From NCBI GenBank assembly GCA_946558465.1, contig CAMNTM010000008.1, forward strand, positions 1 through 64,000: a DNA stretch of 64,000 nt, in the 5' to 3' direction. Shown piece by piece: positions 1 to 64,000 of the stretch (the stretch's first letter is position 1; the number at the start of each line of letters is the position of its first letter). The notes beneath the pieces are model-generated. The model had not been told where the DNA came from. It did not search any database and worked only from the letters and a program-made list of their open reading frames with translations. The stretch comes from an uncultured Lachnospiraceae bacterium. GTDB lineage: Bacteria > Bacillota > Clostridia > Lachnospirales > Lachnospiraceae. Both the position numbers and the translations under genes were made by a program.

Positions 1-68
1 ATGACAATGAGAATTCTTACACAAGCCAGATGGTAAGAACAATCAAATACTTCTCAGAATTGGCTTAG
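1..68 (+). CDS. gap: Glyceraldehyde-3-phosphate dehydrogenase, C-terminal end (cut by window edge)
   Basis: Reading the frame that starts at base 3 gives DNENSYTSQMVRTIKYFSELA and a TAG stop. The two bases before it fit the last two of a Tyr codon, giving the (W)YDNE..Y context that ends GAPDH proteins. GAPDH converts glyceraldehyde-3-phosphate to 1,3-bisphosphoglycerate in the cytosol, directly before the Pgk step. The gene lies just upstream of pgk and tpiA, the usual clostridial order. The fragment is too short for the ORF track, and everything upstream lies outside the window. Confidence 0.93.
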   Translation, partial: DNENSYTSQMVRTIKYFSELA

Positions 69-74
69 AGCATT

Positions 75-154
75 TGGCGAGGTGCTTTCGAGCCTAGTGC
101 GAAAGTCGTTTTTTGGAGCTTGGTGAGGCGTTTTTAAGCCTAGTTACGAAAAAC
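75..154 (+). repeat. Two related hairpin-forming repeats between gap and pgk
   Basis: Two copies, at about 75-105 and 121-154, share TGGYGAGG, a run of pyrimidines, AGCCTAGT and CGAAA. The first forms CTTTCG/CGAAAG around AGCCTAGTG. The second forms GTTTTT/AAAAAC around the same AGCCTAGT core. The arm sequences differ while pairing is kept, which hints at an RNA or DNA structure. A weaker third copy lies between pgk and tpiA. I do not recognise the family, and the function is unknown. Confidence 0.55.
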
Positions 155-176
155 TTCCTGGCAATTGACTCACATC

Positions 177-210
177 GGGTCCGGTCTTGTTTGGGCCGGA
201 CCCGTTTTTA
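177..210 (+). terminator. Rho-independent terminator after gap
   Basis: GGGTCCGG (177-184) pairs perfectly with CCGGACCC (196-203) across an 11-base loop and is followed by GTTTTTA. It would end or attenuate the gap transcript before pgk, so pgk may have its own promoter or depend on read-through. Confidence 0.85.
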
Positions 211-310
211 TCCTGTAAGGAGATGTTAATTTCTATAAGGATTCCTATATGGTTTTGATTAGAGAAATTTCTGGAAAAATTTTATTTATTTTTAGTAAGG
301 AGGCAGTTAC

Positions 311-1504
311 ATGCTTAACAAAAAATCAGTAGATGATATCAATGTAAAGGGTTTAAAGGTTCTTTGCAGATGTGATTTTAATGTTCCGCTTATTGACGGT
401 AAGATTACGGATGAGAACCGTCTCGTTGCGGCACTTCCTACCATTAAGAAGCTTGTTGCTGACGGAGGAAGAGTAATACTCTGTTCTCATCTGGGTAAAC
501 CAAAGGGAGAGCCGAAGCCGGAGTTATCTCTTGCGCCTGTGGCGGTTCGTCTGTCAGAGTTACTTGGACAGGAAGTAAAATTTGCTGCAGACGATGAGGT
601 TGTAGGAGCAAATGCAAGGGCGGCAGCAGAGGCTATGCAGGATGGCGACGTGATTCTTCTCCAGAACACACGCTACAGAGCAGAGGAGACAAAGAACGGG
701 GAAGCATTCAGCAAGGACCTGGCTTCTCTGTGTGACGTATTTGTAAATGATGCATTCGGAACGGCACACCGTGCACACTGTTCGAATGTTGGTGTTACAC
801 AGTTCGTTGACATTGCAGCAGTGGGATATTTAATGCAGAAAGAAATCGACTTCCTGGGAAATGCGGTAAATAACCCGGAGAGACCGTTTGTAGCGATTCT
901 CGGCGGCGCAAAGGTTTCCAGCAAGATTTCCGTAATCGAAAATCTTCTTGACAAGGTAGATACCCTGATTATAGGCGGCGGTATGTCCTATACCTTCAGC
1001 AAGGCTCAGGGCGGAAGCGTAGGAAAATCCCTTCTTGAAGAGGACTACTGCGAGTATGCGCTTAATATGCTTAAGAAAGCAAAGGAGAAGGGCGTAAAAT
1101 TACTCCTTCCGGTAGATACCGTAATAGCAGATGATTTCTCAAATGATGCAGAGTCTAAGGTAGTTGTTGCAGGAGAGATTCCGGCAGACTGGCAGGGACT
1201 GGATATCGGACCTGAGACAGAGAAGATTTTCTGTGAGGCAGTAAGAGATGCAAAAACCGTTGTATGGAACGGACCTATGGGCTGTTTTGAGATGCCGAAG
1301 TTCGCTCACGGTACAGAGGCAGTTGCAAAGGCGCTGGCCGACACAGAAGCCGTAACCATCATCGGCGGCGGCGATTCCGCAGCAGCAGTAAACCAGCTTG
1401 GCTACGGTGATCAGATGACCCACATATCCACAGGCGGCGGTGCCTCCCTTGAATTCCTGGAAGGCAAAGAACTCCCAGGTGTAGCGGCAGCTAACGATAA
1501 GTAA
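311..1504 (+). CDS. pgk: Phosphoglycerate kinase
   Basis: This is a 397-residue cytosolic enzyme that transfers phosphate from 1,3-bisphosphoglycerate to ADP in glycolysis. The length is normal for bacterial Pgk. Visible family motifs are RCDFNVP near residue 20, SHLGKPKG near 60 (substrate binding), GGAKVSSK near 198, and the C-terminal [11 protein letters not shown] and [14 protein letters not shown] nucleotide-binding loops. The start is set by AAGGAGG about 8 bases upstream of ATG 311. It lies between gap and tpiA in a glycolytic cluster. Nothing unusual is seen in the protein. Confidence 0.98.
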
Positions 1505-1510
1505 AAAGCC

Positions 1511-1543
1511 TGGTGAGGTCTTTTCGAACTTAGCAAGGTGAAC
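1511..1543 (+). repeat. Third, degenerate copy of the gap-pgk repeat
   Basis: TGGTGAGGTCTTTTCGAACTTAGC in the pgk-tpiA spacer matches the left half of the two repeats at 75-154. The right arm is not kept, so the hairpin is weak or absent. The spacer also carries a second GTGAGG at about 1545. Confidence 0.35.
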
Positions 1544-1605
1544 CGTGAGGCATGAGAAACCCTTTTTCAATCATTAAAAATAAAACATTGGAGGATTTTA
1601 CCCAT

Positions 1606-2355
1606 ATGGCAAGAAGAAAAATTGTAGCAGGCAACTGGAAGATGAACAAAACCCCAAGTGAGGCGGTTGCTTTAGTTGAAGAGTTAAAACCATTAGTAGC
1701 AAGTGACGACGTAGACGTAGTATTCTGCGTACCGGCTGTCGATATTATTCCGGTTGTAGAGGCATGCAAGGGATCTAACATCGAGGTCGGCGCCGAGAAT
1801 ATGTATTTTGAGGAAAGCGGAGCTTATACAGGAGAGATTTCTCCGGCAATGCTGACAGACGCAGGTGTAAAATATGTAGTTCTCGGACATTCTGAGAGAA
1901 GAGAATATTTTGCAGAGACAAATGAGACAGTAAATAAAAAGGTATTAAAGGCATTTGAGCATGGTCTTACACCAATCATGTGCTGTGGAGAGACGTTAGA
2001 GCAGAGAGAACAGGGTGTAACAATGGACTTTATCCGCCAGCAGGTAAAGGTCGGTTTCCAGAATGTTACCGCTGATCAGGCAAAGAAAGCGGTTATCGCT
2101 TATGAGCCGATCTGGGCAATCGGAACAGGAAAGACGGCTACAACAGAGCAGGCTGAGGAAGTATGTGCAGGAATCCGTGCATGTATCGCAGAGATTTATG
2201 ACGATGCGACTGCAGAAGCTGTCCGTATTCAGTACGGCGGTTCTGTAAATGCAGGAAATGCGGCAGAGTTATTTGCACAGGCTGATATCGACGGTGGTCT
2301 TGTAGGCGGCGCTTCTCTGAAGGCAGATTTTGGGAAGATTGTGAATTATAAATAG
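1606..2355 (+). CDS. tpiA: Triosephosphate isomerase
   Basis: This 249-residue TIM-barrel enzyme interconverts dihydroxyacetone phosphate and glyceraldehyde-3-phosphate. Diagnostic segments are AGNWKMN near the N terminus (with the substrate lysine), the catalytic His in LGHSERRE, the catalytic Glu in [12 protein letters not shown], and the phosphate loop at IQYGGSVN and GLVGGASL. The ORF track starts at 1552, but ATG 1606 has a GGAGG about 10 bases upstream and gives the standard [12 protein letters not shown] start. It is the last gene of the glycolytic cluster before a strong terminator. Confidence 0.98.
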
Positions 2356-2398
2356 TTAGATACTTGTAAAAATCAGATAGTAAGAACATACAGTAAGA

Positions 2399-2440
2399 AA
2401 GGAGTATTAAGAGAAAAGATTCTCTTGATATTCCTTTTTT
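2399..2440 (+). terminator. Terminator after tpiA
   Basis: AAGGAGTATTAAGAGAA pairs with TTCTCTTGATATTCCTT, with two G-T wobbles and an AAGA loop. A T-run follows. It closes the glycolytic cluster. Confidence 0.85.
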
Positions 2441-2744
2441 GCTTTTTGTTGTCAGCATCTTTTTGGGCTGCAGACATGGGAGATTTTGAAAAAGAAGGTT
2501 TCTTGAAGAAGAAAATTCTGTGGCTGTTCTGATAAGCGCAGGAATAGAAAATTTTATATAATTATGTTATATTATTGGTATGGATAATTAAGAAGATTCA
2601 GTTTCCTTTGTTAATCATTGGGAAGGCGGTAAAAACAGACTTAATATGTCCGCTGTGAAAAAGATAAAGGATTTTTGTGATTCTCGTATCTTGTTTTAGG
2701 GTAATTAGAAGAACAATGGAATTAAGCCGGAAGGGACAGATGAT
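2441..2744. other. AT-rich spacer between tpiA and hsdM
   Basis: No gene is supported here. The stretch TATATAATTATGTTATATTATTGG near 2560-2580 could hold the hsdM promoter, but no -35/-10 pair stands out. It is also the probable left boundary of the restriction island. Confidence 0.4.
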
Positions 2745-4352
2745 ATGGCTAAGAAGAAAACTACTGAAAAGTCACTGAATATAGACAACATTTTATTTAA
2801 TTGCAGGGATATTCTGCGTGCTGCACGTAACTCAGGTTCTTTTTTTGAAAAGCGTGATATGATGCTTACGCTTGTATTCTTACGTTTTATTGGTGAGAAA
2901 TACGAAGATGGAATAGAAAAGCTTCGCCGGACCTTAATCGAGCAGGGTCTTGACCCTGATGATGAAAATATCAGAGCAGCATTTTTTGATGATGCTACCT
3001 TTACAGACGGAACTTACAACCTGCCTGTTGAAGCAAGATGGTCAACGATCATTAACATACCTGCACCGGGACTTAATGTTGCACTTGATACGGCTCTTCA
3101 CAGCATTGCAACAGATTCAAAGGATTTGGAAGGCTGTTTCATCGAAGGTACGTTTACGGCGCGTAATCTTGCTCCTAATGATATAAAAAAGCTTGTTGAT
3201 GAAGTAAATAAAATCAGTCATAAAGCATTTGGAGAAGAAAAAGACCTTATCGGCCGCGTGTATGAATATTTTCTTAAAGAATTTGCAGTCAATGCAACAA
3301 AGGAAGAAGGAGAGTTCTATACTCCTCACGATGTTGTTCAGCTGATTGCGGCGATGATAGAGCCTTATGACGGTACTTTATATGACCCTTGCTGCGGTTC
3401 AGGGGGTATGTTTATACAGAGTGCCGCTCTTGTAAAATCTAGACAGGGTGATATTAATAAAATTAATATTTATGGGCAGGAAAAGGATGCGGCTACCTAT
3501 CGTCTTGCAAAAATGAACTTAGCGCTTCGAGGGCTTAGTCACAAACTTGGTGAAACAAACGATTCTTCCTTTACACACGATTTACATAAGGGATTATATT
3601 TCAATTATATTATGGCTAATCCGCCTTTTAACCTTAAAGGATGGTATGATGATAATCTAAAAAATGATTCTCGTTGGGCTGACTATCAAACGCCTCCTGA
3701 AAGTAATGCAAACTATGCCTGGATTCTGCATATGCTTTCGCACCTGAAGCCGGCTGACGGTGTTGCAGGATTTCTTCTTGCGAATGGCGCATTGAACGAC
3801 AGCGATACTTTGGAAATCCGTAAAAAATTGATTGCGAATGATAAGGTTGAAGCTGTCATTGTTCTTCCGAGAGAACTTTTCATTACTACTGACATTAGTG
3901 TTACGCTTTGGATTTTGAATCAAAACAAAAAGGGCGGTAACTATCATGGCAGAAATCTACGCAGTCGTGAATATGAGATTCTCTTTGTAGACTTGCGTCA
4001 ATGGAGAGAAAATGCCGTTAAGGGTGAAAATAAAAAGAAAGTTTGTTTGGTAACAGAACAGATTGAAAAAGCAGCTGAAATTTATCACACGTGGCAAAGT
4101 GAAGGTACTGACGGTACAAGTTATGAAGTGTCTGAACTTTATCGAAGTGTGGGAATTGTAGAAATTGAAAACAAGGGCTGGACATTAACGCCAAGCAAGT
4201 ATATTGAATTTATTGACCACGATTTAGAGATTGACTATGAAAAGGAAATGGCTCGAATTCAGCTTGAGATGAAGGAAGTTATGAAGCAGGAAAAGAAATC
4301 TCAGCAGATGCTGGAAGACGCATTCCGGGGGATTGGTTATGGGATTGACTAA
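2745..4352 (+). CDS. hsdM: Type I restriction-modification system, methyltransferase subunit HsdM
   Basis: This 535-residue protein is the modification subunit. It transfers methyl from SAM to adenine N6 at the site chosen by HsdS, as part of the M2S1 methylase or the R2M2S1 nuclease. An N-terminal helical HsdM_N-type region (about 10-160) precedes the N6-adenine methyltransferase domain. SAM motif I is DPCCGSGGMF from about residue 214, and catalytic motif IV is NPPF at 292-295. ATG 2745 follows GGAAGGGACAGAT. It overlaps hsdS, which points to translational coupling. Codon use is more A/T-rich than in the flanking glycolytic and folate genes, consistent with horizontal acquisition. Confidence 0.96.
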   Translation: MAKKKTTEKSLNIDNILFNCRDILRAARNSGSFFEKRDMMLTLVFLRFIGEKYEDGIEKLRRTLIEQGLDPDDENIRAAFFDDATFTDGTYNLPVEARWSTIINIPAPGLNVALDTALHSIATDSKDLEGCFIEGTFTARNLAPNDIKKLVDEVNKISHKAFGEEKDLIGRVYEYFLKEFAVNATKEEGEFYTPHDVVQLIAAMIEPYDGTLYDPCCGSGGMFIQSAALVKSRQGDINKINIYGQEKDAATYRLAKMNLALRGLSHKLGETNDSSFTHDLHKGLYFNYIMANPPFNLKGWYDDNLKNDSRWADYQTPPESNANYAWILHMLSHLKPADGVAGFLLANGALNDSDTLEIRKKLIANDKVEAVIVLPRELFITTDISVTLWILNQNKKGGNYHGRNLRSREYEILFVDLRQWRENAVKGENKKKVCLVTEQIEKAAEIYHTWQSEGTDGTSYEVSELYRSVGIVEIENKGWTLTPSKYIEFIDHDLEIDYEKEMARIQLEMKEVMKQEKKSQQMLEDAFRGIGYGID

Positions 4353-5469
4353 ATATAAAATAGGGCAATTAGTTACTATAATTGACGAAAGAAATAATCT
4401 TGGCATTAGAGATTTCTATGGAATCAATATCAACAAAGAATTTATGCCTACTATCGCAAATACCGAAGGCCTTGATGAATCAAAGTATAAAGTTGTTAGA
4501 AAAAACTGTTTTGTATATAGTGGAATGCAAACTGGTAGAGATGAGTGTATCAGAATAAGTATGTATAATAATGATAACCCTATTTTAGTTTCACCTGCAT
4601 ATACAACTTTTGAAATTGCTGCAACAGAGATTGTACTGCCACTTTATTTCTTTATGAAATTTTTTTCAAAGGAAAAGGACAGATTTGGGGCGTTTTGTAG
4701 TGATGGCAGTATTCGGTCTAATCTTGATTGGGAAGTGTTTTGCAATATTGAATTAGACCTCCCACCGCTTTCAATCCAGCAAAAATATGTAGATGTCTAT
4801 AATGCTATGGTTTCAAATCAGCAAAGCTACGAGCGGGGACTGGAAGATTTGAAACTGGTTTGTGATGCTTATATTGAAGACCTAAGACGTAAAATTCCCT
4901 GTGAAGCGATTGGTGAATATATTTCTGAATATACGGTTAGAAATGAAGTCGGTTTGCCGCTTAGTTCTGTCCGAGGTATTGCGACAAGTAAAGAATTCAT
5001 TGATACAAAGGCAAATATGGCTGGTGTTTCATTGGATAATTATAAAATCGTAGAACCTGGAATGATTGCATTTATCTCAGATACTTCAAGACGCGGCAAC
5101 AAAATATCGCTTGCATTGAATTCATCTAACGAATCCTATCTAGTATCTTCAATATCTACAGTGATAAGGACGGATGAGGACAAGCTTTTGTCAAAGTATT
5201 TGTTTTTGTTTTTTTCAAGAGCAGAGTTTGATCGATATGCCCGCTATAATTCTTGGGGAAGTGCAAGAGAAACATTTGGCTGGGATGAAATGTGCGATGT
5301 CAGAATTCCTGTTCCTGATATTGAAATTCAACATGATATCGTTAATATTTTTGAAGCATACAACATCCGCAAGGATATCAACGAAAAGCTGAAAACACAA
5401 ATAAAAGATATCTGTCCGATTCTCATTAAGGGTTCTATCGAAGAAGCAAGAAAAACAAAGGAGGCGTAA
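4339..5469 (+). CDS. hsdS: Type I restriction-modification system, specificity subunit HsdS
   Basis: This subunit of about 376 residues sets the bipartite DNA target. Two target recognition domains are visible (about 1-150 and 185-330). Each is followed by a helical spacer: LSIQQKYVDVYNAMVSNQQ with LEDLKLVCDAYIEDLRR, and IEIQHDIVNIFEAYNIRKD with the C-terminal LKTQIKD region. This is the usual HsdS two-fold layout. The track start is TTG 4333. ATG 4339 is preferred because GGGGGA lies about 7 bases before it. It overlaps the end of hsdM by 14 bases. No second hsdS, inverted TRD copy or recombinase is nearby, so phase switching is not suggested. Confidence 0.93.
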   Translation: MGLTKYKIGQLVTIIDERNNLGIRDFYGININKEFMPTIANTEGLDESKYKVVRKNCFVYSGMQTGRDECIRISMYNNDNPILVSPAYTTFEIAATEIVLPLYFFMKFFSKEKDRFGAFCSDGSIRSNLDWEVFCNIELDLPPLSIQQKYVDVYNAMVSNQQSYERGLEDLKLVCDAYIEDLRRKIPCEAIGEYISEYTVRNEVGLPLSSVRGIATSKEFIDTKANMAGVSLDNYKIVEPGMIAFISDTSRRGNKISLALNSSNESYLVSSISTVIRTDEDKLLSKYLFLFFSRAEFDRYARYNSWGSARETFGWDEMCDVRIPVPDIEIQHDIVNIFEAYNIRKDINEKLKTQIKDICPILIKGSIEEARKTKEA

Positions 5470-5472
5470 TCC

Positions 5473-8400
5473 ATGTCTAAACTAAAGGAATATAACGGCC
5501 GCTACTGTGAATCAGAATACGAGTATGCATTTATAGGATTATTAGAGTCAGAAGACTGGAAGTATTCTTCGGGCAGCAACATCTCTCGTATCAGCAAAAG
5601 AGACGTGCTTATTGCCGATGATTTTAAGAAGTTTATAACAGATAAAAACTCTGATTTGACCGAGGATGAGGTTATTCAGCTCTTTGATAATGTGCGTCTT
5701 GCAGGCGCTGAGAGTGACTTTGCTACATTGCACAAGGTTTATAGGTGGATGGTTGACGGCGTTCAGTTTATCTGCAAAGATGGATTAGCACGAATGATAC
5801 CGCTTATTGATTTTGAAAACCCGGATAAGAATGTTTTCCGTGTGGTTAATCAGTTCACGGTTGAATATACCAACAACGGACAGAAAGAGAATCGCAGACC
5901 CGATGTTCTATTATTTGTGAATGGTATGCCGTTATGTATAATTGAACTCAAAAATCCTGCTGACGCGGATGCGACAATTTATGATGCGTGGGAGCAAATT
6001 AATATCCGTTACTGGAGAGATATCCCGCATCTTCTGCATTTCTGCCCTTTGGCCTGCATTTCTGACGGCGTCAAAACAAGACTTGGAACAGTTCGTACTC
6101 CGTATGAACATTTCTATGCATGGAGACGTGTAAATGATAAGGAGCCAGTTTCTACGCTGCCTTTTGCAGAAACAGAAGCGATGATTAAAGGCGTCTATGC
6201 ACCGGAACGATTCTTGGAGATTTTCAGAGATTATATTTATTTTCAAGACAGCATTTATGATAGTTCAGAGCTAGAAATAGTGTGCCGTTATCCACAGTTT
6301 TTTGCAGCAAAGCTTCTAAAACAAAATATTGTTCATTCTATTGTTACAAAGAGTGGTAAAGGTGGAACATATTTTGGTGCAACAGGATGTGGAAAGACTT
6401 ATACCATGGCTTTTTTGGCCCGTCAGCTTGCACTCCGCTGCACGGATATTCCAGAAATCGGATCACCGACAATTGTTTTGATAGTTGACAGAGAGGAGCT
6501 TCAAAAACAAGGTGCAAAGCTTTTTACAAAGAGTAAAGAATTTTTGAATCTTGGTGAAGTATCGGTTGTGAAAAACAGAGTACAGTTAAGACAGGAGCTT
6601 GGAGTAAGACAAAGCGGCGGCTTTTATATTTGTACCATCCAAAAGTTTTGTGATCGAGAGGATGATAAAATTGGTCTTATCAATGGCCGTCAGAATATTA
6701 TATGTTTTTCCGATGAAGCACACAGAACTCAGCTTGAGCATTCCAAAAAGATTCAGTTCAGCAAAAATGCTGACAAGAATATGAAAGCTATGGTTTCGAA
6801 GCCATATGCAAAGGTTTTGAGGGAAGCATTTCCACAGGCTACGTTTGTAGGCTTTACGGGTACTCCTATTGCAGAAACCTATCAAACCTTTGGAGATGAA
6901 ATAGACCGATATACAATGGATCAGGCAGTTGCCGATGGTTTGACTGTTTCTATCAAGTATCATCCTCGTATTGCTAAGGTGTTGCTCAATAAAGAAAAAG
7001 TGAAGGAGATTGAAGATTATTATAAAAAATGTGCCGATGACGGTGCGGCGTATGAAGACGTTGAAGCAAGCAAAAAAGCAATGAGCTCTATGGAAGTGAT
7101 TCTCGGAGAGCCTTCACGCTTGGAGCGTCTTGCTGCAGATATCCATGACCATTATGTTTCTTCCTGTGAGGGTGATCCGGGCAGAGTACAGAAAGCAATG
7201 GTGGTCTGCTCGAACAGGAAGATTGCTTATACGCTGCTTAAGAAATTCAAGAATAAATATCCTGAGTGGTTTGAAGAAAAGAAATCGCCCGACGGTGTTT
7301 TTGTAACGGAAGAAGAGCGAAAAGAGCTAAGGCCAATGCCTTTCATAGCTATGGTATCAAGTGTTGGCAGTAACGATGAGAAAGAGATGTATAATTATCT
7401 TGGCGGTGTAAAAAATGACAAGCGTTCCGAAGAATTAGATGCGGCTTTCAAACAGGAAAAATCAAATTTCCATGTTGCTATTGTTGTAGATATGTGGATT
7501 ACTGGCTTTGATGTTCCGTCACTTACATATTTATATAATGACAAGCCGCTTAAGAAGCACTTGCTGATACAGACCATCAGCCGTGTAAATAGAAAGTATC
7601 CAGGAAAAGAATTTGGTATGGTGATAGACTACATCGGTATTCGTGACAATATGCGTGAAGCAATGAAGGTTTATGGCGGAGATACCTGCATTGCGCCTAC
7701 ATCCGATGATGTCAGGCAGGCTGAGGTTGTGTTTAGAGAAGAGCTTGAAATCTTAAAAACACTGTTTACCGATTATGATGTAACTTCTTTCTTAAATCCA
7801 GACTGTGACCCTATAGAGCGTTACAGACTTCTCGCTAAAGCAGCAGAATATGTGTTTGTATCAACACAGGAATTGCGGACAGAAGGGAATGGTGGTTCGC
7901 AGAAGATTTCGTTTAAAACTTACTTTCTAAAAACTGTAAAACGGATGAGGACGGCTTTTGATATCTGCCAGCCTTCAGGGTATCTCAGCGAAGAGGAGTC
8001 TGCACTTGCGCAGTGTTTTATGGCGATAGCCGGCTTTGTTCGTAAAATGAGCGGAACAAGCGAAGTAGATACTGACACGATGAATCGTGCAGTTTCGAAG
8101 ATGGTTGAGGAAGCATTAAAATACAATCAGGTAGAAGGTATTCTTGAAAGTGGCGAGGAAGAAGATATCTTTTCTCCAGAATACTTTGAAAAACTATCGG
8201 ATGTAAAGATGCCTGCAACTAAGCTTGAACTCCTTGTGAAAATGCTTCGCAGGCAGATTAAGGAGTACAGTAAAGTCAATCAGCTGGCTGCAAAGACATT
8301 TCAGGAAATGTTAGAAAAAACAATTGCAGAATATCATGAAAGACGCAGGAGTCTTACTGCTGAAGAAGCAGGGGAAGCACAGGAGCAGGCATCGGAGGAT

Positions 8401-8913
8401 ATTATCAAGAATGCAACAGAACAGGCTTTAGCTATCCTTCGGCAAATGAATGAAAACAGAGAAAGCTTCCGAAAGATTGGACTGACTTTTGAAGAAAAAG
8501 CCTTCTATGATATTTTAATTGTTCTGCGTGATCAATATAATTTTGAATATGGGACGGATAAAGAATCAGACGGTGTCATTATCAACGACAAGTGCAAAGC
8601 TTTAGCTAAAAGAGTTAAAGAAATTATTGATACCAAGTCTTCCTTTACGGACTGGCTCAATAACCAAAATGTTCGTAATCAGCTGAAACTTGATATCAAG
8701 ATCTGCTTAATTAAAAATGGCTATCCTCCACAGTACAGCCCTGAAGTGTTCAGCAAGGTTATGGAACAGGTTGAGAACTTTGAAGAGTATTCAGATACGT
8801 CTGCTTCCGGCGGTGCAGGTCCAATTCTTTCTAAGATTCATCAGTATGCTCCGACAAAGAGTACATTGATGGTTGCGGAGGAGTCTGCTTCGTATGGAAG
8901 GGCAGGCAGATAA
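5473..8913 (+). CDS. hsdR: Type I restriction-modification system, restriction/translocase subunit HsdR
   Basis: This 1146-residue protein is the ATP-driven translocase and nuclease. The N-terminal nuclease domain carries a PD-ExK core with Asp144 and Glu158-Leu-Lys160 (RPDVLL...ELKNP). The SF2 helicase motor has Walker A GATGCGKT at 302-309, the DEAH box at 414-417, GFTGTPI as motif III, and QTISRVNR as motif VI. The C-terminal region is a helical HsdM-contacting domain. It starts 3 bases after hsdS behind AAGGAGG. All key residues are present, so the system looks intact. Composition is A/T-rich like its two partners. Confidence 0.96.
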   Translation: MSKLKEYNGRYCESEYEYAFIGLLESEDWKYSSGSNISRISKRDVLIADDFKKFITDKNSDLTEDEVIQLFDNVRLAGAESDFATLHKVYRWMVDGVQFICKDGLARMIPLIDFENPDKNVFRVVNQFTVEYTNNGQKENRRPDVLLFVNGMPLCIIELKNPADADATIYDAWEQINIRYWRDIPHLLHFCPLACISDGVKTRLGTVRTPYEHFYAWRRVNDKEPVSTLPFAETEAMIKGVYAPERFLEIFRDYIYFQDSIYDSSELEIVCRYPQFFAAKLLKQNIVHSIVTKSGKGGTYFGATGCGKTYTMAFLARQLALRCTDIPEIGSPTIVLIVDREELQKQGAKLFTKSKEFLNLGEVSVVKNRVQLRQELGVRQSGGFYICTIQKFCDREDDKIGLINGRQNIICFSDEAHRTQLEHSKKIQFSKNADKNMKAMVSKPYAKVLREAFPQATFVGFTGTPIAETYQTFGDEIDRYTMDQAVADGLTVSIKYHPRIAKVLLNKEKVKEIEDYYKKCADDGAAYEDVEASKKAMSSMEVILGEPSRLERLAADIHDHYVSSCEGDPGRVQKAMVVCSNRKIAYTLLKKFKNKYPEWFEEKKSPDGVFVTEEERKELRPMPFIAMVSSVGSNDEKEMYNYLGGVKNDKRSEELDAAFKQEKSNFHVAIVVDMWITGFDVPSLTYLYNDKPLKKHLLIQTISRVNRKYPGKEFGMVIDYIGIRDNMREAMKVYGGDTCIAPTSDDVRQAEVVFREELEILKTLFTDYDVTSFLNPDCDPIERYRLLAKAAEYVFVSTQELRTEGNGGSQKISFKTYFLKTVKRMRTAFDICQPSGYLSEEESALAQCFMAIAGFVRKMSGTSEVDTDTMNRAVSKMVEEALKYNQVEGILESGEEEDIFSPEYFEKLSDVKMPATKLELLVKMLRRQIKEYSKVNQLAAKTFQEMLEKTIAEYHERRRSLTAEEAGEAQEQASEDIIKNATEQALAILRQMNENRESFRKIGLTFEEKAFYDILIVLRDQYNFEYGTDKESDGVIINDKCKALAKRVKEIIDTKSSFTDWLNNQNVRNQLKLDIKICLIKNGYPPQYSPEVFSKVMEQVENFEEYSDTSASGGAGPILSKIHQYAPTKSTLMVAEESASYGRAGR

Positions 8914-8923
8914 ATCTAACACA

Positions 8924-8962
8924 GGCTGTTTGATTCGTTTTGATACTGATAAAACAGCTTTT
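8924..8962 (+). terminator. Weak terminator after hsdR
   Basis: GCTGTTT (8925-8931) pairs with AAACAGC (8952-8958), followed by TTTTC. The loop is about 20 bases long, so it is a modest candidate. Confidence 0.4.
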
Positions 8963-8989
8963 CATTATTTTTAAGTAAAGATGAATACC

Positions 8990-9019
8990 TTTACAGCAGA
9001 GGCATATTAAGGATATAAT
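8990..9019 (+). promoter_or_regulatory. SigA-type promoter of the lipoprotein gene
   Basis: TTTACA (8990-8995) and TATAAT (9014-9019) are separated by 18 bases. They lie about 35 bases before the ATG at 9055. Confidence 0.7.
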
Positions 9020-9054
9020 GATAGAACAGTAAAGGAAATACTTGGAGGAGTTGT

Positions 9055-9528
9055 ATGAAAAGGAAATTGTTTTTATGTGTGGCATTATTAGTGCTATTTA
9101 TGGCGGGAGGATGTTCAAGTGATTTTATGACGTCAATTTACAATGATGATTCCAGAATCGTGGAAGAGTCGGACAGTTATAACCGAGTTCGGTATGTACA
9201 GAACATAAGAAATAATAAGTGTAAGATAAGCGCCGGTAAAATGGAGGGAATGAGTACACTGTGGTCCTGCAGGGCTTCCAGGGATATGGAAGCAGATATT
9301 ATATATAAAATCCAGGTAGAGAAGGGGAAGGTAAAGCTGGTGCTGATAGCGCCTGATGATACACTGACGACAGTTACAGAGGTTACTTCGGATACAAGTG
9401 AGGAACATTCGGAGGCCGTTCTGGAGTTAAAAGAAGGAATGAATCGAATAAAGATTGTCGCTGGAGAAGATACGAAGTTTAAGATGGAGATGTCTGTTTC
9501 AGAGGGTGAATTTAAAGGGGGAGATTAA
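9055..9528 (+). CDS. Small predicted lipoprotein of unknown function
   Basis: This 157-residue protein opens with a lipoprotein signal: positive MKRK, a hydrophobic stretch to about residue 17, then lipobox AGGC with Cys near residue 20. The mature part is a hydrophilic beta-rich segment of about 130 residues. It contains two Cys (NKCKIS and LWSCRAS) and repeated KVKLVLIAPD/RIKIVAGED-like strands. It is probably anchored on the outer face of the membrane. It has its own promoter and a GGAGG start signal. I do not recognise a family and assign no function. Confidence 0.75.
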   Translation: MKRKLFLCVALLVLFMAGGCSSDFMTSIYNDDSRIVEESDSYNRVRYVQNIRNNKCKISAGKMEGMSTLWSCRASRDMEADIIYKIQVEKGKVKLVLIAPDDTLTTVTEVTSDTSEEHSEAVLELKEGMNRIKIVAGEDTKFKMEMSVSEGEFKGGD

Positions 9529-9637
9529 AGAGCTTCAGGATAAAAATAGTTATAAAGAGAGGGCCGGATATGGTACTGGAAAGTAAATTGGGCATCATTC
9601 ATTCATCGGAATCTGCTTGTATTGAAGAAAAAATCAG

Positions 9638-9696
9638 TAAAGAGAAGGTTCTTTGGTCCCTGTGACGGGGTCGTAAGCGCCGGCTTATTCTCTTTA
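9638..9696 (+). ncRNA. Candidate structured leader (three-way junction) upstream of thyA
   Basis: A closing helix TAAAGAGAA (9638-9646)/TTCTCTTTA (9688-9696) is perfect over 9 pairs. Inside it are GGTCCC/GGGGTC (9655-9660/9667-9672, two wobbles, loop TGTGAC) and TAAGC/GCTTA (9674-9678/9683-9687, loop GCCG). No strong T-run follows, so a simple terminator is less likely, although an end for the lipoprotein transcript is possible. It lies about 110 bases before thyA. It does not match a riboswitch class I know. Confidence 0.45.
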
Positions 9697-9804
9697 TCTA
9701 AGAAGAGACGAGTATGTTTAGAAAGACAATTTCATGATATATAACATGAAATTTAATGAGAGGGAAGGTAAAAAACAGAATAGAACAGGAGGAGAAAGTA
9801 TTAT

Positions 9805-10653
9805 ATGAGCTACGCAGACAAAGTATTTATTGACATGTGCAGAGACATTATAGATAACGGAACGGATACGAAAGGGGAAAAGGTTCGTCCGGTATGGGAG
9901 GACGGAACGCCGGCTTACACAATTAAACGGTTCGGGGTTGTGAACCGGTATGATTTGAGTAAAGAGTTCCCGGCGCTTACCCTTCGGAGAACGGCGATTA
10001 AAAGCTGTACAGATGAGCTTCTTTGGATTTGGCAGAAAAAGTCTAATAATATTCACGAGCTGAACAGTCATATCTGGGACAGCTGGGCAGATGAGGAGGG
10101 CTCGATCGGAAAGGCATACGGCTATCAGATGGGAGTGAAGCATCAGTACAAGGAGGGGATGTTTGACCAGGTGGATCGTGTCATTTATGATTTGAAGCAT
10201 AATCCCTACAGTAGAAGGATTATGACCAATCTGTATGTGCATCAGGATCTGCATGAGATGAATCTGTACCCCTGTGCCTACAGCATGACCTTTAATGTAA
10301 CGAAAAAGCCTGGGCAGGACAGGCTTATTTTGAATGGGATTCTCAATCAGCGTTCGAATGACATCTTAACGGCAAACAGCTGGAATGTATGTCAGTATTC
10401 GGTGCTTCTATATATGCTGGCGCAGGTGTGTGATATGGAGGCAGGAGAGTTTGTTCATGTGATCGCAGATGCACATATTTATGATAGACATGTACCGCTG
10501 GTAGAGGAGCTGATTAAAAGAGAACCTCTTCCCGCACCGAAATTCTGGCTGAATCCGGAGATTAAGAATTTTTATGAATTTACAAGAGAGGATGTAAAGC
10601 TTCTGGATTACGAGACGCATGAGCAGATTCGGGATATACCGGTGGCAGTATAG
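9805..10653 (+). CDS. thyA: Thymidylate synthase
   Basis: This 282-residue enzyme methylates dUMP to dTMP using 5,10-methylenetetrahydrofolate and releases dihydrofolate. The nucleophile is Cys157 in the segment NLYPCAYS. The usual LPPCH context is altered here to YPCAYS. The dUMP-binding arginine/serine segment reads NQRSNDILTA, and the nucleotide loop is HVIADAHIYDRHV. The N-terminal RTAIKSCTDELLWI region is also typical. folA follows about 95 bases later and recycles the dihydrofolate. The start is ATG 9805 after AGGAGGAG. Confidence 0.95.
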   Translation: MSYADKVFIDMCRDIIDNGTDTKGEKVRPVWEDGTPAYTIKRFGVVNRYDLSKEFPALTLRRTAIKSCTDELLWIWQKKSNNIHELNSHIWDSWADEEGSIGKAYGYQMGVKHQYKEGMFDQVDRVIYDLKHNPYSRRIMTNLYVHQDLHEMNLYPCAYSMTFNVTKKPGQDRLILNGILNQRSNDILTANSWNVCQYSVLLYMLAQVCDMEAGEFVHVIADAHIYDRHVPLVEELIKREPLPAPKFWLNPEIKNFYEFTREDVKLLDYETHEQIRDIPVAV

Positions 10654-10747
10654 AGCATGTATTTTATACTGAAATTAAGCTTTAGAATGTGCTCAGAAGG
10701 GAAAAAGCCATAATTTGACTGTACAGTATAGAAGGGAGAGCATGGAA

Positions 10748-11236
10748 ATGAATTTAATCGTTGCGGTAGATAAAAACTGGGCAATCGGCAAGGATAATAA
10801 AATGATGTGGAGCATCCCGGCAGATATGAAGTTTTTCCGGGAGACGACGAGGGGGAATATTGTGATCATGGGGAGAAAGACATTGGAGAGCTTTCCCCAG
10901 GGACAGCCGCTTAAGAACCGGGTAAATATTGTAATCACGGAAAATAAGGATTATAAGGTGAAAGGTGCAGTAGTTGTCCATAGTATAGAGGAGGCTGTCG
11001 AAGAGGCCGAGAAATATGAGGGTGAAATCTATGTAATCGGAGGAGAGAGCATTTACCGGGCTATGCTTTCTATGTGTGATACTGCTTTCATTACAAAGAT
11101 TGATCATGCCTATGATGCAGATACGTATTTTCCGAATCTTGATGAGGATCCCAAGTGGAGGATGACAAAAATCAGTGAAGAGCAGACCTGCTTTGATTTG
11201 GAATATTATTTTACAGTTTATGAGAGGGTAAGATAA
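10748..11236 (+). CDS. folA: Dihydrofolate reductase
   Basis: This 162-residue enzyme reduces dihydrofolate to tetrahydrofolate with NADPH. It begins MNLIVAVDKNWAIGKDNKM and carries the acidic active-site residue Asp26 in SIPADMKFF, the NADPH motif MGRKTLESFP, and YVIGGESIYRAML. The track starts at TTG 10715. ATG 10748 is chosen because GGGAG lies about 9 bases upstream and the protein then has the family start; ATG 10742 is the other option. It works with ThyA just upstream. Confidence 0.96.
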   Translation: MNLIVAVDKNWAIGKDNKMMWSIPADMKFFRETTRGNIVIMGRKTLESFPQGQPLKNRVNIVITENKDYKVKGAVVVHSIEEAVEEAEKYEGEIYVIGGESIYRAMLSMCDTAFITKIDHAYDADTYFPNLDEDPKWRMTKISEEQTCFDLEYYFTVYERVR

Positions 11237-11241
11237 GTAAA

Positions 11242-12453
11242 ATGAGGATTTTAAGTATTACAGCGCAGAAGCCGAACAGTACGGGAAGCGGTGTATATCT
11301 GACGGAGCTTGTAAAGGAATATGCAGACGCAGGACATGAGCAGGCAGTTGTCGCCGGTGTATATGAGGAGGATATGGTAGAGCTTCCAGAGGGAATAAGT
11401 TTTTATCCGGTGTATTTTCGAAGCAGGAAACTGCCCTATCCGATTGCAGGTATGTCGGACGAGATGCCTTATGAAAGTACCAGGTACTGTGATATGACGC
11501 CGGAGATGGTAAGGCAGTTTAAAGAGGCCTTTCTGGAGGTGATTGAAAAAGCAGCAGGGGAGCTTAAGCCGGATGTAATTCTCTGTCATCATTTGTATCT
11601 TCTGACAGCAATGGTACGGGAACGATTTCCGGAGATAAAAATATATGGCTTCTGTCACAATACAGATTTGCGTCAGATGTGTAAAAATGAGCTTGAGAGA
11701 TGTTATATTAAGGAACAGATAGGTAAACTTGATCATATCTTTGTTCCCCAAAGGGCGCAGGAGGAAGCGATAAGGAGCGTTTATGGCATAAGAGCTGAGG
11801 AAGCGGCAGGAAGAGTTACAAGGGTCGGAACGGGCTATAACAGCCAGATATTTTTCCAAGATGGAACCAGGGCAGATGACGGTGTGGCGCACATGGTATT
11901 TGCCGGGAAAATAGCAGAGAAAAAAGGTGTGGCAAGCCTGATCCGAAGTCTCTCGTTACTGAGGCTTGACAGAGAAGATGTAAAGCTTTATCTGGCAGGA
12001 AGTACAGGAAACAAAGCAGAATATGAGGAAATAAGAAGGCTTGCAGGAGAGTGTCCCTGCCATATAGAATTCCTGGGGAGGCTTTCTCAGACTGAGCTTG
12101 CGAAGATTTATAACAGATGTGATATATTTGTTCTGCCCTCATTTTTCGAGGGAATTCCGCTTACTGTGATTGAAGCTCTGGCGTGTGGAGGCCGGGTTGT
12201 TATGACAGACCTTCCGGGGATACGGGAATGGATAGAAGAGGCAGCCCCCGGAGCAGACATTTGTTATGTAAGGCTTCCGGATATGCAAAATACCGATGAG
12301 CCGGTGAAGGCGTCTCTGCCGGAATTTGAAGAAAGGCTGGCGGAGGCGCTTAGGCATAGTATCATGCAGAAGAAGACGCGGTATGTCGATATGAGCCGGA
12401 TATCTTGGAGGCAGATTGCGGAGACGGTGATTGGGGCGGATTCAAAATATTGA
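11242..12453 (+). CDS. Glycosyltransferase, GT4 family
   Basis: This 403-residue GT-B-fold protein starts 5 bases after folA. The N-terminal half opens with MRILSITAQKPNSTGSGVYL, a loop that positions the sugar donor and acceptor. The C-terminal Glycos_transf_1 half includes MVFAGKIAEKKGV, HIEFLGRLSQTELAKIY and the retaining-enzyme E-x7-E signature EGIPLTVIE. It would add a sugar from a nucleotide-sugar donor to an unknown acceptor on the cytosolic side. No other cell-envelope gene is adjacent, so the substrate cannot be inferred. It is likely co-transcribed with folA only by proximity. Confidence 0.85.
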   Translation: MRILSITAQKPNSTGSGVYLTELVKEYADAGHEQAVVAGVYEEDMVELPEGISFYPVYFRSRKLPYPIAGMSDEMPYESTRYCDMTPEMVRQFKEAFLEVIEKAAGELKPDVILCHHLYLLTAMVRERFPEIKIYGFCHNTDLRQMCKNELERCYIKEQIGKLDHIFVPQRAQEEAIRSVYGIRAEEAAGRVTRVGTGYNSQIFFQDGTRADDGVAHMVFAGKIAEKKGVASLIRSLSLLRLDREDVKLYLAGSTGNKAEYEEIRRLAGECPCHIEFLGRLSQTELAKIYNRCDIFVLPSFFEGIPLTVIEALACGGRVVMTDLPGIREWIEEAAPGADICYVRLPDMQNTDEPVKASLPEFEERLAEALRHSIMQKKTRYVDMSRISWRQIAETVIGADSKY

Positions 12454-12460
12454 AAAATGG

Positions 12461-12490
12461 TTGACAATCTGTCAAATTATCAATTATAAT
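12461..12490 (+). promoter_or_regulatory. SigA-type promoter of the ilvB T-box transcript
   Basis: TTGACA (12461-12466) and TATAAT (12485-12490) with an 18-base spacer. The transcript would start near 12498 and run into the T-box leader. Confidence 0.85.
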
Positions 12491-12540
12491 AGATTCAATT
12501 ATCAGAGGTGCAGATGTTAAAATATTGCAATAGTAAAATG

Positions 12541-12820
12541 CTATGACAGGGAGGAGTACATAGATACCTGAAGCCAAGAGAGAAGATGCCGGGTGAGAAT
12601 CTTCGTGACGGATTTATGGAAGTAGCCTTCGAGCAGTGAACCGAAAGGGAGAGGAGGTTCCCAAGTAGGCTTCAACGCAGTCCCTGCGTTATGAGGGAGC
12701 GGTATCGGAAATGTGAAAAAAGTTTCCTGTGCCGGCAGAGTGCATAGAATATTCTATGAATTTAGGTGGTAACACGGAGATTTATTCGCCCTAAGCTATA
12801 ATGGCTTGGGGCGTTTTTAT
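12541..12820 (+). promoter_or_regulatory. T-box riboswitch controlling ilvB-ilvN
   Basis: The leader has the T-box core AGGTGGTAACACGG at 12764-12777. It also has the AGAGAG...GATGCCGGGTGAGAATC apical part of Stem I, the AAGTAGG motif, and Stem III AACGCAG/CTGCGTT. A competing terminator follows. In Stem I, AGTA on the 5' side and GAA on the 3' side form the loop-E signature. The triplet directly after GAA is GTA (12622-12624) followed by a purine. This suggests a valine specifier, but that reading is tentative. The TGGT in the T-box would pair with an ACCA tRNA end, as in tRNA-Val, -Ile and -Leu. Uncharged tRNA would favour read-through into ilvB. Confidence 0.9.
12787..12818 (+). terminator. 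T-box terminator
   Basis: CGCCCTAAGC (12787-12796) pairs with GCTTGGGGCG (12804-12813) over ten pairs including one wobble, then TTTTTAT. This is the default-off structure of the T-box. Confidence 0.9.
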
Positions 12821-12934
12821 CCTTAGTTGATAAAGTATACTTATATGAGTATCACGTAAAGCATGACCCTGGCAGGGCGGGCAGAGATGCCGTGTGTTTT
12901 GAGCCAGATTTTATAAACAGCAGGAGGTATGTAT

Positions 12935-14656
12935 ATGAAGAAAATCAGCGGCAACAAGTTATTGGTAAAGGCACTGAGAGAGGAAGGAGTGGATACGATC
13001 TTCGGCTATCCGGGAGCCTGCACTATTGATATCAGTGATGAATTGTACAAGCAGGATTATACGAGGGTGATTCTGCCGAGGCAGGAGATTGCTCTTGTTC
13101 ATGAGGCAGATGCCTATGCGAGGTCCACAGGAAGGACAGGGGTATGTCTGGTAACCAGCGGCCCCGGAGCGACGAATCTGGTGACAGGTCTTGCGACGGC
13201 GTATTATGACAGCGTTCCGCTTGTATGCTTTACCGGACAGGTGGCGAGACATCTGATTGGTAATGATGCGTTTCAGGAGGTTGATATCGTTGGTATCACA
13301 AGAAGCATTACAAAATACGGCGTGGTCGTAAAAAAGAGGGAGGATTTGGGCAGAATCATTAAGGAAGCGTTCTATATTGCAAGAACTGGAAGGCCGGGCC
13401 CGGTGCTTATCGACCTGCCAAAGGATGTGATGGCTGAGCTTGGAAATCCTGAGTATCCAAAGGAGGTAAATATCCGGGGATATAAGCCCAGTACCGGAGT
13501 GCATATCGGACAGCTGAAGCGTTCTATCAAGATGCTAGGAAAGGCAAAGCGTCCGCTGTTTTTAGTGGGCGGCGGTGTAAACATTGCCCAAGCAAATGAG
13601 GTGTTTACCGAGCTGGTAAATCGTACACACGTTCCGGTTGTGACGACGGTTATGGGGAGAGGGGCCATTTCTACAAGGCATCCCTTATATGTGGGAAATC
13701 TGGGAATGCATGGGGCCTATGCCTGCAATATGGCGGTGAATGAATGTGACCTGCTATTTTCTATTGGGACGAGATTTAATGACAGAATTACCGGGAAGCT
13801 TCATTCCTTTGCGCCCCGTGCAAAGATTGTTCATATTGATATTGATACAGCAGCTATATCTAAAAATGTGCAGGTGGATGTTCCTATTGTGGCAGATGCG
13901 AAGGAAGCCATTGAAAAAATGCTGGAATATGTAGAGGAATGTGGTACGAAGAAATGGCTGGAGCAGGTAGAGGAGTGGAAAAGAGAACATCCGCTTGAAA
14001 TGAAAAAGAAGCCGGTTATGACACCACAGGATGTTCTGGATGCCGTTAATGAGATGTTTGAGGAGTGCATTCTGGTTACAGACGTAGGACAGCATCAGAT
14101 GTTTACCGCGCAGTTTGCGGAGATTACGGAAAGGAAAAAGCTTCTGATGTCCGGAGGGCTTGGAACGATGGGTTATGGGCTTCCAGGAGCAATCGGAGCG
14201 AAGATTGGAAATCCGGACACGCCGGTCATTTCTATTTCCGGTGACGGCGGTATGCAGATGAATATTCAGGAGCTGGCTACGGCTGTGCTTGAGGAGCTTC
14301 CGATTATTTCCTGCATTTTTAATAATAATAATCTGGGCATGGTGCGCCAGTGGCAGAAGCTGTTTTACGGAAAGCGCTATTCCATGACCTGTCTCCGCTC
14401 CGGGGCTGCCTGCAGGGGAAAATGTGGAGAGGTGGAATGCCCGAAGTACACACCGGATTTTGTAAAGCTGGCAGAAAGCTATGGTGCAAAGGGAATCCGA
14501 GTGTCCAAAAAAGAAGAAATCAGACCTGCATTTGAGGAAGCAATGAAGAGTACAAAAGTGCCGACGATTATTGAATTCGAGATTGATCCGGAAGACTTGG
14601 TGTATCCGATGATTCAGCCGGGCGGAACCCTGGAAGATATGATTCTTGATTGTTAG
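12935..14656 (+). CDS. ilvB: Acetolactate synthase, large (catalytic) subunit
   Basis: This TPP enzyme of about 573 residues condenses two pyruvates, or pyruvate and 2-oxobutyrate, in the first common step of valine, leucine and isoleucine synthesis. It has the N-terminal TPP domain with the catalytic Glu in LPRQEIALVHEADAYA, a central FAD-binding domain, and the C-terminal TPP motif GDGGMQMNIQELAT...NNNNLGMV. ATG 12935 lies 7 bases after AGGAGG, whereas ATG 12929 would be too close. A short Cys-rich insert (TCLRSGAACRGKCGEVEC) follows the QWQKLFYGKRYS segment, where many family members run straight into the TPDFVKLAE part. It forms an operon with ilvN under T-box control. Confidence 0.96.
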   Translation: MKKISGNKLLVKALREEGVDTIFGYPGACTIDISDELYKQDYTRVILPRQEIALVHEADAYARSTGRTGVCLVTSGPGATNLVTGLATAYYDSVPLVCFTGQVARHLIGNDAFQEVDIVGITRSITKYGVVVKKREDLGRIIKEAFYIARTGRPGPVLIDLPKDVMAELGNPEYPKEVNIRGYKPSTGVHIGQLKRSIKMLGKAKRPLFLVGGGVNIAQANEVFTELVNRTHVPVVTTVMGRGAISTRHPLYVGNLGMHGAYACNMAVNECDLLFSIGTRFNDRITGKLHSFAPRAKIVHIDIDTAAISKNVQVDVPIVADAKEAIEKMLEYVEECGTKKWLEQVEEWKREHPLEMKKKPVMTPQDVLDAVNEMFEECILVTDVGQHQMFTAQFAEITERKKLLMSGGLGTMGYGLPGAIGAKIGNPDTPVISISGDGGMQMNIQELATAVLEELPIISCIFNNNNLGMVRQWQKLFYGKRYSMTCLRSGAACRGKCGEVECPKYTPDFVKLAESYGAKGIRVSKKEEIRPAFEEAMKSTKVPTIIEFEIDPEDLVYPMIQPGGTLEDMILDC

Positions 14657-14668
14657 GAGGAGAAAATA

Positions 14669-15175
14669 ATGAATGGAATGAAAAAAAGATGGCTTTCTCT
14701 GTATGTGGAAAATCAGGACGGCGTCCTGTCTAAAATATCCGGGCTTTTCTCTGGAAAATCTTATAATATAGACAGTCTGACAGTGGGAACGACAGAGGAC
14801 CCGACAATCTCTCGGATGACAATTGCAACAGTCAGTGATGACGAGACGTTTGAGCAGATAAAAAAGCAGCTGAATCGTCTGGTGGAGGTCATAAAGGTGA
14901 TTGACTTTACTAATATATTTGTGCGGATGAAAGAGATTATGTATATCAAGGTAAAGAAATGTACGCCGGAGGATAAGGTAGAGTGCTTCCAAATAGCAGA
15001 GACCTTCAAGGCAAAGGTGATTGATTATGGCAAGGACAGCCTTCTGCTGGAATTTGTACAGACAGCGACGAAAAATGATGCAGTTGTGAAGCTTATGAAA
15101 GAAGAGTTTAAGAGTATTGAAGTGGTAAGAGGCGGAAGCGTCGGGATTGAATCGATCAGTATGATGGAGCGGTAG
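14669..15175 (+). CDS. ilvN: Acetolactate synthase, small regulatory subunit
   Basis: This 168-residue subunit binds IlvB, raises its activity and confers valine feedback inhibition. The N-terminal ACT domain (about 5-80) includes LYVENQDGVLSKISGLFSGKSYNIDSL. The C-terminal half (about 85-165) is the ALS_ss_C domain that activates the large subunit. It starts 12 bases after ilvB with AGGAGG overlapping the ilvB stop region, so it is translationally linked. The length is normal for the long IlvH/IlvN type. Confidence 0.95.
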   Translation: MNGMKKRWLSLYVENQDGVLSKISGLFSGKSYNIDSLTVGTTEDPTISRMTIATVSDDETFEQIKKQLNRLVEVIKVIDFTNIFVRMKEIMYIKVKKCTPEDKVECFQIAETFKAKVIDYGKDSLLLEFVQTATKNDAVVKLMKEEFKSIEVVRGGSVGIESISMMER

Positions 15176-15259
15176 AGTGTAAATAAAAGGATTTCTATTG
15201 TTTAAGACTTAGGATGTATTATTACATAGTGCAAGTGCGATTTATTCAGGAGGTCTATT

Positions 15260-16168
15260 ATGGGGTTTAAAAGTGTAGAAAAAGCGGTTAAGCCTTTTTT
15301 GAAGTGGGCGGGCGGTAAAGGTCAGCTTCTTCATGAAATTGAGAGATATTATCCTTTTCCTGGCGGTCGTATTACAAAATATGCAGAGCCGTTTGTAGGC
15401 GGCGGAGCAGTTCTGTTTGATATTCTCAGCAAGTATGATTTAGATGAAGTTTTTATCAGTGATATAAATGCAGAGCTCATCAATACCTATCATACTATCC
15501 GTGATGATATTGAAGAACTTATTTGGCTGCTTTCAAAATTTCAAAAAGAGTATATACCTTTTGATAAAGAAGAACGTAAAAGTTATTATATGACTAAAAG
15601 AAAGCGTTTCAATGATATAAAGGTCAATGGGGATGCAACTATCAATACTGAGAAGGCGGCGCTTATGATTTTTCTTAATAAGACCTGCTTTAATGGTTTG
15701 TACCGTGTCAATAAAAAAGGGTTATTTAATGTTCCCATGGGAGCTTATAAGAATCCCATGATTTGTGATGAAAATAATCTTCGTGCAGTATCTGAAAAGT
15801 TACAAGGAGTGGCTATTGTGCGTGGAGATTATAGAAAATCAGCTGATTTCATTGACAAAAATACGTTTGTTTATTTTGATCCGCCTTACAGGCCTATCAC
15901 TGATACAGCGAGTTTTACAGCTTATACTGAGAACTCGTTTAATGATGCAGAGCAGATTGAGCTGGCAGGATTTGTGGATGATATGGACAGGAAAGGCGCA
16001 AAAATTGTAATCAGCAATTCTGATCCGAAAAACTCAGACGCAGAAGATGATTTTTTCGATAATATATACTCTGCTCATAAAATTCAACGGGTTGAGGCAG
16101 CTCGGATGATTAACTGCAACAGCGGCGCAAGGGGTAAAATTAAAGAACTGCTTATTTCTAATTTTTAA
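15260..16168 (+). CDS. DNA adenine methyltransferase, Dam/DpnM type (D12 class, GATC)
   Basis: This 302-residue alpha-class N6-adenine methyltransferase has the SAM motif FLKWAGGKGQLL near residue 13, FVGGGAVLFD near 46, and catalytic DPPY at 207-210. The target-recognition part includes FLNKTCFNGLYRVNKKGLFNVPMG, the typical GATC-recognising block of Dam and DpnM. It is the first gene of a DpnII-like locus and would protect host GATC sites. The start is ATG 15260 after CAGGAGG. Codons are A/T-richer than in ilvB and ilvE on either side. Confidence 0.92.
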   Translation: MGFKSVEKAVKPFLKWAGGKGQLLHEIERYYPFPGGRITKYAEPFVGGGAVLFDILSKYDLDEVFISDINAELINTYHTIRDDIEELIWLLSKFQKEYIPFDKEERKSYYMTKRKRFNDIKVNGDATINTEKAALMIFLNKTCFNGLYRVNKKGLFNVPMGAYKNPMICDENNLRAVSEKLQGVAIVRGDYRKSADFIDKNTFVYFDPPYRPITDTASFTAYTENSFNDAEQIELAGFVDDMDRKGAKIVISNSDPKNSDAEDDFFDNIYSAHKIQRVEAARMINCNSGARGKIKELLISNF

Positions 16169-16180
16169 GGAGGTCAAGTT

Positions 16181-16360
16181 ATGCCATATGGAGAATATGC
16201 ACAATGTCCATGCTGCAAAAAAACAGCATATGACAAGGACGAGATAGAGAAAGAATTTGGCTATAGGAATGTGGGAGATGGTCGGCATATTCCGCAATCA
16301 TACTGCCGTAAATGTCGTTCGGCAGGTTGTGAGGCAGGAAAGCCTTGTAAAGTAAAATAA
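16181..16360 (+). CDS. 59-residue Cys-rich (zinc-ribbon-like) protein inside the DpnII locus
   Basis: ATG 16181 follows AAGGAGG by 8 bases and opens a 59-codon frame ending at TAA 16360. The protein starts MPYGEYAQCPCCKKTAYDKD and later has YCRKC followed by CEAGKPC. The Cys pairs CPCC and CRKC, about 35 residues apart, suggest a single zinc ribbon. It sits 12 bases after the Dam gene and 9 bases before the nuclease gene, in the same direction, so it is almost certainly part of the operon. It is too short for the ORF track. It could be a small DNA-binding regulator or a nuclease accessory factor; no function is established here. Confidence 0.75.
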   Translation: MPYGEYAQCPCCKKTAYDKDEIEKEFGYRNVGDGRHIPQSYCRKCRSAGCEAGKPCKVK

Positions 16361-16369
16361 GGAGATTAT

Positions 16370-17251
16370 ATGTCAAATAGAGATTTTAACACATGGCTGT
16401 CAAGTTTCCGTAACAGTATAGCGGACTATAAATATTACATAGATTTTGAAAAAGTTTATAGAAATGTAGATACTATAAGGATCGAATTAAATATTTTAAA
16501 TTCTCTTATTGGTTCAAAAGACATTGAAGCTGATTTTGAGAATTTAATGAGAAGATATCCTGAAGTATCAAAATGTATTCCGCTGCTTTTAGCGGTTAGG
16601 ACGAATGAGATATACTGTCAAGATAAAAATGGTGGATATTTATTTCAATTTGATTTCAGCAAATATCCGCCCAATAGTCATATTTACTATGAAAGATATA
16701 AATACTTTATGAGGGAAACAGGATTGTTCGATTTGCTGGAAAAGCATATAGTAAATAATTTAGTTGATTATGCAACTGGTGTTGAAACTGGTCTTGATTC
16801 AAATGGACGAAAAAACCGCGGCGGACATCTTATGGAAGATTTAGTTGAGAGTTTTATTCAAGATGCAGGATTTGTTAAGAATGTTAATTATTTCAAGGAA
16901 ATGTATATTCATCAGATTACAGGTAAGTGGAATATAAATTTGTCAGCTATTTCGAATCAGGGTAAAACGGAAAAGCGTTTTGATTTTGTGATTAAAACGT
17001 CAAGTATGATATATGGTATTGAGACTAATTTCTATGGCGGCGGCGGAAGTAAATTAAATGAAACAGCCCGCAGTTATAAAACGCTTGCTTGGGAAACTGA
17101 AGAAATAGATGGTTTCATATTTGTTTGGTTTACTGATGGAAAGGGCTGGACAAGTGCTCGTAATAATCTTGAGGAAACTTTTGATGTAATGCAGCACATC
17201 TACAATATCAAAGATTTAGAAAATGGTATAATTAATGAGGTTTTTAAATAA
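16370..17251 (+). CDS. DpnII-type restriction endonuclease (GATC)
   Basis: This 293-residue protein matches the DpnII/MboI nuclease family in length and layout. That family cuts unmethylated GATC. The conserved block NRGGHLMEDLVE lies at about 149-160. The later RFDFVIK and GIETNFYGGGGSKLNE segments are where a PD-(D/E)xK-like core is expected. Context is decisive: a Dam-type methylase precedes it and a second methylase follows with a 1-base TAATG overlap. The start is ATG 16370 after AAGGAG. The protein shows no truncation. Confidence 0.9.
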   Translation: MSNRDFNTWLSSFRNSIADYKYYIDFEKVYRNVDTIRIELNILNSLIGSKDIEADFENLMRRYPEVSKCIPLLLAVRTNEIYCQDKNGGYLFQFDFSKYPPNSHIYYERYKYFMRETGLFDLLEKHIVNNLVDYATGVETGLDSNGRKNRGGHLMEDLVESFIQDAGFVKNVNYFKEMYIHQITGKWNINLSAISNQGKTEKRFDFVIKTSSMIYGIETNFYGGGGSKLNETARSYKTLAWETEEIDGFIFVWFTDGKGWTSARNNLEETFDVMQHIYNIKDLENGIINEVFK

Positions 17252-18000
17252 TGGCAAAAAAGATAACAAAATGGCAGCCAGAAGATTTTGAATTGGAAAT
17301 GACTACTCATTGGTCTTTTCCGAAACGGGGGGATTGGGCAACCCACGATGCAAAATGGCGTGGTAATTGGTCGCCCTATATTCCTCGTAATATATTACTT
17401 CGTTATTCAAAAGAAAAGGACTTGGTTCTTGATCAATTTGCAGGGGGCGGTACAACTCTTGTAGAGGCAAAGCTGCTTAACCGTAATATTATCGGTGTAG
17501 ATGTTAATGACGTGGCTCTTGACCGTTGCAGAGAAAAGACTAGTTTTGAACACGAAGGTGCAAATGGGGATGTAAGAATTCATAAAGGGGATGCGCGTAA
17601 TCTTGATTTTATACCGAATCAAAGCATTGATCTTATTTGTACCCATCCGCCTTATGCTGATATTATTAAGTATAGTGAAGATATATCAGAAGATTTATCG
17701 CATTTGAAGATCAAAGATTTTCTTGAAGAAATGAAAAAGGTAGCAGCTGAGAGCTATCGGGTTTTGAAAGAAGACAAATTTTGTGCCGTTCTTATGGGAG
17801 ATACGCGCCAAAATGGACATATGATACCAATGTCTTTTGATGTTATGCGTATTTTTGAAGATGCGGGATTTAGACTTAAAGAGCTTATCATCAAAGAACA
17901 GCACAATTGTAAGGCTACAGGATATTGGAAAACTAATAGTATAAGATATAACTTCTTGTTAATTGCACACGAGTATTTATTTGTGTTTAGAAAGAAATGA
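17251..18000 (+). CDS. Second DNA methyltransferase of the DpnII-type locus (DpnA-like)
   Basis: This 249-residue protein is a beta-class methyltransferase of the N6_N4_Mtase group. Motif IV THPPY at 131-135 comes before SAM motif I in function but after DQFAGGGTT (61-69) in sequence, an order that leaves little room for a separate recognition domain. DpnII and MboI systems carry a second methylase of this kind, which in DpnII acts on single-stranded DNA during uptake. Whether this one does so is inference. Its start overlaps the nuclease stop by one base. Confidence 0.85.
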   Translation: MAKKITKWQPEDFELEMTTHWSFPKRGDWATHDAKWRGNWSPYIPRNILLRYSKEKDLVLDQFAGGGTTLVEAKLLNRNIIGVDVNDVALDRCREKTSFEHEGANGDVRIHKGDARNLDFIPNQSIDLICTHPPYADIIKYSEDISEDLSHLKIKDFLEEMKKVAAESYRVLKEDKFCAVLMGDTRQNGHMIPMSFDVMRIFEDAGFRLKELIIKEQHNCKATGYWKTNSIRYNFLLIAHEYLFVFRKK

Positions 18001-18112
18001 CATCATAAGATTTTAAGTTTATGATAGAAAAGTCGTTTAATAAGGGCATTTATGAGAAGCAATTGTAGACAATTGCGGCCGAAAAATTAGAAATAAAAAA
18101 CAGAGTGCGCTC

Positions 18113-18141
18113 TTGAATTGTAGTATATACCGTATTATAAT
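18113..18141 (+). promoter_or_regulatory. SigA-type promoter of ilvE
   Basis: TTGAAT (18113-18118) and TATAAT (18136-18141) with an exact 17-base spacer, about 87 bases before ilvE. The rest of 18001-18227 shows nothing else. Confidence 0.8.
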
Positions 18142-18227
18142 AAAAGGGAATGGATATCAGATTATAAGTATGACAGCGGAGATACCGATATCAGGGCTGT
18201 TATGATGAAGGGACGGAGGAATGGACG

Positions 18228-19253
18228 ATGGAGAAAAAGAATATTGACTGGGCAAATCTTGGATTCAGCTACATAGAGACGGATAAGAGATATGTGTCGA
18301 ATTACAAGGACGGTGCATGGGATGAGGGAGGTTTGACCTCAGACGCGAATGTGGTGATTAATGAGTGTGCCTGTGTGCTTCAGTACGCGCAGACCTGCTT
18401 TGAGGGACTTAAGGCTTATACGGCAGAAAATGGAGATATTGTAATGTTCCGTCCGGATCTGAATGCAAAAAGAATGGCGGACACGGCAAAAAGACTGGAG
18501 ATGCCTTCCTTCCCGGAGGATAGATTCATTGAAGCGGTAAAGCAGGTAGTAGAGGCAAATGCAGCATATGTTCCGCCGTATGGTTCAGGCGCAACCCTTT
18601 ATATCCGGCCGTATTTGTTTGGTTCAAATGCAGTTATCGGCGTAAAGCCTGCAGATGAATATCAGTTCCGTGTATTTACGACTCCGGTAGGACCGTATTT
18701 TAAGGGAGGTGCGAAGCCGATTACCATCCGCGTGTGTGACTTTGACCGTGCCGCACCGCACGGAACCGGTCATGTAAAGGCAGGACTTAACTATGCAATG
18801 AGTCTTCATGCAATCGTGGATGCGCATAATGAAGGATATGATGAAAATATGTATCTCGATGCAGCTACAAGGACAAAGGTAGAAGAAACCGGAGGTGCAA
18901 ATTTTATCTTTGTGACAAGGGATAATAAGGTGGTAACTCCAAAGTCAGATACGATTTTACCGTCCATTACAAGACGTTCGATTATGCATGTTGCGAAGGA
19001 GTATCTGGGACTTGAGGTAGAGGAACGAGAGGTTCCTTTTGATGAGGTGAAGGATTTTGCAGAGTGCGGTCTCTGCGGAACAGCGGCGGTAATCTCTCCG
19101 GTAGGGAAGGTAGTAGATCATGGAAAGGAAATCTGCTTCCCAAGCGGAATGGATGAGATGGGTCCTGTTACAAAGAAGCTGTATGATACCCTGACAGGAA
19201 TCCAGATGGGGCATATCGAAGCGCCAGAAGGATGGATCTGTAAGGTGTGCTAA
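18228..19253 (+). CDS. ilvE: Branched-chain amino acid aminotransferase
   Basis: This 341-residue fold-type IV PLP enzyme exchanges amino groups between glutamate and the keto acids of valine, leucine and isoleucine. The PLP lysine is in HVKAGLNYAMSL. The cofactor-binding segment that follows reads TKVEETGGANFIFVTR, and the N-terminal LQYAQTCFEGLKAY is typical of the BCAT subgroup. It starts at ATG 18228 after GACGGAGG. It has its own promoter and terminator and is separated from ilvBN only by the restriction island. Confidence 0.95.
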   Translation: MEKKNIDWANLGFSYIETDKRYVSNYKDGAWDEGGLTSDANVVINECACVLQYAQTCFEGLKAYTAENGDIVMFRPDLNAKRMADTAKRLEMPSFPEDRFIEAVKQVVEANAAYVPPYGSGATLYIRPYLFGSNAVIGVKPADEYQFRVFTTPVGPYFKGGAKPITIRVCDFDRAAPHGTGHVKAGLNYAMSLHAIVDAHNEGYDENMYLDAATRTKVEETGGANFIFVTRDNKVVTPKSDTILPSITRRSIMHVAKEYLGLEVEEREVPFDEVKDFAECGLCGTAAVISPVGKVVDHGKEICFPSGMDEMGPVTKKLYDTLTGIQMGHIEAPEGWICKVC

Positions 19254-19301
19254 ATAATAAAGTGTGTTGACTAAGGTGTTAATAAAATAATATGTAAAAA
19301 T

Positions 19302-19340
19302 GCTGCAATTCGGCAAGATGCTCGAATATGCAGCTTTTTT
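19302..19340 (+). terminator. Terminator after ilvE
   Basis: GCTGCA (19302-19307)/TGCAGC (19329-19334) with inner ATTCG/CGAAT, then TTTTTT. An A-run on the left could let it work on the other strand too. Confidence 0.8.
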
Positions 19341-19435
19341 AATACAAAAGTAAACAGCGTTCTGCATAAAATATAATGTTTGTAAATAATTTTCGACTTC
19401 GTAATATAAAAATTTTGATAAACAGTATAAAACAG

Positions 19436-19464
19436 TTGACAACAGTTATAAACTGTTATATACT
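19436..19464 (+). promoter_or_regulatory. Promoter of the gntR-ABC operon with embedded operator
   Basis: TTGACA (19436-19441) and TATACT (19459-19464) with a 17-base spacer. The spacer holds the palindrome ACAGTTATAAACTGT (19442-19456). Related ACAGT/ACTGT half-sites flank it (AACAGTATAAAACAGT before, ATACTGTTTATAAC after). This is a strong candidate for autorepression by the GntR protein encoded next. Confidence 0.8.
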
Positions 19465-19487
19465 GTTTATAACGAAGGAGGGGTAAG

Positions 19488-19859
19488 ATGAAATTAATTA
19501 TTAATAACTCTTCCATGCAGCCCATGTATGAGCAGATTGGAATGCAGATTAAAAATCTTATTATGCATGGAGAATTAAAAGAAGAAGAAATGCTCCCGTC
19601 GGTTCGTACTTTAGCTAAAGAAATCAAGGTCAGTGCACTGACTGTAAAAAAAGCATACGATGCTTTGGAATCAGAAGGCTTCGTTGTTACCGTACATGGA
19701 AAAGGAAGCTTTGTAGCATCCTTCAATCAAAATCTTTTGATTGAGGAGAAGAAAAAGGAAGTAGAAGCTGATTTGGAGACGGCCATCCGAAAAGGCAGAG
19801 GCTGCGGTATGACCAATCAGGAAATTGCAGATTTATTCTATATTGTTTTGGAGGACTAA
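19488..19859 (+). CDS. GntR-family regulator, YtrA subfamily
   Basis: This 123-residue protein has an N-terminal winged helix (about 10-75) with LPSVRTLAKEIKVSALTVKKAYDALESEGFV. It ends in only a short helical tail of about 45 residues, the size and layout of the YtrA subfamily. Such proteins repress ABC exporter operons, often in response to cell-wall antibiotics. The start is ATG 19488 after AAGGAGGGG. It is directly followed by an ABC ATPase and permease, and its own promoter carries a palindromic operator. Confidence 0.9.
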   Translation: MKLIINNSSMQPMYEQIGMQIKNLIMHGELKEEEMLPSVRTLAKEIKVSALTVKKAYDALESEGFVVTVHGKGSFVASFNQNLLIEEKKKEVEADLETAIRKGRGCGMTNQEIADLFYIVLED

Positions 19860-19863
19860 TGAG

Positions 19864-20709
19864 ATGCTGAAATTGGAAAATGTAAAGAAACAGTATAAAG
19901 GATTTGAGCTGAACTGTTCATTGGAGGTGCCGGAAGGGTGCGTTACCGGTTTGATTGGAAAGAACGGTGCAGGGAAAAGTACTACGTTTAAGGCAATGCT
20001 GGGACTTATTCACACAGACGGCGGTCAGGTCAGTCTCTTTGGAAAGCCGGTGAGGGAATTAGGAGCAAAGGACAAGGAAAGAATCGGGGTAGTTCTGGCA
20101 GATTCAGGCTTCAGCGGTTATCTGACGGTAAAGGATATCATTTCGATGATGGAGCACTTATATCCTCATTTTCATAAAGAGGATTTTCGAAAGAAATGTG
20201 AAAGCTTTGAGCTTCCTTTGAACAAAAAAATCAAGGACTTTTCTACGGGAATGAAGCGTAAGCTTCAGGTGCTGGCTGCGATGTCCCATGAGGCAGAGCT
20301 TTTGATTTTAGATGAACCGACTGCAGGGCTTGATGTGCTGGCAAGAGATGAACTTCTGGGTCTTTTGAGAGAATATATGGAGACGGAGGGGCGGTCCGTT
20401 CTTATAAGTTCTCATATATCCGGTGATTTGGAAGGGTTCTGTGACGATATCTATATGATAGATAAAGGCAGCATTGTTCTGCATGAGGAAACGGATGTAC
20501 TGCTCAGTGATTACGCACTTCTTAAGATGAGTGACGAGCAGTACCACGCGTTAGATAAAAGCTATGTTCTGCGGCATAAAAAGGAGGATTTCGGCTACAG
20601 CTGCCTGACGAATGAGAAGCAGTTTTATAAAGAAAATTATCCGGAGCTGGTAATCGAAAAAGGAAATATCGACGAATTAATTATGATGATGGTCAGAGGT
20701 GAAGAATAA
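19864..20709 (+). CDS. ABC transporter ATP-binding protein
   Basis: This 281-residue ATPase has Walker A GKNGAGKST, signature FSTGMKRKLQ and Walker B LLILDEPTAGLD. The C-terminal part (about 215-281) is an extra domain seen in BcrA/YtrB-like exporters. The track begins at 19825 inside gntR. ATG 19864 is preferred because GGAGG lies 9 bases before it and MLKLENVKKQY is the normal start. It overlaps the permease gene by one base (TAATG). It probably drives export with the next gene; the substrate is unknown. Confidence 0.92.
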   Translation: MLKLENVKKQYKGFELNCSLEVPEGCVTGLIGKNGAGKSTTFKAMLGLIHTDGGQVSLFGKPVRELGAKDKERIGVVLADSGFSGYLTVKDIISMMEHLYPHFHKEDFRKKCESFELPLNKKIKDFSTGMKRKLQVLAAMSHEAELLILDEPTAGLDVLARDELLGLLREYMETEGRSVLISSHISGDLEGFCDDIYMIDKGSIVLHEETDVLLSDYALLKMSDEQYHALDKSYVLRHKKEDFGYSCLTNEKQFYKENYPELVIEKGNIDELIMMMVRGEE

Positions 20710-21365
20710 TGAAGGGATTATTGATAAAAGACATTAATTTTTTAAAAGGACAGAAGCAGTTTTTCGGGATATTGGCAATTATGATGATTGTGTTTATTTT
20801 TTCATATTCTAATTTCGCATTTGTTATCAGCTATGTGACGATTATGTTTTCCGTTCTTGTGATTACAACAATGAGTTATGATGATTATGAAAATGGCATG
20901 TGTTATCTTCTGTCTCTTCCAGTCAGCAGAAAACAGTATGTAACGGAAAAGTATATATTTTCTATCCTGTCAATCTTAAGCGGTCTGGTATCGGTTTTAG
21001 TTATTGTTATAGTAGCTGCAGCTGTAAAGAGAAGCACACTTATGGCAGAGGAGATTATGCCGGCAGTAGCTGCAAGTATTTTAATTGCAGCTTTGATGGT
21101 AGGTGTTACGTTGCCGATTCAGTTAAAGTTTGGGGCAGAAAAAAGCCGGATAGCTCTGATGGGAGTGTTTGGAGCCGGTTTTCTGGGAGCGTATGCAGTT
21201 GTGAAAATATGCGAGACGGCAGGGATTGATGTGATGGCTTTTTTAGACAGTATATTTATAGATAATTTGATGACGACAGTTGGAGGAGCAATTGTGTTAG
21301 GGGGAGTGTTCCTGGTAGTTTCTTATATGATTTCGGTAAAAATTATGGTGAAAAAGGAGTTTTAG
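20709..21365 (+). CDS. ABC-2 type permease, partner of the preceding ATPase
   Basis: This 218-residue membrane protein has about six hydrophobic spans. They include FFGILAIMMIVFIFSYSNFAF near the start and a last span at GAIVLGGVFLVVSYMISVKIM. It has the size and pattern of ABC2_membrane_5-type permeases found with YtrA/GntR operons. It is translationally coupled to the ATPase. No binding-protein gene is present, which fits an exporter rather than an importer. Confidence 0.85.
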   Translation: MKGLLIKDINFLKGQKQFFGILAIMMIVFIFSYSNFAFVISYVTIMFSVLVITTMSYDDYENGMCYLLSLPVSRKQYVTEKYIFSILSILSGLVSVLVIVIVAAAVKRSTLMAEEIMPAVAASILIAALMVGVTLPIQLKFGAEKSRIALMGVFGAGFLGAYAVVKICETAGIDVMAFLDSIFIDNLMTTVGGAIVLGGVFLVVSYMISVKIMVKKEF

Positions 21366-21374
21366 GTAAGATGT

Positions 21375-21433
21375 GAATTGGGGACGGGGTAAAACGAGTT
21401 TTACCCCGTCCCCAATTCATTTTGCCCTGTCCC
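21375..21433. repeat. REP-like palindrome, copy 1
   Basis: GAATTGGGGACGGGGTAAAA (21375-21394) and its perfect complement (21399-21418) flank a CGAG loop. ATTTTGCCCTGTCCC follows (21419-21433). The same hairpin plus the same 15-mer in reversed order recur at 29261-29362. The GGGACRGGG palindromes resemble REP elements mobilised by Y1 (RAYT) transposases. No such transposase gene is in the window. Confidence 0.85.
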
Positions 21434-21451
21434 TAATCGGACGAATAAAAG

Positions 21452-21490
21452 ACAGGCGAAGGAAAATAAAAATTCCATCGCCTGTTTTTT
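21452..21490 (+). terminator. Terminator after the GntR/ABC operon
   Basis: ACAGGCGA (21452-21459)/TCGCCTGT (21478-21485), with inner GGAA/TTCC, followed by TTTTT. Confidence 0.85.
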
Positions 21491-21734
21491 GTGCATATTT
21501 TTATGCTTGAATTGCAATATTAAAAATAAAAACAGGAAATATATTCTGTTTATATCATGTAAAAACAAATAAAGTGAGATTAATTTAATAAAAATAAGTA
21601 TATAACTTGAAAAAAACAAAATTGTATGAATATAAATTTTGTTAATATTTACAATTGAAAATATTTATTATATACAATATATTTATAATAACAATAAAAA
21701 ATATTTATAAATAAATTTTAAAGGAGGTATTTTC
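21491..21734. other. Very AT-rich leader before the threonine-aldolase gene
   Basis: Almost pure A/T, with repeated AATATTTATAA-type runs. Several -10-like hexamers occur, for example TTGAAA with TATATT 17 bases later near 21655-21685. The base composition makes any single promoter call weak. The region may be bent or easily melted DNA. No gene is seen. Confidence 0.5.
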
Positions 21735-22775
21735 ATGCGGATAATTGATTTGAGAAGCGACACGGTTACGCTTCCGACATCTGAGATGCTGCAGTATATG
21801 ATTCAGGCAGATGTCGGAGATGACGGACGGGCCAGAGGGGCAAAGGGCGAGGATAATGCCGCTGCGGCTGCGGAAAAGATGACTGCAGAGCTTTTCGGAA
21901 AAGAGGATTCTCTTTTTGTTCCGTCGGGAACCATGGGAAACAGTGTATGTATTATGACACATTGTAAGCGTGGAGATAAGGCGGTTACCTGTGCGAATAT
22001 GCACATGTATAAGGCGGAGAAGACTGCATTTACAGAAGAAGGGTTTGGAGTGAAAGCGGTTCTTGTTCCGCAGAAAAAGGGCTTCTATGATATGGAAGCG
22101 CTGAAGAAAGCGGTAAAGGAAAATGATATAAGTCTTGTATGTATTGAAAATACGTACAATTTTGAGGGCGGAACGGTTCTTACCAGAGAGCAGATAGAGG
22201 AAATTCTTGCAATATCACATGCGGAAGAAATTCCGGTACATATGGATGGAGCCAGGATTTTTAATGCGGCAGCAGCATTGGATATGGAAGTGGACAGGCT
22301 TTGTGAAGGAGTAGACAGCGTACAGTTTTGTGTTTCAAAGGGGCTTTCTGCGCCGATAGGTTCCTTCATCGTAGGAAGCACGGAGTTTATACGAAAAGCG
22401 CGTACGGTTAGAAAACAGATGGGGGGACAGCTCAGGCAGGTAGGACTTCTTGCGGCAGCAGGTCAGTATGCGATTGAGCATCTTTCAAAAAGAATTGCGA
22501 ACGACAACAGAAGAGCAAGGCAGCTGGCGGAAGGGATATGTGATGCGAAGGATATATCTGTCGATATGGATACGGTGCAGACAAATATTGTGAAGGTGGA
22601 TCTTCATGGCCGGCTCAGAGGAAGAGACTGGCTTAAGGCTCTGGAAGAAGAGCAGGGGATACGTGCTCATTATATTACCGATGATGCAGTCCGGTTCGTA
22701 ACATACCGCGGCATTAAAGATGAGGATATAACAGAGGCGGTTAATCGTATCAGGAGCTTTTGCGATGTGCATTAA
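21735..22775 (+). CDS. ltaE: Threonine aldolase-like PLP enzyme (beta-eliminating lyase family)
   Basis: This 346-residue fold-type I PLP enzyme splits beta-hydroxy amino acids such as threonine into glycine and an aldehyde. Typical parts are DLRSDTVTLPT at the N terminus, GKEDSLFVPSGTMGN, the PLP aspartate in VHMDGARIFNAA, and the Schiff-base lysine in QFCVSKGLSAPIGS. It starts after AAGGAGG. It leads a set of genes for a TctCBA importer and an M24 hydrolase, so its natural substrate may be a less common beta-hydroxy amino acid; that is inference. Confidence 0.88.
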   Translation: MRIIDLRSDTVTLPTSEMLQYMIQADVGDDGRARGAKGEDNAAAAAEKMTAELFGKEDSLFVPSGTMGNSVCIMTHCKRGDKAVTCANMHMYKAEKTAFTEEGFGVKAVLVPQKKGFYDMEALKKAVKENDISLVCIENTYNFEGGTVLTREQIEEILAISHAEEIPVHMDGARIFNAAAALDMEVDRLCEGVDSVQFCVSKGLSAPIGSFIVGSTEFIRKARTVRKQMGGQLRQVGLLAAAGQYAIEHLSKRIANDNRRARQLAEGICDAKDISVDMDTVQTNIVKVDLHGRLRGRDWLKALEEEQGIRAHYITDDAVRFVTYRGIKDEDITEAVNRIRSFCDVH

Positions 22776-22859
22776 ATAATTAAAAGTACGGGACAATAAA
22801 AGAATGAAAACTTTAGCAGATAGCAGATTGAAAAATATAAAAATGGAAGCGAGGAAAAA

Positions 22860-23876
22860 ATGATGAGAAAAAGATTTATCAGTGGATTGTTAATAACAGC
22901 TATGGTTTGCATAATGGCAGCAGGATGCGGGCAGAAAGGAAGTTCGGATAATAAAAAAGAAGATGCCTATCCGAAAGGAGCAGTTACAATTACAGTCGCT
23001 TATTCAGCCGGAGGTTCCAGCGATAAGCTGGCGCGTATGGTACAGCCTTATCTGAAGGATGCACTTGGCACAGAGATTGTAGTTGAAAATCAAAACGGTG
23101 CGGGAGGACAAATCGCAGCAGAGTCTCTTGCCCGCGGAAAAAACGACGGCTATCAGCTTCTGGCAATTAATGTTCCGGGACTGTATTATACGGTGGCGTT
23201 TCAGGATACGACATATGACTATGATGACTTTGTTCCGGTATGGATAGAATCCTATGATCCGATTATTATGCTGGCGATGAAGGATGCTAAGTTTCATAAT
23301 CTTTCGGAATTTTGTGAAGCAGCGAAGGCAGAGCCCGGAAAATATTCTGTAGGATATGTATCAAACAGCGGGCAGCAGGCAACGGCTCTCTGGATAAAGG
23401 AGAATCTTGAGCTTGATGTCAATATGGTGTCCTATGACGGCGGGTCAGATGCATCGGCGGCGCTCCTCGGCGGACATGTGGATGTCATTTTCAGCGATGC
23501 TTATGCACGTGCAGATATTGCAGAGGAGGCAAAGGCTCTGGGTATAGGAACGACAAAGGAAAATACGGTATGGCCGGAGGCAGTGTCCTTTAACGAACAG
23601 CTGAAGGAGTATAATTTGGAGATGCCGTCTGATGAATTCCAGGCGAGAATGGGATGCTATATGGTATCAAAGAGCTTTAAGGAAGATTATCCAGAGAGGT
23701 ATGATGCGTTAGTTGAGGCATTTAAGAAGGCCTGTGCCGAAAAAGAATATATTGAGGCGTTAAAGAATTCAAATGTATATGATTCTATGGTAAATGAGCC
23801 AGGTGCAGATTATGAGGATTCACTGGACACATCTGTGGAGGAGGTAAAGGAAGTAGTCGCGCCTCTGTTTAAATAG
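22860..23876 (+). CDS. tctC: Tripartite tricarboxylate transporter, substrate-binding lipoprotein TctC
   Basis: This 338-residue extracellular binding protein has a signal ending in lipobox MAAGC (Cys near residue 22). The Bug/TctC fold shows the diagnostic early motif VTITVAYSAGGSSDKLARMV and VVENQNGAGGQIAAE, which contact a carboxylate ligand. VSYDGGSDASAALLGGHVDV is also typical. It would capture an organic acid and pass it to TctAB. ATG 22860 or 22863 are both possible; GAGG lies 5 and 8 bases upstream respectively. Confidence 0.92.
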   Translation: MMRKRFISGLLITAMVCIMAAGCGQKGSSDNKKEDAYPKGAVTITVAYSAGGSSDKLARMVQPYLKDALGTEIVVENQNGAGGQIAAESLARGKNDGYQLLAINVPGLYYTVAFQDTTYDYDDFVPVWIESYDPIIMLAMKDAKFHNLSEFCEAAKAEPGKYSVGYVSNSGQQATALWIKENLELDVNMVSYDGGSDASAALLGGHVDVIFSDAYARADIAEEAKALGIGTTKENTVWPEAVSFNEQLKEYNLEMPSDEFQARMGCYMVSKSFKEDYPERYDALVEAFKKACAEKEYIEALKNSNVYDSMVNEPGADYEDSLDTSVEEVKEVVAPLFK

Positions 23877-23943
23877 TGGGTATGATGTACCCTACATGAT
23901 GTATCTTATGTGAAAACATAAAAGTAAAAGAGGTGGTTGTTCT

Positions 23944-24435
23944 ATGTTTAAATTTAAATTAAATAAAAAATATTTGCTGATATCTAAGGAAATATTAGTT
24001 GTTCTTCTGATGGATATATTTGCAGCAGCATATTATATCTCCTCCCGGAGCCTGAGCGGAGCTTCCAGAATGTTTCCGTCATTTCTTCTGCTTGGAATTC
24101 TATTGTTCAGCATCCTTTGTTGTATACAGGGCGTTCATGTGTACAGGGAAGACGATGAGCAGATGGAGGAAATGTGTAAAGGGGCTCCAGACTTTGGAAT
24201 TTCACGGAAGCTGATTTTATTTACGGCTATGGTCCTGATAACACTTCTTTTGTTCAATATAGCGGGGGCGCTGGTCTGCTGCTGGTGGTTTCTGATAAGT
24301 GCTATGTGGATTCTGGATGTACGGGATATAAGGGTACTTATTATTATCCCATTGTTTGAAGTAATATTCATTTATTTTGTGTTTGTAGTCTGGCTGGCAG
24401 TTCCGCTGCCGGAGGGATTACTCGCATTTTTATAG
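23944..24435 (+). CDS. tctB: Tripartite tricarboxylate transporter, small membrane subunit TctB
   Basis: This 163-residue protein has four predicted membrane spans: ILVVLLMDIFAAAYY, FLLLGILLFSILCCI, LILFTAMVLITLLLF, and VLIIIPLFEVIFIYFVFVVWLAV. It is the poorly conserved small subunit that assembles with TctA. The assignment rests on this topology, the length and the position between tctC and tctA. It ends 16 bases before tctA. Confidence 0.85.
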   Translation: MFKFKLNKKYLLISKEILVVLLMDIFAAAYYISSRSLSGASRMFPSFLLLGILLFSILCCIQGVHVYREDDEQMEEMCKGAPDFGISRKLILFTAMVLITLLLFNIAGALVCCWWFLISAMWILDVRDIRVLIIIPLFEVIFIYFVFVVWLAVPLPEGLLAFL

Positions 24436-24451
24436 GGAGGCGGGATAAAAT

Positions 24452-25957
24452 ATGACTGAAATATTAGGATATGTTTCGGAGGCATTCGGTACACTGGCTT
24501 CTATAGAAACATGGATGTGGATTCTCATTGGAACCTTTCTGGGAATTCTGGTAGGTGCGATTCCCGGCTTTACATCCAGCATGGCATGCGGAATTCTGCT
24601 TCCGGTAACCTTTGCTCTGACTCCGATTAATGCACTTGTCTTTTTGATTTCGGTGTTTATCGCGACGATTTTCGGAGGGAGTATTACAGCGATCCTTCTG
24701 AATACACCGGGAGCCCCGGAATCGTCGGCCTCCACCTTTGACGGCTATCAGATGACTTTAAAAGGAAAGGGCTGCGAGGCGCTGGGAATCGCCTTTTGTT
24801 CTTCAGCAATTGGAGGTCTTATCAGTTATATGATCATGCTTTTTGCAATGGTTCCGATTGCACGGATGGCGGTGAAGATCGGTCCTACGGAGATGTTTCT
24901 GATTGCGCTTATGGGGGTCAGCATTCTGGCTGTTTTAGCCAGCGGGGCAGATGTTCCTAAAACATTGCTTTCCGGGTTTATCGGTCTTTTGATCGGAACG
25001 ATCGGCATGACGCCTACCGGAGAATGGCGGGCTACGTTCGGGTCGATTTATCTGGCGGAGGGAGTCCAGGTAGTGCCTGCAATTATTGGATTTTTTGCAC
25101 TTTCTGAAGTGTTCGGCATGGTGGGCAAGGATTTTATCGTTAAGCAGGAGGTTCAGACAAAAACAAGTGTGAGAGCAATTTTAAAAGGCTTTAAAACAGC
25201 GCTTAGATATCCAAGAACCCTGATTACAGGTGCAGTCATGGGAACCGGGATTGGTGCAATTCCGGCAGCCGGGGGAACGATTGCTGCATTTACCTCCTAC
25301 GGAGTTGCAAAAAAGTCCTCCAGACATGGACGCGAATTCGGAACTGGTTTTCCAGAAGGAATCGTTGCACCGGAAAGTGCGAATAATGCATGTACGGGCG
25401 GAGCGCTTATGACGACGCTTGCCCTGGGAGTGCCGGGAAGTTCTACCTGTGCAATCCTTTTAGGAGCATTGACAATTCAGGGACTGACACCGGGACCTAC
25501 GCTGGTAAGAGATCAGATGCCGATGGTATATGTATTGATTGTCGCGGCAATTCTGTCTCAGGTCGTTATGCTTCTTATGGCAGTCGGAGCAGGCTTTGGG
25601 CTTACGAAGCTTTTGAATATTCCGACTAAGATTTTGGCGCCGTGTATTATGGTATTTTGTATTGCCGGCTCATTCTCATGCAGGAATGCGATGTTTGACG
25701 TATATCTCATGTTTGGATTTGGAATTATAGGATTTATTATGAAGCAGTTTAATTTTTCTCTGCCGGCAGTAGTGCTTGGAATTGTATTAGGGAGTATCGC
25801 AGATAATCAGCTGATTCGATCTTATCAGCTTTTTGGAAGCGGTATGTTAAAAGCATTTTTTATGAGACCTATATCACTGATTCTGGTTGTAATTATCATT
25901 TTCAGTGTTATATGGCCGTACGTTTCCCCATTATTCAGGAAGAAGCGTTCGGAATAA
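24452..25957 (+). CDS. tctA: Tripartite tricarboxylate transporter, large membrane subunit TctA
   Basis: This 501-residue protein with about 11-12 membrane spans forms the sodium- or proton-driven translocation path. Two TctA signature blocks are clear: GAIPGFTSSMACGILLPVTF near residue 34, and IPAAGGTIAAFTSYGVAKK with FPEGIVAPESANNACTGG near 270-310. ALGVPGSSTCAILLGAL follows. The protein is full length. It starts after GGGAGGCGGG and is followed 33 bases later by the M24 hydrolase gene. Confidence 0.94.
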   Translation: MTEILGYVSEAFGTLASIETWMWILIGTFLGILVGAIPGFTSSMACGILLPVTFALTPINALVFLISVFIATIFGGSITAILLNTPGAPESSASTFDGYQMTLKGKGCEALGIAFCSSAIGGLISYMIMLFAMVPIARMAVKIGPTEMFLIALMGVSILAVLASGADVPKTLLSGFIGLLIGTIGMTPTGEWRATFGSIYLAEGVQVVPAIIGFFALSEVFGMVGKDFIVKQEVQTKTSVRAILKGFKTALRYPRTLITGAVMGTGIGAIPAAGGTIAAFTSYGVAKKSSRHGREFGTGFPEGIVAPESANNACTGGALMTTLALGVPGSSTCAILLGALTIQGLTPGPTLVRDQMPMVYVLIVAAILSQVVMLLMAVGAGFGLTKLLNIPTKILAPCIMVFCIAGSFSCRNAMFDVYLMFGFGIIGFIMKQFNFSLPAVVLGIVLGSIADNQLIRSYQLFGSGMLKAFFMRPISLILVVIIIFSVIWPYVSPLFRKKRSE

Positions 25958-25990
25958 ACTATTATTTTATTTTTTGAAAGGAGAAGGGCT

Positions 25991-27163
25991 ATGGAATATT
26001 GGAAGGAGGAGCCGTCCTATTATGGCGGAGATATTCTTCATCAGGTGAAGGAGGAGAAGATTCAGAAGGCGATGGAGGATAATGAGCTTGATGCCATTCT
26101 TTTAACAAAGGCGGAAACAGTTCGTTATGCGACAGATTTTTATGTAAAGGGATATCGTCCGTTTTATGAGCCGGAATATTTTGCTGTTATACCGCGGGGC
26201 GGGAAAGCCGTTGTAGGCCATACGTCGGGAAGTGATAATTATCGTATTATTATCCGCTCAGATATAAAGGATCACAGAAAAATACCAGGATTGTCAAAAT
26301 GGCATGTCGAAATTACAAGGATTTTTCACGATTATGGAATTACATCCGGGCGCGTAGGCGTGGAGCTGCTTCCCCATACTACATATTTAGAGCTTAACAG
26401 GGAATTCCCGGATATTGAGTTTGTGGACATCGGTAAGATTTGGGTGGATATGACAGCTGTGAAGCATCCGGAAGAAATTAAGCACTTAAGAACTGCTGTC
26501 AAGATGGCAGTGGCAGGGACAAAGGCGGCGATAAGAGCAATAAGACCGGGTGTGACAGAGTATGAGGTGGCAGCAGAATGTGAGTACGCCATGCGAAAAA
26601 TGGGAAGTGAGATGGAACCCTTTGTAACAAATATTGCGTCAGGTCCTAATTCTGCAATTTTTGAGAGGATTTCCACAGAAAGAGTGATACAGGCAAATGA
26701 AATGGTTATTATCGACAACGGAGCCGTATACCGAGGCTATACAGGAGATGTAGGCCGTTCCATATGCACCGGGGAGCCGACTGAGCTTCAGAAAAGAATG
26801 TATCAGGTAAATTATATGGCGCTGCAGGAAGCGCTTAAAACAATAAAGCCTGGAAATACGTGTGCGGATGTGGACGCGGCGGCACGCCGGGTCATTGCAG
26901 AGGAAGGCTTTGAAAAATATGAGCATAAATTTGCTACAGGACATCAGCTCGGTTATGGACTTCACGGTGCTCCATCCATTAATAAGGGTGTTGATTTCGT
27001 TCTTCAGCCGGGCATGGTTATGGCAGTTGAGCCGCGAGTAACTATGTTTGACCATCCAGAGGTTGGAGGAACACATATGGAGCAGAACATTCTTGTAACA
27101 GAGGACGGATATGAGCTTCTCAGTGATGAGCTGGAATTTGACGATGCATTAATGGGACGTTAG
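25991..27163 (+). CDS. M24-family metallohydrolase (Xaa-Pro peptidase/creatinase type)
   Basis: This 390-residue pita-bread protein has an N-terminal creatinase-like domain (to about 150) and a catalytic domain. All five metal ligands are present: Asp242, Asp253, His318, Glu347 and Glu364, in IDNGA, GYTGDVGRS, GHQLGYGLHGAP, AVEPRV and MEQNI. It could be an Xaa-Pro dipeptidase, but relatives of the same fold hydrolyse creatine or ectoine. Its place behind a TctCBA importer suggests it acts on the imported compound. No signal peptide is seen, so it is cytosolic. Confidence 0.88.
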   Translation: MEYWKEEPSYYGGDILHQVKEEKIQKAMEDNELDAILLTKAETVRYATDFYVKGYRPFYEPEYFAVIPRGGKAVVGHTSGSDNYRIIIRSDIKDHRKIPGLSKWHVEITRIFHDYGITSGRVGVELLPHTTYLELNREFPDIEFVDIGKIWVDMTAVKHPEEIKHLRTAVKMAVAGTKAAIRAIRPGVTEYEVAAECEYAMRKMGSEMEPFVTNIASGPNSAIFERISTERVIQANEMVIIDNGAVYRGYTGDVGRSICTGEPTELQKRMYQVNYMALQEALKTIKPGNTCADVDAAARRVIAEEGFEKYEHKFATGHQLGYGLHGAPSINKGVDFVLQPGMVMAVEPRVTMFDHPEVGGTHMEQNILVTEDGYELLSDELEFDDALMGR

Positions 27164-27247
27164 GCAATGTATAAATTATGACAAAAGGGAATTGAGTTGT
27201 TACATTTTGACAGAATGTCTGATAATGATTATAATTAATTTTATAAC

Positions 27248-27290
27248 ACAGCGAAGCGGCGGGAAATTTTCCCTCCGCGGCAGCTGTTTT
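27248..27290 (+). terminator. Terminator after the tct-M24 operon
   Basis: ACAGC/GCTGT outer arms enclose GCGG...CCGC and GGGAAA/TTTCCC, followed by TTTT. It separates the M24 gene from the LysR gene. Confidence 0.75.
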
Positions 27291-27355
27291 GCAGGCATAA
27301 AAGCCCGGCGGCCCGCTTTTTTGCGGAATAAAAAGTGATAGAGGCAGGAAATAAT

Positions 27356-28252
27356 ATGGATACAAAACAAATTATGTATTTTATAGAGGTTGCAGATAAC
27401 GGAAGCTTTTCCGCAGCGGCCAAAGCACTGTCTGTAACGCAGCCGACATTAAGTATTGCTGTACAGAAGCTGGAAGAAAAGTTAGGCTTTTCGTTATTTA
27501 CTTATAACCAGAAAAATCTCTGCCTTACCAATAACGGGCAGACGTTTTATAAGTATGCCAAGGAATTTGCGGATGCTTATAACCATATGGTGGATGCATC
27601 GGTCAACATAAAACAGGGAGTATTCGGAAGTATTACGATTGTGGCGTCTCCGGTGATTGCCAAGCATTATCTCACAGGACTTCTGACAGAATATCACGGG
27701 CAGTATCCGGAAGTGGAGCTAAGTATATGTTCACGTAATGCACTGCATGACTCTTTTGGAATGCTGGACAGACAAGAGGCAGATTTTAGTCTCTGTTCAC
27801 TTCCTGTTGATGAGGCGGAGTATGGATATATATTAGTGAGCAGACAGCAGCTGGTTCTGGGGGTACATAGAACCCATCCTCTGGCAGGCAGTACATCAGT
27901 GTTATTTGCAGACTTAAAGGATGAAGTGTTTTTGGATACGAGCTATGATTATAATCTTCACAGACAGTTTCTTATAAATTGTGAAAAAGCGGGATTTGCG
28001 CCCAGAATTGCCATGAGGTCCAATGATATGGATTTTCTGGCATCGTTAGTAAACCGCAATTGGGGAATATTTATGATGCCTCGTCTTCTGTGGGAAGCAT
28101 CCAGGTATCCGGACGTCAGGCTTTTAGATATTACCGGAGCCGCAGTTGACTGGAATCTGGGACTGGTTTATAAAAAGAGTTCGCCGGTGAGTAACGCATG
28201 TCAGCTTTTTTTAGATATGAGCGGCAGATTTTTTTCGGACGGGATTATATAA
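27356..28252 (+). CDS. LysR-family transcriptional regulator
   Basis: This 298-residue protein has an N-terminal helix-turn-helix (about 1-60) with GSFSAAAKALSVTQPTLSIAVQKLEEKLG. A periplasmic-binding-fold effector domain (about 90-295) follows. The track starts at GTG 27335. ATG 27356 gives the standard MDTKQIMYFIEVADNGSF start and has GAGGCAGGA before it. It lies between the tct-M24 cluster and an AEC permease, so it probably senses a related metabolite and activates one of them. Confidence 0.92.
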   Translation: MDTKQIMYFIEVADNGSFSAAAKALSVTQPTLSIAVQKLEEKLGFSLFTYNQKNLCLTNNGQTFYKYAKEFADAYNHMVDASVNIKQGVFGSITIVASPVIAKHYLTGLLTEYHGQYPEVELSICSRNALHDSFGMLDRQEADFSLCSLPVDEAEYGYILVSRQQLVLGVHRTHPLAGSTSVLFADLKDEVFLDTSYDYNLHRQFLINCEKAGFAPRIAMRSNDMDFLASLVNRNWGIFMMPRLLWEASRYPDVRLLDITGAAVDWNLGLVYKKSSPVSNACQLFLDMSGRFFSDGII

Positions 28253-28277
28253 AAGTTCGCTGATAAAAGGAGGAAGT

Positions 28278-29261
28278 ATGGACTGCTTTATGCTGGCGGT
28301 ATCGGTGGTACTGCCCCTGTTTCTGTATATGCTGGTGGGAGTGCTGATCAGACATTTTAAAATTTTTACAGAGGAAAATTTTAAGGCGGTAAACCGCATG
28401 ATTTTTCACGTGCTGATTCCACTGACGCTTTTTTTCAGCGTCTATAAGGTGGATTTAAAGAGTGCAGTCGAGCCGAAGCTGTATGTGTATGTCTGGCTCA
28501 GTGTAATTGCAGTTTTTTGTATTCTCTATATGGTTTTTCGGAAGGTTCTGCATAATACACTGCCGGAGTGTCCTGCAGAAGATTCCCTGATAAAGCTTAA
28601 CAGGCCGGATGCCGCAACGATGCTGCAGGGAATGTTCCGAAGTAATTTTGTATTGTTCGGAGTGTCGATTGCTTCTTCCTTATGTGATGAGGAAGGGGTG
28701 GCAGCGATCTCTGCACTGGCAGCGATTGTTGTCCCAACCTTTAATATATTGGCAGTAATTTTGTTTGAGTCGGTCCGGGGAGAAAAGGTATCTGTAAAGA
28801 AAATGCTTGCCGGAATCCTTAAAAATCCACTGGTAGATGCAGGTATATTGGGAATTGCGGCGTCGGTTCTTAAGCTAAGGCTTCCGGAGCTTATCACAGG
28901 GCCGTTTGAAAAGCTTGGAGATGCGGCTACGCCGCTGGCTCTTGTAGTGCTTGGCGGGATGCTTTCTATAAAAAGCATATCGGCGCACAGATATTATCTG
29001 GTATTTTCTGCTTTTATCAAATTAGTTTTTATTCCTCTTGTGACAGTCGGACTTGGTATCATAGCGGGCTTCCGGGGAAATAATCTGGTCGCGGTTCTGG
29101 CCGTATTTGCTGCGCCGACAGCTGTGGCATCGACACCGATGGCACAGGCGATGGGAGGAAACGGAAAGCTGGCAGGAGAAATTGTTGCCGTAACGTCGGC
29201 AGGATGTATTGTGACAATCTTCTTATGGGTATTTGTGCTGTCGGGGATGGGTTTTATATAG
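28278..29261 (+). CDS. AEC (auxin efflux carrier) family transporter
   Basis: This 327-residue membrane protein has about ten spans in the two-halves AEC arrangement. The first half reads VVLPLFLYMLVGVLIRHFKI, and the second includes GDAATPLALVVLGGML and AVFAAPTAVASTPMAQAMGG. Bacterial members move malate, malonate and similar acids. It starts 25 bases after the LysR gene behind AAAGGAGG. Its stop codon touches the REP palindrome. It may export or take up a product of the neighbouring cluster; that is inference. Confidence 0.88.
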   Translation: MDCFMLAVSVVLPLFLYMLVGVLIRHFKIFTEENFKAVNRMIFHVLIPLTLFFSVYKVDLKSAVEPKLYVYVWLSVIAVFCILYMVFRKVLHNTLPECPAEDSLIKLNRPDAATMLQGMFRSNFVLFGVSIASSLCDEEGVAAISALAAIVVPTFNILAVILFESVRGEKVSVKKMLAGILKNPLVDAGILGIAASVLKLRLPELITGPFEKLGDAATPLALVVLGGMLSIKSISAHRYYLVFSAFIKLVFIPLVTVGLGIIAGFRGNNLVAVLAVFAAPTAVASTPMAQAMGGNGKLAGEIVAVTSAGCIVTIFLWVFVLSGMGFI

Positions 29262-29362
29262 GGACAGGGCAAAATCCGGCAAAACGCGTCACTGGCGGGT
29301 TTTGCTGGATACTTCGTAAGTGAATCAGGGACGGGGTAAAACGAGTTTTACTCCGTCCCTGA
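29261..29362. repeat. REP-like palindrome, copy 2 (inverted relative to copy 1)
   Basis: GGGACAGGGCAAAAT (29261-29275) leads into a hairpin CCGGCAAAAC/GTTTTGCTGG (29276-29308). After it comes TCAGGGACGGGGTAAAA/TTTTACTCCGTCCCTGA (29325-29362) with the same CGAG loop as copy 1. The order of 15-mer and CGAG hairpin is reversed relative to 21375-21433. It fills the whole space between the AEC stop codon and the tetR stop codon. Confidence 0.85.
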
Positions 29363-29953
29363 TCTATGGCTTTTAATTATTAGTCTTACAGAGCGGTACA
29401 GAAAAGGTTTGTATGCTTCAATTGGCAGCGGTTCACTGTAGAGAATGGAATTATATCCGGCTGAACCGGCCAGTTCTACGATTGTAAAGAGCATTACATT
29501 CACATCTGCGTAGTCATACTTATCTTTTTCTATCAATTCAAGAAATTTTTCGTAAATATCATTATCATTATTTTCCCCGGTAAGCAGAGTAGAACGCAGC
29601 GCGCCCATCACAAGATTTTTGGAGATGAAGTTAAGGAGCGGTTTATTTTCCACCAGTGTGTCAATAACGTGATTAATGATGAATATCATCTGTTCCTCCA
29701 GGCAGGAGATACCGGCCTCATTAAGAGCATTTCCGGCAGCGTCGAAAAGCTCTCGTGTCTTATGGACAACCAGCTTATTTTTAATATCATATTTGTCTTT
29801 AAAATATAGATAGAAGGTCCCCTTTGCGACACCTGCCCTTTCTACAATATCTGAGATGGCAGTGGAATTGATTCCCTTCGTAGTGAATAGTTCATACGCG
29901 GTGTTGAAAAGTGCTTCCTTTTTTCTTTTTTTGTTTTCATCGACTTTTCCCAT
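29348..29953 (-). CDS. TetR-family regulator of the MMPL exporter
   Basis: This 201-residue protein has an N-terminal helix-turn-helix (about 10-55) with TAISDIVERAGVAKGTFYLYFKDKYDI and a helical ligand/dimer domain. It is divergent from the MMPL gene, and three matching TGACT-type palindromes lie in the shared spacer, so it probably represses both units. The start follows AGGAG by about 9 bases. The last codons (SGTE and stop) are encoded inside the REP palindrome, so the native C terminus may have been replaced. Confidence 0.92.
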   Translation of the reverse strand: MGKVDENKKRKKEALFNTAYELFTTKGINSTAISDIVERAGVAKGTFYLYFKDKYDIKNKLVVHKTRELFDAAGNALNEAGISCLEEQMIFIINHVIDTLVENKPLLNFISKNLVMGALRSTLLTGENNDNDIYEKFLELIEKDKYDYADVNVMLFTIVELAGSAGYNSILYSEPLPIEAYKPFLYRSVRLIIKSHRSGTE

Positions 29954-30035
29954 ACTGGAGCGGCTCCTTTTTCTTTTTGTATTACTACATTATAACCAAT
30001 AGACAGCTTTCCTTTCAAGTATATTATCATAAAAA

Positions 30036-30124
30036 TGACTAAAAGTCAAAAATTTGAATAAAATATATTGACTATTAGTCATTTTTGAGATATAGTGATT
30101 AATGTAAGAAATGACCAATAGTCA
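30036..30124. promoter_or_regulatory. Three TetR operators and the MMPL promoter
   Basis: Palindromes TGACTAAAAGTCA (30036-30048), TGACTATTAGTCA (30069-30081) and TGACCAATAGTCA (30112-30124) share the form TGACYNNNAGTCA. Their centres are 33 and 43 bases apart, about three and four helical turns. The middle site overlaps the -35 box TTGACT (30068-30073). The -10 box TATAGT (30091-30096) follows after 17 bases. Confidence 0.85.
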
Positions 30125-30147
30125 TAAATGAAAGGGAGAGAAGTAGA

Positions 30148-32223
30148 ATGGTGAGTTTTGGGAAAAAGGTGGTAAAGTACAGAATACCGATACTGATTGT
30201 CAGTATACTGCTGTTGATTCCGTCGGCGCTTGGGTATGTGAATACCAGAGTAAATTATGATGTCCTTACTTATCTGCCGGAGGATATTGAGACGATGAAG
30301 GGGCAGGATATTATGGTGGAAGATTTTGGAACAGGAGCCTTTTCTATGTTTATTGCAGACGGCATGGAAGGTAAGGATGTCGTAAAGCTGAAGGAGAGGA
30401 TTGAAAAAGTAGACCATGTAACCAATGTACTTTGGTATGATTCTGTGGCAGATATTTCGATTCCCGTGAGTATGCTTCCAGATAACCTCTATGAGGTATT
30501 TAATTCGGATACCGGTACGATGATGGCTATTTTCTTTGATGAAGGGACGTCGGCGGATACAACTATGGAGGCCATCGAAGAAATCAGAGACCTGGCTGGA
30601 AAGCAGTGCTTCCTAAGCGGAATGTCTGCTATCGTGACGGATACGAAGAATCTGGCAGAAAAGGAAACTCCGCTTTATGTGTTGATTGCAGTCATCTTAT
30701 CTACACTGGTGCTGGGAATTACGATGGAGTCTATATTTGTACCGATTTTGTTTCTTCTGAGTATAGGGATGGCAATTGTATATAATCTCGGAAGTAATAT
30801 TTTTCTGGGAGAGATTTCTTATATTACAAAGGCGCTGTCGGCGGTGCTGCAGCTGGGAGTCACAATGGATTATTCTATCTTCCTGATGCACAGCTACGAG
30901 GAGCAGCAGGTCCGGTTTGAAGGGGATAAAAAACGGGCGATGGCGCATGCAATTTCACAGACTTTTTCTTCTGTGATCGGAAGCTCGATTACAACAGTTG
31001 CAGGTTTTATTGCCCTTTGTTTTATGACCTTTACATTGGGGATGGATATAGGAGTAGTCATGTCAAAGGGAGTTATTCTTGGAGTCATCACATGCGTTAC
31101 GATTCTGCCCTCTATGATTTTGTGCTGCGATAAGCTGATTGAGAAGACGAGACATAAACCTCTGCTTCCGGATATCGGGCGTATTTCAGATAAGGTGACA
31201 AAGCGGTATCTCTGGTATGTGGCAGCTTTTTTGATTCTTCTGGCGCCGGCAGTTTATGGAAATAACCATACGGCAGTTTATTACAATTTGGACGAAACAC
31301 TTCCTAAAGAGCTTCCAAGCATTATTGCAAATGAAAAGCTTAAGGAAGATTATGACATGAATACAACCCACATTCTACTGATAGACAGCAGTGTCCCTTC
31401 TTATGAAGCAGGAAAGATGCTGGACAGGATTGAAAAAACAGACGGAGTAAAATGGGCGCTGGGGCTTGATAAGCTTGTTGGTCCGGGAATTCCTGTGAAT
31501 ATGCTTCCGGAGTCTGTCACCGGCATGCTGAAAAATGACAAATACCAGATGGTGTTGATTAATTCGGAGTATAAGGTAGCTACAGATGAGCTCAACGAAC
31601 AGATTACGGAAATCAATAAGATCGTAGACCAGTATGATAAGACGGCTATGCTGGTAGGAGAAGGGCCTCTTACGAATGACCTGATAGAAATTACAGATGT
31701 GGATTTTAAGACGGTAAGTACTGTATCAATCGGAATTATATTTGTTATTATTTTGATTTTATTCCGATCTGTTACGATTCCGATTATTCTTGTAGGCGTA
31801 ATTGAATTTGCGATATTTGTAAATATGGGAATTCCGTTTTATATGGGAACTGAACTTCCGTTTGTTGCGTCTATCGTTATCGGAACCATTCAGCTTGGAG
31901 CTACTGTAGATTATGCGATACTCATGACGACAAGATATAAACGGGAGAGAAGCAGAGGGGCCGCAAAATACGATGCGGTTACGACGGCGCATAAGGCATC
32001 TGCACAGTCCATTATTGTAAGTTCACTCAGCTTTTTTGCGGCAACTATCGGCGTAGGACTTTATTCCAATATTGATATGATCAGCTCTTTGTGCATTCTG
32101 ATGGCGAGAGGTGCGGTTATCAGTATGGTTGTGGTAGTGTTTATACTTCCGTCTATGTTTATGATATTTGATAAGGTAATTGTGAAGACAAGTAAGGATT
32201 TTTTGCCGAAAGGCAGCAGATAA
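30148..32223 (+). CDS. MMPL/RND-family membrane exporter (YdfJ-like)
   Basis: This 691-residue protein has two repeats, each with one N-terminal span, an extracellular loop of about 140-160 residues and five clustered spans. That is the MMPL/HAE3 layout. Repeated motifs include LQLGVTMDYSIFLMHSYEE in half one and IQLGATVDYAILMTTRYK in half two, with the proton-relay Asp in each. It probably exports a lipid-like or amphiphilic compound. The start is ATG 30148 behind GGGAGAG. It is under TetR control and followed 13 bases later by its likely partner gene. Confidence 0.9.
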   Translation: MVSFGKKVVKYRIPILIVSILLLIPSALGYVNTRVNYDVLTYLPEDIETMKGQDIMVEDFGTGAFSMFIADGMEGKDVVKLKERIEKVDHVTNVLWYDSVADISIPVSMLPDNLYEVFNSDTGTMMAIFFDEGTSADTTMEAIEEIRDLAGKQCFLSGMSAIVTDTKNLAEKETPLYVLIAVILSTLVLGITMESIFVPILFLLSIGMAIVYNLGSNIFLGEISYITKALSAVLQLGVTMDYSIFLMHSYEEQQVRFEGDKKRAMAHAISQTFSSVIGSSITTVAGFIALCFMTFTLGMDIGVVMSKGVILGVITCVTILPSMILCCDKLIEKTRHKPLLPDIGRISDKVTKRYLWYVAAFLILLAPAVYGNNHTAVYYNLDETLPKELPSIIANEKLKEDYDMNTTHILLIDSSVPSYEAGKMLDRIEKTDGVKWALGLDKLVGPGIPVNMLPESVTGMLKNDKYQMVLINSEYKVATDELNEQITEINKIVDQYDKTAMLVGEGPLTNDLIEITDVDFKTVSTVSIGIIFVIILILFRSVTIPIILVGVIEFAIFVNMGIPFYMGTELPFVASIVIGTIQLGATVDYAILMTTRYKRERSRGAAKYDAVTTAHKASAQSIIVSSLSFFAATIGVGLYSNIDMISSLCILMARGAVISMVVVVFILPSMFMIFDKVIVKTSKDFLPKGSR

Positions 32224-32236
32224 GGAGGTAATTTTC

Positions 32237-34288
32237 ATGAAGAAAAATATGAAGGTAAGAGTTTTGGCAGGGTCTATGGCAGTATTTATGGCAGCGGCAG
32301 CTGCGGGAATTTGTGGAGAAGGAATGCCGGTGGCTAAGGTGTGTGCCGAAGAACAGATAGAAGAGCTTGAGAAGGCAGCCGAGGATATTTTAGGGGATGA
32401 AGATGCGAAGGAACAAGACGGTATCTTTAAGGATGAGGCTGTGTATGTAAAGGCAGATGCTTCGGGACAGGTTACAGAAACGACGGTTACGGAATGGCTT
32501 AAAAATCCAGGACGAGGTGAAGTGGCAGACAGTTCTGAGCTTGAAAATATAAAGAATATTAAAGGAGAGGAAGCATTTACAGAAGGCAGCGGAGGAAAGG
32601 TATCCTGGAAGGCGGAGGGTGAAGATATTTACTATCAGGGAACTACAAAAAAAGAGATTCCGGTGGGAGTAAAGGTGTCCTATAAGCTGAACGGAAAGGA
32701 TGTTTCCGCTGAGGAGCTTAAAGGAAGCGACGGCAGGGTGGAAATACGAATTGATTATGAGAATAAGTCTAAAGAAACAGTTTTAGTGGATGGACAGGAA
32801 ACGGAGATGTATACACCATTTACAGTAGTGACAGCCCTTATGCTTCCAACCAAAGAGTATAAAAATATAAGTATAGATCACGGGAAGATTATCTCAGACG
32901 CAGACAAAGCGATTGTGGCGGGAATTGCATTTCCAGGACTTCAGGATAACTTAAGCTTAGAAAACAGTGATGTTAATATTCCCGACAGCGTTACAATTAC
33001 AGCAGATGTGAAAAACGCTTCGGTCGGCCCTGCTGTTACGCTGGCTTCTGCACAGATTCTGAGTGAATTCGGGTTAGACGACATAGAGGGATTTGATGAT
33101 TTGGAGGATTCCCTTACGGCTCTTGAGGATGCAGCAAATCAGCTTACAGACGGTTCCGAAGAGGCGGCTGACGGGGCTGATACACTGGCTGGCGGAGCTT
33201 TAGAGCTGGCGGCTGGAATGAGCACGTTGAACGATAAAGGAGGGGAGATGGTTTCCGGAGTAAATTCACTGGTTTCTGGAGTGAATGCCTATGCAGGAGG
33301 AGTCAGCAGTCTGGCGCAGGGAAGCTCTCAGCTGGCAGCCGGAGCAGAAGGTGTAGATAACGGAGCTCTGGCGCTGCAGGAAGGAATAACAAATGCAAAG
33401 GACGGAGCCGCTCAGGTATCGGCAGGCTTGGAGCAGGCAGGACCGGCAGTAGAAAATATGGTAACACAGATATGCACAAGTCTTGACGGGATAAAAGGAG
33501 TTATGGGTGCATCTCAGATTTCTCTTGCAAGTGACCAGGTGGAGACTTCTATTGTGCCGACGAAGGGAGCGGACGAGATTGTATCGTCGGCAATGGCACA
33601 GATACCGGCGGAGCTTTCGGATGAGCAGAAAGCGTCGGTAAGAGCTGCGATTGCCTCAGCGGTACAGGAGACTCAGATGAACCAAGAAGTGTCTGTAAGC
33701 AGAACAGGAACCGGAGATGCCGCTGCACAGTCTGCCCAGGATGCGGCCGCGGCTATTGATGCTTTGAAAGCTGAGATTGCAAATCAGTCAGGAGCTCTTA
33801 ATACGCAGCTTGGACAGTTAAAGGCCGGAGCAGATGCGGTAAACGGCGGATTGGGACAGCTGTCTGCCGGAGCAGCAAAGCTTACCCAGGGAACTGCACA
33901 GCTTCGAAGCGGCGCAGATGCTTTGGCTTCTGGAGCTGAAGAGCTTAATTCTTCCAGCGGTCTTCTTACCGCAGGTACGTCAAAGCTTCAGGAGGGAAGC
34001 GCGCAGCTTTCATCAGGGAGTGGGCAGCTGTCTGCCGGAGCAGATGCAGTGGCAGAAGGAAGTCTTTCATTAGCGGAGGGAAATCGTGCACTTGCCGATG
34101 GAATGCAGGAATTTAAGACATCAGGAATTGATAAGCTGACGGAAGCGTTCGACGGAGATATCGAAAAGGCAGTTTCAAGAATCCGGGCAATGTCGGATTT
34201 GGGGAAAAATTACAGGTCCTTTGCCGGGATTCAGGAAGGAATGGACGGAAGCACAAAATTTGTGATTGAGACGGAAGGAGTAGAGTAA
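32237..34288 (+). CDS. Secreted protein with LxxG heptad repeats, partner of the MMPL exporter
   Basis: This 683-residue protein has an N-terminal signal of about 36 residues (VLAGSMAVFMAAAAAGICG...CAEE). A mixed domain (about 40-290) and a long helical region (about 290-640) follow. The helical part contains many xxxLxxG units, such as GALELAAGMSTL and GSSQLAAGAEG, in two blocks separated by a QSAQDAAAAIDALKAEI segment. These repeats occur in YhgE/Pip-type and MMPL-associated Firmicute proteins. It probably forms an extracytoplasmic coiled stalk that works with the exporter. No C-terminal membrane anchor is visible. Confidence 0.82.
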   Translation: MKKNMKVRVLAGSMAVFMAAAAAGICGEGMPVAKVCAEEQIEELEKAAEDILGDEDAKEQDGIFKDEAVYVKADASGQVTETTVTEWLKNPGRGEVADSSELENIKNIKGEEAFTEGSGGKVSWKAEGEDIYYQGTTKKEIPVGVKVSYKLNGKDVSAEELKGSDGRVEIRIDYENKSKETVLVDGQETEMYTPFTVVTALMLPTKEYKNISIDHGKIISDADKAIVAGIAFPGLQDNLSLENSDVNIPDSVTITADVKNASVGPAVTLASAQILSEFGLDDIEGFDDLEDSLTALEDAANQLTDGSEEAADGADTLAGGALELAAGMSTLNDKGGEMVSGVNSLVSGVNAYAGGVSSLAQGSSQLAAGAEGVDNGALALQEGITNAKDGAAQVSAGLEQAGPAVENMVTQICTSLDGIKGVMGASQISLASDQVETSIVPTKGADEIVSSAMAQIPAELSDEQKASVRAAIASAVQETQMNQEVSVSRTGTGDAAAQSAQDAAAAIDALKAEIANQSGALNTQLGQLKAGADAVNGGLGQLSAGAAKLTQGTAQLRSGADALASGAEELNSSSGLLTAGTSKLQEGSAQLSSGSGQLSAGADAVAEGSLSLAEGNRALADGMQEFKTSGIDKLTEAFDGDIEKAVSRIRAMSDLGKNYRSFAGIQEGMDGSTKFVIETEGVE

Positions 34289-34411
34289 GAGATAATCAGT
34301 TATTGCAGCTGACTTTGTGTAGTCTGCCGGCTGCACCTGTAATAAAAAATTAAGAAATATAAAAGTCGGATTTTTATTTACTGAACTCTTGTATTTTGTT
34401 ATTCTATATAA

Positions 34412-34482
34412 TGCCGGGGCAGAAATTATGCAGATCCTATGAGCATACTCATACGGACATCCCATAAAGCAGGCCCCTGGCA
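34412..34482 (+). ncRNA. Candidate structured leader before the ABC exporter
   Basis: TGCCGGGGC (34412-34420) pairs with GCCCCTGGCA (34473-34482). Inside, TTATG pairs with CATAA, and CCTATGAG with CTCATACGG around a CATA loop. This makes one long three-tier hairpin of about 71 bases. No T-run follows, so it is not a standard terminator. It lies 53 bases before the ATPase start. I do not recognise a riboswitch class. Confidence 0.4.
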
Positions 34483-34535
34483 TTTGTGCTTATAGATTAG
34501 CCGAGACATTAGAATGACATCAGGAGGACATTGTT

Positions 34536-35243
34536 ATGAAGTTTACCATCGAGCATTTGGTCAAGCAGTTTGAAAATAAGGAGGTTCTGCGGGATATTAA
34601 CTTTACCTTTGAAGAAGGAAAGATATATGGACTGCTGGGAAGAAACGGTGCAGGTAAAACGACACTGTTTAACTGCATTAACCGTGATATAAAAGCGGAC
34701 AGTGGAAGCTTTTATCTGGAAATTGACGGACAGAGCCGGGAGCTTTCAGCAGAGGATATCGGTTATGTACTTTCTACGCCTACTGTACCGGAGTTTCTGA
34801 CAGGCCGTGAGTTTCTTAAGTTTTTCATAGAAATCAATGAGAAGTCAATCGGAGAGTTCAGGCCGCTTGATGAGTATTTTGACTATATGAGTATTGCAAG
34901 AGAGGATAGAGATAAGCTTCTAAAGGACTATTCGCACGGTATGAAAAATAAAATGCAGATGCTGATTAACATTATCGCCCGGCCGAATATTCTGCTGTTA
35001 GATGAGCCGCTGACCTCTCTGGATGTGGTAGTGGCGGAGGAGATGAAGGAACTCCTGCGGAATTTGAAGGAGGGGAGGATTACGATTTTTTCTACACATC
35101 TTATGGATCTGGCGCTTGATTTATGTGATGAGATTGTGCTTTTGAGTCACGGGGAGCTGGAGGTTGTAGAAAAGAGCAGCCTAGACAGTCATGAGTTTAA
35201 GGAAAAAATCATTGCGGCACTGCGGGAGGAAAATCATGATTAA
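34536..35243 (+). CDS. ABC transporter ATP-binding protein
   Basis: This 235-residue ATPase has Walker A GRNGAGKTT, a signature variant YSHGMKNKMQ, and Walker B ILLLDEPLTSLD. The final H-loop His lies in IFSTHLMDLA. It starts at ATG 34536 behind AGGAGG and overlaps the permease gene by 8 bases, which indicates coupling. It powers the large permease that follows. No binding protein or regulator is adjacent, so the substrate is unknown; an export role is likely. Confidence 0.92.
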   Translation: MKFTIEHLVKQFENKEVLRDINFTFEEGKIYGLLGRNGAGKTTLFNCINRDIKADSGSFYLEIDGQSRELSAEDIGYVLSTPTVPEFLTGREFLKFFIEINEKSIGEFRPLDEYFDYMSIAREDRDKLLKDYSHGMKNKMQMLINIIARPNILLLDEPLTSLDVVVAEEMKELLRNLKEGRITIFSTHLMDLALDLCDEIVLLSHGELEVVEKSSLDSHEFKEKIIAALREENHD

Positions 35244-36807
35244 GACATTAAAGATATCTTTCTCCTTGAAAATTACATATCGGGTAAACAGTATTTTATA
35301 TTCTCTTAAGCAGATCCCCTTACTTAAGAAGGCTCTTCCGGAATATCTCTATCAGGTAGAGGCGCTTAAGATTCTGGCGGGCATTATCTCTGGAATATGG
35401 GAGCTTTTGTCCGTGTTTCTAGGCAAGCTTTTGTATCTGCTCGTCATGGTGTACGGGGCGTGTTCACTGTACGACGGTTTCCCGAAAGGAGAGTTATTTC
35501 TACATTTTCTTCTGCCGCTTACGATTTTGGGCGGATTTTTAAATACAAGCATTTTTAATCCTACGAAGGATAAATATTATGCAATGTTTTTGATGCGGAT
35601 GGATGCAAGAGACTATACAATCGTAAATTATGCTTATGCAATCCTGAAAGTTATTGTCGGATTTCTGCCCTTTACATTGTGGTTTGGTATTTTGGGAGAA
35701 GTTCCGTTTTGGCTGTGTTTTGTACTTCCGTTTTCGATTGCAGGGTGCAAGCTGTGTGTAACGGCGTATTCTCTGTGGGATTATGAAAGACGCGGACATG
35801 CCTATAACGAAAATAAAATTAATAAATATCAGTGGCTGTGTGTAGCGATACTATTAGCATTGGCTTATGGTCTGCCTGCTGCAGGATTTGTTCTGCCGAA
35901 AACAGCGTCGGCTGCAGTAATGCTTCTTTTTATACCGGGCGGCGCGGCAGGTATCTGGAAGGTATATTCCTTTAGAGATTATAAGGAAATCAACCGGGAG
36001 CTGCTGTCGCAGCCGGTGAATCAGATGAATACGTCAGCACAGATAACAAAGGCAGCCAACGAGAAAAGGATATCCGCAGATGTCTCTATTACCAGTAACC
36101 GGAAAGGTTTTGAGTATTTGAACGAGCTGTTTATCAAGAGGCATCGGAAGATATTATGGAATTCCACAAAGAAGATATCCTATGTATGTGCCATGCTTGT
36201 CTGTGGTATTCTATTAGTATTTTACCTGAAGCCGGAGAGTAAGCCCGTGGCTAACCAGATGGTTATGGTGTATCTTCCTTATTTTACATTTATTATGTAC
36301 GCGATTAACCGGGGAACCAGCTTTACGCAGGCGCTGTTTATGAATTGCGATCACAGCCTTCTGACTTATTCATTCTATAAACAGCCGCAGTTTGTGCTTA
36401 GATTGTTCCAGATCCGTCTAAGGGAGATTATGAAGATAAATGCTGTGCCGGCACTCATTATCGGTGCGGGTCTTTCGCTGATTCTCTATACATCGGGCGG
36501 AACTAAGCAGCCGCTCAATTATATAATACTGATAGTTTCTGTTCTTTGTATGAGTATGTTTTTTTCGGTCCACTACCTGACGATCTATTATCTGCTCCAG
36601 CCTTACAATGCAGGGACAGAGCTCAAAGGCGGTACATACAAAATCATTCTGTGGGCGACATATTTCTGCTGCTTTTGGCTGATGTATGTCCGGATGTCTA
36701 TTTTTGTTTTCGGAATTATGACCATCTTGTTTTGTGCGCTTTACAGTGTGATTGCCTGTATTTTGGTGTACAGGCTGGCGCCGAAAAGATTTAAGCTTCG
36801 AATGTAA
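35236..36807 (+). CDS. Large ABC permease of unknown substrate
   Basis: This 523-residue membrane protein begins MIKTLKISFSLKITYRVNS and has about ten to twelve hydrophobic spans. A soluble stretch of about 70 residues (YKEINRELLSQ...ELFIKRHRK) splits them in two. It is longer than usual ABC-2 permeases and could represent two fused halves. The track start at 35191 lies inside the ATPase gene; ATG 35236 is preferred, with GGGAGGA upstream. Its 3' end overlaps the convergent flavodoxin gene by 17 bases. Confidence 0.75.
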   Translation: MIKTLKISFSLKITYRVNSILYSLKQIPLLKKALPEYLYQVEALKILAGIISGIWELLSVFLGKLLYLLVMVYGACSLYDGFPKGELFLHFLLPLTILGGFLNTSIFNPTKDKYYAMFLMRMDARDYTIVNYAYAILKVIVGFLPFTLWFGILGEVPFWLCFVLPFSIAGCKLCVTAYSLWDYERRGHAYNENKINKYQWLCVAILLALAYGLPAAGFVLPKTASAAVMLLFIPGGAAGIWKVYSFRDYKEINRELLSQPVNQMNTSAQITKAANEKRISADVSITSNRKGFEYLNELFIKRHRKILWNSTKKISYVCAMLVCGILLVFYLKPESKPVANQMVMVYLPYFTFIMYAINRGTSFTQALFMNCDHSLLTYSFYKQPQFVLRLFQIRLREIMKINAVPALIIGAGLSLILYTSGGTKQPLNYIILIVSVLCMSMFFSVHYLTIYYLLQPYNAGTELKGGTYKIILWATYFCCFWLMYVRMSIFVFGIMTILFCALYSVIACILVYRLAPKRFKLRM

Positions 36808-37354
36808 CATACTGCTTTAAAAATGCCGTGACAGGGCGGATATATTCTCTTGAAGAGATGTCGTAGGAGCCGGAAACGGCCTGTTCAAATATATTATCAA
36901 AGGCAGTCTTCTCTTTTTTGTTTTTCAGCATTGCAGAGGCTGCCTTTATCATGAGTCTGTCGGACAGACACATGTTTTCATAGCAAAGACCGCTTTGCAG
37001 ATAAAAATGCGGGATAAGACTAAGCTCCTCTGCAGACAAATTCTGTGCCCAGAAATCAGAGATGATTTTTTTCTCTGTATTCGGTGTTGCCCCGGTGACA
37101 AACAAAGCAAAGTGCTTGGCGCGGCTTTCCTGAAATATTTGTTTTGCTTTTTTGTAGCCGTCAATCCTGCCTGCGTGCGCACGGGTTCCAAAGACGACGA
37201 TATTATAATCTGATATACTGTCGATTTTTACTGCTTTGTAATCGGTGGAAGTACAGCTTATTCCGTCGGATGACATTTCTTCCGCTATCATTTCTGCATA
37301 TTTCCTGGTAAAGCCGGTTTTGCTTTTATATATAATTATAATCTCATTTTTCAT
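36791..37354 (-). CDS. Flavodoxin-like protein
   Basis: This 187-residue protein has the FMN phosphate loop IIIYKSKTGFTRKYAEMIAEE at the N terminus, and VVFGTRAHAGRIDGYKK and LFVTGATPN as isoalloxazine loops. The C-terminal part (about 110-187) is helical and specific to this subgroup, which resembles HemG-like flavodoxin-domain proteins. It probably carries electrons in the cytosol; its partner is unknown. It overlaps the upstream tetR gene by 11 bases, so the two form one operon. The start codon follows TGGAGG. Confidence 0.85.
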   Translation of the reverse strand: MKNEIIIIYKSKTGFTRKYAEMIAEEMSSDGISCTSTDYKAVKIDSISDYNIVVFGTRAHAGRIDGYKKAKQIFQESRAKHFALFVTGATPNTEKKIISDFWAQNLSAEELSLIPHFYLQSGLCYENMCLSDRLMIKAASAMLKNKKEKTAFDNIFEQAVSGSYDISSREYIRPVTAFLKQYVTFEA

Positions 37355-37919
37355 CTCTGCTTTCCTCCAGTGTTTGGTTTAGGAATGCCTGGTAGGCAGC
37401 TTCCTGACAGCCAAATATCTCATCTGCCGGGATTCCCGGCGAGGTCACCGAAAAGATTGTGCCGATGCCGATGGTGTAAATCAGCATGTGCATGTGCAGC
37501 TGTTCTGCCTGCTTCAAGCTGATATTTAATTTTCGTGCAATAAATTCTGCCGTGTCGGGGTCAGTTTCAGATTGATAAAGTTCATTAAGAGAGGAAATTC
37601 CTTCTCGATTGTGAAGAATAAACATTCTGAATATATGGGGCTCCTCCTTTGCCAGCTGGACATATGCCTGCCCGGCGCTTTGGAACAGGTTGTTTCTGTC
37701 AATACGCTCTGCAGTGTATTGGTGTACGAAGCTTTTTACCTGTTTTATTACATCGCGCCGGAGTCCGTCCATGCTTCGGCAGTAGCTGTAGATCGGCTGG
37801 ACGGAGCAGCCAAGCTTTTCGGCGATATTTTTCACTATGACATACTCAGGGCCGCTGCTTTTAGCAAGCTCAAAAGCAGCATTTACGACCATTTCTTTTG
37901 TTATTTTTTGTTTTGGCAT
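37344..37919 (-). CDS. TetR-family regulator, first gene of the flavodoxin operon
   Basis: This 191-residue protein has an N-terminal helix-turn-helix with ITKEMVVNAAFELAKSSGPEYVIVKNIAEKLGCSVQPIYSYC. A helical effector domain follows. It probably represses its own operon, because a 47-bp palindrome lies directly upstream. The operon holds only this gene and the flavodoxin. The inducer is unknown; redox or iron stress would fit the flavodoxin, but that is inference. Confidence 0.9.
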   Translation of the reverse strand: MPKQKITKEMVVNAAFELAKSSGPEYVIVKNIAEKLGCSVQPIYSYCRSMDGLRRDVIKQVKSFVHQYTAERIDRNNLFQSAGQAYVQLAKEEPHIFRMFILHNREGISSLNELYQSETDPDTAEFIARKLNISLKQAEQLHMHMLIYTIGIGTIFSVTSPGIPADEIFGCQEAAYQAFLNQTLEESRDEK

Positions 37920-37953
37920 TGTGAATTCCTTTCTAAATTTTAGTGAACTAAAA

Positions 37954-38000
37954 ATATATAATCGAGTTATATAAATAGATTATATAACTCGATTATATAT
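37954..38000. promoter_or_regulatory. 47-bp palindrome, probable double TetR operator
   Basis: ATATATAATCGAGTTATATAA (37954-37974) and its perfect 21-base complement (37980-38000) flank ATAGA. Each arm is itself a near-palindrome around TCGAG, so the site may bind two dimers. It lies 35 bases upstream of the tetR start codon. The T-run after it could also make it a rightward hairpin terminator, although no gene would be served. Confidence 0.75.
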
Positions 38001-38123
38001 TTTTTTAAAGACGCTGTCAAGCGCCAAGAAAAGAAAAAATTCATCTGTAAACTTCCCTTAAATTATGTTAAGATAGATAAAAAGCGGAAATAATCAAAGA
38101 AATATGAAAGGAGTAGATATCTT

Positions 38124-38453
38124 ATGGCAGGTTACAAAAATATAGAGAAAGAACAGATATTAGAGCTTAAGGAGGAAGTCTCTTATCAGCCGGGACAGGT
38201 GGTGAGCAAAACCCTTGTTCAGAACAGGGCAGTCAGTGTTACACTCTTTGCTTTTGAAAAGGATGAGGAGATCAGTACTCATGAGTCCGGCGGAGATGCG
38301 ATGGTGACAGTTGTGGAGGGAACGGGAAGATTTACAATTGACGGAAAGGAATATCTTCTAGAGGCAGGGCAGAGCGTTATCATGCCGGCGGGAAAGCCTC
38401 ATGCCGTGTACGGGGAGGAGCGTTTTAAGATGCTTTTGATGGTAGTGTTTTAA
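38124..38453 (+). CDS. Small cupin-domain protein
   Basis: This 109-residue single-domain cupin shows motif 1 as STHESGGDAMVTVVEGTGRF and motif 2 as LEAGQSVIMPAGKPHAV. The usual metal ligands are only partly kept: His in STHESGGD, Glu near VVEG, and His in KPHAV. It starts behind GAAAGGAG. Such small cupins are often annotated as sugar- or metal-binding proteins without a known reaction. No neighbour gives a clear pathway. Confidence 0.85.
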   Translation: MAGYKNIEKEQILELKEEVSYQPGQVVSKTLVQNRAVSVTLFAFEKDEEISTHESGGDAMVTVVEGTGRFTIDGKEYLLEAGQSVIMPAGKPHAVYGEERFKMLLMVVF

Positions 38454-38545
38454 ATATGGCGGTGTTTCAAATTCAAAGGACAGCTTTGGCGGAAGATATA
38501 TCCATACATTAAGCATGAAGGGTACACAAGGAAGGAGAAGCGTAA

Positions 38546-39304
38546 GTGGAGGCATATACAGGCTTTGCGGCAGTTTATGATATTTTTATGGACAATGTTC
38601 CCTATAAGGATTGGGCAGATTATATACAGAAGCTTCTCCGGGAGTATGGAATCGAAGACGGTCTTGTTCTGGAGCTTGGCTGTGGTACAGGGAGCATGTC
38701 AGAAAGACTGGCAGGCTTTGGGTATGACATGATCGGCGTGGACTTTTCCGGGGAGATGCTGGAGATTGCCAGAGAGAAGCAGGAGGAGAGCGGGCATGAT
38801 ATCCTTTATCTTATGCAGGATATGAGGCAGTTTGAGCTGTATGGGACAGTTCGCGCTGTTATATGTGTATGTGATTCGGTGAATTATATTACAGAGAAGG
38901 AGGAACTAAAAGAGGTATTCCGTCTGGTAAATAATTATCTGGATCCGGGAGGACTCTTTTTCTTTGATTTCAATACGGAATATAAGTACCGCAAAATTCT
39001 GGGGACTCAGGTAATCGCAGAGGATCGGGAAGAATGCAGCTTTATCTGGGACAATTATTATGATGAAAGTGAGCGGCTGAATGAATATGAGCTGACGCTC
39101 TTTATTCAGGAAAGGGAGCAGAAGGGACTGTACCGGAAGCTTCAGGAAACGCATCTTCAGAGAGCTTATACACTTACAGAGATGAAAAGACTGCTGGAGG
39201 CTTCCGGGCTTTGTTTTACAGCGGCCTATGATGCATATACGAAAAAGCCTCCTCATGAAGAAAGCGAAAGAATCTGCATTATAGCAGCAGAGCGGGGAAA
39301 ATGA
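38546..39304 (+). CDS. Class I SAM-dependent methyltransferase
   Basis: This 252-residue protein has motif I LVLELGCGTGSMSERLAG and the acidic GVDFSGEMLEIAREK loop that binds SAM. VICVCDSVNYI and DPGGLFFFDFN match motifs II-III. It begins MEAYTGFAAVYDIFMD, common to a broad group of small-molecule methyltransferases. The start is GTG 38546 after GGAAGGAG. It lies 65 bases before hslO; the substrate is unknown. Confidence 0.88.
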   Translation: MEAYTGFAAVYDIFMDNVPYKDWADYIQKLLREYGIEDGLVLELGCGTGSMSERLAGFGYDMIGVDFSGEMLEIAREKQEESGHDILYLMQDMRQFELYGTVRAVICVCDSVNYITEKEELKEVFRLVNNYLDPGGLFFFDFNTEYKYRKILGTQVIAEDREECSFIWDNYYDESERLNEYELTLFIQEREQKGLYRKLQETHLQRAYTLTEMKRLLEASGLCFTAAYDAYTKKPPHEESERICIIAAERGK

Positions 39305-39369
39305 GTATAGACAAGAATCTGATTGTATAGGCTGAAAGCAGGGCACATAGAGAAGGAGAGTTGAGACAG

Positions 39370-40245
39370 ATGAAGGATTATATTGTAAGAGCAACAGCAG
39401 CAAAGGGACAGGTTCGAGCCTTTGCTGCCAGAACGACACAGCTTGTTGAGACAGCAAGAGTCCGTCACAGCACAAGCCCGGTGGCGACAGCGGCGCTTGG
39501 ACGTCTTTTGACAGCAGGTGCCATGATGGGGAGTATGATGAAAAATGATACGGATATGCTGACACTGATGATACGCAGCGGAGGGCCTCTGGGAGGAATT
39601 ACAGTGACCGCAGACAGTCATGCGAATGTAAAAGGTTATGTGCAGAATCCAGATGTGATGCTGCCTGCGAAGAACGGAAAGCTGGATGTAGGCGGAGCAG
39701 TGGGAGCAGGTCTTTTACAGGTTATCAAGGATATGGGGTTAAAGGAGCCGTATGCAGGACAGACGATTCTTGTAAGCAGTGAGATTGCAGAGGATCTGAC
39801 CTATTATTTTGCAAATTCGGAGCAGATACCTTCCTCGGTAGGTTTAGGAGTTTTGATGGAGAAAAATAATACCGTCAAATGCGCCGGAGGATTTCTTCTT
39901 CAGCTCATGCCGTTTGCTGAGGAGAAGACGATTGATGTGCTGGAGGAAAATTTAAAGAGGGTTACCTCTGTTACTGCATTATTGGAAAAAGAATATACAC
40001 CGGAGCAGATTTTAGCGGAGCTTTTAGGAGATCTGGAGCTTATGGTTACGGATACGCTTGATACAAGATTTTACTGTAACTGTTCGAAGGAGCGGGTAGA
40101 GCAGGCAGTAGTCAGCATCGGCAGGAGAGATATTCAGGAGATGATAGAGGAAGGGAAGGACATAGAGGTAAAATGTCATTTCTGTAATACAGCGTATCAC
40201 TATACGGTAGAGGATTTGAAGCGGATTATCAAAAGAAGCAGATAG
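39370..40245 (+). CDS. hslO: Redox-regulated chaperone Hsp33
   Basis: This 291-residue cytosolic holdase is switched on by oxidation of its zinc centre. The C-terminal zinc cysteines are visible as FYCNCSKERV and KCHFCNTAYHY, the CXC and CXXC pairs. The N-terminal domain has VRATAAKGQVRAFAARTT and SPVATAALGRLLTAGAMMGSM. The track starts at TTG 39361. ATG 39370 is preferred, giving the normal MKDYIVRATA start with GGAGAG upstream. Confidence 0.95.
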   Translation: MKDYIVRATAAKGQVRAFAARTTQLVETARVRHSTSPVATAALGRLLTAGAMMGSMMKNDTDMLTLMIRSGGPLGGITVTADSHANVKGYVQNPDVMLPAKNGKLDVGGAVGAGLLQVIKDMGLKEPYAGQTILVSSEIAEDLTYYFANSEQIPSSVGLGVLMEKNNTVKCAGGFLLQLMPFAEEKTIDVLEENLKRVTSVTALLEKEYTPEQILAELLGDLELMVTDTLDTRFYCNCSKERVEQAVVSIGRRDIQEMIEEGKDIEVKCHFCNTAYHYTVEDLKRIIKRSR

Positions 40246-40336
40246 TCAGATACTTTGATGGAGGCAGCGGGATAGCAGGCAGGTTTGTCTGGTGCAATGC
40301 TTTGCAGGAATAAAGGAAAAGGAGAAAAGGAAGGGT

Positions 40337-42271
40337 ATGAAGCATGGATTTGTGAAAACAGCGGCAGTTACCCCTGATATCCGGGTAGCGGATGTTGCTT
40401 ATAATACAGAACAGATCTGCAGACTGATAGATAAGACGGCAGAGGAGGGAGCAAAGGTAACAGTATTTCCTGAGCTGTGCGTCACAGGCTATACCTGCGG
40501 AGATTTATTTACACAGGAGCTTTTGCTTAAGAGAGCGAGAGAGGCTCTTCATATCATTGCGTCGCATACAGAGGGAAAGGACGGAATTATTTTTGCAGGG
40601 GCTCCTGTTGCAGTCGACGGGGAGCTGTACAATGTGGCAGCGGCGTTTGGCGGAGGAAAAATTCTGGGACTTACAACGAAAACATTTCTTCCAAATTACG
40701 GGGAGTTTTATGAGATGCGTCAGTTTCGTCCGGGACCGCCGCAGGCAAGGGAGATTTTTTTTGACGGGGAGAGAATCCCCTTTGGTCCGCAGCTTCTTTT
40801 TACAGCCCGCGAGATGGATTCTCTGATTATCTCTGCGGAAATCTGTGAGGATGTGTGGTCTCCTGTTCCGCCGAGTATTGAGGCAGTAAGAGAGGGCGCG
40901 GTGCTGATCGTGAATTGCTCTGCCAGCGATGAGACAGTTGGAAAGGCGGATTACCGCAGGAGTCTTATTGCCGGACAGTCTGCGCGTCTTATCTGCGGCT
41001 ATGTGTATGCGAATGCCGGAGAAGGGGAATCTACGACGGATCTTGTTTTCGGAGGGCATAATCTGATTGCAGAAAATGGTACGGTGCTGGCCTGTGCAAG
41101 ACGATTTGAAAATGGGGTTGTCTATTCGGAGATTGACATACAGAGGCTAAATGGAGAGCGGCGGAAAAATACGACCTTCCAGGCAGCTGACGAGCGAAGG
41201 CTTATAAGGATACCATTTTCAATAGGCTGGGAGGAAACAAAGCTTACACGGCAGTTTCCGGCGCTTCCGTTTGTACCGGATGAAACGGGAGAGCGTAACC
41301 GGCGGTGCGAAGAGATTTTGATGATACAGGCAATGGGGCTTAAGAAGCGCCTGATGCATACAGGAGCAGAAAGTGCGGTTGTAGGAATCTCAGGAGGCCT
41401 GGATTCTACGCTTGCGCTTCTGGTTACAGCAAAGGCTTTTGATATGCTGGGGTATGACAGAAGCGGGATTACAGCGGTAACGATGCCCTGCTTTGGAACT
41501 ACGGACAGAACTTACCGGAATGCGTGTAAAATGGGTAGAAAGCTTGGAGCGGAGCTGCGGGAGGTCCCGATTGGCGACTCGGTACTGTGCCATTTCAGAG
41601 ACATCGGACATTCGAAGGATAGGCAGGATGTAACCTTTGAAAACGCGCAGGCGAGAGAGCGTACCCAGGTATTGATGGATATTGCAAATCAGACAGGGGG
41701 ACTTGTGATAGGAACCGGTGACATGTCGGAGCTTGCACTAGGATGGGCAACCTATAACGGAGATCATATGTCTATGTATGGAGTCAACGCTTCGGTGCCT
41801 AAGACATTGGTAAAGCATCTTGTACACTATTATGCAGATACCTGTGAGGATAAGGAGCTGCGGGAGGTACTGTATGATGTCCTCGATACGCCGGTGAGTC
41901 CGGAGCTGCTTCCGCCGAAGGATGGAGTGATAGCCCAGAAGACGGAAGATCTGGTGGGACCTTATGAGCTTCATGACTTTTTTCTCTATTATATGCTGCG
42001 CTTCGGCTATGCGCCGGGAAAAATTTTCCGGCTGGCCAGGGAAACCTTTGCAGATGAATATAGTCCCGAAGTTATCTATAAATGGCTTCGGACATTTTAC
42101 CGGAGATTTTTCAGCCAGCAGTTTAAACGTTCCTGCCTTCCGGATGGACCAAAGGTAGGTACAGTAGCATTATCGCCGAGAGGAGACTGGAGGATGCCAA
42201 GTGACGCCAGCGTGACTATATGGATAGAAGAATTAGAGACGGCAGGAAAGGAATTGAAAAGACAGAATTAA
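40337..42271 (+). CDS. nadE: Glutamine-dependent NAD+ synthetase
   Basis: This enzyme of about 644 residues amidates nicotinate adenine dinucleotide using ammonia from glutamine. The N-terminal nitrilase-type glutaminase (about 1-290) shows the catalytic triad regions FPELCVTGY, TKTFLPNYGEFYE and SAEICEDVWSP. The C-terminal synthetase has the ATP loop GISGGLDSTLAL and GTGDMSELALGW. The track start at 40292 adds an unlikely basic tail; ATG 40337 is preferred, with AGGAAGGG close upstream. Confidence 0.94.
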   Translation: MKHGFVKTAAVTPDIRVADVAYNTEQICRLIDKTAEEGAKVTVFPELCVTGYTCGDLFTQELLLKRAREALHIIASHTEGKDGIIFAGAPVAVDGELYNVAAAFGGGKILGLTTKTFLPNYGEFYEMRQFRPGPPQAREIFFDGERIPFGPQLLFTAREMDSLIISAEICEDVWSPVPPSIEAVREGAVLIVNCSASDETVGKADYRRSLIAGQSARLICGYVYANAGEGESTTDLVFGGHNLIAENGTVLACARRFENGVVYSEIDIQRLNGERRKNTTFQAADERRLIRIPFSIGWEETKLTRQFPALPFVPDETGERNRRCEEILMIQAMGLKKRLMHTGAESAVVGISGGLDSTLALLVTAKAFDMLGYDRSGITAVTMPCFGTTDRTYRNACKMGRKLGAELREVPIGDSVLCHFRDIGHSKDRQDVTFENAQARERTQVLMDIANQTGGLVIGTGDMSELALGWATYNGDHMSMYGVNASVPKTLVKHLVHYYADTCEDKELREVLYDVLDTPVSPELLPPKDGVIAQKTEDLVGPYELHDFFLYYMLRFGYAPGKIFRLARETFADEYSPEVIYKWLRTFYRRFFSQQFKRSCLPDGPKVGTVALSPRGDWRMPSDASVTIWIEELETAGKELKRQN

Positions 42272-42273
42272 GC

Positions 42274-42303
42274 TTGCACTTATGATGTTTAATGTTGTAT
42301 AAT
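42274..42303 (+). promoter_or_regulatory. SigA-type promoter of the hemerythrin-receiver gene
   Basis: TTGCAC (42274-42279) and TATAAT (42298-42303) with an 18-base spacer, directly after the nadE stop. The gene is therefore probably transcribed alone. Confidence 0.75.
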
Positions 42304-42352
42304 AAAAGTTATAGGAATAATAAGTTTGGTTGCAGCAAAGGAGGATATTTAC

Positions 42353-43726
42353 ATGGACACCCAATTTGTATGGCAGGAAGAGTACAATATCGGAGTAGAT
42401 ATTATTGATAAGGAGCATGAGAGGCTTTTTAAGATTATCAATAAGCTTTTTGCATTCAAAGAGGAGGATAAGAACAGCCAGTGGGCATGCCAGGAAGGGA
42501 TAAAATTCTTCAAGGGACATGCGATGAAGCATTTTGCAGATGAAGAAGCATATATGGAGTCGATTAATTATGAAGGACTTGAACAGCACAAGCATATACA
42601 TAAGGGATTTCGGGAAAATACACTTCCGGCATTAGAGCAGGAATTGGAGCAGACGGATTATGCTGCAGATACAGTGGAACATTTTTTAGGTGTGTGCGCC
42701 GGATTGCTGATTGGACATACTCTGACGGAGGATCTTTCGATTACGGGAAAGAGTGTGAGAAAATGGGAGAATATTCTGCCCAGTGAAGAGCTTGAGGCTA
42801 TGAAAAAGGTTATTGTTCAGCTTGTATTTGATATGTTTCATCTGGAATCGCAGATGATAAGCGATGTCTATAACGGAGAGAAATTCGGAAAAGGGGTATA
42901 TTACCGCCTGGTTTACGGGACAGAGCAGGATGAAAAAAGACAAGAGGTTATCATGGTCTTTGAGGAGAAGCTGCTGATAGGTACAGTTGGAAAGGTCATG
43001 GGGATCCAGACAAATAAGCTGGACAGTATGTTGATTCATGCTGCCAGATACACGGCACAGCAGTTTGTGAAGCGTGTTATGGAATGCTTTCCGGATATGG
43101 AAGGATATGAGCTGAAGGAAGAAAATCTTTTGACTTATGAACAGTTCCAAAAGGTATTTGAACGTGAGAGGATGCAGGTGAGCCTGTTATTCAGTACGGG
43201 CGAGGGATATTTTTCTTATTGTGCTATTGCGCCTCATTTACTCCAGGAGGGAGTAGGGACTCCGATTGAAACAGAAAATGCTATGACTGAAGTCGAGAAA
43301 TATCTTATGAAGAGGAAGACACAGGAAGCAGAGGAAGAGGAAAATCCGAAGCCGAAAGTACTTGTGGTTGATGATTCTATGACGATACGTCAGGGGATAA
43401 AACAGCTTCTGGAGGAAGATTATGAGGTTGCATTAGTTGAATCCGGAATTGCGGCTATCCGGGCCGTTACTTTAAACAGACCGGATTTGATTCTTCTGGA
43501 CTACGAGATGCCGGTCTGTGACGGAAGGCAGACATTAGCAATGCTCCGTTCCGAAAAGGAGTTTGAGAATCTTCCCGTTATCTTTCTGACAGGCAGAAGC
43601 GACCCGGAGAGTGTGAAAAAGGTAAGAGCGTTAAAGCCGGCCGGGTATTTATTAAAGTATTTAAAACCGGCGGAGATTAAGAAAAAAATAGATGATTTTT
43701 TTGAAAAGACAGAAGGCGGAATGTAA
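42353..43726 (+). CDS. Hemerythrin - CheX-like - response-regulator receiver fusion protein
   Basis: This 457-residue cytosolic protein has three parts. Residues 1-135 form a bacteriohemerythrin with the di-iron ligands in VDIIDKEHERL, GHAMKHFADEEAYM and EQHKHIHKGF. Residues 170-310 resemble a CheX-type domain, but the ExxN phosphatase pair is not evident (HAARYTAQQF). Residues 335-455 are a receiver with the acid pair Asp340-341, phospho-acceptor Asp383 in LLDYEMP, and Lys in LKYLKPAE. It may couple oxygen sensing to a phosphorelay. The start is ATG 42353 after AAAGGAGG. No kinase or chemotaxis gene is nearby. Confidence 0.85.
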   Translation: MDTQFVWQEEYNIGVDIIDKEHERLFKIINKLFAFKEEDKNSQWACQEGIKFFKGHAMKHFADEEAYMESINYEGLEQHKHIHKGFRENTLPALEQELEQTDYAADTVEHFLGVCAGLLIGHTLTEDLSITGKSVRKWENILPSEELEAMKKVIVQLVFDMFHLESQMISDVYNGEKFGKGVYYRLVYGTEQDEKRQEVIMVFEEKLLIGTVGKVMGIQTNKLDSMLIHAARYTAQQFVKRVMECFPDMEGYELKEENLLTYEQFQKVFERERMQVSLLFSTGEGYFSYCAIAPHLLQEGVGTPIETENAMTEVEKYLMKRKTQEAEEEENPKPKVLVVDDSMTIRQGIKQLLEEDYEVALVESGIAAIRAVTLNRPDLILLDYEMPVCDGRQTLAMLRSEKEFENLPVIFLTGRSDPESVKKVRALKPAGYLLKYLKPAEIKKKIDDFFEKTEGGM

Positions 43727-43754
43727 CACATTTTTAAGATTTACAAATAAAACG

Positions 43755-43795
43755 CCCGCTGCACTATGAATATTTCATACGGCAGCGGGTTTTGT
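43755..43795. terminator. Terminator between convergent genes
   Basis: CCCGCTGC (43755-43762)/GCAGCGGG (43782-43789) with inner ATGAA/TTCAT, then TTTTGTTTT. A-rich sequence on the left side allows use by the minus-strand S1 gene as well. Confidence 0.85.
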
Positions 43796-43820
43796 TTTAT
43801 ATTCAGAAACACGGTTCTGC

Positions 43821-44519
43821 TTATAACTTGATATTTTTAAATAAATCTCCAAGATTTGTTCCGATGCTTTCGGATTTTGGGATAACAACCCTTTCTTCCG
43901 GCTCTTCATGGACCTCCGCAAGAGCTTTCATGCTGAGACTGATCTTGCCATCCTTAACTCCGATAATTTTAACAGACACTTCTTCGCCGACATTCAATAC
44001 ATCCTTAGGAGCTTTTACACGCTTCTGACTGATCTGTGAAACGTGGACAAGACCTGACAGTCCGTTCTCCAGACGTACAAAGGCACCGTAATTCTGCAGG
44101 GTTTCCACAGTACCCTTCATAACGCTTCCAACCTTTACGCCTGCAATCTTTTCCTCCAGAGCTTTTCTTTCTTTTTCCTTCAGAATTTCCCGTGCGGAAA
44201 GTACAAGGCGGTTATTTGCCTGGTCTGCGTCAATGACCTGAACCTCGATGTCCTTAAGAAGATAGGTCTCCAAATCCTCGATGTAAGATAATGACAGCTT
44301 GGAAGCGGGGATAAATCCTCGTAAACCTTCAACCATAGCGATAGCACCGCCGTTTACAATCCCCTCAACCTTTACGGGAAGAACCGTTTTATTCTCCATG
44401 TAGGCTTTCACAACATTCCAGGGGTTTGCGTCGTCAAAATGCTCTTCCAGGTCCGCCATAGTTACTTCCTTTGGAGCATTTTCCATTGTAGTTTCTTGTT
44501 GTAATAATTCTTCACTCAT
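43821..44519 (-). CDS. S1-domain RNA-binding protein (ribosomal protein S1-like)
   Basis: This 232-residue protein has two S1 domains. The first (about 45-110) reads KVEGIVNGGAIAMVEGLRGFIPASKLS. The second (about 128-200) reads GSVMKGTVETLQNYGAFVRLENGLSGLVHVSQIS with GKISLSMKAL. Full S1 has four to six domains, so this is the short Firmicute form that may help bind mRNA or regulate translation. It has a good promoter and is divergent from ppaC. Confidence 0.9.
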   Translation of the reverse strand: MSEELLQQETTMENAPKEVTMADLEEHFDDANPWNVVKAYMENKTVLPVKVEGIVNGGAIAMVEGLRGFIPASKLSLSYIEDLETYLLKDIEVQVIDADQANNRLVLSAREILKEKERKALEEKIAGVKVGSVMKGTVETLQNYGAFVRLENGLSGLVHVSQISQKRVKAPKDVLNVGEEVSVKIIGVKDGKISLSMKALAEVHEEPEERVVIPKSESIGTNLGDLFKNIKL

Positions 44520-44611
44520 AGTAATAATTCCCTTCCTATACCTGCGGTTTCCAGCTGATACCGCTGAAAAATGGTCGGCAGTCTGACAGCTGGTTCAGTA
44601 TTCATTGTATA

Positions 44612-44640
44612 AGTATAGCATAAAAATGCTGTCTGTACAA
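44612..44640 (-). promoter_or_regulatory. SigA-type promoter of the S1-domain gene
   Basis: Read on the minus strand, TTGTAC (44635-44640) and TATACT (44612-44617) are separated by 17 bases. The promoter lies about 95 bases upstream of the start codon. No comparably clear promoter for ppaC was found in the same spacer. Confidence 0.75.
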
Positions 44641-44799
44641 AGGAAAAAATCAGGTTTACATAATTTGTGAAATCTGACTGTGAAATTATATGAAATAAGG
44701 TTGACGAACTGAGAAAAAAATGGCAATCTTACTATAGAAAGCTGTCTGGCGGTGCTGCACGGCTGTCTGCGGAATGTGTATTGGAGGAGAGGTAGAAGT

Positions 44800-46446
44800 A
44801 TGGGAAAAAAAGCGAAAAAAGTGTATGTGGTAGGACATAAAAATCCGGATACAGATTCGATATGCTCAGCAATCGCATATGCGGCGCTGAAGCATAAAAT
44901 GACCGGTGATGAGTATGAGGCCAGAAGAGCAGGGCAGATTAATGAAGAGACAGCGTATGTGCTTCAGCGTTTTAAGACAGAGGCTCCGGCGCTTTTGTCA
45001 AATGTAAAGCTGCAGGTTAAGGATTTGGATATCCATAAAATCGAGGGGGTAGATCCGAGTGTGTCTATTAAAGATACGTGGGCAAAGATGAAGGAGCATC
45101 ATGTAAAGACAATACCGGTAGTTAAGGATGAAGAGCTGGCGGGGGTAATCTCAACCGGTGATATTGCAAAATCCTATATGGATGTACATGATAACCATAT
45201 TCTTGCTGAGGCTAAGACACAGTATAAAAATATTGTCAAGACGCTGGAAGGAAGGATGCTTGTAGGAAATGAGCATGGACAGTTTACAAAGGGCAAGGTT
45301 ACGATAGGCGCCTCGAACTCTCAGCTGATGGAAGAATTTATTGAAAAGGATGACCTTGTAATTGTGGGGAACCGCTATGAGGCGCTGGCATGTGCGGTAG
45401 ATATTGATGCGGGCTGTCTTGTAGTGTGTCATAATGCAGAGGTGCCGAAGGAGCTGTTAAAAAAGGCTGAGGAGCAGAGTATTGTTATTATACAGACTCC
45501 TTATGATACCTTTACGGCCGTACGGCTGATAAATCAAAGTATTCCGGTGAAATATTTCATGAGTAAGGGTCCCCTTACTACATTTCAGATGAGTGATTAT
45601 GTAGATGATATCAGAGAGCTTATGACGAAGAAAAAGTTTCGTGACTTCCCGATTCTGGACCGGCACGGAAGATTTAAAGGATTTATTTCCAGACGGCGTT
45701 TCATGAATTCCAGTAAAAAGAAGGTAATACTGGTGGATCATAATGAGAAGTCTCAGGCTGTAGACGGAATTGAGGAGGCAGATATTATAGAGATTATCGA
45801 CCATCACAGATTAGGAAATATCGAAACTATGGGGCCGGTTTTCTTTCGAAATCAGCCGGTCGGCTGTACAGCGACGATTGTATATCAGATGTATGAGGAA
45901 TCGAATGTCAAGATATCCTCCCGGATTGCGGGACTTCTGTGTTCTGCTATTATTTCAGACACCTTGTTGTTCCGTTCTCCTACATGCACGGCGTTAGATG
46001 AAAAGACAGCAAAGAAGCTGGCTAAAATTGCAGAAATTGATATGGAAGAGATGGCGCGCGAGATGTTTAATGCAGGCAGCAGTATGCGGGGAAAGAGCGC
46101 TGAAGAAATCTGTTTCCAGGATTTTAAACAGTTCACAGTGAATGACACTGTATTTGGAGTAGGGCAGATTAATTCCATGAACAAGGAGGAGCTTGAGGAG
46201 ATTCGAGAAACGCTTACGCCGCACCTTCCTAAAGTGCTGAAGGAAAATCATTTACAGATGATTTATTTTATGCTGACGGACATTCTGGAAGAGTCTACAG
46301 AGCTTATCTGCTGCGGGAACGGAGCGAGAGGTTATATTATCAGTGCGTTTGATATTCCGGAGGATACGGATAGAATTTATTTGAAAGGTGTCGTTTCACG
46401 TAAGAAGCAGCTGATACCTACATTGGTCGGGACATTACAGCAATAG
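44800..46446 (+). CDS. ppaC: Manganese-dependent (family II) inorganic pyrophosphatase with CBS-DRTGG insert
   Basis: This 548-residue enzyme hydrolyses pyrophosphate. The DHH domain shows GHKNPDTDSICSAIAYA and the DHH motif in IIDHHRLG; the DHHA2 domain forms the C terminus. Two CBS motifs with a DRTGG domain between them (about 70-300) form the nucleotide-sensing insert, which explains the length above the usual 310. The track starts at 44752; ATG 44800 is preferred because GGAGAGG lies 9 bases upstream. It is likely inhibited by AMP/ADP, as family members with this insert are. Confidence 0.94.
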   Translation: MGKKAKKVYVVGHKNPDTDSICSAIAYAALKHKMTGDEYEARRAGQINEETAYVLQRFKTEAPALLSNVKLQVKDLDIHKIEGVDPSVSIKDTWAKMKEHHVKTIPVVKDEELAGVISTGDIAKSYMDVHDNHILAEAKTQYKNIVKTLEGRMLVGNEHGQFTKGKVTIGASNSQLMEEFIEKDDLVIVGNRYEALACAVDIDAGCLVVCHNAEVPKELLKKAEEQSIVIIQTPYDTFTAVRLINQSIPVKYFMSKGPLTTFQMSDYVDDIRELMTKKKFRDFPILDRHGRFKGFISRRRFMNSSKKKVILVDHNEKSQAVDGIEEADIIEIIDHHRLGNIETMGPVFFRNQPVGCTATIVYQMYEESNVKISSRIAGLLCSAIISDTLLFRSPTCTALDEKTAKKLAKIAEIDMEEMAREMFNAGSSMRGKSAEEICFQDFKQFTVNDTVFGVGQINSMNKEELEEIRETLTPHLPKVLKENHLQMIYFMLTDILEESTELICCGNGARGYIISAFDIPEDTDRIYLKGVVSRKKQLIPTLVGTLQQ

Positions 46447-46519
46447 CAGCTGGTACGGTCAAACAGAGCAGATTTTAAAGATATGAGGAGTTTCAGGATA
46501 TGATAAGGAGCGGAAATAT

Positions 46520-47107
46520 ATGGAAGTTAGAAAGAAAAGAAGTATGAAAAAGCAAATATGGAAGCCGGGAAATATGCTGTATCCTCTGCCGGCGGTCCTG
46601 GTGAGTACAGCGGATACGAAAGGAAAAGACAATATTCTTACTATAGCGTGGACGGGGACGGTGTGTACAAATCCGGCTATGCTTTATATATCAGTGAGGC
46701 CGGAGCGTTATTCCTATCATATGCTGAGAGAAAGCGGAGAATTTGTTGTAAATCTTACTACAGAAAAGCTTAAGACTGCCGTGGACTGGTGCGGCGTCCG
46801 TTCCGGAAGAGATGTGGATAAGTGGAAGAAGATGAAGCTTACGAGAGGTAAGGCAAAGGAACTTATCTATGCGCCTGCCATTGAGGAAAGCCCGGTTAAT
46901 ATTGAGTGCCGTGTGACAGAGGTAAAGGAGCTGGGGTCACATCATATGTTTCTCGCCGAGGTACTGGCTGTCCAGGCGGCTGAGACATATATGCAGAAGA
47001 ACGGGAAATTTGAGCTGAACGCTGCGGGGCTTTTGGCATATTCTCACGGAGAATATTTTACACTTGGGAAATCTCACGGGAAATTTGGCTGGAGCGTGAA
47101 AAAATAA
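46520..47107 (+). CDS. Flavin reductase-like FMN-binding protein
   Basis: This 195-residue protein has the flavin_reduct fold: PGNMLYPLPAVLVSTADTKGKDNILTIAWTGTVCTNPAMLYISVRP, then EFVVNLTTEKL. Members bind FMN and pass electrons between NAD(P)H and small acceptors in the cytosol. It starts after AAGGAG 73 bases downstream of ppaC. It ends at a strong bidirectional terminator. The electron partner is unknown. Confidence 0.9.
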   Translation: MEVRKKRSMKKQIWKPGNMLYPLPAVLVSTADTKGKDNILTIAWTGTVCTNPAMLYISVRPERYSYHMLRESGEFVVNLTTEKLKTAVDWCGVRSGRDVDKWKKMKLTRGKAKELIYAPAIEESPVNIECRVTEVKELGSHHMFLAEVLAVQAAETYMQKNGKFELNAAGLLAYSHGEYFTLGKSHGKFGWSVKK

Positions 47108-47109
47108 TG

Positions 47110-47164
47110 AAAACTCCCTTAGACCCAAGGGCAGTCTGCCCCGGTAGTCTAAGGGAGTTTTTTA
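47110..47164. terminator. Bidirectional terminator between flavin reductase and MATE genes
   Basis: AAAACTCCCTTAGAC (47110-47124) pairs perfectly over 15 bases with GTCTAAGGGAGTTTT (47147-47161), with T-runs on both strands. Confidence 0.95.
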
Positions 47165-47169
47165 GAATG

Positions 47170-48534
47170 CTACAGTGGTTTTATCTGAAGGCGGTATATG
47201 CGCCTCAGAAGTATGGCAGAGAGCGTAAGAGAAGCAATCTCCGCAATCGGGAAGGACCACCATACCATGTGCAGTCCGAATAAAGCAGCTAATATATAGG
47301 CAGTCGGAAGCAGAACGACAAGCTGTCTTAAAACGGATGTAAGCAGACTGTAAACACCGTTTCCCAACGCCTGAAATACGCTTCCGGCAATGATGCAGAA
47401 GCCGGCAACCGGGAATGACAGACAGATAATTCTAAGAGCCGGTACACCGATGGAAAGCATATTATCCGAGGCGTCAAAAAGATTTTTCAATAAAAACTCT
47501 GCTCCGAACTGGAATATAAGAAATCCAACAATCATAATAGACACTGAGATAAAGATACTGAGCTTCATTGTGTCTATAATCCGTTTTTTCTTTCGGGCTC
47601 CGTAATTATATGCGATAATCGGGGTCATACCGTTGTTCAGTCCGAACACAGGCATAAAGATAAAGCTTTGAAGCTTAAAATATACTCCAAACACGGCTGC
47701 TGCAGTAGACGAGAACATAAGCAGAATTTTATTCATCCCGAATGTCATGACAGAGCCGATAGACTGCATGATGATGGATGGAAGTCCCACCTTATATATG
47801 GTAAGAATAGTTTTTTTGTCAGGATGAAAATGCTTAAGGCTTATGTTAATTTCTTTGTTTCGGGTCTGATTGAAATAAATAGAAAGAGATACGGCGACTG
47901 CCTGTCCGGTAATCGTAGCGATGGCAGCTCCGGCGACCTCAAGTCTGGGGAATCCAAACAGCCCGAAGATCATAATCGGGTCCAGAATGATGTTGATGAT
48001 GGCGCCGATTCCCTGAGTAATCATATTATAAATTGTCTTTCCCGTGGACTGCATCAGACGCTCAAAGGTAATCTGCAGAAAAATTCCGGCACAGAAGATG
48101 GTAATAATGGAAAGATATTCTGTTCCATAGGTAATGATGTGCGGATTATCTGTCTGAAGTGTGAAGAACAGGTGAGAGCCGAAGCCGCCTAGTACAGCAA
48201 ATAGGATGAAGCTCACAACAGCAAGGAACAATCCGTTTTTTGCAGCCTTATCTGCTCCTTCAAAATCCCTTTCACCAAGATTTCTCGACAGCAGTGCATT
48301 GATGCCGACTCCTGCACCTGACGAGATGGAAATCATCAGAGTCTGTATCGGAAACGCAAGTGAAACTGCGGTGAGTGCATCCTCGCTTAATTTTGCAACA
48401 AACATACTGTCTACAATATTGTAAAGAGCCTGCACAAGCATAGAGAGCATCATCGGCAGGGACATAGTAATAAGTAGTTTTGGGACAGGCATGATACCCA
48501 TCTTGTTTTCTTTTATTTCGGGCATTTCTGACAT
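47170..48534 (-). CDS. MATE-family multidrug/metabolite efflux protein
   Basis: This protein of about 454 residues has twelve membrane spans in two six-helix halves. MatE signatures include PMMLSMLVQALYNIVDSMFVAKL near the start and GLPSIIMQSIGSVMTFGMNKIL in the second half. It would exchange sodium or protons for a cationic compound. The track starts 20 codons earlier. The chosen start (MSEMPEIKENKMG) has AAAGGAGG about 8 bases upstream. Confidence 0.93.
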   Translation of the reverse strand: MSEMPEIKENKMGIMPVPKLLITMSLPMMLSMLVQALYNIVDSMFVAKLSEDALTAVSLAFPIQTLMISISSGAGVGINALLSRNLGERDFEGADKAAKNGLFLAVVSFILFAVLGGFGSHLFFTLQTDNPHIITYGTEYLSIITIFCAGIFLQITFERLMQSTGKTIYNMITQGIGAIINIILDPIMIFGLFGFPRLEVAGAAIATITGQAVAVSLSIYFNQTRNKEINISLKHFHPDKKTILTIYKVGLPSIIMQSIGSVMTFGMNKILLMFSSTAAAVFGVYFKLQSFIFMPVFGLNNGMTPIIAYNYGARKKKRIIDTMKLSIFISVSIMIVGFLIFQFGAEFLLKNLFDASDNMLSIGVPALRIICLSFPVAGFCIIAGSVFQALGNGVYSLLTSVLRQLVVLLPTAYILAALFGLHMVWWSFPIAEIASLTLSAILLRRIYRLQIKPL

Positions 48535-48565
48535 ATTATACAACCTCCTTTTGGACATAGACGCT

Positions 48566-48594
48566 ATTATAGCATGCTTATTTTTATATTGCAA
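48566..48594 (-). promoter_or_regulatory. SigA-type promoter of the MATE gene
   Basis: On the minus strand, TTGCAA (48589-48594) and TATAAT (48566-48571) with a 17-base spacer, about 30 bases before the start codon. Confidence 0.8.
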
Positions 48595-48729
48595 TAATGG
48601 AATTGGAAATGTAAAGAAATGCGGGCTGCATAAGTCTTCACAGACTGTAATGTTTCACATACGGAAATCAATTTCTACATATACATTAGAGAATATATTA
48701 GAAAAATAAAATCGAGGTGGAGTCGAAAC

Positions 48730-49479
48730 GTGAAAGGGCGAAGAAGGTGTCATGAAATAAAAATATTTTGTGCAGCTCTATTGTTTTTCTGCGCGTTATA
48801 CGGAGATAAGGAGAGATTTGATTCTGACAGCTTAAGAAAGGGCAAGGCAGATGTCTGTGAAACAGGAGTATTTGGAAAAGAGAAGCCAGAAGCAGAGCCT
48901 GCACAGTCAGGACAGATTACAGAGCGGCCGAAGCTTGCAGTCACTTTTGATGACGGGCCGAGCAGTATCTGTACCGGCCGTCTGCTTGACGGGCTGAAAG
49001 AGCGGAAGGTAAAGGCAACCTTCTTTTTGATTGGAGAATATGCCGAACAAAATCCAGAGCTGGTGAAACGGATTCATGAGGAGGGACATCTCATCGGCAA
49101 TCATACCTATCACCATGTAGATATTTCCCGTATGTCGGATGAGGAGGCGGCGGCAGAAATAAAAAAAACAGACGATGTAATCTATGCTCTTACAAATCAG
49201 CATGTCAAATATATAAGGCCTCCCTTTGGTGCGTGGCAGAAGGATCTGGAGCTTGAGATGGAGGTGCTTCCCGTGATGTGGTCGGTGGATCCTCTCGACT
49301 GGACAACAGAAAATGTAGATGAAATTGTAAATAAGGTAGTGACGGAAGTGAAGGAAGATGATATTATTCTTTTACATGACTGTTATGATTCATCTGTAGA
49401 TGCGGCGCTTCGGATTATAGATATTCTGATAAAGGAGGGCTATGAATTCGTAACAGTAGATGAGCTGATTCTGGATTGA
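48730..49479 (+). CDS. Polysaccharide deacetylase (NodB domain, CE4)
   Basis: This 249-residue protein has an N-terminal hydrophobic signal or anchor (IFCAALLFFCALYG) and a NodB domain (about 70-249). CE4 motifs are clear: TFDDGPSS with the catalytic Asp and metal Asp, GNHTYHHVDI with two metal His, RPPFGAW, and ILLHDCYD. It probably removes acetyl groups from peptidoglycan or another surface glycan outside the membrane. The start is GTG 48730 after a GAGGTGGAG sequence. Confidence 0.9.
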   Translation: MKGRRRCHEIKIFCAALLFFCALYGDKERFDSDSLRKGKADVCETGVFGKEKPEAEPAQSGQITERPKLAVTFDDGPSSICTGRLLDGLKERKVKATFFLIGEYAEQNPELVKRIHEEGHLIGNHTYHHVDISRMSDEEAAAEIKKTDDVIYALTNQHVKYIRPPFGAWQKDLELEMEVLPVMWSVDPLDWTTENVDEIVNKVVTEVKEDDIILLHDCYDSSVDAALRIIDILIKEGYEFVTVDELILD

Positions 49480-49548
49480 TGCTTTTTGGGATGGGAACAT
49501 ATGTACCGGAAGGCTGTAAAATAGTATTCAATTGGAGATAAAAAGGGT

Positions 49549-50283
49549 ATGAATGAATTTTCAAGAACAGAACTTTTGATAGGAAGGGAAGGAGTTAAAA
49601 GGCTTAAGGAATCTACAGTGCTGGTGTTCGGTGCAGGCGGTGTGGGCTCCCACTGTATTGAGGCGCTGGCGAGAAGCGGTGTAGGAAGACTTATCCTGGT
49701 AGATCATGATACGGTGTCTCTTACGAATATTAACCGTCAGTCGATTGCTGTCCACAGTACGATAGGAAGATATAAAACCCAGGTTATGAAGGAAAGGATT
49801 GCGGATATATGTCCGGATATTAAGGTGGTCACATATGAAAGATTCGTGCTTTCTGACAATATAGACGATATTTTTACAGAAAAGCCAGATTATATTATAG
49901 ACGCGGTCGATACTGTGACAGCAAAGCTTGCAGTTATCCAGAAGGCAAAGGAATGCGGGATACCGATTATCAGCAGTATGGGTACGGGTAACAAGCTGCA
50001 CGGGGAGCTGTTTGAGATTGCAGATATCAGTGAGACTTCGGTATGTCCTTTATGCAGAGTTATGAGGAAGGAATTGAAGGTACGGGGAATCCGCAATGTG
50101 AAGGTGGCATACTCTAAAGAGAAGCCTTCCGGCGCCTTCCGGCAGGGGGCCGGTGAGGAGAGCCGTCTTAAGGAGGAGGGCAGAGACAGGCCCGTTCCGG
50201 GGAGTATTTCATTTGTGCCGCCGGCTGCCGGGCTTTTGATAGCCGGTGAAGCGGTGAGGGATCTGCTCCATGACTGCCGGTGA
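49549..50283 (+). CDS. tcdA: tRNA threonylcarbamoyladenosine dehydratase (ThiF/E1-like)
   Basis: This 244-residue E1-like protein activates t6A37 of tRNA with ATP to form the cyclic ct6A. The nucleotide loop is VLVFGAGGVGSHCIEALARSG, and the NINRQ motif with IGRYKTQVMKERI is typical of TcdA. A CPLCRVMRKELK segment follows near residue 165. The start is ATG 49549 after GGAGAT. It sits 31 bases ahead of rarA. Confidence 0.92.
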   Translation: MNEFSRTELLIGREGVKRLKESTVLVFGAGGVGSHCIEALARSGVGRLILVDHDTVSLTNINRQSIAVHSTIGRYKTQVMKERIADICPDIKVVTYERFVLSDNIDDIFTEKPDYIIDAVDTVTAKLAVIQKAKECGIPIISSMGTGNKLHGELFEIADISETSVCPLCRVMRKELKVRGIRNVKVAYSKEKPSGAFRQGAGEESRLKEEGRDRPVPGSISFVPPAAGLLIAGEAVRDLLHDCR

Positions 50284-50314
50284 GGAGGCTGTAGATTACA
50301 GGAGGGTGAAAGAG

Positions 50315-51643
50315 ATGGATTTGTTTGAATATGCAAGAGAAAAAAATATGTCTCAGGAGGCGCCGCTGGCATCAAGACTCCGGCCGACTGCGCTTGAGGA
50401 GGTTGTAGGACAGCAGCATATCGTCGGGAGGGACAAGCTTCTTTACCGCGCGATTAAAGCGGACAAGCTGAGCTCGATTATCTTTTACGGGCCCCCTGGT
50501 ACGGGAAAAACAACGCTTGCGAAGGTGATTGCACATACTACAAGTGCTGAATTTACCCAGATGAATGCTACGACAGCCGGCAAAAAGGATATGGAGGAGG
50601 CAGTAAAAAAAGCCAAGGATACATTGGGGATGTACCAGAGAAAGACAATTCTTTTTATAGATGAGATTCACCGTTTCAATAAGGGGCAGCAGGATTATCT
50701 TCTTCCCTTTGTAGAGGATGGAACTGTGATATTGATTGGGGCAACGACAGAGAATCCTTATTTTGAAGTGAATCGGGCGCTTCTTTCACGCTCCAGCATC
50801 TTTGAGCTTTATCCTCTGGATAAGGAGGATGTAAAGACCCTTCTTCTTCGTGCAGTGTATGATACAGAAAAAGGGATGGGAAGTTATCAGGCGGTTATTG
50901 ATGAGGAAGCATTGGAGTTTCTGGCAGATATTTCAGGAGGAGATGCGAGGAATGCGTTAAATGCAGTAGAACTCGGCATACTTACAACAGAGCGTAGTGA
51001 GGATGGGAAGATTCACATCACGCTGGAGACGGCCTCGGAATGTATTCAGAAGCGGGTGGTACGTTATGATAAAACCGGAGACAATCATTATGATACGATT
51101 TCTGCATTTATAAAAAGCATGAGAGGCTCTGACCCGGATGCAGCAGTGTATTACCTGGCTAAGATGCTCTATGCAGGCGAGGATATTAAGTTTATCGCCA
51201 GGAGAATTATGATCTGTGCTTCGGAGGATGTGGGAAACGCAGATCCAATGGCTCTTACAGTGGCGGTGTCTGCCGCTCAGGCCGTAGAGAGGGTCGGTAT
51301 GCCTGAGGCCCAGATTATACTTTCTCAGGCAGTGCTGTATGTGGCGTGTGCTCCAAAGAGTAATTCGGCGGTAAATGCGGTAAGTGCAGCGATGGAGAGC
51401 GTAGGAAGCCATAAAACTACCGTGCCTGTGCATCTTCAGGATGCTCACTATAAGGGAGCAAAGAATCTCGGACACGGCGCAGGGTATAAGTATGCTCATA
51501 ACTATCCCAATCATTTTGTAAAGCAGCAGTATCTGCCGGAGGAGATCAAAGGAGCTGTTTTTTATGAGCCCGGAAATAACGGAAAAGAGAAAGAAATTAA
51601 GGCGTGGCTTAAGTATATCCGGGAAAACAGCGGACTGGAATAG
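50315..51643 (+). CDS. rarA: Replication-associated recombination protein A (RarA/MgsA)
   Basis: This 442-residue AAA+ ATPase acts at stalled replication forks. It has Walker A YGPPGTGKTT, Walker B LFIDEIHRFNKGQQD, sensor ATTENPYFEVNRALLSRS, and the C-terminal MgsA-type tetramerisation domain with MRGSDPDAAVYYLAKMLYAGED. The track start at 50270 overlaps tcdA; ATG 50315 is preferred with AGGAGGG 8 bases upstream. Confidence 0.95.
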   Translation: MDLFEYAREKNMSQEAPLASRLRPTALEEVVGQQHIVGRDKLLYRAIKADKLSSIIFYGPPGTGKTTLAKVIAHTTSAEFTQMNATTAGKKDMEEAVKKAKDTLGMYQRKTILFIDEIHRFNKGQQDYLLPFVEDGTVILIGATTENPYFEVNRALLSRSSIFELYPLDKEDVKTLLLRAVYDTEKGMGSYQAVIDEEALEFLADISGGDARNALNAVELGILTTERSEDGKIHITLETASECIQKRVVRYDKTGDNHYDTISAFIKSMRGSDPDAAVYYLAKMLYAGEDIKFIARRIMICASEDVGNADPMALTVAVSAAQAVERVGMPEAQIILSQAVLYVACAPKSNSAVNAVSAAMESVGSHKTTVPVHLQDAHYKGAKNLGHGAGYKYAHNYPNHFVKQQYLPEEIKGAVFYEPGNNGKEKEIKAWLKYIRENSGLE

Positions 51644-51669
51644 TACTTGGACGTTTCCTGCCGGTATTT

Positions 51670-53178
51670 TTAGGAGACGGCTGTGTAGGTCTTTTCGAAA
51701 ACATCTTTGTCAATCACATAGATATCGGAAAGGTTTTCGGAGCGTACGACCAGATAATCTCCTGGATTTCCCAACAGGTATTTATCTTCATCCCACAGGG
51801 TAAATATTTTGGCCGATTTTTTCAGGGGCCTTGCATATACAACAGGCTCACGTCTTGGAATACATATTTTTGCATACTGCAGCAGACTACGGGTTTCTCC
51901 GGTCTGCTGATTTTTTATGACAGGACTGTAGGTTACGTCAATTTCATAGGTATGCTCTGTCGTTTCGTAGGACTGCTCGAATTTTTCCCGGCTGACGGGA
52001 TATGCGTCTCCGAGAAGTCCGATGATGATATAGGTGTCATCAGAGATATTCATTTCTATATCGCCGTCGAAGGTTCGTATCAGCGCCGGGGAATTGTCAG
52101 GAAAAAGGCAGCCTGATTTTACGTATCCTACAGGGGTTTTGTGTTTTTTATATCTCGACATGCCTGTAATATCTGCCGGACCGTTCTCTGCATAGAAGAT
52201 ATCAAAGCCGGCAAAGTATTCGTCCATTTTTCCGGCAAAATAGGTTTCCGGGCTGACGGTCTGGTAATGTTCGTCGTAACGGCCAAGACTTATGAAGCCG
52301 CCGGCTTTTTCCAGATGTCCTCCTCCGCTTCCGATATCCTTTGTAAGAAATCTTGCCAGCTCATCGGCACGTACCTCCTTGATGCAGCTTCGTACGGAGA
52401 GCTTGATTCCGTTTGTAAGCTCACTGTACACAACACAGGTGTCTACCATGTCTACCTGCAGCATTAAATCACTGATAAGACCGAGAATATTTGGGTCGCA
52501 GGGTTTTGCTCTTAATACAGCATAGCGGTTTGCATCGTTATAAATGTGACGGATGAGAGCGATGCCGGCAATCTCAAGCTCGTCGAGAGAGAAATTGGCG
52601 TTTCGGAGTCTTGTGACAGCAGGCTTATCAAACTTAAGCTCGTCGCGCATATCCTTGTCGTACGGATTGTAAATTTCACTGAGCTGTCCGGTGTCTGTAT
52701 ACAGTCCGTAGTAGAGTGCAGTCGCAAGATTTTCATCCTGATTGACCGGAAAGTTTTCTTGTATCAGCATCCGCCATACGATCGTAGAGCAGCTTCCACA
52801 GGTGGAATCCATGAACATATGCGGGACCTTATCAATCTCCAGCTGGTGGTGGTCGATAACCGCCACATGCTCTGCGGGAAGTCTTGTCACGTTGCCGGCT
52901 CCATATTGGCAGTCTATTGTAATCAGAAGTTCTTCTGTACCCAGCGGAGAGAACATGGTACTTTCCACATATTCTACAGGAATTTTAAGCTCTCGTATCA
53001 TGAGGAGGAGATTACTTTTTTGTATACGAAAGGGGCCGCTGTAGATAAGAGCCGTCTCGATATTTTTATGGCGGAAATACTGGTACAGGCCAAATCCGGA
53101 GGCAAGTGCATCGGCGTCCGGATTGTCATGGCATTGAATAAAAATTTTTTTATAGCTTTCAAAGGTTTTGAGTCTCAT
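51670..53178 (-). CDS. DHH/DHHA1-family phosphoesterase
   Basis: This 502-residue protein has an N-terminal DHH domain with CHDNPDADALASG, TIDCQYGAGN and VIDHHQLE, followed by DHHA1 with GSGGGHLEKAGG. That core resembles NrnA-type nano-RNases or cyclic-dinucleotide phosphodiesterases. About 150 extra C-terminal residues (after GYVKSGCLF) do not match either and may form a separate sensory or binding domain. It starts after AGGAGG and converges on rarA. The substrate cannot be set from sequence. Confidence 0.85.
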   Translation of the reverse strand: MRLKTFESYKKIFIQCHDNPDADALASGFGLYQYFRHKNIETALIYSGPFRIQKSNLLLMIRELKIPVEYVESTMFSPLGTEELLITIDCQYGAGNVTRLPAEHVAVIDHHQLEIDKVPHMFMDSTCGSCSTIVWRMLIQENFPVNQDENLATALYYGLYTDTGQLSEIYNPYDKDMRDELKFDKPAVTRLRNANFSLDELEIAGIALIRHIYNDANRYAVLRAKPCDPNILGLISDLMLQVDMVDTCVVYSELTNGIKLSVRSCIKEVRADELARFLTKDIGSGGGHLEKAGGFISLGRYDEHYQTVSPETYFAGKMDEYFAGFDIFYAENGPADITGMSRYKKHKTPVGYVKSGCLFPDNSPALIRTFDGDIEMNISDDTYIIIGLLGDAYPVSREKFEQSYETTEHTYEIDVTYSPVIKNQQTGETRSLLQYAKICIPRREPVVYARPLKKSAKIFTLWDEDKYLLGNPGDYLVVRSENLSDIYVIDKDVFEKTYTAVS

Positions 53179-53325
53179 TTTAATTATCCTCCTGAGGGTA
53201 AAGTACTGTAGATTGTCTCAATATGCCGTGCCTGCATAATTTTGAAAATATTATATCACAGCAGAAAAATGCTTGTCCATCACTGCTTTTAGATGACGGA
53301 GCTTCAAAATGAATGAGTGAATTTG

Positions 53326-53371
53326 TATCCCCCCCAGTGGCTTGTACTGTTTTTTGAAATCAGAGTATAAT
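53326..53371 (+). promoter_or_regulatory. Promoter with RcnR/CsoR-like G-tract operator
   Basis: TATCCCCCCCAGTGG (53326-53340) read on the other strand is CCACTGGGGGGGATA. This resembles the ACT-G6-N-AGT operator of RcnR/CsoR-type metal sensors. It ends one base before the -35 box TTGTAC (53342-53347). The -10 box TATAAT (53366-53371) follows after 18 bases. The operon it starts ends in a CsoR/RcnR-family gene. Confidence 0.65.
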
Positions 53372-53425
53372 AAAAAAGATCATGAAGAAGTCTCTGCAGT
53401 GAAGATATAGTAAAGGAAAAGAAGA

Positions 53426-55048
53426 ATGACAAAAACAAAAGTGAGAAAAATTGCCGGAGTTTTATGCTGTCTTCTCATAGTAGGAGTTACGGCGTGTAAA
53501 GGAAATGAAGAAAGGGAGGAGGTAAGTAAGGCGGATGATACGAATAACTCTCTTGTCTGTTATGTAGGGCATGGATTCTGGGAGGGGTCCCTGGATCCGG
53601 TGAAAGGGGCATTTTCCTATGGCTGGAGTTTTATTAACAACGCACTTCTTAAGGTGCAGCCGGAGGGCTCCTATGTGGGTGATCTGGCCGAGTCCTGGTC
53701 GATATCTGAGGATGCACTTGTTTATACATTTGTTTTGAAAGAGGGGATTCGATTTCAGGATGGCTCCGAGTTTACGGCGGAGGATGTGGTCTTTACCTAT
53801 GAGACGGTGAAGAAAAATCAAGGGGAGAACGAGAAGGTCGATCTAAGTAAAATGGTGTCTGTGGAGGCGGAAGATTCCCGGACTGTGAGAATCACTCTGT
53901 CGGAGCCCTATTCTCCGTTTCTGGATATGACGGCACAGCTTGGAATTGTGCCAAGCGACGGGTATGACAGCGTGGTGTTTGATGAGATGCCGATCGGAAC
54001 CGGGGCCTGGGAGGTGGTACAGTATGATGCGGGGCAGCAGCTGATTGTGAAGGCGAATGAGGATTATTTTGACGGTGCGCCGAATATTTCCAGAGTGACC
54101 TTTGTGGATATGGACAATGAGGCGGCTTTCTCCAATGCTCAGTCCGGACAGCTTGATATTATTATGGTTCAGCCCAATTATGCAGGGGAAACGATAGAAG
54201 GCATGCATATGGAGAAGCTTGCAACGATGGATGTACGCAATGTAAGTCTTCCCTGCAGAGCGCTGCAGCAGATGACGGCGCCTGACGGAACATCTGTAAA
54301 AGCAGGAAATGATGTGACATCGGATTTGGAAGTCCGTGAGGCTTTGAATATCGGGATTGACAGAGAACAGATAATTGAGAATGCATTTAACGGGGTCGGA
54401 GTGCCGGCGTATGGATTTACAGATAATCTTGAGTGGGGAAATGCACCGGAAATGAAGGATGGCCAGATAGAAAAGGCAAAAAAGATATTGGAAGAAGCCG
54501 GCTGGACAGATGAGGATGGGGACGGCATCCGGGAAAAAGACGGACTTCGGTGTGCCTTTGAGGTCTATACTCCTTCTGACGAGCAGGACAGATACCGTCT
54601 GGCAGCGGCGCTGGCTGTAGAAGCAGAAAAGCTGGGAATCAAGATTACAGTAAAACAGACAACCTGGGATGAGATTACAGCCGCTTCTTACCAGGCAGGT
54701 GTTGTGTGGGGCTTCGGACAGTTTAATCCGATTGTTCTCCATCAGTTGTTTGCTTTCGAGACATTTTTGACTGCTCAGTATGCCAATACGCCGGGATATG
54801 AAAATGCCGAGACAGACGCCCTGATTCAGGAGGCGCTTGATGCGCCGGGGCATGACGAAGCAGTGGAAAAGTGGAAGAAGGTACAGGAGGTTTATGCCGG
54901 GGAAGTACCATATCTATATCTTGTGAATATTGAGCATTGTTATTTTATAAGTGACAGGGTGGATATTTCGAAAGAGACACAGGTACCTCATCCACATGGA
55001 CATGGAATCCCGATTATCTGTAATATGAAGGATTGGAAGCTGTTATAA
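53426..55048 (+). CDS. Nickel/peptide-type ABC transporter, substrate-binding lipoprotein
   Basis: This 540-residue family-5 binding protein has a signal ending in lipobox VTAC (Cys near 24). SBP_bac_5 motifs are WSISEDALVYTFVLKEGIRFQDGSEFTAEDVVF and LNIGIDREQI. The C terminus is His-rich, HPHGHGIP, which suits a metal or metal-chelate ligand as in NikA/CntA-like proteins. It heads a five-gene importer operon. The exact ligand (Ni, Co, an opine complex or a peptide) is not fixed by sequence; nickel is inferred mainly from the regulator at the end of the operon. Confidence 0.87.
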   Translation: MTKTKVRKIAGVLCCLLIVGVTACKGNEEREEVSKADDTNNSLVCYVGHGFWEGSLDPVKGAFSYGWSFINNALLKVQPEGSYVGDLAESWSISEDALVYTFVLKEGIRFQDGSEFTAEDVVFTYETVKKNQGENEKVDLSKMVSVEAEDSRTVRITLSEPYSPFLDMTAQLGIVPSDGYDSVVFDEMPIGTGAWEVVQYDAGQQLIVKANEDYFDGAPNISRVTFVDMDNEAAFSNAQSGQLDIIMVQPNYAGETIEGMHMEKLATMDVRNVSLPCRALQQMTAPDGTSVKAGNDVTSDLEVREALNIGIDREQIIENAFNGVGVPAYGFTDNLEWGNAPEMKDGQIEKAKKILEEAGWTDEDGDGIREKDGLRCAFEVYTPSDEQDRYRLAAALAVEAEKLGIKITVKQTTWDEITAASYQAGVVWGFGQFNPIVLHQLFAFETFLTAQYANTPGYENAETDALIQEALDAPGHDEAVEKWKKVQEVYAGEVPYLYLVNIEHCYFISDRVDISKETQVPHPHGHGIPIICNMKDWKLL

Positions 55049-55060
55049 TGTCAGAGGAGT

Positions 55061-55079
55061 CCGGCATCTTTTGTGCCGG
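55061..55079 (+). other. Intercistronic hairpin after the binding-protein gene
   Basis: CCGGCA/TGCCGG with a 7-base loop and no T-run. Such hairpins often stabilise the upstream mRNA so that the binding protein is made in excess of the permeases. Confidence 0.5.
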
Positions 55080-55130
55080 CATAGAAGGTGCGGCATACAG
55101 TAAAAGTGCTGCAGGAAAGGAAGAAAAGGA

Positions 55131-56111
55131 ATGACTTATGTCAGATATCTAGGGCGGACGGTGTTTCGTATGCTGTCGCTGCTGATTGCAGTGAGTGTTC
55201 TCTCTTTTGTGCTTATGGAAGCAGCCCCCATAGATCCGATGACTGCATATATCGGGACGGATTCGGCGCTGTCAGAGGAAGCAAAGGAGGAAATAGCAGA
55301 GCACTGGAGCCTAAAAGATCCTCCCGTCAGGCGGTTTGCAGCGTGGGCGGAAAATTTTCTGCAGGGAGATTGGGGGGACTCAATAACCTTTAAGCGTCCG
55401 GTGAAGACAGTAATACTGGAAAGATTCCGGTATTCTGTGTGGCTGATGCTTGCAGCGTGGACCCTTTCCGGTATTCTGGGATATGTGCTGGGGTTAGCAG
55501 CGGCAGTAAGACGGGGGAGCTTAGGAGACAGGATTATTAAGACCCTTTGTCTGGTGCTTCAATCAGCGCCTACCTTTTGGATAGGTCTTTTGATTTTAAG
55601 CCTGTTTGCGGTGAAACTTCGGTGGTTTCCTATCGGACTGGCCGCTCCTATGGGGAAATTAGCAGATGAGATTACATTAGCCGACCGGATTTATCATATG
55701 ATACTTCCGGCTCTGACCTTAAGTGTTCTGGGGATAGGTAAGATAACGCTTTATACCCGGCAGAAGATGCTTGAAATTATGGAAAGTGATTTTATCCTTT
55801 TTGCAAGGGCAAGGGGAGAGAGTATGGCTCAGATTGTACTGCGGCACGGAATCCGCAATACGCTGATGCCTGCCATAACGCTGCAGTTCGCTTCCTTTAG
55901 CGAGCTGTTCGGAGGGGCTGCACTGGCAGAATCTGTATTTTCCTATCCGGGAATCGGAAGTGCCCTGACAGCGGCGGGGCTAAACGCAGATGTGCCGCTG
56001 CTTCTGGGAATTGCAGTATTCAGTGCGGTATTTGTGTTTGCAGGGAATCTGGCGGCAAACCTTCTGTATATGATCCTGGATCCAAGAATTCGGGAGGCGT
56101 CTGCCAGATGA
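55131..56111 (+). CDS. Nik/Opp-type ABC permease (NikB-like)
   Basis: This 326-residue permease has an N-terminal span (FRMLSLLIAVSVLSFVLM) and the BPD_transp_1 core. The conserved EAA-type loop is ARARGESMAQIVLRHGIRNTLMP. SVFSYPGIGSALTAAG is typical of the B-type subunit. It starts at ATG 55131 after AGGAAAGGAAG. It pairs with the next permease to form the membrane channel. Confidence 0.92.
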   Translation: MTYVRYLGRTVFRMLSLLIAVSVLSFVLMEAAPIDPMTAYIGTDSALSEEAKEEIAEHWSLKDPPVRRFAAWAENFLQGDWGDSITFKRPVKTVILERFRYSVWLMLAAWTLSGILGYVLGLAAAVRRGSLGDRIIKTLCLVLQSAPTFWIGLLILSLFAVKLRWFPIGLAAPMGKLADEITLADRIYHMILPALTLSVLGIGKITLYTRQKMLEIMESDFILFARARGESMAQIVLRHGIRNTLMPAITLQFASFSELFGGAALAESVFSYPGIGSALTAAGLNADVPLLLGIAVFSAVFVFAGNLAANLLYMILDPRIREASAR

Positions 56112-56131
56112 AACGGAGAAGTAACTGAGAT

Positions 56132-56965
56132 ATGAAAAAGACAGGAAAAATAAATACGAGAACCAAAACGTTAATCTATATTGCGGCGGCAGTGCTGTAT
56201 CTTTCTGTAATTTTTATATGGGGGATAAGTATGCCAAAGGAAGCGTATGGAATTGAATACAGCGAAAAGCTTCTGCCCCCGGGCTGGGGACATATTTTCG
56301 GTACGGACGATATGGGAAGAGATATGCTTTTTCGTTCAGTAAAGGGTTTGTCTACAAGTCTTATTATTGCAGTGCTGGCGGCGGGCATCAGTTCGGCGGC
56401 GGCATTGGCCGCAGGAGTGGCGGCTGCAGTATTTGGGGGCCGGATAGATAGTTTTGTCAATTGGTGTGTGGATTTGTGTATGGGAATTCCACATTTGATT
56501 TTATTGATTTTGATTTCCTTTATGATGGGAAGAGGAGTGAAGGGAGTGACAGCGGCTGTGGCTCTGACGCATTGGCCGGAGCTGACTCGTATAGTGCGTT
56601 CAGAGGTACTGCAGATTCGAAACTCTCAGTATGTAAAGGCAGCCTATAAGATGGGAAGGAGCCGGCTGCAGGCAGCGTGGGAGCATATCGTTCCGCATGT
56701 ACTGCCGGTGTATCTGGTAGGTGTAATTTTATTGTTCCCTCATGCTATTATGCATGAGGCGGCGATTACCTTTCTGGGATTTGGACTTCCGGCGGAGGAG
56801 CCGGCAATCGGCGTGATTTTGTCGGAGTCAATGAAATATATTTCTACCGGGAAGTGGTGGCTTGCGTTTTTTCCAGGCTTTATGCTTCTTGCAGCAGTTA
56901 TGCTGTTCGACGTAATCGGAGAAAGCCTGAAAAGGCTTTTGAATCCGGGAAGCGGGAATGAATAG
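56132..56965 (+). CDS. Nik/Opp-type ABC permease (NikC-like)
   Basis: This 277-residue permease has the FGTDDMGRDMLFRSVKGLSTSL motif of C-type subunits, and the EAA loop YVKAAYKMGRSRLQAAWEHIVPHVLP. EAAITFLGFGLPAEEPAIGVIL is the usual C-terminal block. About six spans are visible. It starts 20 bases after the NikB-like gene and is followed by a short repeat before the ATPase gene. Confidence 0.92.
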   Translation: MKKTGKINTRTKTLIYIAAAVLYLSVIFIWGISMPKEAYGIEYSEKLLPPGWGHIFGTDDMGRDMLFRSVKGLSTSLIIAVLAAGISSAAALAAGVAAAVFGGRIDSFVNWCVDLCMGIPHLILLILISFMMGRGVKGVTAAVALTHWPELTRIVRSEVLQIRNSQYVKAAYKMGRSRLQAAWEHIVPHVLPVYLVGVILLFPHAIMHEAAITFLGFGLPAEEPAIGVILSESMKYISTGKWWLAFFPGFMLLAAVMLFDVIGESLKRLLNPGSGNE

Positions 56966-56971
56966 ACTTTG

Positions 56972-57060
56972 GAAAACAGCCTGAAAAGAAGCGGATGGAA
57001 GGAAACTGGATTGGAACGAGGCAGATAAAAAGAAAACAGCTTGAAAAGAAGTGGATGAAA
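56972..57060 (+). repeat. Two 29-base direct repeats 60 bases apart
   Basis: GAAAACAGCCTGAAAAGAAG... (56972-57000) and GAAAACAGCTTGAAAAGAAG... (57032-57060) differ at only a few positions. They fill the spacer between the NikC-like and NikD-like genes. The second copy contains the weak start signal of the ATPase gene. The pattern looks like a local tandem duplication. Confidence 0.7.
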
Positions 57061-57062
57061 AA

Positions 57063-58043
57063 ATGGAAAAAAAGGAAAAGGAATCTGTAACGGGAGTAGA
57101 GAACAAGTGGGAGCATGAAAAGGGAAAAGCTCCGGTATTGGAGGTAGAAGATCTTACCGTTTCCTTTGGCATGTATTATAAGGGACTCAGGAGGAGAGAG
57201 CTTGAGGTGCTGCACAGACTGAGTCTTACGGTTTATGCCGGGGAAATTATGGCAGTGATAGGCGCTAGTGGTTCGGGAAAGAGTGTTCTTGCGCATGCTG
57301 TGCTTGGGATTCTTCCGGGAAATGCTGCCGTGCAGGGAGAGATGAGATACCAGGGAGGGGCCTATGGGGAAAAAGAGCAGAAAAGGCTGCGGGGGAAAGA
57401 GATTGTGCTGATTCCTCAATCCGTGGATTATCTGGACCCGCTGATGCGTGTAGGGCGTCAGGTGAGGGGCGTGCGGGGAAGTAAGAAAATGCAGGAGAAT
57501 GTATTTGAGCGGTACGGGCTTTCGGAGAATGTGGACAGACTGTATCCGTGGGAGCTTTCCGGCGGTATGGCGCGGAGGGTGCTGATCTCTGCGGCGGAGA
57601 TGGAGAAGGCCCGGCTGGTGGTGGCTGATGAGCCGACGCCGGGACTGAATGAGGAGATGGCAGAGGAAACAATGAAAAGCTTTCGCCAAATGGCAGAGCG
57701 GGGCTGCGGGGTACTTTTGATTACCCATGATATTGATCTGGCGTTTCGCAGTGCAGACCGGATCGCTGTGTTTTACGCAGGAACAGTTGTAGAAGAAGCG
57801 CTGACAGAAGATTTTCAGTCAGGAGGAGCGGCGCTTAGGCATCCATACAGCAGAGCATTTTTAGACGCGCTGCCTCAGAACGGCTTCCGCCCGATTCCGG
57901 GATCTCAGCCCTATGCGGGAAATCTGCCGAAGGGCTGTCTCTTCGCAGACAGATGTCCGATGCGCTCGGAGGCGTGTGGAAGGGAGATTAAGATGCGGGA
58001 AGTCCGTGGAGGAAGGGTAAGGTGCATACGAGATGAAATCTAA
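57063..58043 (+). CDS. Nik/Opp-type ABC ATPase (NikD/OppD-like)
   Basis: This ATPase of about 326 residues has Walker A GASGSGKSV, signature ELSGGMARRVLI, and Walker B LVVADEPTPGL. The C-terminal CLFADRCPMRSEAC is the cysteine-containing tail of OppD/DppD-type subunits. The track starts at GTG 57051; ATG 57063 is equally possible, and neither has a strong ribosome site. It overlaps the next ATPase gene by 11 bases. Confidence 0.92.
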   Translation: MEKKEKESVTGVENKWEHEKGKAPVLEVEDLTVSFGMYYKGLRRRELEVLHRLSLTVYAGEIMAVIGASGSGKSVLAHAVLGILPGNAAVQGEMRYQGGAYGEKEQKRLRGKEIVLIPQSVDYLDPLMRVGRQVRGVRGSKKMQENVFERYGLSENVDRLYPWELSGGMARRVLISAAEMEKARLVVADEPTPGLNEEMAEETMKSFRQMAERGCGVLLITHDIDLAFRSADRIAVFYAGTVVEEALTEDFQSGGAALRHPYSRAFLDALPQNGFRPIPGSQPYAGNLPKGCLFADRCPMRSEACGREIKMREVRGGRVRCIRDEI

Positions 58044-58731
58044 AGACGGAGGAAAAAGAGGAGAGCCGGAAAAAGAAATTGGGCTTGAGGCTTTGAATAT
58101 CGGTTTTCGTTATTCTCCCCGGAAGCCGTGGATTTTAAAGGAGGTAAGCCTTCATATACAGGCGGGAGAGCGTGCTGCACTTGTGGGTCCTTCAGGTTGT
58201 GGGAAGAGTACGCTTGCAAAAATACTGGCGGGCTGCGAGCAGCCAAAGGAAGGAGCTGTTCTGTGGCAGAAAGCTCCGCTTCCTAAGAAGGGATACTGTC
58301 CGGTGCAGCTCATCTATCAGCACCCGGAGCTGGCGGTAAATCCAAGATGGAAGATGGAAAAAATCTTAACAGAAGGGTGGGAGCCGGATGAGAAGCTGCT
58401 CCGGGATATGGGAATTGAGAAAGAGTGGCTCACAAGATGGCCGTCGGAGCTTTCCGCAGGAGAGCTCCAGCGGTTTTGTATCGCACGGGTGCTGGGGCCT
58501 GAAACAAAGTTTTTAATTTGTGATGAGATCAGTACGATGCTCGATGTCATTACCCAGGCACAGATCTGGCAGAATGTTCTTAAAGCAGCCGAAAGGAACG
58601 GATTCGGGATGCTTGTAGTAACGCATAACATGGCTCTTGCCAGGCGGGTATGTACAAGAATCATTGAACTGCCAAAGCTGAACAAGGGGTTGTGTTTATC
58701 TGGACAGATGCGTATAATAGACAGGGGATAA
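58033..58731 (+). CDS. Nik/Opp-type ABC ATPase (NikE/OppF-like)
   Basis: This 232-residue ATPase has Walker A GPSGCGKST, signature ELSAGELQRFCIAR, and Walker B KFLICDEISTMLD. The glutamate after the Walker B aspartate is present. It lacks the long Opp C-terminal tail and so resembles short NikE-type subunits. It completes the importer. It overlaps the preceding ATPase by 11 bases and is followed 49 bases later by the metal-sensor gene. Confidence 0.92.
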   Translation: MKSKDGGKRGEPEKEIGLEALNIGFRYSPRKPWILKEVSLHIQAGERAALVGPSGCGKSTLAKILAGCEQPKEGAVLWQKAPLPKKGYCPVQLIYQHPELAVNPRWKMEKILTEGWEPDEKLLRDMGIEKEWLTRWPSELSAGELQRFCIARVLGPETKFLICDEISTMLDVITQAQIWQNVLKAAERNGFGMLVVTHNMALARRVCTRIIELPKLNKGLCLSGQMRIIDRG

Positions 58732-58780
58732 GAAGTATATTATTGTTGTAGTAAAACATTAAGAAGGGCCGGCAGAAAAG

Positions 58781-59077
58781 ATGAAGGAACATAAACACCT
58801 GCATGGACATGTACACAGCGCAGAGGAAAAGAAAGCGGTAGTAAACCGCCTGTCGAAGGCAATAGGGCATCTGGAGGCAGTCAAACGTATGGTAGAGAAT
58901 GATGCCGACTGCAGTGATGTGCTGATTCAGCTTGCTGCAGTTCGATCAGCAATTAATAATACAGGAAAGGTTGTGCTCAAAAACCACATGAACCACTGCA
59001 TAGTGGAGGCAGTGGAGGAGCATGACTTAGAGGCGGTTGAAAAGCTGAACCAGGCGATTGATAAATTTATGAAATAA
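58781..59077 (+). CDS. CsoR/RcnR-family metal-sensing repressor
   Basis: This 98-residue all-helical repressor begins with a His-rich tail MKEHKHLHGHVHS. It then has the family core KKAVVNRLSKAIGHLEAVKRMVENDADCSDVLIQL. The metal-site pattern is Cys in ADCSDVL, with His and Cys in NHMNHCIV. His-rich ends favour nickel or cobalt, while the Cys-His-Cys set also occurs in copper CsoR proteins. It is the last gene of the Nik-like operon and likely acts at the G-tract site by the operon promoter. Confidence 0.88.
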   Translation: MKEHKHLHGHVHSAEEKKAVVNRLSKAIGHLEAVKRMVENDADCSDVLIQLAAVRSAINNTGKVVLKNHMNHCIVEAVEEHDLEAVEKLNQAIDKFMK

Positions 59078-59082
59078 TCGTG

Positions 59083-61029
59083 TTATTCTGCATCCAATGA
59101 ATTTTCCGGCGGAAGGCAGATATAATTTTTACATACATAAAATGTTGTCTTTTCATTTATGAGCGGATACTCGCTGTTTTCTGAAACAACGATTACGTCG
59201 GCCAATACCGGGAGCTGCTTTTTAATTTTTTCCAAATCTGAAATATCCTTTAGAGAAATCACAATATGTTTTGGCGGATTGTCATAAATCAGCTTTGCCA
59301 GCAGAAACATACTGTATCCTGCCGGAAAAATCTGTGCCTGTGCCGACATAAAATGAATCTGCTTTTCGGCCAGTTCTCTGTACTCCTTCTTACCGGTCAG
59401 CTGATAAAGCCTGACAAGATTATATGCCATAATAGAATTTCCGCTTGGGACGGCGCCGTCATAGGTTTCCTTCGGACTCATAAAGAGTTCTGTACTGTCC
59501 GGAGCAGACAGATAAAACCCGCCGTTTTTTTCATCGGCGAATCGTTTTACTGTTTCATTTAAGAACTGTTCTGCTTTTTCGAGATATTCCTTGTTCAGAG
59601 TGGAATTATAAAGCTCTGTCAATGCAGTAATATAAAATGCATAGTCGTCTAAAAAACTGTTTTTTGAGTGCTTCTCCTTGCGCCAGCTTGTAAACAAGCA
59701 TAGATCTCTGCATAAATTCTTTTCAATAAATTTTTGTGCGTTTATAGCTGCCTGAAGATATTCCGCCTCCTTTGAAGCCCTGTAAAGTACAGATAATGCT
59801 GCTGTCATCATAGAATTCCAGGAAAGCAGAACCTTGTCATCAAGGTGCAGCTTTGAACGATTTTTTCGGTAAATATACAGCTTTTGAAGCTCTTCGCTGT
59901 AATCTGACTTCAAATCATTGCTTTTTAGAAGATTTGGAATATTTACATCTTCAAAATTACCGTCTGCGGTAATATCAAATGTATCTGAAAATGGTTTTCC
60001 CTTTTCCTTTCCCAGAAGCTTGATGATTTCGTCCAATGTAAAGGTATAGAATTTTCCTTCTATTCCTTCACTGTCAGCATCCTGTGCACTGTAGAATTCT
60101 CCGGCCGGACCGGTCATTTCACGGAGAATATATTGTGCAGTTTTCATTGCAGTATCCAAATAAATCTGCTTTCCGGATGCCGTGTAAACTGCCGTATATG
60201 CGATAATCAGCAGTGCATTGTCATACAGCATTTTTTCAAAATGAGGTGCAAGAAAGTATTTGTCAGTGGAATATCTGGAAAATCCATATCCGACATGATC
60301 AAATATGCCGCCTTTACGCATCTGTGTAAGAGTTTTTTCGGCCATTTTCAATATATACGGATTCTGGCTTTGTTCTGCGTACAATGTCAGAAATAATAAA
60401 TTGTGGGGAACGGGAAATTTGGGAGCCTCTCCGAAGCCGCCGCATACGCTGTCAAAGCTGTCCGAAAACAGCTGTACTGCTTTCTCGAAGAGATTCTCGT
60501 CGAATTCATTTTCCTTTCTATAACCGGGCTGTGCTTCCTTGAGATGTGCGATTAATTCGTCTGCCGAGTGTAAAAGCTCTTTTCGGTTTTTGTTCCACTG
60601 ATTTACCACGGCATTCAGCAAATCAGCAAATCCCGGCATACCGTGCTGTGACCGTATCGGAAAATATGTTCCTGCAAAAAACGGCTTTTTGTCCCAGGTC
60701 ATGAAGATGCTCATAGGCCATCCGCCGCTTCCGGTAAATGTCTGGCACACGGACATATATACACTGTCAATGTCAGGACGTTCCTCCCGGTCGACCTTGA
60801 TAGAAACAAAATATTGATTTAGAATATCAGCCGCTGTTTGATTTTCAAAGCTTTCGTGTGCCATAACGTGGCACCAATGACATGTGCTGTAGCCGATGCT
60901 TAAGAAAACCGGCTTATCCTCTCTTCTGGCTTTCTCAAATGCTTCTATGCACCACGGATACCAATCTACAGGGTTTTCTGCATGCTGCAGAAGATACGGG
61001 CTTGTCTCGTTTTTCAGGTGATTGCTCAT
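59083..61029 (-). CDS. yyaL: Thioredoxin-domain protein YyaL (DUF255)
   Basis: This 648-residue protein has an N-terminal thioredoxin-like domain (about 1-165) with the motif [17 protein letters not shown] (CxxC) and [10 protein letters not shown]. An alpha/alpha-barrel region like that of glycoside-processing enzymes follows, with [16 protein letters not shown] and [10 protein letters not shown]. The length is slightly below the usual 670-690. The cellular role of this widely conserved family is not established. It converges on the CsoR-like gene with only 5 bases between them and no terminator. Confidence 0.92.
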
Positions 61030-61445
61030 TTTATTCTTTTCCTTTCAAAGAATCAAAGTATTTTCGTAATATTATGCTGATAAAATTTAATATTATGCAA
61101 AGCTTCAAAATGTCTTTGACAATGATATAATGCGAAGTAAAAATTTTTAGATTTTCCAGTGTATCACGCGCTCGCCGCTGGATTGTCCGCTCTCCCGTAA
61201 CAACGGTTGTGACTTCGCTTTGATACTTTGGCTGTGTTTGCATGAACTCCCTCCCATTTCATAAAATTTTGACAGCAGAAAAGGGCGGCACTTTTTACAG
61301 TACCGCCCTTTGGCCTGCCCCTGCTTTGGGATATTTTGTCCCAAACCTGCCCCAAATTTATAAAACAAAAGTATCTTTCAAATGATTTTGCAGCCCGCTT
61401 ACCGATCAAAACTCCGCGATAAATCAGAATTTGCCTAAATAATAC
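61030..61445 (-). mobile_element. Scar of an integrative element (TnpW-like gene start)
   Basis: On the minus strand, ATG at 61243 behind GGGAGGGAG begins MQTQPKYQSEVTTVVTGERT. This resembles the start of small transposon-encoded TnpW proteins that precede serine-recombinase genes. The resemblance ends after GERT, so the reading frame looks broken. Upstream lie a leftward terminator and the palindrome TTTGGGA/TCCCAAA (61325-61345). The sequence is GC-richer than YyaL. No recombinase, relaxase or cargo gene remains, so this is a remnant. Confidence 0.45.
61279..61312 (-). terminator. Minus-strand terminator in the element scar
   Basis: AAGGGCGG (61281-61288)/CCGCCCTT (61303-61310), extended with a wobble pair and followed by TTTTC on the minus strand. 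Confidence 0.7.
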
Positions 61446-61907
61446 TCAATTACTTCTTCTCAATACGGTAACTCCTGCATCTTGAGCAAACACAAAATAT
61501 TTTCCATCATTGCTAAAACCGCAAGTATAAAATCCATAGTTACGAAAAATCATACTTTTGTTACCTTGAGCAGAAGAAAACAACACAGTTGTTATTAAAT
61601 CTTCTTTATTTACACTAACGCTGTCTTCTTGTACGGAACTGTCAGGTAATTTTCCACCATAGTATCCTGCTATGCTGATTTCTTCATTAGGTAATTCATC
61701 GCAGTATGCAATCGCGGCTTCTTCATCGTATTCGCAGCTGCACTCGAAGATTTCGCCTGAAAAGCAGTCAATAATAGTAGTTTTTTGAGATGATATGCAG
61801 AGTAATTTTCTTGCATTTATTTTTGAAAACCCAACCCATTCCAGGCCGCCAACAACGACTTCTTTGACCAGTTCCCAATCAGCCAGTTTCTTATAGTCAA
61901 TCCACAT
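61446..61907 (-). CDS. Hypothetical protein of 153 residues
   Basis: This soluble, acidic protein begins MWIDYKKLADW and ends VFAQDAGVTVLRRSN. It has several Cys (FECSCEYDEE, YCDELPNEE, FYTCGF) and aromatic beta-strand-like segments, such as KLLCISSQKTTIIDCFSGEIFECS. A start at ATG 61907 is chosen because GAGGTG lies about 8 bases upstream; the track uses GTG 61919. I do not recognise the family. A lone gene of this size next to an element scar could be an orphan immunity protein, but nothing proves it. Confidence 0.65.
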   Translation of the reverse strand: MWIDYKKLADWELVKEVVVGGLEWVGFSKINARKLLCISSQKTTIIDCFSGEIFECSCEYDEEAAIAYCDELPNEEISIAGYYGGKLPDSSVQEDSVSVNKEDLITTVLFSSAQGNKSMIFRNYGFYTCGFSNDGKYFVFAQDAGVTVLRRSN

Positions 61908-62235
61908 ATAAATTTTCACCTCTTAACAAATTCCGGTTTGTTGGTAAATAGCTTATTTAGAGAAATCAAGTATAGCATATTCTTTTACTGTTGTCTATTC
62001 CCCCCCCCGGCAGGCTCCGGCTGCATCGCGCAAAAACCGCCGCTTTGAGTTTTCCCCAATAGCGGCGGTCTGGTGCAGGCTGGCTCCATTCTTTAGGTGC
62101 CGTGTTATTATTCCCTTGTCAGATACGCTAAATCATCTTATAAAACCGTATAATTCATGCGAGCAGCCCGTAATGTATGCCGCCGGCAGGGCAGGTGCGC
62201 GGCCGGACGGCAAGCTATGAGCAGCGGCAGTTTTG
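61908..62235. other. GC-rich spacer with a C9 tract
   Basis: Contains nine consecutive C at about 62000-62008, a leftward terminator at 62032-62069 and GC-rich sequence unlike the neighbouring genes. No gene is supported. It may be more of the element scar. Confidence 0.5.
62032..62069 (-). terminator. Terminator after the ABC exporter operon (minus strand)
   Basis: ACCGCCGCT (62036-62044)/AGCGGCGGT (62061-62069), followed on the minus strand by TTTT. It lies about 165 bases beyond the permease stop. Confidence 0.8.
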
Positions 62236-63081
62236 TCAGCGGATGTCCCGCCTGCAGAAGTCGTGCATGCCGATAAGTGTGGCAGCGGCAAAAAAGACGA
62301 TACCTACGCACAGACTTCGAATTACAATTGTTTTGTCAAGCCCTGACATTATGGCATTCATATTTGTGTCAATCAGGTAATTCGATAAGGTTACAGTTTT
62401 ATCCAGCACCTTTTTTATAATTACTTCTCCGAGCATGACAGCTAAGGAAATAAATTCCAGAAAGCAGATATTGGCAGCTAAGGAGCCTCCATTCTGCCTC
62501 ACCAGCATGCTGAACATGACAAAGACAGAGACATATGCACTACAGAGCAGAAGCTCCAGTCCGATAGAAGCGAAAGCCTCTCCCCAAAATCCGGAGGATA
62601 CATCGCCGAAGCCCCACAATGCGGCGGCAGTTAAAGTGGCAGTCAGGGCAAATAAAAGCGTAAAGCAGATTGCTGTGACGACACCGGCAATCAGCTTGGA
62701 CAAGTAGATTTTATTCCGGCTGTAATTTTTGGAGGCAATGTTTTTCATCGTGCCGTAATTAAATTCGCTCCCGACAAATAGGGATATTAGAACAGCGATG
62801 ATGAGCGTCGTGTTGCCGGTAAAAAATGAAATCAGCTGATTGGAGGCGGACAGCTCTTCGTAGCTTGCGGGAATTCCGTCCATGGAAATATTCACACCGG
62901 TTTCTTCCATATTATGCTGTTGTTCCTCCATTTGCGCAGCAAGAGTATCTCCGTTCATCTTATATGTGAAATCAAGAAGAAATACAGTACCGGCGGCAAG
63001 AACAAGATTAAGTACCAGACACACCCAGAAATATCTTGCCTTGCGCAGCTTGTAAAAATCACTTTTTAGTAAATGCTTCAT
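62236..63081 (-). CDS. ABC-2 type permease, bacitracin/lantibiotic-export-like
   Basis: This 281-residue membrane protein begins MKHLLKSDFYKLRKARYFWVCLVLNLVLAAGTVFLL. Five more spans follow, with FVGSEFNYGTMKNIASKNYSRNKIYLSKLI between spans 2 and 3. That arrangement is typical of BcrB/NatB-like exporter permeases. It follows the ATPase gene on the same strand with one base between them, behind AGGAGG. It probably exports a peptide antibiotic or similar compound. Confidence 0.87.
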   Translation of the reverse strand: MKHLLKSDFYKLRKARYFWVCLVLNLVLAAGTVFLLDFTYKMNGDTLAAQMEEQQHNMEETGVNISMDGIPASYEELSASNQLISFFTGNTTLIIAVLISLFVGSEFNYGTMKNIASKNYSRNKIYLSKLIAGVVTAICFTLLFALTATLTAAALWGFGDVSSGFWGEAFASIGLELLLCSAYVSVFVMFSMLVRQNGGSLAANICFLEFISLAVMLGEVIIKKVLDKTVTLSNYLIDTNMNAIMSGLDKTIVIRSLCVGIVFFAAATLIGMHDFCRRDIR

Positions 63082-63082
63082 G

Positions 63083-63808
63083 TTAATTTCCTCCTATTTT
63101 CTGTAAAAAGTATTCTTCTAAATCCATATCATGATCTTCGGCTTTGCTGCAGCGTTCCCACAGCTCGTTCTCTGTAAATTCCTCCAGAAGGACTCCGTGG
63201 TGGAGAATGCCGTAGCGGGTTGCAAGCTTAGAAAGTTCTCCCAATATATGACTTGAAATCAGGACGGTAATATGTCTTTCCTTGTTGAGCTTTAGTATCA
63301 GATTACGTATTTCCCGGATTCCTTCGGGGTCCAGACCGTTCGTCGGCTCATCAAGAAGGAGAAGCCTGGGGTTTCCGATGAGAGATACAGCAATTGCCAG
63401 ACGCTGCCGCATGCCCAGTGAAAAATGCTTCGCTTTCTTTGCGCCGGTATCGCCAAGTCCTACAAGGCTTAAGATAGATTCAATCTGAGCAGGGTCTGCA
63501 TCCTGCAGCTTACATTGTGTTATAAGATTTTCTCTGGCAGTCATGCCCGGGTAAAGAGCCGGAGATTCAATAACGGTTCCAATTTCTTTCCGGCCCTGGA
63601 GAAGGTCGGGTTTCCCGAAGAGCAGGATGCTGCCGTCGCTTGGAGACGCCAGTCCGGCTGCCATCCGAATCAGTGTTGTCTTCCCCGCACCATTTTTCCC
63701 GATAAGCCCATATATATCGCCTTCGTAGATGGTCATAGATAAATCACTCAGTACGGTGCGGTGCCCGTAACGTTTTGTCAGATGATTGGTTCTTAGAATC
63801 ACGCTCAT
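63083..63808 (-). CDS. ABC transporter ATP-binding protein (BcrA-like)
   Basis: This 241-residue ATPase has Walker A GKNGAGKTT, signature FSLGMRQRLA and Walker B LLLLDEPTNGLD. TVLISSHILGELSKL holds the H-loop. It starts at 63808 behind GGAGG and forms an operon with the permease. Short BcrA-type ATPases serve in self-protection or resistance to peptide antibiotics; the substrate here is unknown. Confidence 0.93.
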   Translation of the reverse strand: MSVILRTNHLTKRYGHRTVLSDLSMTIYEGDIYGLIGKNGAGKTTLIRMAAGLASPSDGSILLFGKPDLLQGRKEIGTVIESPALYPGMTARENLITQCKLQDADPAQIESILSLVGLGDTGAKKAKHFSLGMRQRLAIAVSLIGNPRLLLLDEPTNGLDPEGIREIRNLILKLNKERHITVLISSHILGELSKLATRYGILHHGVLLEEFTENELWERCSKAEDHDMDLEEYFLQKIGGN

Positions 63809-63864
63809 AGTAGTCCTCCTGTCATGTGTATTAATGTATTATTGTATTAACTGACTAGTACAAT

Positions 63865-63892
63865 AATATAATAGATGCAGGTTATTTGTCAA
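63865..63892 (-). promoter_or_regulatory. Promoter of the ABC exporter operon
   Basis: On the minus strand, TTGACA (63887-63892) and TATATT (63865-63870) with a 16-base spacer. TTAATACAATAATACATTAATA just downstream is an imperfect inverted repeat that could be an operator. No regulator gene is in view on this side. Confidence 0.65.
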
Positions 63893-63965
63893 GTAGAATT
63901 TGGAAGGAAGCCGTAATTTTTAAAACGATGGAAGAAAAGGAGATTTTTAAGCATAAAAGCAGTAG

Positions 63966-63994
63966 TTGTGTTTTTTAATTATAGATTGTATAAT
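63966..63994 (+). promoter_or_regulatory. Promoter reading out of the right edge
   Basis: TTGTGT (63966-63971) and TATAAT (63989-63994) with a 17-base spacer. The gene it serves lies beyond the window. Confidence 0.6.
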
Positions 63995-64000
63995 AGAGAC

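Follow-up and report, generated by a model that had tools for sequence, protein, structure and literature searches.

A conserved G-tract operator and an InrS-like sensor at nickel-type importers of NikR-less Clostridia suggest activation of uptake by the apo-sensor

How is nickel import governed where NikR is missing, and what is a sensor of the CsoR/RcnR family doing at the end of an importer operon? Fewer than half of the organisms bearing NikABCDE have NikR, and NikR-independent control has been proposed on that ground (PMC2667541). The locus described here, in a 64,000-nucleotide stretch of Lachnospiraceae DNA (the window), offers, for a large group of bacteria living in the gut, a concrete candidate for such control: a sensor from a family known mainly for nickel and copper export, which appears to run uptake in Lachnospiraceae and their relatives, together with its putative operator. 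The features of the locus are as follows.

53326..53347, operator, TATCCCCCCCAGTGGCTTGTAC on the plus strand and CCACTGGGGGGGATA on the minus strand (53326–53340); dyad centre at about -42/-43
53342..53347, plus strand, degenerate -35 hexamer TTGTAC, overlapped by the right arm of the operator
53366..53371, plus strand, -10 box TATAAT, 18 nt after TTGTAC; the genome-wide pattern matches at 53329–53371
53426..55048, plus strand, substrate-binding lipoprotein (SBP_bac_5), nearest solved relative Yersinia YntA
55131..56111, plus strand, permease, NikB/Opp2B-like
56132..56965, plus strand, permease, NikC/Opp2C-like
57051..58043, plus strand, ABC ATPase with oligo_HPY tail, NikD/OppD-like
58033..58731, plus strand, ABC ATPase, NikE-like
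58781..59077, plus strand, DUF156 sensor, InrS-like, ligands H12-C44-H69-C73

The operon (53426–59077) lies on the plus strand throughout, in the order binding protein, B, C, D, E, and sensor, and has the gene complement of the NikA/YntA type, with an SBP_bac_5 protein, two permeases, and two ATPases. The top PDB match of the binding protein is the nickel-binding YntA of Yersinia (260 bits; next match, 164 bits). Because every importer protein falls below the curated NikA and NikB–E equivalog cut-offs (e.g., 152 vs. 393 for nikA), we infer from the similarity to YntA and from context that the operon encodes a YntA/NikA-type importer with nickel as its probable cargo. Yersinia YntABCDE shares the gene complement and supplies the nearest solved binding protein but is only about 30-odd percent similar, and it is linked to urease rather than to a DUF156 sensor. 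An earlier note on this DNA had the binding protein end in HPHGHGIP; the motif is present, close to the C-terminus but not at the very end (...VPHPHGHGIPIICNMKDWKLL), and HPHGHG is kept near the C-terminus in 23 of 23 related proteins. The genome encodes LarC, and no CODH/prismane protein was found in it. Flanking the operon are a divergent gene for a DHH-family protein (51670–53178) and a convergent gene for a DUF255 thioredoxin-like protein (59083–61029).

The last gene had been called a CsoR/RcnR-family repressor with a His-rich start and likened to RcnR-type sensors. Its membership in the CsoR/RcnR family is clear (PF02583, DUF156/Trns_repr_metal; 98.7 bits vs. a cut-off of 22.8, E=2.6e-28), as is the His-rich N-terminus (MKEHKHLHGHVHS), but the ligands are those of InrS (H-C-H-C) and not those of RcnR (H-C-H-H). 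The best PDB match is InrS (5fmn, 84 bits, ahead of 70 and 57 for the two that follow), and in a pairwise alignment H12, C44, H69, and C73 fall on H21, C53, H78, and C82, the nickel ligands of InrS (PMC7055735). All of the 59 orthologs have H10, H12, C44, and H69, and 58 of them have C73. Sequence comparison thus identifies the protein as an InrS-like member of the family.

Two other assignments were rejected. Membership in RcnR is ruled out by the fourth ligand, a cysteine, and the sensor scores 47.7 bits against the RcnR profile (NCBIfam cut-off, 138); E. coli RcnR shares the family and a G-tract operator but represses export genes. Copper CsoR shares the family, the C-H-C core, and a G-tract dyad, and is ruled out by the invariant N-terminal HxH and by targets that are importers; CsoR paralogs aligned here lack the HxH N-terminus, and the second DUF156 gene of the window genome has no HxH start.

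The G-tract that the earlier note had placed on the minus strand at the operon promoter is confirmed as the single pattern match in the window. For the pattern ACTGGGGGGN{0,2}TA the window gives one match versus 0.02 expected in shuffles, and for CTGGGGGGN{0,3}TA the 3.1 Mb genome gives three. The motif aligns at a constant position in front of 22 of 23 related importers, which rules out a chance run of G. As a pseudo-palindromic G-tract near a target promoter, the site has the form expected of a CsoR/RcnR-family operator, the known ones being G-tract dyads (PMC3902906).

We compared 23 related importer loci from Lachnospiraceae, Eubacterium, and Clostridium. In 22 of these, a dyad ATNCCCCC-n-GGGGCTTG lies upstream of the binding protein gene, with a good -10 box 17 or 18 nt after a TTGnnn or TTCnnn hexamer. 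The sole exception, L028, comes from a small genome (1.1 Mb) in which no sensor was found. A family sample added two importer loci with the operator, L153 and L154, from genomes that have the sensor (G081 and G089; the site has diverged in G081), and two lacking it, L155 and L156, from genomes with no close sensor (G028 and G146). Over all these importer loci and that of the window, the operator is present in 25 of 25 with a sensor in the genome versus 0 of 3 without.

A blind search was made of 150 genomes, one per genus, with the pattern CCCCNNNNNNGGSTTN{21,22}TANNNT, which couples the operator to a -10 box at a set distance. Genomes with a close sensor (>87 bits; 42 in all) had a mean of 1.83 matches versus 0.57 for the reversed control, and the other 108 a mean of 0.53 versus 0.62. 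The presence of a match tracks that of the sensor (Fisher p=7e-9, for counts that are not independent, the genomes being related), with 5 of the 42 sensor-positive genomes having no match. NikR (PF08753) was missing from 44 of 44 of these genomes, with control genomes positive as expected, which rules it out as the regulator. E. coli NikR exerts feedback control over a NikABCDE-type importer, but the protein is unrelated to the sensor and its operator is GTATGA-N16-TCATAC. Five leaders searched for an RNA element (L155, L156, L010, L153, and L148) gave no Rfam match.

To see what the operator precedes, we followed 49 sites in sensor-positive genomes, checking representatives by Pfam; the sites were picked by hand for strong-looking dyads, so the counts describe strong sites and not all matches. 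Nik/opp-type ABC import operons follow 27 and CbiMQO operons 10 (37 together); nine precede associated genes, namely class I methyltransferase or AstE-type genes (seven), which lead nik operons elsewhere, larC (one), and a sensor paralog (one), and three are unassigned. None of the 49 precedes a recognized exporter. A search for symmetric palindromes in 38 sensor-positive genomes found seven places, several intragenic and none before a recognized exporter, and no operator was seen upstream of the CDF genes in L107 and L138. At L106 (6822–7586), L187, L189, L193, L195, L205, L209, L211, L213, L216, L218, L223, and L226, nik-type operons with the same operator begin with a class I methyltransferase, in some cases with an AstE/AspA-type hydrolase fused to it or next in line; these genes may serve in making or processing a metal ligand. 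An FmdE-family gene with a zinc-finger tail adjoins the operator and nik-type operons at L108 (13239–13781) and L211.

The direction of control is suggested by promoter geometry. In 74 aligned sites (that of the window and 73 others, some found by a search in which TT and the -10 box were preset), the dyad centre lies near -42.5 relative to the -10 box and the right arm occupies the -35 position. The TT of the -35 hexamer, kept by pattern or alignment, is usually followed by G or C, and positions 4–6 are T/C, G/C, and mixed rather than ACA; A at position 4 has a frequency of 5% versus 30% in the spacer. The spacer is 17–18 nt, and an extended -10 (TGn) occurs in 45 of 74. In the window, TTGTAC scores too poorly as a -35 to be listed in a scan for consensus promoters. 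Class II activators have their sites in this position, near -42 over a weak -35. By contrast, the copper csoR-copA promoter of G034 (L243), a promoter of the TTGACATATACCCCTAGGGGGTATAAT type, is TTGACA-N17-TATAAT, both boxes perfect, with a G-tract dyad inside the spacer, to judge by its layout a clean repressor geometry unlike that of the importer promoters. A repressor could also use a site at -42, and the weakness of the -35 may reflect nothing more than low expression.

We propose, with a probability of about 0.6, that in Clostridia lacking NikR the InrS-like sensor in its apo form activates nickel uptake and that Ni(II) releases it. The main job of the sensor in these bacteria would be nickel uptake and not export. 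At low nickel, the apo-sensor would sit on the G-tract operator near -42, overlapping the defective -35, and aid RNA polymerase in starting the importer operon by class II activation; once Ni(II) fills the H-C-H-C site, the sensor would leave the DNA, as every studied member of the family does, and uptake would stop. Other nickel importers in related genomes would come under this sensor and operator as well. Comparison establishes the identity of the sensor, its ligands, the conservation of the operator, the fixed promoter geometry, the content of the regulon, the co-occurrence of sensor and operator, and the absence of NikR; we infer that the DNA-binding protein is the sensor, the effector nickel, and the activating form the apo form.

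The earlier note had held that feedback shut-off of uptake would need a metal-bound repressor. The promoter does not bear this out: the operator is in the class II position, around -42 and across a degenerate -35, and from there an apo-activator that leaves the DNA on binding Ni(II) would shut uptake off just as well. The note had also considered the wiring of such a sensor to an importer unusual; it has one reported precedent, given in a single sentence of a review, in which InrS is said to bind in front of the nik operon of Synechocystis and to raise its expression (PMC7055735). With the -42 geometry, this precedent lets activation by the apo-sensor explain import control through the usual allostery of the family. 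InrS of Synechocystis PCC 6803, the closest solved sequence, has the His-rich N-terminus and the full H-C-H-C set in common with the sensor. It differs in being cyanobacterial, whereas the sensor belongs to Clostridia with a regulon common to many genera; efflux as well as nik import is reported to be under its influence (PMC7055735), whereas no efflux target was seen here; and, unlike it, the sensor has an operator preceding importers of at least two classes. In the literature that we searched, no DUF156 sensor of Clostridia is described as having a nickel-uptake regulon. If the apo-sensor does activate, a family seen as repressors of export extends to the activation of import, and the position of the operator, at -42 or in the spacer, predicts the sign of regulation.

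The main rival, which we consider unlikely, is the metal-bound repressor itself, in which the Ni(II)-sensor blocks the -35 in the manner of NikR, with allostery inverted for its family. The overlap of operator and -35 would suit it, and with a regulon of uptake genes the physiological outcome would be the same. However, RcnR, InrS, and DmeR all release DNA with metal (PMC7055735), the ligand set of the sensor is identical to that of InrS, and a -35 that is already poor leaves little to repress. Repression by the apo form, with Ni(II) derepressing the importers as a substrate induces its uptake, would require neither new allostery nor activation and fits an operator that overlaps the core promoter. 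We rate it as quite improbable: it means positive feedback on the uptake of a toxic metal, the followed sites lie before importers and no exporters, and the geometry differs from that of the copper repressor promoter of the same family.

Activation of nickel uptake by the apo-sensor also agrees with where the sensor gene is found. The linkage of nickel-type importer, family sensor, and matching operator that the earlier note had pointed out recurs across genera in several gene orders, with the sensor downstream of the importer (the window, L007–L009, and L117), upstream (L024–L026, that of L025 being a 44% paralog), or divergent (L027). It also adjoins methyltransferase-led nik operons (L074 and L151) and CbiMQO operons (L118, L129, and L148), follows larEBC (L119) and larBC (L149), and lies inside a CODH/ACS cluster (L140). 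The larEBC, larBC, and CODH/ACS genes belong to nickel systems. Elsewhere, the sensor is found without an importer, beside a gene for a P-loop NBP35-type protein or a glycerol-3-phosphate antiterminator-like gene. A gene for an NBP35/Mrp-type P-loop NTPase adjoins the sensor gene in many genera (L062, L120, L125, L126, L128, and L131).

These nickel neighbours weigh against the reading that the regulon is real and the signal is cobalt, zinc, copper, or an imported nickel complex, as do the H-C-H-C set, which is the nickel site of InrS, and a binding protein nearest to a nickel-binding one. In its favour, InrS accepts Cu(I), Co(II), and Zn(II) as well (PMC7055735), cobalt or other cargo is possible for CbiMQO and SBP_bac_5 systems, and the methyltransferase/AstE genes could point to a small molecule as the ligand; we give it little credence. 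That the operator serves some other regulator, with the sensor as a bystander, is very improbable, for although sensor and importer are unlinked in many genomes, the sites are G-tract dyads like the family's known operators, their counts follow the presence of the sensor, and the operator stands before some sensor genes themselves (L042/L068, L139, and L212).

A second group of sites lies in the spacer between -35 and -10. In two sensor-positive genomes, G116 (L228/L239) and G036 (L232/L245), a CCCC-N-GGGG dyad occupies the spacer of a small His/Cys-rich gene, which in G116 adjoins cooC; no His-rich gene was found upstream of cooC in L109. It is possible, if doubtful, that in Lachnospiraceae the apo-sensor both activates importers from near -42 and represses this nickel-storage-like gene from the spacer, in which case release by Ni(II) would turn uptake off and storage on. 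Only a few genomes have spacer-type matches (11 of 150, 8 with the sensor), and among the matches is the copper csoR promoter, which makes this second arm a lead only. A spacer-type G-tract dyad also precedes an MBL-fold beta-CASP-like gene at L238 (G051) and L244 (G156).
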